A stretch of DNA of 26,444 nt from a virus, in the IMG/VR virus record IMGVR_UViG_3300025132_000244, positions 1-26,444 of that record; one strand, written 5' to 3'. Made by a program: the position numbers and the translations under genes. Position 1 is the stretch's first letter, and the number at the start of each line of letters is the position of its first letter. A model generated the notes under the pieces. The model was not told where the DNA came from and searched no databases. It saw only the letters and a program-made list of their open reading frames with translations. This document shows, one piece after another, positions 1 through 26,444 of this stretch.

Positions 1-1635
1 ACGATAGAGCAACAACTCAGGGCCACGAGAAGCATCTGCATCTGTGGACACAAGCGTGAGTTGTGGGTCATTGTCGGCAGTGGTAATTGTGCAGCCGTCT
101 GTTGCGGTGAAGCCGCCTGCAATCGCAGTTACGCCAGTACCGTTAGGGTCGATGTTCACGTTGCCGTTCGTATCGATGCTGCTGATGGTGTTGCCGTCGA
201 TGCGTATGTTGTCGGCATTGAGTTGCGGCACAGTCACTGCACCAGCAAACGTGCCGCCGTTGGTCTTGCTCACCATGTCAGCAGTCGTGAATGACTTAAA
301 TGCATAGATGTTCACAAGATCATTGGTAGCAGCGCCAGAAGCCAGCACAACCGATGTGCCGTTGCTGGCTGTGAAGTCAGACGGGTCAAGGATGACGCCG
401 TTCATCACGACTTGCAGATTGTCTGCCGTATAGGACAGAGTTGCGCTGTTGTCGTCTGAACCGCTGAATGTCGTTTGACCTGATGTGGCTGTGTACTCGT
501 ACAGGATCAAACTGACATTGCCAGCAGATGTGGCGGCAATCCAGTTGGCTCCGTCGTAAACACGCATCTCGTTTGCGGTGCTGTTGAAGTACAGCGCACC
601 GGCTACCAGGGCATCACCGTCATTATCGACTGTCGGATTGCTCGTCTTGCTGCCGAGATAGGTGTCATCAAAGTTATCGAAAGCAGATGCCGCAGATGCA
701 GCACTAGCTGCCGCCGCAGTCTGTGATGCAGCCGCAGCCGTGGCTGATGACGCCGCCGCTGTCGCAGAAGCCGCACTATTTGTCTCAGAAGTCGAGGCAT
801 TGCTGGCAGAAGTCGCCGCTTCGGCAGCTTTTGTGGTCGATGTCGCAGCAGATGTCGAGGCAGAAGATGCACTTGATGCCGCCGCCGTCTGGCTGGCCGC
901 ACTAGCCGCCTGACTGGCGGCACTAGCAGTCTCGCTGGCCGCACTAGCCGTCTGAGATGCAGCGGCAGCGGCGGCACTGGTCGATGCTTCTGCGGCTTTT
1001 GTCGTCGCCGTGGTGGCGCTACCAGACGCAGATGTGGCACTGGAAGCGGCAGCGGTGGCGCTTGCAGCCGCTTCATTAGCCTTGGTCTGCGCGTTTGCAA
1101 CCGCATCAATGGCAGGGCCGGCCTCTGGGTTGCCGGTGGTTGCGTTGAATTGCAGGGTCTTGCCCTTGCGGGTGTCCTTGGCCGGCAGCGTCATGTCCAG
1201 GCTGCCGCCATCATCCACATGCGCTGGGTCATAGACCGGCGCTTGCATGCTGCGCTTCTGTTCTTCTGCCACCTGCTGGTCAAAGATGGTCAGGCTGTCG
1301 AGCTGCTGATTCAAGCTGGACGCCAGCAAGTCGCCGGCTGTCACAAAGTCAGTGACCCGTTCAATGTCACGCGCACCCAGGATGATGATGGTGTCGTTGG
1401 CATCAGGCGTTGCTGGTATGTTGCCGCCCACGTTGACAACGACGGTAACAGAGCCGGTGCCGTTGGCGTTGATGGTGACAGAGTAGTCTGTGGTCTTGGT
1501 CAGCTTGGTGGTGTTGAAGTAGATTGCCAGATCGTCATCGTCTAGCACCTCAAAGGTGAAAGCATACGGCCCCAAGCCGGCAGAGCCGGTGAAGACGACG
1601 CGGCGCGTCACTGCGTTGATATTGTAGTCAGCCAT
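1..1635 (-). CDS. Tail fiber protein with T7-type N-terminal domain (partial, C-terminus beyond window)
   Basis: Open from ATG at 1635 to the window edge (545 codons, no stop), so the receptor-binding C-terminus is missing. Residues about 1-120 (start MADYNINAVTRRVVF, then GPYAFTFEVLDDDDL) match the pattern of the T7 tail-fiber N-terminal domain that anchors fibers to the tail. Residues about 180-317 are almost only Ala, Ser and Thr with Lys/Glu spaced between, including a repeated TTKAAEA(S/A)TSA unit; this looks like the trimeric coiled-coil shaft of many fibers. The rest is Asp/Asn/Gly/Thr-rich, typical of beta-structured fiber segments. The start is supported by AAGGA 9 nt upstream. It is the last gene seen in the leftward structural operon, 30 bp after the 1028-aa virion protein. 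N-terminal assignment is confident; receptor and exact fold cannot be judged. Confidence 0.88.
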   Translation of the reverse strand, partial: MADYNINAVTRRVVFTGSAGLGPYAFTFEVLDDDDLAIYFNTTKLTKTTDYSVTINANGTGSVTVVVNVGGNIPATPDANDTIIILGARDIERVTDFVTAGDLLASSLNQQLDSLTIFDQQVAEEQKRSMQAPVYDPAHVDDGGSLDMTLPAKDTRKGKTLQFNATTGNPEAGPAIDAVANAQTKANEAAASATAAASSATSASGSATTATTKAAEASTSAAAAAASQTASAASETASAASQAASAASQTAAASSASSASTSAATSTTKAAEAATSASNASTSETNSAASATAAASSATAAAASQTAAAASAASAASAFDNFDDTYLGSKTSNPTVDNDGDALVAGALYFNSTANEMRVYDGANWIAATSAGNVSLILYEYTATSGQTTFSGSDDNSATLSYTADNLQVVMNGVILDPSDFTASNGTSVVLASGAATNDLVNIYAFKSFTTADMVSKTNGGTFAGAVTVPQLNADNIRIDGNTISSIDTNGNVNIDPNGTGVTAIAGGFTATDGCTITTADNDPQLTLVSTDADASRGPELLLYR

Positions 1636-1665
1636 TGCACATCATCCTTTGTGTCGCATTGTACC

Positions 1666-4600
1666 TTATTTCACCAAATTTTGTAAGCTGGGTTCTGGTG
1701 CTGACAGGCGCGGGTACTTCTTCTTGTTCTTAGCTGCTGCCAACTTTTCAGCGAACTCTGGGAACTCAATGACATCATCATCCAGCCCATAATTAGACAT
1801 ATCTTCCGGCACAAGCGAATACTCATACATTCCAGGATTCATCATGTCTTCATCAATGGCACCAAACATACGAACCTTTGCCAGCTTGCGGTACTGCGCC
1901 ACGATGTTGTTGACAAGGTTGCGCGCTTGACCAATAGGGAACTCTTCGCCAGTCATCTCATAGTCTTCCATCATCTCTGACATAGACATCTTGATGTTTT
2001 CTTTGAGGGTCAAGCCGTCAATCGTAATGACCTGGCCGTATAGCTCCTTGAACCTGTTTTCAATTTTAGGCGGGATCTTGATGCCATCAAATGCGCGAGG
2101 CGCTTGCGGCATATTGTGCTGGATTGCATCCAAGAACTCCAGCACATCGTCCTTTTCGCCAAAGGTCATGGCCAGCGGTTGCCAGGCTGTGGCCTGGTTT
2201 GTGCCTATCTCTTCGCCCCAGTCATTTAGCTTGGGCAGAACGTCGCGTGAATAGATGGGGATGCGAGAGCGCCATCTATTCATGGCCTCGCCAAAACCTA
2301 CCATTGAATCAGGGTAGTCCTCACCGACGCCGACATTGCTAATCGTCGGGTCAATGGCTCTCTCAATGCGCGCCACCAGTGTGCTGTTGCTCATGCCTAC
2401 AACTGGTGTGCCAGAAATGTAGAAGCTGGTGTAACGCTTCTGGATGGCATTGAAGATAGACACGAGCCTGTCACCGCCATCAGTTTGTTTATGGCCGGCA
2501 ATCGACATCAACTCAGAGAAGGTCTGCATAGTCGGGATTGATGTGGCGAACTCAGATGTGCCTGCCATGCCTGCGCTGAACGCAATATCAAACATGGTGT
2601 TGTCAGGGTCGTATTCTTTGTACTTGGCAGCATCAGCAATAGCAGAACCAATCAAAAGAGGCATGTTGGCTGGCTCCAACCTGTTCAGCGGAATGAACCA
2701 GCTATCGTCAAAATCTTTGCCCGTGCCTTCCACAATGCCTTCGGGGCCGAGAAGGTCCATCAGCCTTTTGACATTCTCAGAGCTGATTTCATCCTTGCCA
2801 ATACGCAGCGAAAACTCTTGCCAGCCTCTGGCCTTCAGGTCATTGCGCTGACCAGTGTCTGTCGGCCCAGCGCCAGTGACACGGCCACGCCCTGCAAGAT
2901 CATAGCCGACATACAACATGGCACCACCTAAAGCCATCTTGCTCAAAGCCAGGTCACGATGCCGGCCACCCTTCTGCCAGTCACTCCAGAAGCGCGGCGA
3001 CAGGACTGCCGCCGGCCCCATCCTAGACATGCCCTCATTGGCAATGTTGGTCAGCGTCTTTGAGAATGGCGCAAGTGGCTTTACATACCACTGGTTCATC
3101 AACTTGTTTGCGCCGCCGTAAATGCCTGCCAGCGGCAGCTCTTTGTCCAGGTCATCTTGCAATGTAGATTGCCTGCGCCAAGCCAGCATGGACGCCTCAA
3201 CATCGTCTGGTCTTTCAGTCAGCAGCTTTTGTACAGCGCGCTGTCCGGCTTCTACAGCCTGCATGTGCGCTGTCTTTTCTTCTGCGCCTCTGGCCATAAG
3301 ATCTGCAAAGGTGCTGTCATACACCCTGCCGCCAAGCCTGGCGGCTTCCTCATGCAACTGCACACGCTGCGAGATGCCGGCAAAGAACTCATCAGCAGCA
3401 CCAAGCGCCCTAAACGGCACAGAGTAGACCAAGCCCATCATGTTAAAGGCTTTGCCCAGGGGCGAAGCTGTCAAATCTGGCAGCTCGCGGATCTTCTTGG
3501 TAAACGGTATTTTATACGGTGCGCCTGCCCAGTACGCTGCGCGCAGCGGGTCACGCGGCGCGTCCTTGGCTGCGCCACCTTCCATAAACTTGCGGCCCAT
3601 CATAGTGAAGCCATCAACCAGGCCATTGCGCAAACCAGACAGCCGAGCATAGATATCAGTGGCGTAATACTGATCAGGGTTTGGCTTGCCCACCAACGCC
3701 TCTAAACGCTGACGCAGCGGCGTCATAGCCACAGCAAACATGCGTTCTGGCACATCCAAGAACTGCATCAAGGCGTTGCCGGCAGCATTGTAGAAGTGTG
3801 TCACAGGGTCATTCAGCATGACCGACTGCGCCATATAGACCATAGATTCATATGACTTGCGCTTGACGCCGTTACGCAGCAGAGCATTGCGCGCCGCAGG
3901 GCTGTTGGTGTTGTTATATGCCTCTGCCATAATACGCAACTGATCATCGCCACCCAGTGCATCCAGAGCCGCGCGCACCTCGTTGATGCTCAGATTGCTG
4001 CCACGGTCTTTGGTGTTCTTGAAGACATTCATTGACCTGGCCACATCTGTCTTTGCGCCTGACAACTCAGCAAGAATCACATCGTGCTGCGCGATTGCCT
4101 CTCGCAGCTCTAGCTTGCCAGCATCGTCTAGCTCACCACGGCCAGCCAGACGCATCAGCTCATCGACCTTGCTGGCGCTGACATCGTGCAACACCATGAG
4201 GCCAGCCATGTACTCAGCTAGCTGACTGCCGCCCACAGCGGTGGTCTTTTCTACGCCAGAAAAAATGCCGTTCAGGTTTTCTTCTGGAATGCCGGCTTCC
4301 ATAGCGCGGTCATAGATCTGCGCCACAGTCATAGGTTTGTTGGCAGCAACACCCTCTTGGTCAGCGACCTTGGCAGCAGCCTGCACTGTGGCGGCTAGCG
4401 TGTCGCTGTCATAGAAGGTGGTGTTGACCGGCCCTTCAGCAATGCCGGCTTCCTTCTGTGTGCGTGACGGCGATGGCGCTTCACGCGCTGTGCCTATCTC
4501 TGCCTCAGTAGCTATGATGCGCGCGTCTACTTCTGCTTCAGTCACAGGCTCTGGTGCCACAGGCTGTGGCGGCACTTCCACCTCTGGCTCTGGCGCTAGT

Positions 4601-4752
4601 TCAATGCGGGGGCCGAGCGGCATCTCCTCAACAGCCGGAGGGTCAATAGCCTCAACCCTTGTGCTGCGCGGTGAAACCCGCGCACCAGGCTTGGTCAGCG
4701 GTTCAATGAGCTGACCAGTTATGCCTCTGGCTGTTTTAGAAACAATAGACAT
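1666..4752 (-). CDS. Large internal virion (ejection) protein, 1028 aa
   Basis: Very large protein encoded between the other internal virion proteins and the fiber, where T7-like phages put gp16-type ejection proteins. Residues about 35-75 are Pro/Glu-rich (several APEP/VEVPPQP stretches) and look disordered. The remainder is mostly predicted helical. A hydrophobic Gly/Ala segment near residues 598-622 (LALSKMALGGAMLYVGYDLA) could insert into membrane. No lytic transglycosylase motif, protease motif or other catalytic signature was recognised. By position and size it probably enters the cell with the DNA, but this is inferred from synteny only. The ATG at 4752 lies 3 nt after the stop of the 46-aa gene, suggesting coupled translation. 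It could instead be a polyvalent protein with an unseen enzyme domain. Confidence 0.72.
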   Translation of the reverse strand: MSIVSKTARGITGQLIEPLTKPGARVSPRSTRVEAIDPPAVEEMPLGPRIELAPEPEVEVPPQPVAPEPVTEAEVDARIIATEAEIGTAREAPSPSRTQKEAGIAEGPVNTTFYDSDTLAATVQAAAKVADQEGVAANKPMTVAQIYDRAMEAGIPEENLNGIFSGVEKTTAVGGSQLAEYMAGLMVLHDVSASKVDELMRLAGRGELDDAGKLELREAIAQHDVILAELSGAKTDVARSMNVFKNTKDRGSNLSINEVRAALDALGGDDQLRIMAEAYNNTNSPAARNALLRNGVKRKSYESMVYMAQSVMLNDPVTHFYNAAGNALMQFLDVPERMFAVAMTPLRQRLEALVGKPNPDQYYATDIYARLSGLRNGLVDGFTMMGRKFMEGGAAKDAPRDPLRAAYWAGAPYKIPFTKKIRELPDLTASPLGKAFNMMGLVYSVPFRALGAADEFFAGISQRVQLHEEAARLGGRVYDSTFADLMARGAEEKTAHMQAVEAGQRAVQKLLTERPDDVEASMLAWRRQSTLQDDLDKELPLAGIYGGANKLMNQWYVKPLAPFSKTLTNIANEGMSRMGPAAVLSPRFWSDWQKGGRHRDLALSKMALGGAMLYVGYDLAGRGRVTGAGPTDTGQRNDLKARGWQEFSLRIGKDEISSENVKRLMDLLGPEGIVEGTGKDFDDSWFIPLNRLEPANMPLLIGSAIADAAKYKEYDPDNTMFDIAFSAGMAGTSEFATSIPTMQTFSELMSIAGHKQTDGGDRLVSIFNAIQKRYTSFYISGTPVVGMSNSTLVARIERAIDPTISNVGVGEDYPDSMVGFGEAMNRWRSRIPIYSRDVLPKLNDWGEEIGTNQATAWQPLAMTFGEKDDVLEFLDAIQHNMPQAPRAFDGIKIPPKIENRFKELYGQVITIDGLTLKENIKMSMSEMMEDYEMTGEEFPIGQARNLVNNIVAQYRKLAKVRMFGAIDEDMMNPGMYEYSLVPEDMSNYGLDDDVIEFPEFAEKLAAAKNKKKYPRLSAPEPSLQNLVK

Positions 4753-4755
4753 TGC

Positions 4756-4896
4756 CTATCCCTCTGCTTGATCTACCTCGTCTGGCTCTGCCTGCATAGG
4801 CATTTGCTCACGAGTGTCATACAACGCCGTTACCAGCGCCATGACATCATTTGATTTCTGTTCCTGCGGCTCGGATGAGTTCGTCGAGTTTTCCAC
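4756..4896 (-). CDS. Small 46-aa protein, GTG start, overlapping the end of the 838-aa gene
   Basis: A short frame not obvious by length alone: GTG at 4894-4896, 46 codons, TAG at 4756-4758. It begins VENSTNSSEPQEQKSND and ends AEPDEVDQAEG; acidic, with a short central helix (MALVTALYDTREQM). Evidence for translation is a perfect Shine-Dalgarno, AAGGAG, 6 nt before the GTG, better than those of its neighbours. An in-frame TAA just upstream rules out a longer form. It overlaps the last 50 nt of the 838-aa virion gene in another frame, and its stop is 3 nt before the next ATG, so it fills the gap between the two largest internal virion genes. Function unknown; a small virion or assembly cofactor, or a translational coupler for the 1028-aa gene, would fit. 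Confidence 0.68.
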   Translation of the reverse strand: MENSTNSSEPQEQKSNDVMALVTALYDTREQMPMQAEPDEVDQAEG

Positions 4897-7363
4897 GGTT
4901 TACTCCTTCAAAATCGTACCACGGTATGCTGCCACCCTCGAAAGGCTCTACAGATCCTTTGCCGGCCTTTGTCCTTGGGAAGTCAGGCGGGATGACCTCA
5001 GAGTTTTTGGCAAGTGCTTTGTCCAAAGTATCATCCAGTTGTTGTTTTGTGAATGAATAAGGGGTGCCATCGCTAGCTTCATAAATGTAACGATTAGACC
5101 CATCTGGCAGTTTTTCGTACTTGGCCCCAGAATACTTTGATTTGAATCTACCTTCCATCACAGGAACATTGGCCACTGGTGTGGCATCACCCGCTGATGT
5201 CCGCACAACGGTCTCCAGCGTTGGGTGCGACACAATCTGACCAGAAGACCTAACCCAGCTTTCCCAGTGATACCGGCCTACGGTGCCAGCCTCTGTGCGT
5301 CCTGCCATCTTGTACAGCTCTGGCACTCTGGTCATCAGTGACCGCTCCAGCGCCTCATACTGAGCCAGACCCTGTGATGTGTCAAACTGCTGCATGATGT
5401 CGTCATAGATCTTCTCACCGCCGCCCCACATCTGGTTGATCTGGATTCGGTCAAGAACCACAACATCGTTGCGGCCCGACACTAGCAATGCGAATGACAG
5501 GATCTTGTTCTTGATGCCGGTGTCTTGTGCGATGCCATAGTATTCACGCCTGATCTCTCTACTGGCCATATCCTGATTTGCAATCATCTCATGCAACCTA
5601 GCCAGGCCAGACTTACCTGACGCATCCGGCACTGCCATCTTCTTCAAGAACACCTTGCCAAAGTCATTTGCATTGGATGTTGCAGACTTGCCTGGGCTAC
5701 CGGCAGGGATCGTGGTTTTGACCATGTTTAGCCAGCCAGCAGTGTCTGCATCAGACCACTCGCCACGCGCAGCCTTCTGAATAAAAGGCATAGCCTTCTC
5801 GGCCAGGTCTTTGTATCCGCTTTCATGCGGGAATGCAGACAGACGCCTGGACAAGATAGACCACAGCATGAGCTGACCCGTCAGCTCTGGGCCAGCACCG
5901 GCAGCATACGCGCCCTTGAATCTGTTCTGAACAGCCAACCCATCGTTGGCTGCTTTGATCTGGGCCGGCGTCAACTGCTTAAACCAATCCGACCATTTGT
6001 TCATGTCATTAGCATGCTCAATCATCCAGACTGGCGGCGCAGGCACATCCTGCCGGTTTAATGCCCTAGACATCATGTCCACATATCCCTGCGTCGATGC
6101 CAGTGGATCGGGAAACTCTAAGTCAATTTCATCAAGCCTTGCCGTCTGCGCCGTAAAATTGTTTGGCGTCATAGCCGCAGCAATAAAAGATTCATTCTTG
6201 CGCTGCAACTGCACCGGCTCAAATGATGGGTTGTTGACTGTATACTGGCCAGGCACACCAATGACTGGGGCGTCAGTCTCTACCCTTGATGTAAAGACAG
6301 GCTCTGCTGAAACCATCTTGCCGGCAGCAGCCAGTGCTGGGTCAATCACTTCCATAGGATCTACGCCAGACATCAAGCGGTCTTGCATTGGCCCACGTTC
6401 TGCTATACGCGCCTCTGCTGATTCACCCAGAGATGAAATTGCGGAACGAACAGCAGGGCCACCAACTTCAACAGTTTTCTGCACACCTTTTGTAATTCCT
6501 GCACCAGCCGCAGCGCCTATGCCTGTGGACGCAAGGGTTCGCATGACAGCCTCACCCAAAGATGGTGGCGCGCCAGCAGCAGTCTCTAATATCATGTTGC
6601 CGGCTTCATAGATGTTTGCATATGCAGCACCAGCACCAGCCCCAGATACAACTGGCGCGCGCTTGGCAAGCTCAGTCGTATAGCCAGCAGTCTTTGCTGC
6701 CAGCATCAGCATTTGCCTGGCCGTCATGCTGCTTGTCTTTAATGCTGCTGCTTTGATGACCGGAGCAGCAAAGCCACCTACCACAGTGGCATACGTTTCT
6801 GGCGCACCAAACAATGCGCGGAACGACCTTTTGATGGTTGCGCCTTCTGTCTTGGTGTCAGCATATGTGTTCAACATAAACAGAAAATCATTGGCATTGT
6901 TTTCTTTGGTGACTAGGTTGCCATCCAAATCTGTATAGCCGCCACTGTTCACGATGTTGTACACCTGACCAACCATACCAGGCGAACTAATGCCTGATTC
7001 ACCAGGGAAGCCAGCAACGCCTGTCACGTTCCAATTAAACTCGCCCATTAGATCCATGCCATAAGCAGCCGCCTGCTTATCAGAGCCAATGAACTCATAG
7101 CCCTCCATGACACGGTGCATGCGCTTTGATACCTCAATCCAATCAGGCATCATGGTAAGCTGCTCTTCACTAAACTTGGGCTTTTTTGGCGCGTCGCGTC
7201 GAGCCTTTCTAGCGCCGCGAAGTGAATCGTCAATTTCATCTTCATCCGCTACCGCATCAGAAGACGCAGGTATGCCGAGCTTCATAAAAGTGTTTTGGTC
7301 TGCTTGCTGATTGTACATCTCAGCAAGCTCATCCATCACTCTGTCTTCAAGAAAGCCGCTCAC
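4847..7363 (-). CDS. Internal virion protein, 838 aa
   Basis: Second of three consecutive large genes after the gp14-like protein. The N-terminal 70 residues are charged, with a basic stretch (GARKARRDAPKKPKF). Residues about 183-300 contain several Gly/Ala-rich hydrophobic segments (VVGGFAAPVIKAAAL; STGIGAAAGAGITKG) that could cross or enter a membrane, as expected for an ejected core protein. A compact, more conserved-looking block around residues 610-660 includes ALLVSGRNDVVVLDRIQ followed by NQMWGGG, which suggests an enzymatic or folded domain that I cannot name with confidence. The start ATG overlaps the previous stop by 4 nt (ATGA), with GGGA upstream. The 3' end overlaps the 46-aa gene. 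Role in DNA ejection is inferred from order and size, not from a catalytic motif. Confidence 0.72.
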   Translation of the reverse strand: MSGFLEDRVMDELAEMYNQQADQNTFMKLGIPASSDAVADEDEIDDSLRGARKARRDAPKKPKFSEEQLTMMPDWIEVSKRMHRVMEGYEFIGSDKQAAAYGMDLMGEFNWNVTGVAGFPGESGISSPGMVGQVYNIVNSGGYTDLDGNLVTKENNANDFLFMLNTYADTKTEGATIKRSFRALFGAPETYATVVGGFAAPVIKAAALKTSSMTARQMLMLAAKTAGYTTELAKRAPVVSGAGAGAAYANIYEAGNMILETAAGAPPSLGEAVMRTLASTGIGAAAGAGITKGVQKTVEVGGPAVRSAISSLGESAEARIAERGPMQDRLMSGVDPMEVIDPALAAAGKMVSAEPVFTSRVETDAPVIGVPGQYTVNNPSFEPVQLQRKNESFIAAAMTPNNFTAQTARLDEIDLEFPDPLASTQGYVDMMSRALNRQDVPAPPVWMIEHANDMNKWSDWFKQLTPAQIKAANDGLAVQNRFKGAYAAGAGPELTGQLMLWSILSRRLSAFPHESGYKDLAEKAMPFIQKAARGEWSDADTAGWLNMVKTTIPAGSPGKSATSNANDFGKVFLKKMAVPDASGKSGLARLHEMIANQDMASREIRREYYGIAQDTGIKNKILSFALLVSGRNDVVVLDRIQINQMWGGGEKIYDDIMQQFDTSQGLAQYEALERSLMTRVPELYKMAGRTEAGTVGRYHWESWVRSSGQIVSHPTLETVVRTSAGDATPVANVPVMEGRFKSKYSGAKYEKLPDGSNRYIYEASDGTPYSFTKQQLDDTLDKALAKNSEVIPPDFPRTKAGKGSVEPFEGGSIPWYDFEGVNRGKLDELIRAAGTEIK

Positions 7364-9117
7364 ATCAATTCATCCCGCAGTGTTTGGTTTCGCTCAATAC
7401 TCAACAGCTTTGCCTTGATGAACTCAATGTCAGGATCTGACAAGTTAAGCGCGGCCTGGTTGTCGATGATCTCTTCAATGGTCGTGTACTCGCCAATATC
7501 AATATAGGGATAATTCTCTGCCAAAGCACTCAAGAGGCGGTCAATGTTTTCCTGGTACTCGCTGCCAGCCAGCTCCAGTCTGTAATCCCGCGCAATGACA
7601 GACCTGACCGGACGATCACCAGTCATGCCGCCATCTTCCCAGTCTTCCATTGCGGCGCTAAATCTTCTATCGACATTCGCGATAAAGCTATTTACGGCTT
7701 TGGCTTGTTTTACCTCAACATTGATCATGCCGGTGACAAGACCAGTGTGGCGACGCGCCTCTGCCTCAACCTTGGAAAACTCTTCTTTGTTTGCAGCCTC
7801 AAGCCTTGGTGCCAAGGACAAGATCTGCTTTGGCCCAACATCAAGTTTCTGGCCTTCAGCAAAAAGAGTAAGGTGGTCTGTGATCTGGCCTTGAGCAATC
7901 ATTGTGCGTAGAGCAAAAACACCAGTTGGATTGTCAGGCTCATAGTATGCAGGCTGATTAACTTGTTCCTTTGTCTTGAACAGCGCAATGATGCCCTGAC
8001 CATCAATCACTTCTGGATACATCGTAGCGGTTTCTGTAAGAGCTGCGACTGCCTCTTTTTCATCATCGCTGCCACCAGGCGCGTTGACAAAGTCAATCAC
8101 ATTGCTGACGGTATCTTGTTTAGCCACCAACACATTTTCTTTGCGCGTCTGGTCATCTGCGCCTTGCCTAAAGGAAATCTCATCACGAATCTGTTTGCGC
8201 AAAACAATCTTCTGCGCATCGTCTAGCGTGTTGTAGAGCGCAGTCTTGTCGCCAAAGTCGCCACGCCGCAACGCGGATAACCTTTGCTCTGCCGGCAGCT
8301 CAATAGCATAGTTTGCAAGCACATTGACCTTGGCTGTGGCAATCATGGCAGGGAACTTGCCTGATTGCTCTGTGAAAAAAGCGGCATCATTTGTGGACAA
8401 TAATTGATCAGCAACAGAGTTGACTGCTATGACCGCCTCGCTTTCACTAGCCAGCAGATCGCTGCCAATAGTGACAGCACCTTTATCCTGGGTGAAGATG
8501 TCTTCCAAGGCATCTGGCAGCGCCGACATGGTTGCTTCGGCGTTTGCCATTTTGATTGCTTGGTTGAGCTTGATCTGCCGCTCTAGCCCCTTCTGGTACA
8601 CTGGAGCCGACAGCGTCGCTATCGTTGCATTAAATGAACTTGCCACCTTTGGGTCAAGCGCAGCAATCAAATCTGTGTAGCCGGCAGACATGCCAGTGAT
8701 CTCGCGCATCTCAGCGTTGATGTCGAGATCTTCACCACCTTCAATCCTTGCGCTAAGATTAGCCAGGCTGGACCTAGTCGTGGCAGTCAATTCTGTGCTG
8801 AGTTTTTGCGCAGTAGTAGCCACCGACACAGACCCAAAGACTGTTGTCGGGTCGCCAAGTATTTGATCAACAGACTGGCCACCGGCAAGCGCCGCCTCTA
8901 GCTGCTCTGCCGTGATGTCTTGGTCATATGCAAACTGTGCCGCCTCTACTTTGGTGCGCGCCTCTTCTCGACCAGCAACATACCGCGACATCACATCCAA
9001 GCCGCGCGACATACTTTCAAAAACGCCAGCCTGCGCCCTGCCAGTAGCCGTGAAGTCAACACTAGGTATCGACGGTATCGAAGCACCTAGTGGACGGTAT
9101 CTTGGTCGTTCTGCCAT
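7360..9117 (-). CDS. Internal virion protein, 585 aa, helical (T7 gp15-like position)
   Basis: Starts MAERPRYRPLGASIPS and is then almost entirely helical, rich in Ala, Glu, Gln and Leu, with many coiled-coil-like stretches (for example ARTKVEAAQFAYDQDITAEQ near residue 55). No membrane segment or catalytic motif was recognised. Its place, directly after the gp14-like gene and before two larger proteins, is that of T7 gp15 (internal virion protein C), a helical scaffold of the ejection core; sequence alone does not prove homology. The stop overlaps the next ATG by 4 nt, and the start overlaps the preceding stop by 1 nt (TAATG), so the three genes are translationally coupled. Confidence 0.7.
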   Translation of the reverse strand: MAERPRYRPLGASIPSIPSVDFTATGRAQAGVFESMSRGLDVMSRYVAGREEARTKVEAAQFAYDQDITAEQLEAALAGGQSVDQILGDPTTVFGSVSVATTAQKLSTELTATTRSSLANLSARIEGGEDLDINAEMREITGMSAGYTDLIAALDPKVASSFNATIATLSAPVYQKGLERQIKLNQAIKMANAEATMSALPDALEDIFTQDKGAVTIGSDLLASESEAVIAVNSVADQLLSTNDAAFFTEQSGKFPAMIATAKVNVLANYAIELPAEQRLSALRRGDFGDKTALYNTLDDAQKIVLRKQIRDEISFRQGADDQTRKENVLVAKQDTVSNVIDFVNAPGGSDDEKEAVAALTETATMYPEVIDGQGIIALFKTKEQVNQPAYYEPDNPTGVFALRTMIAQGQITDHLTLFAEGQKLDVGPKQILSLAPRLEAANKEEFSKVEAEARRHTGLVTGMINVEVKQAKAVNSFIANVDRRFSAAMEDWEDGGMTGDRPVRSVIARDYRLELAGSEYQENIDRLLSALAENYPYIDIGEYTTIEEIIDNQAALNLSDPDIEFIKAKLLSIERNQTLRDELM

Positions 9118-9599
9118 TAGCCTGTTACCGTTGTTTGCAAGCTAGGCTCCAGCGGTGCCTTTGGAGCCGCGCCTAGTGATTTGTTGAACGCATACGCCTG
9201 GCCGAATGCAGCGGCAGCATTGAACACACCTGACATCATTGTGGCGCTAGCCTGCGCCTCATACTGATCTGCCTGCAACACACCAGAACGCAGCGCAATT
9301 ATAGCGCCTTCATCAGACAAAAACTTTTCTTCGGCCCCTTTGGCCTCGGCAAATATAGACAAGGTTCTGGCACTGCCACTGAAGGGGTCAATGCCACCTG
9401 CGCCAGCCCTGGCAATGATTGCCGCATCTGTGGCCAAGATGTTGTCCAGCACCTTGACGCCCTGCGCCTTGTACTTGAGGGCGTCAGTGCGCGCTTGGGT
9501 GCGCACCTGGGTTGCTTGCGCAGCAAGCCCACGCGCCGTCGCCTGCGCTGCTTTCAGCGCCGCAAAGGCTTGCAGTCCAGCTATTGCATACATGCTCAT
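9117..9599 (-). CDS. Internal virion protein, T7 gp14-like, 160 aa
   Basis: Small Ala-rich helical protein beginning MSMYAIAGLQAFAALKAAQA, then a long helix, a Gly-rich turn (ARAGAGGIDPFSGSARTL near residue 67) and a further helix with QADQYEAQA. This pattern (Ala-rich N-terminus, a GVDPFSGS-like turn, helical C-terminal half) is common in gp14-type internal virion proteins of T7-like and marine podoviruses, which form the pore in the outer membrane at infection. Position immediately after tail tubular protein B and before two to three larger internal proteins supports this. The ATG lies 1 nt after the stop of the tube gene, with GGGGC about 7 nt upstream. Confidence 0.78.
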   Translation of the reverse strand: MSMYAIAGLQAFAALKAAQATARGLAAQATQVRTQARTDALKYKAQGVKVLDNILATDAAIIARAGAGGIDPFSGSARTLSIFAEAKGAEEKFLSDEGAIIALRSGVLQADQYEAQASATMMSGVFNAAAAFGQAYAFNKSLGAAPKAPLEPSLQTTVTG

Positions 9600-9600
9600 G

Positions 9601-11808
9601 TCATTGCCCCGCGCTCACTTTGTAATCAATACCCAGCAGCGTCATCTTCAATGGCACTGTCTGGCCAATGGTGATCTGCCCGTCATAAGTATAACCTAAA
9701 ATGCCGTGCTGCGTCTTGATGCCTGTAAACTCTTCCACAGAGCTGTCCAGGACGCTTGCGCCAAAGTTTCTAAACGGCACCAGCTTGCCATTGATCGTCA
9801 GCGCCTGTGTCTCAAACAGCTCGGCGTTGACCTCAAAGATACGCTTCTTGAAGCCTTTCAGAGACCCGCTGGCGAGGTTTGGCTCCACCGGCAGGGTCTT
9901 GATCTCTGGCGTAAAGTTAAGGCCCACCTGGTGGCTGCTAGTGGCCGCTGTGGCAAACGTGACAGTGTGCGGCGATGCCGGCACAGTCTGGTCAGGCTCA
10001 ATGACGCCGTCGCGTATGATCTTGACGCTCTCGCCATTGAGGTGCGCCATCGTCACAGAGCTGGCAGCGCCGCCAGTCTTGGCGCTGTCTAGCAGCACAT
10101 TAGCGTCGAACAGCTCCACATAGTACGCCGCCGCGCTGTTGATGGTGCGCTTGACTACTACATAGATGTCATCGACATCGACGCCAATGTTCAGGAACTC
10201 ACCGTCCGTAGTCCACTCAGACGGCGCAATCACGTTCTGGCTTCGTAACAAAGTGTAACAAGCAATGCTGCCGTCTGTGCCGTTGACGATCATCAGACGG
10301 TCACCCTCATCTGTTGATGTGGCAACACGCACCGCCATTTCTTCTGGAGACTTCAACAGATGTGATGACAGCAACGATATCTTGGCCGAGGTGTAAGCCT
10401 GCACACTGTCACTAAAGACGAACTCTTGCAGCGCCTTACCCTGGCGCTGGATGAACAGCGTTGACCCGTCCACGTTCTGCAACCGAATGCCAGGCTTCAT
10501 GCCAAAGGCAGTCTGCTGCTTCACAATCAGATTGCTTGGCGTGATCGGCTCATCCAAAGTCTGCGGCACAAAGAACTCAGCGCCACTGGTAAAGACCTGC
10601 AAGTTGCGGCCTGAGAAGATATCGACAATGGCATTGAAGGTGCCGGTGTCCAGCGTCGCCTCAACGCCATCATCAGCCAAAGCCTCGCCTGGGTTGAAGT
10701 TGAAGAAGTCAGAAACCCGCGAACCAAACAGTGTCGATGGCCGGCTCTTAGTGCCGCCAAAGAACAGACGCCCCTCATGGAATGTCACGCTGCGCGGATA
10801 GCCGCGCGTGGCAGACCACACATCCTCATAGCCATGCTCACTGTTCCAGTCGCCGGCAACAATCGCGTCGGTGTCGAAGAAAGGCACATCAACAAATGCC
10901 TTCATCACAGTATCACTGACGAACTCCACATAACGCGCACGACCAAACCCAGTGGCAACTGATGCGTAATCTCCAACCGCCGCAGAGTTAAATGCCTTGA
11001 TGGCATAGTGTGTCGTGGCATCAGGTTGTGTTGTCCAGGCTGTGTTGACAGTCGCAACCTTAGTTGACCCCACATAGTCCTCAATGTGGCGCTTCTGGCC
11101 AGAGCCTGTGCCGCTGGTCAATTCAATGTACATGCCGTTGGGCTGATCATCGACAGTGAAGCTGGACGACGATTTAAGCGTGATGGTGTCTGTGCCGCCG
11201 GCTTGCGCCGTACCCGTGTCAGTCGTTACTGAAGACGCGGTGATAGTAATGTTGCCGCTGACAGCAGACGGCGTGATCGTAAACTGTGGGCTGTGGACAT
11301 CCACAACAAAAGTAAACTGAGGAATGTGGTCAAAGGCAATCGCGCTTGCAGTCCATGAGCTGTCAGTAGCGCCTCGCACAATCTTGGTTGGCGGCAGATC
11401 CTCATGCACGACAATGACAGTGTCAGCAGATTGCACCCAGTTCATCTCAGGCAGGATGGAAGCAGTCAAGCTGGCAACAGTCAGAAAGTCACTGCCGCTG
11501 CCATTGATGTTGGTGACTTGCGCGCCGTTCTTGAAGACGTACATTTTGCCAGGTGTGAAGACCAGCATGTAGCTGTCATTGATGCTGAACTCAAAGCTGA
11601 CCATGCGCACAGCATTAGCTGCACCGCTGTCTAGCGTGGCAACATACTTGGTGCCGTCACGGCGCTTGGCACCGCCCTGGGGCTGAATGCTGACATTCTT
11701 GGCTGTGGTCAAGCCAGACTTATACTGCGCAATGTCAGTGCGCGCTCTCAGCTTCGGATCTAGCTCACCGCTGGTGAAGTCATTCTGGATCTGAATGATG
11801 CGGCTCAT
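9601..11808 (-). CDS. Tail tubular protein B (T7 gp12-like nozzle protein)
   Basis: 735 aa, close to the size of T7 gp12 (794 aa). The N-terminus, IQNDFTSGELDPKLRARTDI followed by LTTAKNVSIQPQGGAKRRDG, is the characteristic opening of podovirus tail nozzle proteins. The body is beta-rich with many Gly/Thr/Ser/Asp turns, as expected for a beta-propeller nozzle, and no transmembrane segment is evident. It follows tail tubular protein A by 1 nt, the conserved order in this tail type. The start is supported by AAGG 7 nt upstream of ATG. Confidence 0.9.
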   Translation of the reverse strand: MSRIIQIQNDFTSGELDPKLRARTDIAQYKSGLTTAKNVSIQPQGGAKRRDGTKYVATLDSGAANAVRMVSFEFSINDSYMLVFTPGKMYVFKNGAQVTNINGSGSDFLTVASLTASILPEMNWVQSADTVIVVHEDLPPTKIVRGATDSSWTASAIAFDHIPQFTFVVDVHSPQFTITPSAVSGNITITASSVTTDTGTAQAGGTDTITLKSSSSFTVDDQPNGMYIELTSGTGSGQKRHIEDYVGSTKVATVNTAWTTQPDATTHYAIKAFNSAAVGDYASVATGFGRARYVEFVSDTVMKAFVDVPFFDTDAIVAGDWNSEHGYEDVWSATRGYPRSVTFHEGRLFFGGTKSRPSTLFGSRVSDFFNFNPGEALADDGVEATLDTGTFNAIVDIFSGRNLQVFTSGAEFFVPQTLDEPITPSNLIVKQQTAFGMKPGIRLQNVDGSTLFIQRQGKALQEFVFSDSVQAYTSAKISLLSSHLLKSPEEMAVRVATSTDEGDRLMIVNGTDGSIACYTLLRSQNVIAPSEWTTDGEFLNIGVDVDDIYVVVKRTINSAAAYYVELFDANVLLDSAKTGGAASSVTMAHLNGESVKIIRDGVIEPDQTVPASPHTVTFATAATSSHQVGLNFTPEIKTLPVEPNLASGSLKGFKKRIFEVNAELFETQALTINGKLVPFRNFGASVLDSSVEEFTGIKTQHGILGYTYDGQITIGQTVPLKMTLLGIDYKVSAGQ

Positions 11809-11809
11809 G

Positions 11810-12424
11810 CTAGTACCTTATGTCACTAATCGGAAACTCTTGAATGTTTTGTGAAGGCTGGCTTGCGCCATCGATGTTGATGGCAACACGCATCAAGCCG
11901 CCGCGCATGTTCTCAACCGGCGACCCGTATGCCTTGCCGTGATAATACTCAGCCTTGCTGATCTGATCGGTAATCGGCTCTGCGAACTCAGCAGCCAGCG
12001 CCGTCTTCAGCAGGCGCACAAAATATGGGGGGAAGATGGCCGGCTCTGGCCGGAACTGGTAGTCAATCCAGACATCCTCCAGATTCGTGAACAAGCCACC
12101 AGAGTAGATCTCAAAGTCGCGCACAGGGTTGCCGCCAACAGCACTGGTGTTGAACACAGCGCGCGGGTTGCCCAGAATGTCGCCTGGCAGTTGGTACTTG
12201 TATTTCCATTCATTAATAGGGGCATCAACAAGGCGCGCCAACTTCACCTTCTTCAGCGTCCAACTGAATGGATACTGCATCAGGATTGTGTCACGCACAT
12301 CATCATAGAGGCGGTCACCGACCTGGGCCTCATCTGTGCCATCCGCAAATGAAGAAAGGGGGGAAGCCCCCAGCATGATCAGCGCATCTGAAACGATAGA
12401 TAGTTTGGTATCACCCGCCGCCAT
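11810..12424 (-). CDS. Tail tubular protein A (T7 gp11-like adaptor)
   Basis: 204 aa, the usual length of gp11-type adaptors (196 aa in T7). N-terminal KLSIVSDALIMLGASPLSSF, then a helix and YDDVRDTILMQYPFSWTLKK, is a hallmark of the family: these proteins form the ring joining portal to nozzle. The central part has YQLPGDILGNPRAVF, also typical. The start has GGAG 7 nt upstream. The gene sits just after an intrinsic terminator, so it either depends on read-through or marks the start of a less abundant tail transcript. Confidence 0.92.
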   Translation of the reverse strand: MAAGDTKLSIVSDALIMLGASPLSSFADGTDEAQVGDRLYDDVRDTILMQYPFSWTLKKVKLARLVDAPINEWKYKYQLPGDILGNPRAVFNTSAVGGNPVRDFEIYSGGLFTNLEDVWIDYQFRPEPAIFPPYFVRLLKTALAAEFAEPITDQISKAEYYHGKAYGSPVENMRGGLMRVAINIDGASQPSQNIQEFPISDIRY

Positions 12425-12436
12425 AGCGCCACTCCA

Positions 12437-12468
12437 TAAAAGAGAAGGGGGGCCGGCGAACCGGCCCC
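12437..12468 (-). terminator. Intrinsic terminator with UUCG loop after the 90-aa head gene
   Basis: On the minus strand GGGGCCGG-TTCG-CCGGCCCC forms a perfect 8-bp GC stem (12449-12468) with a 4-nt loop, followed by the pyrimidine tract CCTTCTCTTTTA. It lies 6 nt beyond the stop of the 90-aa gene and 13 nt before the tail tubular protein A ATG, separating the very abundant capsid products from tail genes. The loop has the stable UUCG sequence, though its closing pair is G-C rather than the optimal C-G. Confidence 0.85.
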
Positions 12469-12474
12469 ACCAGT

Positions 12475-12747
12475 TTAGTCGCTGTCAGTCATGGCGACGG
12501 TAGTACCGTCGGTGACATCGACAACACCTGAAGCATTCGACGCGACCATCACGATGGACAAGGTCGGCGTATTTGAATCATGCACAAAGATGATGTCTCC
12601 AACTGCCAAGGTGTCAGACAGGTCATTAAAGTAACCAGCCGTGTTCACAGTCGCAATCGCGTCAGCCGAAGTGTAGGTGTAGAGCGAAGGGGCGTTGCCC
12701 TTTTTCGCTGCACCAATGACGTTGACGCCAGAAGAAGCAAAAGCCAT
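12475..12747 (-). CDS. Small 90-aa virion-type protein beside the capsid gene (decoration-like, unproven)
   Basis: Begins MAFASSGVNVIGAAKKGNAP and continues as a beta-rich Thr/Ser/Asp/Val sequence (YTSADAIATVNTAGYFND; VGDIIFVHDSN), ending in an acidic AMTDSD. Position directly downstream of the major capsid gene, with an excellent ribosome-binding site (AGGAG, 8 nt spacing) and a terminator straight after it, argues for high expression as a head-associated protein. Similar short beta-rich proteins with a GDIIxV segment occur as capsid decoration or fiber-head fragments in other phages. No enzymatic motif. Assignment to capsid surface is inference. Confidence 0.72.
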   Translation of the reverse strand: MAFASSGVNVIGAAKKGNAPSLYTYTSADAIATVNTAGYFNDLSDTLAVGDIIFVHDSNTPTLSIVMVASNASGVVDVTDGTTVAMTDSD

Positions 12748-12762
12748 TTGTCAGTCTCCTCT

Positions 12763-13596
12763 CTACTCGGTTGCTGAGATCTTGACGATGCCTTCATCGT
12801 CAATGGCAACGGCACCAGCCGAGAACATCGAAGACACAAGGAACGAAGTTTTCTCTGCAACGTAGTTGATCTCAGAACGCTGGTTCATGCTGATGCCCAT
12901 GCCGATTGCATCGCGGTGGAACGCGAAGCAAGTGCGGGTTGATGGGAGCGGCAGACCACCCTCATCGCGGTCACCCAGAGTGATGAACTTGAAGCCCAGG
13001 AACGTATCCAGCTCACCGGTAGAAAGAGCCTTGACCGTGGCAAAATCGCTGCTGGTCAGCTCAGTCTCGTCGAGCAGAGCAGACAGACCGTTTGCATGGA
13101 TAATCATGCAGCGACCCTCTGCCGGCACGTTCTTGGTGTCCAGAGCCTTCTTAGCTGCAAGCAGCTTGGCAAGGTTCATGTTGGTGCCGGAACCGCCAAC
13201 CGTTGTTGCAACGGTAGATGGCGACGACGCAGCGTTCAGCGCGTCAATGACAAGCTGATCCATGCGACGACCAATAGCACCACCAACGACCTGCACCAGC
13301 TCTTGGCGCTCATCGAAGTTGACTTTGGACTGCTGGAAGATATCGCTGTATTCGCTAGCGATGAAATCCGACATTGTTGCAGTAACCTGCGAATAGGTCA
13401 CGTTGAGAGGGGTAACGTCAGTTTGAGGAACCCGCACGGTGGCAACGCCTTTACCGATCTTCGGGAACTTCACCTGGTTGCCTTCGACGTTTGTCCGCTC
13501 ACGAGTTACGCCGGCAAGAGCGCGCGCGCCCTGGTATGCCTGCTTCACCTCGGCATCGAACAGTTGTACGAAAGCGGAAGAAATGCCTACAGCCAT
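12763..13596 (-). CDS. Major capsid protein
   Basis: 277 aa, a little short for a podovirus capsid protein (T7 gp10A 345 aa) but within range for an HK97-fold shell protein without insertion domains. The N-terminus MAVGISSAFVQLFDAEVKQA, then NQVKFPKIGKGVATVRVPQ and SDIFQQSKVNFDERQELVQV, matches the usual arrangement: N-terminal arm, beta strands of the E-loop, then the spine helix. The C-terminal half carries an EGRCMIIHANGLSALL segment like the P-domain/A-domain strand of such proteins. Strong ribosome-binding site AGGAG, 6 nt spacing. It lies between scaffold and tail tubular genes. A terminator and a structured leader lie upstream. Confidence 0.87.
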   Translation of the reverse strand: MAVGISSAFVQLFDAEVKQAYQGARALAGVTRERTNVEGNQVKFPKIGKGVATVRVPQTDVTPLNVTYSQVTATMSDFIASEYSDIFQQSKVNFDERQELVQVVGGAIGRRMDQLVIDALNAASSPSTVATTVGGSGTNMNLAKLLAAKKALDTKNVPAEGRCMIIHANGLSALLDETELTSSDFATVKALSTGELDTFLGFKFITLGDRDEGGLPLPSTRTCFAFHRDAIGMGISMNQRSEINYVAEKTSFLVSSMFSAGAVAIDDEGIVKISATE

Positions 13597-13730
13597 TTCT
13601 AACTCCTATACAAAAGTTAACACTGAATCGCCTAGCAGGTATCCTATCGGGCTGCGGCTTGGGCATGTACGCCACGCCCCCAAGCGGGGTTGACAGGTCG
13701 AAGACGATTGTCTGTCGGGCAAAGTATATG
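13597..13730 (-). promoter_or_regulatory. Structured leader of the capsid gene with two alternative hairpins
   Basis: Between the terminator and the capsid ATG there are 134 nt with no credible gene. On the minus strand CCCCGCTTGGGG (13678-13689) can fold as a 4-bp hairpin, while GCTTGGG (13679-13685) can instead pair over 7 bp with CCCAAGC (13657-13663). The two structures share the same GCTTGGG and exclude each other. No convincing sigma70 promoter was seen; GATAGGATACC and TTTTGTATAGG are AT-richer stretches without a matching -35. The ribosome-binding site AGGAG lies outside the hairpins. Confidence 0.45.
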
Positions 13731-13760
13731 AAAAAAAACGAGGACTGTAAACAGCCCTCG
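13731..13760 (-). terminator. Strong intrinsic terminator between scaffold and capsid genes
   Basis: On the minus strand CGAGGGCTG-TTTA-CAGTCCTCG gives a 9-bp stem (one G-U pair) with a 4-nt loop, followed immediately by eight T. It lies 8 nt beyond the scaffold stop. This is a textbook Rho-independent terminator, yet it stands upstream of the gene whose product is needed most, so the capsid gene must have its own promoter in the leader or rely on regulated read-through or RNA processing. Confidence 0.9.
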
Positions 13761-13768
13761 CTTATTGG

Positions 13769-14572
13769 TTACACGGGACTGTAGTCTGATGTTCCATAGA
13801 CTTGCTCAAAAGCCTTCTCGACCTTGGCACGATAGCCTGGGTCACTCTTGTACTCAGGCTTGCCGACCATAGCCATCAGCTCTTCCTTGGATGGCGCACC
13901 GTCTACAGGCCCGACATCAACAGGGATAGGCCTGTCGCCATAGTAGCTGCGCACCTTCTGCAATGCGCGCATGCCCTGTGCTGTGCCGCCCATGATCTTG
14001 AACTCTTCAAAATCATCTTGGCCCCACACGCCCTTGTTAACCAGGCTCTGCGCCCAGGTCGTCATGGACTTGATGGTGGCATCGGCATTCGGCCCTAGCT
14101 TCTCGTACTCTTCTTTGTGCGAGATAGCAGCTTGCTCACTCTCGTTGCCGGCCATCTCAATGAACTTGCCAGCCAGCTCGTTGAACGCAGCCTGACTGAC
14201 GCCATTATTTTTTGCCCAGTCACGATAGGTCGCATACAGCTCATCGTCCTCTGGAATGCCAGCATCAGTAAAGATAGACTGATCATACTCATCTGGAACT
14301 TTATGTTGGCCTTGCGAGAACTTCTTCTGAAGCTCGTTGTAAGACTTGACCAGGTTCTCAAGATCCGGCCCATCGCTCTCGTCCCAAAACTTGTCGGGAT
14401 ACCAGTCTGGCCTTTCAAATGCGATGTCCTCTTGCTCTGTTGCCAGAGTAACATCATCAAGCGATGGCTCGGTGTCTGGTTGCAGGTGTGAAATAGACTG
14501 CTCTTCGGCTTGCTCTTGGTTGTCGTCACTCTGTGGTTGAGCATCGGCCAACAGCCCCTCAGTTTCGTTCAT
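13769..14572 (-). CDS. Capsid assembly scaffolding protein
   Basis: 267 aa, very acidic N-terminal 60 residues rich in Glu, Gln and Asp (SDDNQEQAEEQSISHLQPD), then a conserved block DWYPDKFWDESDGPDLENLV and a helix NELQKKFSQGQHKVP, followed by helical sequence. The WYPxKFW...LVxSYxELQKK pattern is typical of podovirus scaffold proteins, which shape the procapsid and leave before DNA packaging. It lies between the portal-linked gene and the capsid gene, the T7 order (gp8-gp9-gp10). Its ATG overlaps the previous stop by 4 nt (ATGA). Confidence 0.85.
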   Translation of the reverse strand: MNETEGLLADAQPQSDDNQEQAEEQSISHLQPDTEPSLDDVTLATEQEDIAFERPDWYPDKFWDESDGPDLENLVKSYNELQKKFSQGQHKVPDEYDQSIFTDAGIPEDDELYATYRDWAKNNGVSQAAFNELAGKFIEMAGNESEQAAISHKEEYEKLGPNADATIKSMTTWAQSLVNKGVWGQDDFEEFKIMGGTAQGMRALQKVRSYYGDRPIPVDVGPVDGAPSKEELMAMVGKPEYKSDPGYRAKVEKAFEQVYGTSDYSPV

Positions 14573-14838
14573 AGCTCTCTTGCCCTTTTCATGCGCCGCT
14601 CAATTTCTCTGACCAGACTATTCTGGCCCTCACGAGCAAAACCGTGACTGGCGTCCTCACCAGGATACCAGGTCGGCTGCTCTATCGTCAGTGATCGCAA
14701 ATGGGTGAGCAGCTTTTGCCCATCATCACTGCCGAACACACGCAGGTACAGGCGATCGACATCGTCCTTGTCTACCTGCTGTTTTTTTGCAATCTCAGGA
14801 TCTGCAAGTTGCAGACCCTCCCATCCATCTGGATTCAT
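14569..14838 (-). CDS. Bbp19-like small phage protein, 89 aa
   Basis: I chose ATG at 14838 (MNPDGWEGLQLADPE) because AAGGA lies about 8 nt upstream and the longer Arg/His-rich form from 14877 overlaps the portal in an unrelated frame. The core RLYLRVFGSDDGQKLLTHL, followed by a variable stretch and REGQNSLVREIERRM, matches the pattern of the Bbp19-like phage domain (xxVFxxxxGxxxLxxL ... xEGxRxxVxxI). These proteins are commonly encoded beside portal and scaffold genes in podoviruses; their job is not established. The gene starts 1 nt after the portal stop and overlaps the scaffold start by 4 nt. Confidence 0.75.
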   Translation of the reverse strand: MNPDGWEGLQLADPEIAKKQQVDKDDVDRLYLRVFGSDDGQKLLTHLRSLTIEQPTWYPGEDASHGFAREGQNSLVREIERRMKRAREL

Positions 14839-14839
14839 C

Positions 14840-16402
14840 TTACATTCCTTCCGGTGGCGCTTCCTGTGGTGGCGCACCTTGCGCCTCTGCCTGTGCCTGG
14901 GCCTGCATCATAGCTGCGGCCTGCTCCATCATCTGCTGGCGCTCCTGCGGCGTTGTACGCAGGTCTGCGGGGATGCCCATCTTGTCTGCCACATAGTCAG
15001 GGATGTTGCCGGTCTTGACCGCCATCTGACCTTCGGGGCCGAGAGCAGAAGACATCTGCACCCACTGCATGATCTTTTCAATGTCACCCATGCTCTGTGC
15101 CTGGGCAATCGGACTGATCGGCACCACCTTAACCTCAAGACCGTTGACCTTCAGCGGCATCTCAATCAAGCCGCGCTCATCCATGACGTACAGGATGCGC
15201 CCGATCATCGGCACCATTGTCTCAGCAATCAATCTGCCAAACGCACTGCCCAGGTTGCTGGCCAGCTCCTTCATGCGTTCTGCGATTTCTGTGGCTGACC
15301 TAGCCGACATATTGTCAGGCGGCAGTGTGTCGTCCAGCAGTATCTTCTTGATGTTCATGCGCAGGTCGTTGATCACGATCTGGCTCACATTGAAGTCACC
15401 GGAACGCGGCATCTGCCGCAGGCTCTCGCCCTGGGGGCCACCGTTGCGCGCCACAGGGATGATGGCACCAGGCGCAATGCGGATGGTCTGCGGGTTCAAC
15501 ACGCCGTCATCTGCCGCCGTGTAGACGCCGGCAATAGACAGGCTGGCGTTCTTCAGCAACAGCTCCAGCGTCTTGTTCAATGTCTTGATGTCGGGGATGG
15601 CTGTGACCAACGGCCCCCGCCCATAGACCTCGCCGGCCACCTTCATATAGCGCGCGACGATCCACGGCGATGTCTTCATGCGGCGCATCAGTAGCTGGCT
15701 TTTGCCGCCTGGCCAAATGACATGGTAGCAGAAGTCACCTTGGTCAACGTCATACAGCGTGGCCTCAAGCAGCTCGACCTCGTCTGTCGGCTTCTCTTCG
15801 ATCATACGCTGCAAGCGGTCAGGCAACTCAGCATCAGACCAGTGCTGTGTGATGGCCTCGCCCTTCATCCGCATGCGGCGATAGACGTTGTCCACCTTGC
15901 CATATGCGCCCTCTTCGATGCTGACCAGGTACTGCGGCACAGATGTGAACCGGATGGGCGTCATGTCATCGCCATCCTGCACCAGCATGACGGCAGTGCC
16001 GACAGCAAGATCCAGCAGGAACTCACCCATAGCCAGGTCAAAGTTGGACTGGCGCAGAACCGAAAACATCTTTTCAGAGTAGATGTCGAGAGCTGCCTGC
16101 GCCTCAATGCGGCGGTCTTCTGGGATGTCAGCGCCTGGCTCTAGCCGGCACCAGTTAGCATAGGGCGGGAACAGGCCCGACTGGATGCGGTTGGCAAAAC
16201 GCTGGACAGCATTGATGGCGGTACTGTCAAACACACGCGCCATCTTGTTCTGACCTGGCGCACCGCCACCCTCATAGTAGCCATCATACAGGTTGCGCTG
16301 TGGCAAACCGAACTCATAGCAGTCCTCATAGATCTGCCGCCAGTGATCCTTGCGACGCTGCGCGGCCTCATGCCGCTTCATAATTTGCTGGACACTATGC
16401 AC
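14840..16402 (-). CDS. Portal (head-to-tail connector) protein
   Basis: About 520 aa, like T7 gp8 (536 aa). The N-terminal helix MKRHEAAQRRKDHWRQIYED followed by YEFGLPQRN, then FDSTAINAVQRFANRIQSGL and FPPYANWCRLEPG, are diagnostic of T7-type portals, the ring through which DNA is packaged and released. The C-terminus is Gln/Ala/Pro-rich (MMQAQAQAEAQGAPPQE). The start is uncertain: GTG at 16402 (VHSVQQIM) has AGAGGA 9 nt upstream and overlaps the previous gene by 8 nt; ATG at 16381 has a weaker site. The frame stays open to 16507, but that Arg/Ala/Pro-rich extension lies inside the preceding gene and does not look like portal. Confidence 0.92.
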   Translation of the reverse strand: MHSVQQIMKRHEAAQRRKDHWRQIYEDCYEFGLPQRNLYDGYYEGGGAPGQNKMARVFDSTAINAVQRFANRIQSGLFPPYANWCRLEPGADIPEDRRIEAQAALDIYSEKMFSVLRQSNFDLAMGEFLLDLAVGTAVMLVQDGDDMTPIRFTSVPQYLVSIEEGAYGKVDNVYRRMRMKGEAITQHWSDAELPDRLQRMIEEKPTDEVELLEATLYDVDQGDFCYHVIWPGGKSQLLMRRMKTSPWIVARYMKVAGEVYGRGPLVTAIPDIKTLNKTLELLLKNASLSIAGVYTAADDGVLNPQTIRIAPGAIIPVARNGGPQGESLRQMPRSGDFNVSQIVINDLRMNIKKILLDDTLPPDNMSARSATEIAERMKELASNLGSAFGRLIAETMVPMIGRILYVMDERGLIEMPLKVNGLEVKVVPISPIAQAQSMGDIEKIMQWVQMSSALGPEGQMAVKTGNIPDYVADKMGIPADLRTTPQERQQMMEQAAAMMQAQAQAEAQGAPPQEAPPEGM

Positions 16403-16694
16403 TGGCCTGGTTCCTCTTGCTGATGTTCTTGGCCTTGCTCTTGGCGTCTGCCTTGGAGCTAGCGCCCCAAGCGCGCAGCGACAAGAGCAGGCGCGTAGGC
16501 TTGCCATCCTTGTATTCTGGCCCAGGCATACCGCCCATACGCGCCAGGAAACTTGCGCGACGCGGGTTGTCGCCCTTCTTTACAGGTGCCTTGAGATTCA
16601 TGCCCTGCGCTTTGGCAGACGCCCTACCCTTGGCATTCAGGCCACCCGACGCAGACTTGCCTTCTTTGCGCTGCCAGGCGGGTGATCTAGCCAT
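16395..16694 (-). CDS. Small basic protein, DUF6321-like, 99 aa
   Basis: Sequence ARSPAWQRKEGKSASGGLNA then KGRASAKAQGMNLKAPVKKG, with FLARMGGMPGP and LLLSLRAWGASS, matches my memory of the DUF6321-type proteins seen in aquatic phages and large eukaryotic viruses (pattern AWQRKEGK-xx-GGLNxKGR ... FxARM-xx-MPG). Strongly basic, Lys/Arg/Ser-rich C-terminus (KADAKSKAKNISKRNQA), so nucleic-acid binding or packing into the virion are possible. No function is established. It overlaps its upstream neighbour by 8 nt and the portal start by 8 nt. The family name is from recognition, not a search. Confidence 0.72.
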   Translation of the reverse strand: MARSPAWQRKEGKSASGGLNAKGRASAKAQGMNLKAPVKKGDNPRRASFLARMGGMPGPEYKDGKPTRLLLSLRAWGASSKADAKSKAKNISKRNQASA

Positions 16695-16905
16695 CCTTCT
16701 TGCCCTTCAGCAGATCCGCGTCAGCTTTACGCGCGCCGCCCTTACCACTGACAAAAGACTTCACGCGGCCCATCGCCCACTGATGAGCTGAGACCTTTGG
16801 GCGTGACCCCGCAGAATAATAGGCACCAAGCCCCCTACGGTAGACCTTGTTCAGCTTGTCCTGGCTAAACCTGCTGGCATTAGGGATGTTTGAAAAACTA
16901 GCCAC
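16687..16905 (-). CDS. Small basic protein, DUF5824-like, 72 aa, GTG start
   Basis: Begins at GTG 16903-16905 with GAGGAG 7 nt upstream, a good ribosome-binding site that settles the start despite the rare codon. The core KVYRRGLGAYYSAGSRPKVS followed by AHQWAMGRVKSFVSGKGG matches the DUF5824-type pattern (RRGLGAYYSxGSRPxVxxxxWAxxRVxSF), a short domain found in aquatic viruses with unknown role. It ends in a Lys-rich tail (LLKGKKDG). It overlaps the upstream 61-aa gene by 8 nt and the downstream basic gene by 8 nt, so these little genes are tightly coupled. Confidence 0.72.
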   Translation of the reverse strand: MASFSNIPNASRFSQDKLNKVYRRGLGAYYSAGSRPKVSAHQWAMGRVKSFVSGKGGARKADADLLKGKKDG

Positions 16906-17083
16906 GGCTGCGCTCCTCGCTGATCTTGTCCATCATTGCCGGCGTCAACAGACCGCGCTTATACAAGCGCCTGGTGCGCTTAATCTCAGCGCGGCGCTTG
17001 TCTGGATCTTTAGCGCCGGCAACGTACTTCTTCGGAATGCCAGACTTCTTGTCCTTCGGCACCTCGGCAAACTTACGCGCCAT
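16898..17083 (-). CDS. Small very basic protein, 61 aa, unknown
   Basis: MARKFAEVPKDKKSGIPKKY then VAGAKDPDKRRAEIKRTRRL and YKRGLLTPAMMDKISEERSRG. More than a quarter of the residues are Lys or Arg. The PKDKKSGIPKKYVxGA opening is a pattern I associate with other aquatic phage and giant-virus short proteins, but I cannot assign a family. It overlaps the upstream gene by 11 nt and the DUF5824-like gene by 8 nt. Upstream GAAGAAG is a weak ribosome-binding site, so coupling to the previous gene is likely. A nucleic-acid-binding or virion DNA-condensing role is possible but only inferred from charge. Confidence 0.66.
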   Translation of the reverse strand: MARKFAEVPKDKKSGIPKKYVAGAKDPDKRRAEIKRTRRLYKRGLLTPAMMDKISEERSRG

Positions 17084-17231
17084 ACGTTTTCTTCTTCGCC
17101 ATCTTGGTCTTCATGCTGGCACCAGTCATGCGGCCACCAGTCTGGCGCGCATACTCTTTTGCCGCCTTCATGCCAGCCTTGCTATATGCGAAGTGGCGGC
17201 TCTTGCCGTCCTTAGATACTACCTTTGGCAT
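17073..17231 (-). CDS. Small basic protein, 52 aa, unknown
   Basis: I place the start at ATG 17231 (MPKVVSKDGKSRHFAYSKAG) because GGGAG lies 6 nt upstream; a longer reading to 17270 would run through the end of the previous gene. After a KDGKxRHFAYSKAGMKAAKE segment come ARQTGGRMTG and a Lys-rich end MAKKKTYGA. This short pattern with a Lys/Arg-rich tail recurs in aquatic phage genomes next to portal genes, but no function is known to me. It is one of four consecutive small basic proteins that precede portal. Confidence 0.66.
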   Translation of the reverse strand: MPKVVSKDGKSRHFAYSKAGMKAAKEYARQTGGRMTGASMKTKMAKKKTYGA

Positions 17232-17232
17232 G

Positions 17233-17820
17233 CTATGCTCCCAATGTGTCAGACGTAAACCTGTCGCCACTCAGCAGGGTGCGAGACCCCAGCCTACGCA
17301 TACCGGCGAGGCGACGCCGCCGGTTCTCGGCTTCAATCTGTTGCGCCAGTGCAGAGCGGCGCACAACAGGTGGACCTGCCGGCGCTTCTGCTTCTGACTG
17401 TGATGCAGCCTGCTGCGCACCAGTGCCACCACCATCATCGTCACTTTGATCACCCTGACGCGGCCTGCCAGTGTAGCGGCCATCACGCATGACGCCGATC
17501 ACCACGCCGTTTTCGCGAACAGGTGTGCCGCCAGCCTCAAGACCCTCGATAATCTTTTTACGGGTGAACGACCCAAGGCCAGTCATCAAGCCTGCTATCA
17601 GGCTTGGCACCTTGGGCATGCTTGCCTGCGACTGCTCCTCACGCTGTTGCACTTGTTTGACAGCAGCGCGCCTGGAGATGGCACTGTTGAATGACGGCTC
17701 AATGCCGGCGGCCCTAGCCATCCCGCTGTATCTTGCTGCCGCAGCAGATTGTCCGCGAGACAACCCCCTAGACGCCGCCTGTTGCCGCGTTGATGGCTGT
17801 GGCTTAGAAAAATCAACCAT
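17233..17820 (-). CDS. Unknown 195-aa protein with Arg-rich C-terminal LLS...DTLG motif
   Basis: N-terminal 80 residues are Ala/Arg/Gln/Ser-rich and helical (SRGQSAAAARYSGMARAAG), then a Gly/Val segment with ENGVVIGVMRDGRYTGRPRQ, an acidic linker (DQSDDDGGGTG), and a C-terminus RRRRLAGMRRLGSRTLLSG that closes with RFTSDTLGA. The end resembles that of the next upstream 71-aa protein, suggesting a shared C-terminal signal. No enzymatic motif. The stop TAG lies 1 nt before the next ATG, and the start is 3 nt after the previous stop, so it is co-translated with the small-gene cluster. A virion or connector-associated role is likely from position. Confidence 0.66.
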   Translation of the reverse strand: MVDFSKPQPSTRQQAASRGLSRGQSAAAARYSGMARAAGIEPSFNSAISRRAAVKQVQQREEQSQASMPKVPSLIAGLMTGLGSFTRKKIIEGLEAGGTPVRENGVVIGVMRDGRYTGRPRQGDQSDDDGGGTGAQQAASQSEAEAPAGPPVVRRSALAQQIEAENRRRRLAGMRRLGSRTLLSGDRFTSDTLGA

Positions 17821-17823
17821 ATC

Positions 17824-18039
17824 CTACCCCAGTGTCTCTTTGATGCCCATCTCGGCGTTCTCTCGCTCTGGCGACAGCAACGCGCGACGGCCACCAATCA
17901 TGCGCGCACGACGACGCGCCGCTATCTGCGCCAACTTCTGACGCTCTTGCTCATCCAGGCGCGCCTCTTGCTTCTCCTGCGCCTCAGTAATCTCTGGATC
18001 TGGTGGCGGCGGGGATGGCGCGCGAATCAAACTACCCAT
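17824..18039 (-). CDS. Small Pro/Arg-rich protein, 71 aa, unknown
   Basis: Opens MGSLIRAPSPPPPDPEITEA, continues as a charged helix (QEKQEARLDEQERQKLAQIA) and ends RRRARMIGGRRALLSPERE with a final KETLG. Short proteins that start MGSLFxAPxPPxPP, have a charged helix, and end in an Arg/Gly-rich segment are common next to terminase or portal genes in podoviruses and probably act in head-tail assembly; T7 gp7.3 has a comparable Arg/Gly-rich end. Start supported by GAGG 8 nt upstream. The ATG shares 1 nt with the previous stop (TAATG). Confidence 0.7.
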   Translation of the reverse strand: MGSLIRAPSPPPPDPEITEAQEKQEARLDEQERQKLAQIAARRRARMIGGRRALLSPERENAEMGIKETLG

Positions 18040-18500
18040 TAAAAGTACCTCGCAAACATCATATAGTCGGCACTGTCAGCACCGTAGTGCCGCAGGACGC
18101 CCTCACGTTGGAACTTTAACGCATCAGCCCAACGCATGGCAAGGTCATGTTGCGTGTTTACAGTGGCTTGCAACCGTTTCAGTTTCTCTTGGGATGCAAT
18201 GTGGTTGATATGTCGTTGTGCGCCCCTCGTCAGCGCAACCGAATGCGATGCAACCTGGTTGCTTGTCAGCATCCACATCTCGGCAACCTGGTGCCACAGT
18301 TTCACATAACCAAAACAGCAAATGATCTTGCCGCCGGCCATCGCCGTCTGCGCATTGCCGGTGGCCTGGTACTGGCGCAGCATGTCCCGAAAATTAGGCA
18401 CAGACCGAAAATACTGCGCATCGAACTCCCGCAGCTCCATAGCGTAGGCATGGCCCCAGTGGAATGGCACAAAGCTAATCCGAGGATTGCTGGTGATCAT
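18039..18500 (-). CDS. T7 gp13-like / GNAT-fold protein, 153 aa
   Basis: Contains the layout of T7 gp13-type proteins, which have an acetyltransferase-like (GNAT) fold: an N-terminal strand with FVPFHWGHAYAMELREFDAQ, a central GKIICCFGYVKLWHQVAEMW (the strand pair where GNATs bind cofactor), then the long helix AQRHINHIASQEKLKRLQAT and a closing block ADALKFQREGVLRHYGADSA ending in DYMMFARYF. Whether it acetylates anything is unknown; T7 gp13 is needed for assembly of the internal core but is not itself a major virion component. Unlike T7, the gene is beside the large terminase rather than next to gp14. The start shares 1 nt with the terminase stop. Confidence 0.8.
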   Translation of the reverse strand: MITSNPRISFVPFHWGHAYAMELREFDAQYFRSVPNFRDMLRQYQATGNAQTAMAGGKIICCFGYVKLWHQVAEMWMLTSNQVASHSVALTRGAQRHINHIASQEKLKRLQATVNTQHDLAMRWADALKFQREGVLRHYGADSADYMMFARYF

Positions 18501-20053
18501 CAGAACACGCTGAAGTCTGTGTTGGCCTTGAGCTGCTTGAACTGATTGCTGAACTGGCTATTGCGCGTGATTGCCCTCACCTCGCCGGCACCCAGCATCA
18601 AGTACGCAAACGCATCGCCAACGTGGCTATGCTCGTTCTTATTAGGCGCATCCCTGAACCGCTCATAGCCGGCACCCACAGCAATGCGCTTGAAGTGATA
18701 GCCGCCAGCCAGCGACTTGCGGGTGCGGGTACATTTGTTATCCACCACCAGGCCAGCCTTGCCGTCGATCATCCGGTTCATCGGCATAGCACCGGCCTCA
18801 CGCCGCACCATAAAGTCATTGCTGCTAGTCGGCCTGGCATGCAAGCCCAGCGTCCGCATATGCTCAAACGCCGTCACCTCAAAGATCTCGTCGCGCTTGA
18901 CGCCGGCTGGGTCGCCCCAGATCAACACATCCGACTTCGGGAAGTGCTGCTGCAAGTCAGCCACTAGGTGATGACAGAACCGCTCCAGGCCCATGTCAAA
19001 CGCCACCAACTCATGCACCACATGCCACCTGCCGTTCTGCATCTTCTGACCAAACACAGCCGCAGGCGTCAAACCAAAGTCCAACCCGATATGCACCGGC
19101 CAGCCTGGCTCTATCGACACATCGCCAGACATGACACTGTCACTAAACTCAGGCCACACAGGCTTGCCGTCCTGCACATAGACATACTGCGCGCCGGCAT
19201 AACACTGGATCCAATCCAGCGACTTGCCAGCCAACTGCTGCTCGTAATAACCAACAGGCAAGTTGCCCACATTCTCGGCTATCGGATTGTTGACCCAGTG
19301 CTTGCCCGCCGCAAAAATATTGTCCTCATGCTCGGCTGTAGCCTCAACAACACCGCCTGGCTGCTTGTAAAACTTCCAAGGGTACTTGCCCCTGATCGGG
19401 TTCTTCTCAGCCAAGCCTGGCCACCAGTGATCCGAATCCATCGGGTTGGTGGACATCCAAACACCGCGCCAGGTACAGCCGCCATTGGCCTTGGTCGGGT
19501 AACGACCCACGCGGCTGGTCAAACCATCCACCACAGCCTTCGGCAACTCCCGCGCCTCATCAATAAAGCCGCCGGTCAACTCCAAAGACAACAGCTTGCG
19601 CACATCCCTGGGCTGATCTAACGCCAGAAAGATCACCTCACAGTCAACACCAGCGGCACCATCACGCGGCGGCAACTTAATATGATGCGTGATAGGCGGC
19701 GACCAGCGCATCGGCCCCCAAACATTCTCAGGGAAGATCTCCTGCCACGTCTTGATCGTCGTGGTCCGCAACTCAGGGTAGCTGTTCCTGATCACCGCAA
19801 ACCGCGTATAGCGCACATTATCAATCGGCGACGGCTCCTGCTTCACAGCCCTCAACATCACCTCGGCCAACGACGCAAAAGTCTTGCCAGAACCAACCGG
19901 ACCCATCAAACCGCGCACAAAACTATCATCATTCAAAAACTGCCAGACAGTCGGACTGCTCGAAAAATCAAGGTTCAAGCCAGCCAACGCCTCAGTCGTT
20001 GGCTGCTTGCGCCGACGCGGTGATACATCAGTCGCCCTACTTGCTCTCGCCAT
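18500..20053 (-). CDS. terL: Terminase large subunit (packaging ATPase and nuclease)
   Basis: 517 aa from ATG 20053, chosen because GGAGG lies 9 nt upstream; ATG 20059 and a TTG at 20071 are in frame but too close to or before that site. Walker A GPVGSGKT at residues 51-58, Walker B FIDEA at 163-167, coupling motif STNP near 201. The nuclease part has HIGLDFGLTPA (Asp about 325), IWGDPAG (Asp about 381) and HVGDAFAYLML (Asp about 480), the three acidic residues of the RNase H-like headful or cos cutter. All key residues are present, so it should be active. It overlaps the small-subunit gene by 17 nt. Confidence 0.95.
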   Translation of the reverse strand: MARASRATDVSPRRRKQPTTEALAGLNLDFSSSPTVWQFLNDDSFVRGLMGPVGSGKTFASLAEVMLRAVKQEPSPIDNVRYTRFAVIRNSYPELRTTTIKTWQEIFPENVWGPMRWSPPITHHIKLPPRDGAAGVDCEVIFLALDQPRDVRKLLSLELTGGFIDEARELPKAVVDGLTSRVGRYPTKANGGCTWRGVWMSTNPMDSDHWWPGLAEKNPIRGKYPWKFYKQPGGVVEATAEHEDNIFAAGKHWVNNPIAENVGNLPVGYYEQQLAGKSLDWIQCYAGAQYVYVQDGKPVWPEFSDSVMSGDVSIEPGWPVHIGLDFGLTPAAVFGQKMQNGRWHVVHELVAFDMGLERFCHHLVADLQQHFPKSDVLIWGDPAGVKRDEIFEVTAFEHMRTLGLHARPTSSNDFMVRREAGAMPMNRMIDGKAGLVVDNKCTRTRKSLAGGYHFKRIAVGAGYERFRDAPNKNEHSHVGDAFAYLMLGAGEVRAITRNSQFSNQFKQLKANTDFSVF

Positions 20054-20441
20054 CGCCATCAACCTCCACAATGCTAGCCTTCGGCCCCGTAATATTAATC
20101 CCTATCATGCTCGGCTTCGAGCTGTTCGCGTCAGGCTCCAACAAGCCGCGATGCTTCGCCAACAGACGCAACGCCGACAACTTATCGTGCATCTCAACCT
20201 CAATCACATTGCCAAACTGATTCGGCGTTACCTTCACCTTCTTCACACTGCGCTTGGCCCTGGCCGGCAACTCATCACTCGGCGTCAACGTCACCTGGCC
20301 CATCGCATCCCACTGAATAACATCAGTGGCCTCGCCAGACGCAATCGCCTCCAGCTCCTGCACAACCGCCTCGCGGCGCTCCGCTTCCCGCGCCTCCAAA
20401 TCAACACGCCGCTGCCTAACCGTCGGTCTTTTGTCGCTCAT
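20037..20441 (-). CDS. terS: Terminase small subunit
   Basis: 134 aa from ATG 20441 (MSDKRPTVRQRR), supported by GGAG 7 nt upstream; the frame extends to 20468 with a weaker start. A basic, helical N-terminal region (LEAREAERREAVVQELEAI) is followed by a beta segment and EMHDKLSALRLLAKHRGLL, the C-terminal helix pattern of the Terminase_2 small subunits, which recognise the packaging site and stimulate the large subunit. The last part (IGINITGPKASIVEVDGDGE) is a typical short acidic tail. It directly precedes the large subunit and overlaps it, as expected for a packaging pair. Confidence 0.85.
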   Translation of the reverse strand: MSDKRPTVRQRRVDLEAREAERREAVVQELEAIASGEATDVIQWDAMGQVTLTPSDELPARAKRSVKKVKVTPNQFGNVIEVEMHDKLSALRLLAKHRGLLEPDANSSKPSMIGINITGPKASIVEVDGDGESK

Positions 20442-20697
20442 GCAAACACTCCGATCCTGTCGCCGCATACCCCGCCAGATCTACCCAGCTATCCTGATGG
20501 TCCGCGTTCTCAGCCAGCCGCGAAATCTTCATCGCCGCCAAACACAACGCAACCTGCTCCGGCGTAAACTCTACACCCATGATCGCCGTCCACATAACAG
20601 CAATCCTCTCATGGTTCTGCCAGGGCGTACCATACGCCTCACCGCGCTGCTGCACCGCAACCATCGCTGCCTCTAACAAATCAAGTCTGTTCATCAT
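20416..20697 (-). CDS. DUF6378-like phage protein, 93 aa
   Basis: The pattern LEAAMVAVQQRGEAYGTPWQ followed by NHERIAVMWTAIMGVEFTPE, QVALCLAAMKISRLAENADH and DSWVDLAGYAATGSECL fits DUF6378, a family of short phage proteins whose HxD / DSxxDxAGY positions resemble an all-alpha nucleotide pyrophosphohydrolase (MazG/dUTPase-like) arrangement. If so, the substrate would be a nucleotide, but activity is not established for the family as far as I know. Start ATG at 20697 (another at 20694), with AGG just upstream. It overlaps the terminase small-subunit start by 26 nt. Confidence 0.75.
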   Translation of the reverse strand: MMNRLDLLEAAMVAVQQRGEAYGTPWQNHERIAVMWTAIMGVEFTPEQVALCLAAMKISRLAENADHQDSWVDLAGYAATGSECLHERQKTDG

Positions 20698-20702
20698 CAC
20701 AC

Positions 20703-21245
20703 CTACACTATCCAATTAATCCTCGGCTTCAACTTGAGACTGCCAAGCGGCTTGTCCCAAACAAACCACGCATAAGCCGTCGTGCCAGTCGATGTCGGCT
20801 CACCATCGCCGCGCCATATCGTCAGACGCTGGCTAAATACATGCACCCTGGCCGGCGGGTGGTTCGCAAACAACCGCTCGTGCCGGCCAACGCCCTCCAA
20901 AAAACTGAGGCGCAACAGCCAAGCATGGTGCCGGACGCCGAGGTCAATCGCATGCTGGATGAACTGCTCGGCCAACTTATAGGGCGGGTTGGTCACCAAG
21001 GTGGTCACAGGGCCATGCACCTCCGGCAGGCTCGTCTCCATCAGGAAGTCTACGCCAGACTTGCAGTAGCCGTAGTCGTTCAGATCCGACGCAATGATGC
21101 TGTGGCCGGCTTCGCGCAACACCTCACACAGAGCGCCATCGCCGGCAGCAGGCTCCCAGATCACGCCGTCAAACCGCTCCACCTCCAGCAGCTTGCGCGT
21201 GGCTTCAGGCGGTGTCGGGTACCAGTCGTCCTTCTGCCGGTTCAT
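20703..21245 (-). CDS. DNA amino-methyltransferase-like protein (NPPY type)
   Basis: 180 aa. DWYPTPPEATRKLLEVERFD opens the protein, SAM-binding motif I is WEPAAGDGALCEVL (residues about 30-43), the acidic residue after strand 2 is in IIASDLNDYG, and the catalytic motif IV is TNPPY (85-89). NPPY marks methyltransferases that act on exocyclic amino groups, usually adenine N6 or cytosine N4. There is no separate target-recognition domain, so the specificity cannot be read. No restriction enzyme lies beside it, so it is more likely protection from host restriction or a marker of phage DNA than a restriction-modification pair. The ATG has only a modest ribosome-binding site. Confidence 0.85.
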   Translation of the reverse strand: MNRQKDDWYPTPPEATRKLLEVERFDGVIWEPAAGDGALCEVLREAGHSIIASDLNDYGYCKSGVDFLMETSLPEVHGPVTTLVTNPPYKLAEQFIQHAIDLGVRHHAWLLRLSFLEGVGRHERLFANHPPARVHVFSQRLTIWRGDGEPTSTGTTAYAWFVWDKPLGSLKLKPRINWIV

Positions 21246-21395
21246 TGCGTGCGCCTGTTGTGACGAAAATTTTGTGTGAGACCCCTATAGATATAGAGAG
21301 AGGGGCAGGGGGCAAGGGGTCGTCGCTGGCCTGTGGCCCACCGCAGAAGTGAATCTGTGCCGGCTGTACAAAAGCAAACCAGCGTATGCGTCGCG
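21246..21395 (-). promoter_or_regulatory. 150-bp gap between early and late blocks: promoter-like TATAGGGG and terminator-like hairpin
   Basis: No start codon worth using is present on the minus strand here. At its right edge GATGCGT-AGCGCG-ACGCAT forms a 6-bp stem (21386-21403) overlapping the stop of the winged-helix gene, followed by a T-rich stretch, a weak terminator. Nearer the methyltransferase the minus strand reads CTATATCTATAGGGGTCTC (21296-21278), preceded by a pyrimidine-rich run; it looks like a -10 region or the initiation part of a T7-type promoter (CTATAGGG). Outer GACCCC/GGGGTC arms (21314-21319 and 21280-21285) could also fold it. Evidence for a promoter is position and sequence only. 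Confidence 0.4.
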
Positions 21396-22106
21396 CTACG
21401 CATCTGCCAGGCTCCGCGCTACGTCAGCAAGGGCCGGCACCCCTGCCCTCTTGGCAAGAGCTGCGCTGCACACAGCCAGCGTCTGCGCATGCACAGCCTC
21501 TGCGGTGTAGCCCTCAACAGCCAGGCGGTGTGCCTGCGTGATCTCGTTGTCGAACAGGCGCACCTGGCCTGTCGCCTGCTGCACTGCGCGGATGTAATGG
21601 TGACAGATCTCTGCCGCTGTTAACTGGATTTCGGTTAACTTTGCCTCGCCCTGGCCGCCCAAGCCTTGCGTGTAAGAGAGCGATTGTCTATCCCCCAGAC
21701 CCCCTGTTCCTTCCGGCATATCGTCATCTTGATCACGCACGAGCTGTAGTGGCTTGGCAATGTGTACATCCTCAAACGTGGGCAGTGGCTCGTCACCGTC
21801 CCACAGCACTTGGTATCTGTTGCTCTTCCAGCCTGTCACGGTCTCTTGGTAATCCTTTGGCTGTAGCTGTCTGACGTACTTGTAACGCTTCAGCCGCTTC
21901 ATGGCATCGTGTACGCTCTTTCGCTCTGCGTAGCCGCTGACCTCACACAGTGTGACCATTGACGGCCAGCACACTCCGGCTCTGTTGGTGAACGCACACA
22001 GCGCACCCAGGACACGCAGCTCACGTTCTTTGAGCTGGCGGTCAGCAAACGCTCTCATTGGCATGACTGACCAGGGTCGTTTGTTTTCAGAAAGGGATAG
22101 TGTCAT
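21396..22106 (-). CDS. Winged-helix replication-initiator-like protein
   Basis: About 236 aa. Residues about 10-81 contain a helix-turn-helix of the HTH_36/replication-protein type: PMRAFADRQLKERELRVLGA, LCAFTNRAGVCWPSMVTLCE and VSGYAERKSVHDAMKRLKRY. Such domains occur in plasmid and phage initiators (lambda O and RepA-like). A polar linker follows and a helical Ala-rich C-terminal part (HAQTLAVCSAALAKRAGVPA). It lies downstream of the repeat-rich region near 22657-22783, which could be its binding site. The start is uncertain: ATG 22106 has GAG 7 nt upstream, ATG 22118 has none, and both overlap the end of the previous gene. Transcription regulator is the alternative. Confidence 0.72.
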   Translation of the reverse strand: MTLSLSENKRPWSVMPMRAFADRQLKERELRVLGALCAFTNRAGVCWPSMVTLCEVSGYAERKSVHDAMKRLKRYKYVRQLQPKDYQETVTGWKSNRYQVLWDGDEPLPTFEDVHIAKPLQLVRDQDDDMPEGTGGLGDRQSLSYTQGLGGQGEAKLTEIQLTAAEICHHYIRAVQQATGQVRLFDNEITQAHRLAVEGYTAEAVHAQTLAVCSAALAKRAGVPALADVARSLADA

Positions 22107-22656
22107 TGAGGATCTCATCCATGTCTGTCTTTGGTTTGATGTCTTCGATCACGGCACCTGGGAATGTATCTTTGACGATCTCAAGCAGTGGTGCTTTGTC
22201 TGCTGCCATCTTGGCAATCATCATTGCCAGCTCTTCTGCTGAGTACACGACCAGATCACGGTTCTCTCTTTTGACCTTTGCCACATCGTAGCTTGTCCTG
22301 ACGACGGCCAGCACTTTGCCATCAGGCATGACGGCTTCGATGTAGTCACCTGACAGTGGCTCGTGTCCATTGTTGATTGCAGCTTGCTCCAGTGCAGCCA
22401 GCCCTCTCTTTGTGACATCGACCTGGTGTTCCACATCGACGCGGTCATCGATAGCTTTGTTGAGCTTATCCATCTGCGCCTCGAACCTTTCACGCAGATT
22501 CTGACCTGCAAGCCAGGGCAATCTATCCACGCCCCACTTCATCTCCATCTTGGTCACTGCTTCATCGTAATCATGTAACGCCTGTTGCATTCGACGCTCG
22601 GCAGCTTCACTTGGCGCAAGATACGCCTTGCTAGGTTTCTTTGGTCTCTTCGCCAT
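22087..22656 (-). CDS. Unknown 189-aa protein ending in an SSB-like tip (NDTIPF)
   Basis: Start ATG 22656 (MAKRPKKPSKAYLAPSEAAE) has a perfect GGAGG 5 nt upstream, so the longer frame to 22725 through the repeats is rejected. Residues about 17-100 are helical and charged, probably a coiled coil (RFEAQMDKLNKAIDDRVDVE); then a small beta segment (EAVMPDGKVLAVVRTSYDVA) and a helical part. The very end, MDEILNDTIPF, resembles the acidic Ile-Pro-Phe tip with which bacterial SSB recruits DNA repair and replication proteins. Position between origin-like repeats and the winged-helix gene suggests a replication accessory role. No known family was recognised. Confidence 0.68.
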   Translation of the reverse strand: MAKRPKKPSKAYLAPSEAAERRMQQALHDYDEAVTKMEMKWGVDRLPWLAGQNLRERFEAQMDKLNKAIDDRVDVEHQVDVTKRGLAALEQAAINNGHEPLSGDYIEAVMPDGKVLAVVRTSYDVAKVKRENRDLVVYSAEELAMMIAKMAADKAPLLEIVKDTFPGAVIEDIKPKTDMDEILNDTIPF

Positions 22657-22783
22657 TCTATCCTCCAGGTGTGATGTGATCACTATGTGATGAGGTGATC
22701 CCTTATAGGGGATCACATCACACACATATGTGATGGTCGCATGTGATCACTATGTGATAGGTATGTGATGACACTATATCTCA
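22657..22783. repeat. Dense GTGAT/ATCAC repeat array (candidate origin or operator)
   Basis: Thirteen half-sites fall in 127 bp: GTGAT at 22671, 22676, 22687, 22695, 22730, 22743, 22754 and 22765, and ATCAC at 22679, 22712, 22717, 22746 and 22783. Three copies at 22743, 22754 and 22765 repeat every 11 bp. The 18-mer ATGTGATCACTATGTGAT occurs twice exactly (22674-22691 and 22741-22758). There are palindromes GTGATCAC (twice), GTGATCCC-TTATAG-GGGATCAC (22695-22716) and ATCACA-CACATA-TGTGAT (22717-22734). The array fills the whole gap between the primase-helicase stop and the next ribosome-binding site. Iterons of a replication origin or binding sites of a repressor are the two readings. Confidence 0.9.
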
Positions 22784-24601
22784 TCACACATTTCCCGCTA
22801 TCTCTTTGTTATTCCATACTTTGCCACCATCAATGACGATCACACCCTTATCTTGCAGGCCAGCTCTGGCATCTCTGCGCTGTGCGGCGGTCAGATCTGG
22901 CGCTTTTTGCTTGTGCAGATCGTGCCATCTATCGACTGACATCTGCGTCGCCTGCATGTCCACCAGGCCGTTCCTGAGCGCCTGTAGGGCGATCAACTGC
23001 CGCTCTGACAGTTTGGCCCCTCTCTTCTTCTCAGCGGCCTCTGTGGGCAGCAGGATGGCGCTGCTGTCATCGATGAGCTGTATGGGTGTCAGCTCGTAGG
23101 TTGTGTCTGGTGCCGGCTCTGCATCCTTTTGCTTGGTCACCTTCAGGGTGACTGTCGCCTCTGATGCTGTCATCTCCAGGACTGAATCCGCTAATCCCGC
23201 AAGGGAACTACTGCCGCGCATTCCTCTGGCTGCGTCCTTGCCGCTGTGGTGGACAGCCAGGACGGCGCACTTTGCGTGTCGTTGTATGACGCCGCACATC
23301 TCACCGAACTGGCCCATCGCTGTTGCGTCGTTCTCATCAGATCCTGTGCTGGCGAGTGTCCTGGCGACTGTGTCGATGACGATCATGCTGAACTGCACCT
23401 TGAACGCATCGATGGTACGCAGCAGCTTCTCCAGGTCTGGCTCTTCAAGTAACTTCACAGCCATTGGCAGCACATGAAAATCTGTGACGCCGTGCGTGTC
23501 GTAGTGTGCTTGCCACGCCCTGACCCTTTTGCCCAAGCCGCCCACGCCCTCTGCGGCCAGGTAAAGTACAGCGTTTTGTTTTGTGACCTTGTCGTGCCAC
23601 GGCTTGCCGTAGGCCACTGACAGGGCAATGTCGATCGACATGAAGCTCTTGCCTATGCCTGGTGCGCCGTACAGCACAGCAAAGCCGTGCGCTGTCAGCA
23701 GGCCGTCCACCAGCCACTCGACTGGCGGCATGTTTCTGAGGTAGTCGATGCTGTATGTCTCGAACACATCTGGCTTGTCTTCAGGCTCTGCTGGCTCTGG
23801 CTCCACCGCTATGGGCGTTGCAGCCTTCACCAGCTCCATGAGCTGCTGTGTGTTGCCGCCCTTGAACAGCCAGTCCACCACATCGTCCTTGTCATCGCCT
23901 GGCAGGTCCACGCGCTTGATGGCCTTGGCTGTGCCGTATAGCTGGCTGATGACCACATCTGCATGCGCCCTGCCGGCATCGTCATTGTCGGGCAGCACGA
24001 TCACGTTGCGGCCTTTGAAATATTGGTTCAGCTCCGGCTTCCAGTTTTTTGAACCGCCGTGGTTGGTACTGGCCACCAGGCCCAACAGGTTGAGCCGCTC
24101 GGCTGCCTTCTCGCCTTCCACAATGAAGATAGGCGCGTCTGGGTTCTGGATTATGCCGACCAGGTTGTATGGCAGAGCCTCGACGCCTTGCAGGTTGTAG
24201 AGCCACCCGCCCTTATCATCTGGCCGGCGCTGCCTGAAGGTCTTTGGCTCGAACCGTTGCACCTGGTAGCGCAGGACGCCGTCGCTGTCATAGTAGTCGT
24301 ATTGCTTTGCCAGGTACTTGGCCGGCGTCAGTGCCTTCTCTTGCTGCGGTGCAATGCCGAACTTTTCCTGCAACACCTGGCTGATGCTGCCATTGAGGCT
24401 TGCCGGCTCGTTGAGGCGCACCAAATCTATCACGCCCCCGCCTGTGTTGGATTCATGGCAATACCAGGTGCCGGTTTTTAAACTGACGCTGAAACTGCCG
24501 TGTGTGCCGAAGCGCAGCTCTGTTCCCCTTGAGAGCTGCTTGTTGGGTTCGCCCTTGTAGTGTCGGGCCACCTCTTCAATGTAACTTGCAATGTTGTTCA
24601 T
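22784..24601 (-). CDS. TOPRIM primase fused to RecA-like helicase (RepA/AAA_25 type)
   Basis: 605 aa from ATG 24601 (MNNIASYIEEVARHYKG), with GGGGA 5 nt before it; ATG 24613 is the alternative. Residues about 26-59 look like a CHC2 primase zinc region (RFGTHGSFSVSLKTGTWYCH, then GGGVIDLV) but only one Cys remains, so metal binding is probably lost. The TOPRIM domain follows, with VEGEKAAE (Glu about 162) and LPDNDDAG (205-210). The RecA-like NTPase has Walker A GAPGIGKS (312-319), Walker B MIVIDT (Asp about 410) and HHSGKD (451-456). It should make primers and/or unwind DNA at the phage fork. No DNA polymerase is in the window. It follows an 11-bp hairpin. Confidence 0.92.
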   Translation of the reverse strand: MNNIASYIEEVARHYKGEPNKQLSRGTELRFGTHGSFSVSLKTGTWYCHESNTGGGVIDLVRLNEPASLNGSISQVLQEKFGIAPQQEKALTPAKYLAKQYDYYDSDGVLRYQVQRFEPKTFRQRRPDDKGGWLYNLQGVEALPYNLVGIIQNPDAPIFIVEGEKAAERLNLLGLVASTNHGGSKNWKPELNQYFKGRNVIVLPDNDDAGRAHADVVISQLYGTAKAIKRVDLPGDDKDDVVDWLFKGGNTQQLMELVKAATPIAVEPEPAEPEDKPDVFETYSIDYLRNMPPVEWLVDGLLTAHGFAVLYGAPGIGKSFMSIDIALSVAYGKPWHDKVTKQNAVLYLAAEGVGGLGKRVRAWQAHYDTHGVTDFHVLPMAVKLLEEPDLEKLLRTIDAFKVQFSMIVIDTVARTLASTGSDENDATAMGQFGEMCGVIQRHAKCAVLAVHHSGKDAARGMRGSSSLAGLADSVLEMTASEATVTLKVTKQKDAEPAPDTTYELTPIQLIDDSSAILLPTEAAEKKRGAKLSERQLIALQALRNGLVDMQATQMSVDRWHDLHKQKAPDLTAAQRRDARAGLQDKGVIVIDGGKVWNNKEIAGNV

Positions 24602-24628
24602 GTGCTTCCCCATTTCCCTGTTGATGTT

Positions 24629-24660
24629 GGGCGGCAGGGACAGGGAAGACCCTGCCGCCC
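24629..24660 (-). terminator. Perfect 11-bp hairpin in the leader of the primase-helicase gene
   Basis: GGGCGGCAGGG at 24629-24639 is the exact reverse complement of 24650-24660, with a 10-nt loop. It lies 8 nt beyond the stop of the ssDNA-binding gene and 28 nt before the chosen primase-helicase ATG. There is no T-tract after it on the minus strand (the next bases are AACATCAACA), so it is not a classical intrinsic terminator. Attenuation, mRNA stabilisation or processing are more likely. The ribosome-binding site is outside the stem. Confidence 0.7.
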
Positions 24661-24667
24661 TCACGCA

Positions 24668-25282
24668 CTAGAACAGATCGCTGCCAGCCGCAGGAGGTTG
24701 TTGCGGTGCAGGCTCTGCCTGTGCGGTCTCAGCCGCTGGGGATGCGGCATTGAAAGCCTCGCGGTCAATCCACTGAGTGATCGGCGCGAACTTGGGTGCC
24801 TTGAAAACCAGCTCACCCTTCGGCGTATTGATTGTGACGCGCTGTGCGCCTTCGATGGTGACGACTGGCACCTTGCCCTGGTTGGCATCCTTGCCGCGCA
24901 GATAGTCGTCGTGCAGCTCGTTCATGGCCTTCTTGACCACCTTGGAGCTGCTGCTCCACTCTCTCACGCCCAGCTCTTTGTTATAGACGCGGATGCGGAA
25001 GCCCTCCTGGTGTTCTACGCTTGGCCGTGCCGGCTTTGCCTCACCCAGGCCCACCATCTGAAAGTCTACGCCGTTGGCGAATGAAACCCACCCGACCTGG
25101 ACGCCCTCCATGTCCATAGCCACGCTGATCGGGAACGGCATCTCGGCATCCCGCTTTGACCAGGTGCCGTCTGACTGCTGTTCACGCTCTTGCCTGATGA
25201 AGTCACCAGACTGCGCGCTGTACTTGATGATGGGAAGAAAGTCGCCCCCACTTGTGGAAGCCTCTGAAAAACCTAACGCCAT
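24668..25282 (-). CDS. Probable single-stranded DNA-binding protein
   Basis: 204 aa. Beta-rich body with GGDFLPIIKYSAQSGDFIRQ, MDMEGVQVGWVSFANGVDFQ and VTIEGAQRVTINTPKGELVF, then an Ala/Pro/Gln-rich linker (AQAEPAPQQPPAAG) and the terminal SDLF. An OB-like beta core, a disordered linker and a short acidic-hydrophobic tip is the general plan of SSB and gp2.5-like proteins, and the place between a recombination nuclease and the primase-helicase fits. I do not recognise a specific family signature, so it remains a probable call. Start is firm: AAGGAG 6 nt before ATG, partly overlapping the stop of the nuclease gene. The tail lacks the strict DDDIPF form. Confidence 0.6.
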   Translation of the reverse strand: MALGFSEASTSGGDFLPIIKYSAQSGDFIRQEREQQSDGTWSKRDAEMPFPISVAMDMEGVQVGWVSFANGVDFQMVGLGEAKPARPSVEHQEGFRIRVYNKELGVREWSSSSKVVKKAMNELHDDYLRGKDANQGKVPVVTIEGAQRVTINTPKGELVFKAPKFAPITQWIDREAFNAASPAAETAQAEPAPQQPPAAGSDLF

Positions 25283-25285
25283 TGT

Positions 25286-25774
25286 TTACTCCTTAACGTC
25301 AACGGTTGTTGTTATGCCGGCTTTGCCGGCCTCGGTATCGCGATGTGCAAGCACCTCGCGAATCAGTGTCATGGCAGTGTGCGTGTCCATCTCGACGGCA
25401 TAGCCCCAGTCGAGCTGTGCATCGTCACGCATGCTGTGATTGCCATGTGGGTGTCCCAGGTTGATCAGCACCTGTGCCGGCATACGCCAGCGCCACGGCG
25501 CTCTGTCGTATTTGTAGACCAGCAGTGGCTGCTTGCCTGCCGCAGTTGCAGCCTTGCAGACCTGGTCCCACCAGGCCGGCTTCGCTGTTGTGCCGCGCTG
25601 GTACGCCTTGCATTCAACTACAAAGGGGAAGTCCATGTCCTGGCAGATCAGGTCGCCCCTGTCGCCCTGCCTGTATTGCTCAAGGTCTCTTTTGAAGACC
25701 AGGCCAAGCTCTGAGAGCAGGCAGGTGGCCACACTGCGCTCGAATTGTGAGCCTTTTGCGCGACTGTTAACCAT
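25286..25774 (-). CDS. PDDEXK nuclease, Holliday-junction-resolvase-like
   Basis: 162 aa from ATG 25774 (MVNSRAKGSQFERSVATCLL). An N-terminal Glu (about residue 12) in GSQFERSVA, a GDRGDLICQD segment (Asp about 41) and VVECK (Glu 54, Lys 56), spaced 12 residues apart, form the metal-binding and catalytic triad of PDDEXK nucleases; NSRAKGSxFER with an ECK motif is typical of Hjc-like junction resolvases and related phage endonucleases. Role: resolving recombination or replication intermediates, or cutting host DNA. The start overlaps the RHH gene stop by 8 nt; ATG 25816 is also in frame but deep in that gene. It precedes the ssDNA-binding gene by 3 nt. Confidence 0.8.
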   Translation of the reverse strand: MVNSRAKGSQFERSVATCLLSELGLVFKRDLEQYRQGDRGDLICQDMDFPFVVECKAYQRGTTAKPAWWDQVCKAATAAGKQPLLVYKYDRAPWRWRMPAQVLINLGHPHGNHSMRDDAQLDWGYAVEMDTHTAMTLIREVLAHRDTEAGKAGITTTVDVKE

Positions 25775-25967
25775 TGCGCTGTGCCAGCTCTGACAGCACC
25801 CGTGCGGCAGTGTCATCTTCGGTTGCGAGGCGGCGCGTCAGCTCCTGGTCAAGGATCTCATCAGCCAGTGACGACAGACTGCGGTGGGCTGACAGCTCCA
25901 ATGCAGCCCTCAGTTTGTCGTGTGTAGATCGCCGCAAACGCAGGTGGACATTGGGATTGATGGTCAT
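25767..25967 (-). CDS. Arc-like ribbon-helix-helix transcriptional regulator, 66 aa
   Basis: Start ATG 25967 with AAAGG 7 nt upstream; a longer frame to 26246 runs through the divergent control region and is rejected. The sequence is a compact RHH: beta strand NPNVHLRLRRS (residues about 5-14), helix 1 THDKLRAALELSAHR, helix 2 SLSSLADEILDQELTRRLA, with a short acidic/polar tail to residue 66. RHH proteins (Arc, Mnt, MetJ type) bind as dimers to palindromic operators by inserting the strand in the major groove. Two dyads lie directly upstream, so it probably controls the divergent promoter and its own gene. It begins the leftward early operon. Confidence 0.85.
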   Translation of the reverse strand: MTINPNVHLRLRRSTHDKLRAALELSAHRSLSSLADEILDQELTRRLATEDDTAARVLSELAQRNG

Positions 25968-26075
25968 CTGACTACCTTTTTTCAAAAAACATACACAACC
26001 ACCCTTGTACCATAGTGGTTGATGGTGTATATAACTCATGTGAGTTAGTTCTAAACAGCCACCAGGGAGGTTCTC
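25968..26075. promoter_or_regulatory. Divergent control region with two operator-like dyads
   Basis: 108 bp between the leftward regulator and the rightward operon. Dyad 1 is AACCAC-CCTTGTACCATA-GTGGTT (25997-26020), centred on GTAC at 26007-26010, with near-concentric outer arms ATACAC/GTGTAT (25991-25996, 26025-26030). Dyad 2 is TAACTCA-TG-TGAGTTA (26032-26047), perfect in its arms. Their centres are 31 bp apart, about three helical turns. Both overlap the rightward promoter elements, as expected for a repressor site. No convincing leftward sigma70 promoter was seen; a T/A-rich stretch next to the regulator's ribosome-binding site is all that is visible. Confidence 0.72.
26005..26033 (+). 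promoter_or_regulatory. Sigma70-like promoter for the rightward genes
   Basis: TTGTAC (26005-26010) and TATATA (26028-26033) are separated by 17 bp, the optimum for sigma70. The -35 sits inside dyad 1 and the -10 abuts dyad 2. Transcription would begin about 26040 and read into the 104-aa gene, whose ATG is at 26076. Confidence 0.6.
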
Positions 26076-26390
26076 ATGGCTAATGATTTTGAAATGTTTG
26101 ACCGCCGGCCCAAGCTGCGCCCCATCGTCCGCGCCGCATTCAAGGTCGATCAGCTTGTCTATCAGTTCGAGCGCATCGACGTTGAAGACGGCCTGCTCGT
26201 CACCGGCGACATGGACGAGGTCAACGCCAAGTACGATGATGCCCACATCATCGACGACGCCGAAAACCAGCTCGACATCGCCGAGGACAACCTGCGCGCA
26301 GGCTGGACAGGCGAAGACCTCAAGGTCTATCAGCGCGACGCTCGTCAGCTTCGGGCCTTCCTGAAGCGTTTCAAGAAAGCGGTAGCATGA
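26076..26390 (+). CDS. Unknown 104-aa acidic protein, first gene of the rightward operon
   Basis: Starts at ATG 26076 with GGGAGG 5 nt upstream, a strong site. The N-terminus MANDFEMFDRRPKLRPIVRA and FKVDQLVYQFERIDVEDGLL is followed by an acidic stretch (GDMDEVNAKYDDAHIIDDAE) and a helical C-terminus with LKVYQRDARQLRAFLKRFKK. I recognise no family. It overlaps the following recombinase ATG by 4 nt (ATGA), so the two are made together, which suggests a recombination directionality factor, accessory or regulator; this is inference. It is the only complete gene in the window reading rightward. Confidence 0.72.
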   Translation: MANDFEMFDRRPKLRPIVRAAFKVDQLVYQFERIDVEDGLLVTGDMDEVNAKYDDAHIIDDAENQLDIAEDNLRAGWTGEDLKVYQRDARQLRAFLKRFKKAVA

Positions 26391-26444
26391 CCCAGTACAT
26401 CGCTTACTACCGCGTCAGCACCCAGCGCCAGGGCCAGTCGGGCC
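26387..26444 (+). CDS. Serine recombinase (resolvase/integrase), N-terminal fragment at the window edge
   Basis: Only the first 19 codons are present: MTQYIAYYRVSTQRQGQSG. The YRVST motif with Ser at residue 11 and Arg at 9 is the catalytic signature at the start of the resolvase/invertase domain, in which the serine attacks DNA. Whether it is a small resolvase or a large phage integrase depends on sequence beyond the edge. It is coupled to the 104-aa gene and lies opposite the RHH regulator, which fits an integration or inversion module of a temperate or formerly temperate phage. Confidence 0.85.
   Translation, partial: MTQYIAYYRVSTQRQGQSG

Follow-up and report, generated by a model that had tools for sequence, protein, structure and literature searches.

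A probable iteron-type phage replication origin, apparently read by the winged helix of the phage's own RepA-like primase-helicase

The window, that is, the whole 26,444-bp stretch of DNA analyzed here, is a virus fragment from IMG/VR; the contigs with which it was compared may be incomplete. It carries a minus-strand replication operon interrupted by a 127-bp gap. Upstream of the gap, the operon encodes an RHH protein, a PDDEXK/RusA-like resolvase, an SSB-like protein and a primase-helicase. Downstream of it lie the genes of a 189-aa protein, an HTH_36/O-like protein, a methylase, a DUF6378 protein and terminase. An earlier note on this DNA had placed the gap beside a winged-helix gene, but its true downstream neighbor is the 189-aa gene, and the HTH_36 gene, which overlaps the latter, comes next. 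The features of the locus are as follows.

21396–22118, minus strand: HTH_36/O-like protein P0003 (HTH_36, 1.7e-7)
22087–22656, minus strand: 189-aa protein P0001, adjoining the array in all 92 extracted gaps
22657–22788, no strand: iteron array (putative origin), filling the stretch from the primase-helicase stop to the 189-aa start
22670–22680, plus strand: overlapping TGTGAT iterons at 22670 and 22675
22674–22691, plus strand: first copy of the 18-mer ATGTGATCACTATGTGAT, comprising two words 11 bp apart
22695–22716, no strand: hairpin GTGATCCC-TTATAG-GGGATCAC, with the lineage word in its arms, a C/G stem and a TA-rich center
22712–22722, minus strand: ATCACA iterons at 22712 and 22717, in opposite orientation
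22729–22734, plus strand: TGTGAT iteron
22741–22769, plus strand: three words exactly 11 bp apart (22742, 22753, 22764) and the second copy of the 18-mer
22783–22788, minus strand: ATCACA iteron overlapping the helicase stop region
22784–24601, minus strand: primase-helicase P0002 (605 aa), with a primase/Toprim half, a RepA-like helicase and a C-terminal winged helix (profile and model)
22787–23011, minus strand: C-terminal winged-helix domain, proposed reader of the array, residues about 531–605 (AlphaFold2 and word tracking)
22847–22888, minus strand: recognition helix, third helix of the model, residues 572–585 (AAQRRDARAGLQDK)
23180–23743, minus strand: RepA-like helicase domain, residues about 287–474 (Pfam AAA_25, 5e-41; PDB 1g8y)
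24668–25282, minus strand: SSB-like protein of the same operon (from its position and an annotated syntenic equivalent in phage CRP-406)

The N-terminal half of P0002 matches DnaG/primase families. The only clear PDB relative of its helicase middle is RepA of RSF1010 (1g8y; E-value 1.7e-21, residues 288–474), and the winged helix falls outside the region common with RepA. Profile searches gave no family match for the SSB-like protein. For P0001, family profile searches returned no family above the cut-off, and its structural model, of moderate quality, had no PDB fold match worth naming. The 189-aa gene is nonetheless the only one besides the helicase gene found at every extracted array, and its product is a possible co-initiator or loader. 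P0003, which also matches replication-initiation O-like families, is a candidate accessory replication protein.

The gap is filled with thirteen GTGAT/ATCAC half-sites, exactly as many as the earlier note had counted. GTGAT starts at 22671, 22676, 22687, 22695, 22730, 22743, 22754 and 22765, and ATCAC at 22679, 22712, 22717, 22746 and 22783; the half-site at 22783 begins in the gap and extends into the helicase stop region. The same note had reported 11-bp spacing (22743/22754/22765 and 22676/22687), an 18-mer repeated exactly 67 bp apart (22674 and 22741) and a mixture of direct, inverted and palindromic forms, and all these details held on re-examination. The repeated word is better written as the 6-mer ATCACA/TGTGAT, 10 copies of which, facing either way and in part spaced by 11 bp, surround a hairpin. 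Elsewhere in the window, the best 127-bp stretch has 4 half-sites compared to 13 in the gap. The maximum in 200 dinucleotide shuffles of the whole window was 2–5, and shuffles of the gap alone had on average 1.7 half-sites and at most 6. The array is the strongest repeat cluster in the window, and the same holds for nearly all of ten relatives of 31–37 kb. The next repeat-dense stretches of the window (603–1109 and 17000–17300) are low-complexity and codon-driven (alanine-rich and basic frames) and are unrelated to the array. GC skew, which had been suggested as a check, proved uninformative as an origin marker, as the skew keeps its sign across the array, both in the window and in 8 relatives.

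When viral contigs were scanned twice, the queries being the HTH_36 and primase-helicase proteins, 106 loci were recovered. The gap between the helicase and 189-aa genes could be extracted from 92 records including the window, representing 47 distinct sequences of 101–160 bp. Short repeats are clustered in every one of the 92 gaps, in most cases with an inverted repeat at the center, but the word itself depends on the lineage: ATCACA, ATCTCA, ATCGCA, GTCCGG, GTCGGGT or GGTCGCAC. The earlier note had listed absent or unconserved repeats in close relatives among the observations that would refute its proposal; the outcome was unexpected, as across these gaps the architecture is kept and the word is not. 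A constant position coupled with a changing word suggests a sequence-specific reader that changes along with its site. In several relatives, the array lies simply 3′ of the helicase gene, with the next gene 250–350 bp off. In one record (L109, MW202711.1), 1.5 kb separate it from the helicase gene, and it adjoins the gene of the 189-aa homolog. Small opposite-strand genes, including one for an MqsA-like antitoxin, lie between helicase and array there (5277–6790). The annotated start of the 189-aa homolog (6698) falls inside the array, and therefore is probably wrong.

An array of this kind might serve mainly as an operator, at which the primase-helicase or another phage protein represses or times transcription of the 189-aa, HTH_36, methylase and terminase genes, while replication starts elsewhere. 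Such a role would suit an element that separates two genes of the same operon and immediately precedes a ribosome site and a start codon, and autoregulation by iteron initiators is established for iteron plasmids. However, ten words and a hairpin exceed a simple operator, the next gene in several relatives is, as noted above, well beyond the array, and the putative binding domain belongs to a protein that also comprises a helicase and a primase. A search of 22500–23000, admittedly a weak test, found no promoter-like site. We consider the operator explanation unlikely, since in the window and in the ten 31–37 kb relatives the word clusters only at the gap.

An iteron-type origin is the preferred reading, and the question of its reader was addressed by comparing array similarity with protein similarity for pairs of loci, using an initial set of 49 loci and a wider set of 99 (4851 pairs). 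The loci are related, so that pair counts are inflated and do not represent independent events. Among the 49 loci, correlation with the array was 0.30 for the RHH protein, 0.42 for the resolvase, 0.40 for the SSB-like protein and 0.36 for the 189-aa protein. Along the primase-helicase, it rose from 0.2–0.4 in the primase half to 0.5–0.6 in the helicase half, peaking at 0.69 for residues 556–600. In the 4851 pairs, the corresponding values were 0.40 for the primase half, 0.58 for the helicase core and 0.67 for the winged helix. Once the winged helix was controlled for, the primase was left with 0.03 and the core with 0.24.

Natural recombinants point in the same direction. In 83 pairs, the primase halves are at least 95% identical while the winged helices are less than 70% identical, and the median array similarity is 0.10; the sole high value comes from a pair sharing a word (L079/L083). 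Conversely, in nine pairs with unlike primases and like winged helices, array similarity is 0.71–0.77. A natural domain swap is provided by L086 and L096, whose words differ: their helicases have 8 differences in residues 1–500 and 64 in residues 501–605, and their flanking proteins are 91–97% identical. In L008 and L009 (words ATCTCA and ATCGCA), the HTH_36 protein is 100%, the 189-aa protein 95% and the primase half 99% identical. Helicase residues about 245–285, the linker between primase and helicase, form a recombination boundary in the relatives; L008/L009 and L080/L088 are near-identical before this boundary and diverged beyond it. In these comparisons, the word follows the C-terminal 60–100 residues of the primase-helicase, corresponding to the predicted winged helix.

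Could this co-variation reflect linkage only, with recombination moving the array together with the 3′ end of the helicase gene, and some other phage protein or a host protein acting as the reader? The array and the winged-helix codons are contiguous, and the helicase core, which is also linked, does correlate with the array. On the other hand, partial correlation favors the winged helix over the core (0.47 vs 0.24), and specific residues of the recognition helix follow single-base changes of the word. Moreover, the start of the 189-aa gene is equally near the array yet does not track the word, so adjacency alone is an insufficient explanation. We regard mere linkage as distinctly unlikely.

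The earlier note had proposed the HTH_36, RHH and 189-aa proteins as binders of the array, but each can be 97–100% identical between phages with different words. Across word changes, identities reach 98–100% for the RHH protein, 99% for both the resolvase and the SSB-like protein, 97–98% for the 189-aa protein (at the largest word changes) and 100% for the primase half. The RHH protein, attractive in view of the resemblance of WATCACW to the heptad of the RHH repressor omega, was rejected as the reader; it has, in addition, the same β-strand in L104 and L106. Rejected likewise were the 189-aa protein and the HTH_36 protein, which in pairwise alignments is 100% identical in L008/L009 and 97% in L033/L036, pairs with differing words. 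A role of either in binding the iterons and loading the helicase, as lambda O does, could be argued from the O-like matches of HTH_36 and from the constant adjacency of the 189-aa gene to the array in close relatives. Yet both proteins can be near-identical across word changes, and no HTH_36 protein was found in the GTCCGG and CGACC lineages, which still carry arrays. This makes either of them very unlikely to be the initiator.

The favored candidate reader is the C-terminal domain of the primase-helicase. An AlphaFold2 model of its last 94 residues, generated with 35 natural sequences, is a winged helix of three helices and a two-stranded wing, with pLDDT of about 90. The nearest solved folds are the winged helices of ORC1 (5uj7_A; VIA-align Z-score 9.8, 3.0 Å over 86 residues), Cdc6/archaeal Orc and MCM. 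These matches are modest; they back the winged-helix fold of the model rather than its function or sequence-specific binding. Within the third helix, the predicted recognition helix, N-terminal residues follow the third base of TCxCA. With TCTCA, all four helix types read TSR-[KR]-R-[SA]-DDR; with TCACA, all twelve have G/A/S and R where the TCTCA types have R and S/A. This putative code is a correlation over related sequences.

The hairpin at 22695–22716 is a second element of the gap, absent from the earlier note. In single-stranded DNA folding, the gap exceeds its shuffles in stability (z −3.1). When a hairpin was defined by at least 6 perfect stem pairs around a TA-containing center with C on the left and G on the right, it was found in 72 of 132 distinct arrays and in 7 of 1256 control windows taken from these loci, with 1.6 expected from shuffles. 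Examples include CCCTATAGGG, CCCTAGGG, CCTTTAGG and CTCTAAAGAG. This hairpin is the one sequence feature common to lineages with entirely unlike words. Although its shape is conserved while its sequence changes and it is probably transcribed within the operon, we find it scarcely credible that the element acts in RNA, as a structured intercistronic leader whose repeated words bind a protein (with a role in attenuation, processing or autoregulation). Only a minority of the words lie within the hairpin, the words occur in either orientation, as sites in double-stranded DNA would, and they show 11-bp phasing. Their putative reader has the predicted fold of a winged helix, the sole Rfam match was a miRNA at chance level, and no terminator-like site was found on the coding strand.

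The arrangement extends well beyond close relatives. Bacterial genomes and viral contigs were scanned with profiles, and repeat density was scored in the 250 bp after the helicase stop. This stretch ranked within the top 5% of windows of its own locus in 49 of 66 viral and 38 of 80 genomic loci (5% expected). Distant homologs in cultured phages, prophages and circular phage-plasmids keep both array and hairpin 3′ of the helicase gene, with further words such as GGTACA, CGGGAC, GTGAAC, GTAGCA, GAAACA, GTTATA, GTTGCA and CTTACC. Directly 3′ of the annotated gene, arrays are present in Rhizobium phage RHph_Y3_1 (TTCCCA), Idiomarinaceae phage 1N2-2 (GGTACA), Roseobacter phage CRP-406 (CTGGAA), Alteromonas phage XX1924 (GGTTCA, 12 copies) and Escherichia phage sortsyn (GTTAAC). 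In CRP-406 (L286, 3439–3765), a probably spurious ORF, CRP406_2, spans the GGCTGGAAA array and hairpin. The classical temperate Rhizobium phage 16-3 (L290, DQ500118.1) has 15 copies of GTGACA and a CACTCCTTTAGGAGTG hairpin at 3545–3920, 3′ of gene p101; its record annotates no origin at the array.

Plasmids conform to the same pattern. Two circular ones carry phage genes: the word is TGCGGAAG in the 38-kb plasmid p1 of Caenibius sp. WL and GCGCAACA, with hairpin CCCTATAGGG, in a 35-kb plasmid of Methylobacterium currus (L294, NZ_CP089300.1). In the latter (7609–9870), the Toprim primase and the RepA-like helicase are adjacent genes, followed by array and hairpin, a split form of the fused protein. 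The stretches read of these two plasmids had no other replication initiator annotated. An array is also present at this position in a 17-kb Klebsiella plasmid. Finally, in a 9.7-kb Roseomonas plasmid (L296, NZ_CP024585.1), a GTGTCCAGGG array (6110–6420) lies directly 3′ of a VapE/DUF5906-type gene, whose product shares the primase half, suggesting the same origin layout with another helicase. No clear array was detected 3′ of the gene in mycobacteriophages Minerva and Thonko, Microcystis phage Mae-JY30, Vibrio phage 1271 and Caulobacter phage GB2A, or in about half of the homologs from bacterial genomes. Methylophilales phage MEP301, the closest by portal protein, has no such primase-helicase in its annotation and thus offered no comparison.

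On balance, we believe that the gap is very probably an iteron-type replication origin, to which the phage's own Toprim/RepA-like primase-helicase binds by its winged helix. The origin put forward in the earlier note stands as the best reading and the operator that it named as the alternative is disfavored, but the proposed binder shifts to the C-terminal domain of the primase-helicase. In the proposed mechanism, the primase-helicase would bind the array through this domain, one protomer per ATCACA word, and one or two rings would probably assemble around the central hairpin. The RepA-like helicase would then open and unwind the DNA, and the fused primase half would synthesize primers on the strands thus exposed; the C/G hairpin, which either of them could form, is a possible site of priming. 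It may be comparable to the stem-loop of pRN1 or to the ssi hairpins of RSF1010, which the primase of that plasmid recognizes. Primer extension would fall to the host polymerase, because the 26-kb fragment showed no polymerase gene. Being neighbors, the reader and the word could be exchanged or mutated as a matched pair, giving each lineage a private origin.

If this is true, phages, prophages and phage-plasmids of a widespread group gain an origin and a reader for it, whereas in the open literature we found no origin described for them; the paper on CRP-406 mentions neither iterons nor a replication origin (PMC12629253). It would also offer a reason for the private words, namely origin exclusivity between co-infecting or co-resident relatives. 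With belief and doubt about equally weighted, we propose that these loci form a large undescribed class of origins in phages and phage-plasmids, defined by self-read iterons, by reader–word pairs giving mutually exclusive specificities (compare plasmid incompatibility) and by the hairpin as a common priming site. With many natural matched pairs and clean domain swaps at hand, the recognition code of the winged helix should be readable and testable, and the pairs are a resource for studying how proteins read DNA. Direct tests of the proposal are possible with cultured examples in E. coli K-12 and Sinorhizobium.

How does this system relate to known ones? Replication of P4 requires a second, distant site, crr. 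Here, by contrast, there is a single array, and no second word cluster was found in the window or in the ten 31–37 kb relatives, records that may be incomplete. P4 alpha has an SF3 helicase, whereas that of P0002 is of the RecA-fold, RepA-like type (best matches AAA_25/RepA, not SF3), and the conserved C/G hairpin inside the array further sets the P0002 system apart. The likeness would lie in a Toprim-type primase, a helicase and an origin-binding domain combined in one chain, with iterons at ori1 and crr in P4 (PMC4234260 and general knowledge); P0002 has this order of primase, helicase and C-terminal domain, the last being the putative origin-binding part.

SaPI Rep and SCCmec Cch2 are initiator helicases that recognize, through a C-terminal domain, short iterons lying directly 3′ of the gene encoding them (PMC7581432), and other PICIs do the same (PMC6092414). 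The position of the iterons immediately 3′ of the initiator-helicase gene is shared with these rep-ori modules. However, SaPI/PICI helicases belong to another family and the primase is often separate, whereas here a RepA-like helicase is fused to a primase. In addition, the two iteron sets of PICI origins flank an AT-rich melting region, and here the iterons flank a C/G-stem hairpin with a TA center. ORF904 of the archaeal plasmid pRN1 combines primase, helicase and C-terminal winged helix in one chain, and an essential stem-loop just downstream of its gene has a conserved structure and a variable sequence among relatives (PMC4234260). Unlike the P0002 system, it has an archaeo-eukaryotic primase, an SF3 helicase and no iterons.

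The helicase domain itself is homologous to RepA of RSF1010, whose oriV combines iterons with small stem-loops (ssi) at which priming occurs (PMC4234260). In RSF1010 (IncQ), RepA, RepB′ and RepC are three proteins and RepC reads the iterons, whereas here primase and helicase are fused and the word follows the helicase's own C-terminal domain. Lambda-type origins are read by a separate O-like initiator, while the HTH_36 protein here is identical across word changes. A global regulator would have operator sites at several promoters, in contrast to the sparse half-sites outside the gap (at most 4 per 127 bp). We do not assign the system to P4, PICI or IncQ, because for each a defining feature was looked for and is lacking. 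With P4 alpha, SaPI Rep and ORF904 as precedents, the proposed mode of action is of a kind already known. Judged against the open literature, the apparent novelties are the RepA-like class of helicase, its employment in ordinary phages, a TA-centered C/G hairpin where an AT-rich region would otherwise lie, and strong evidence, provided by natural swaps, for the evolution of reader and word as one cassette.
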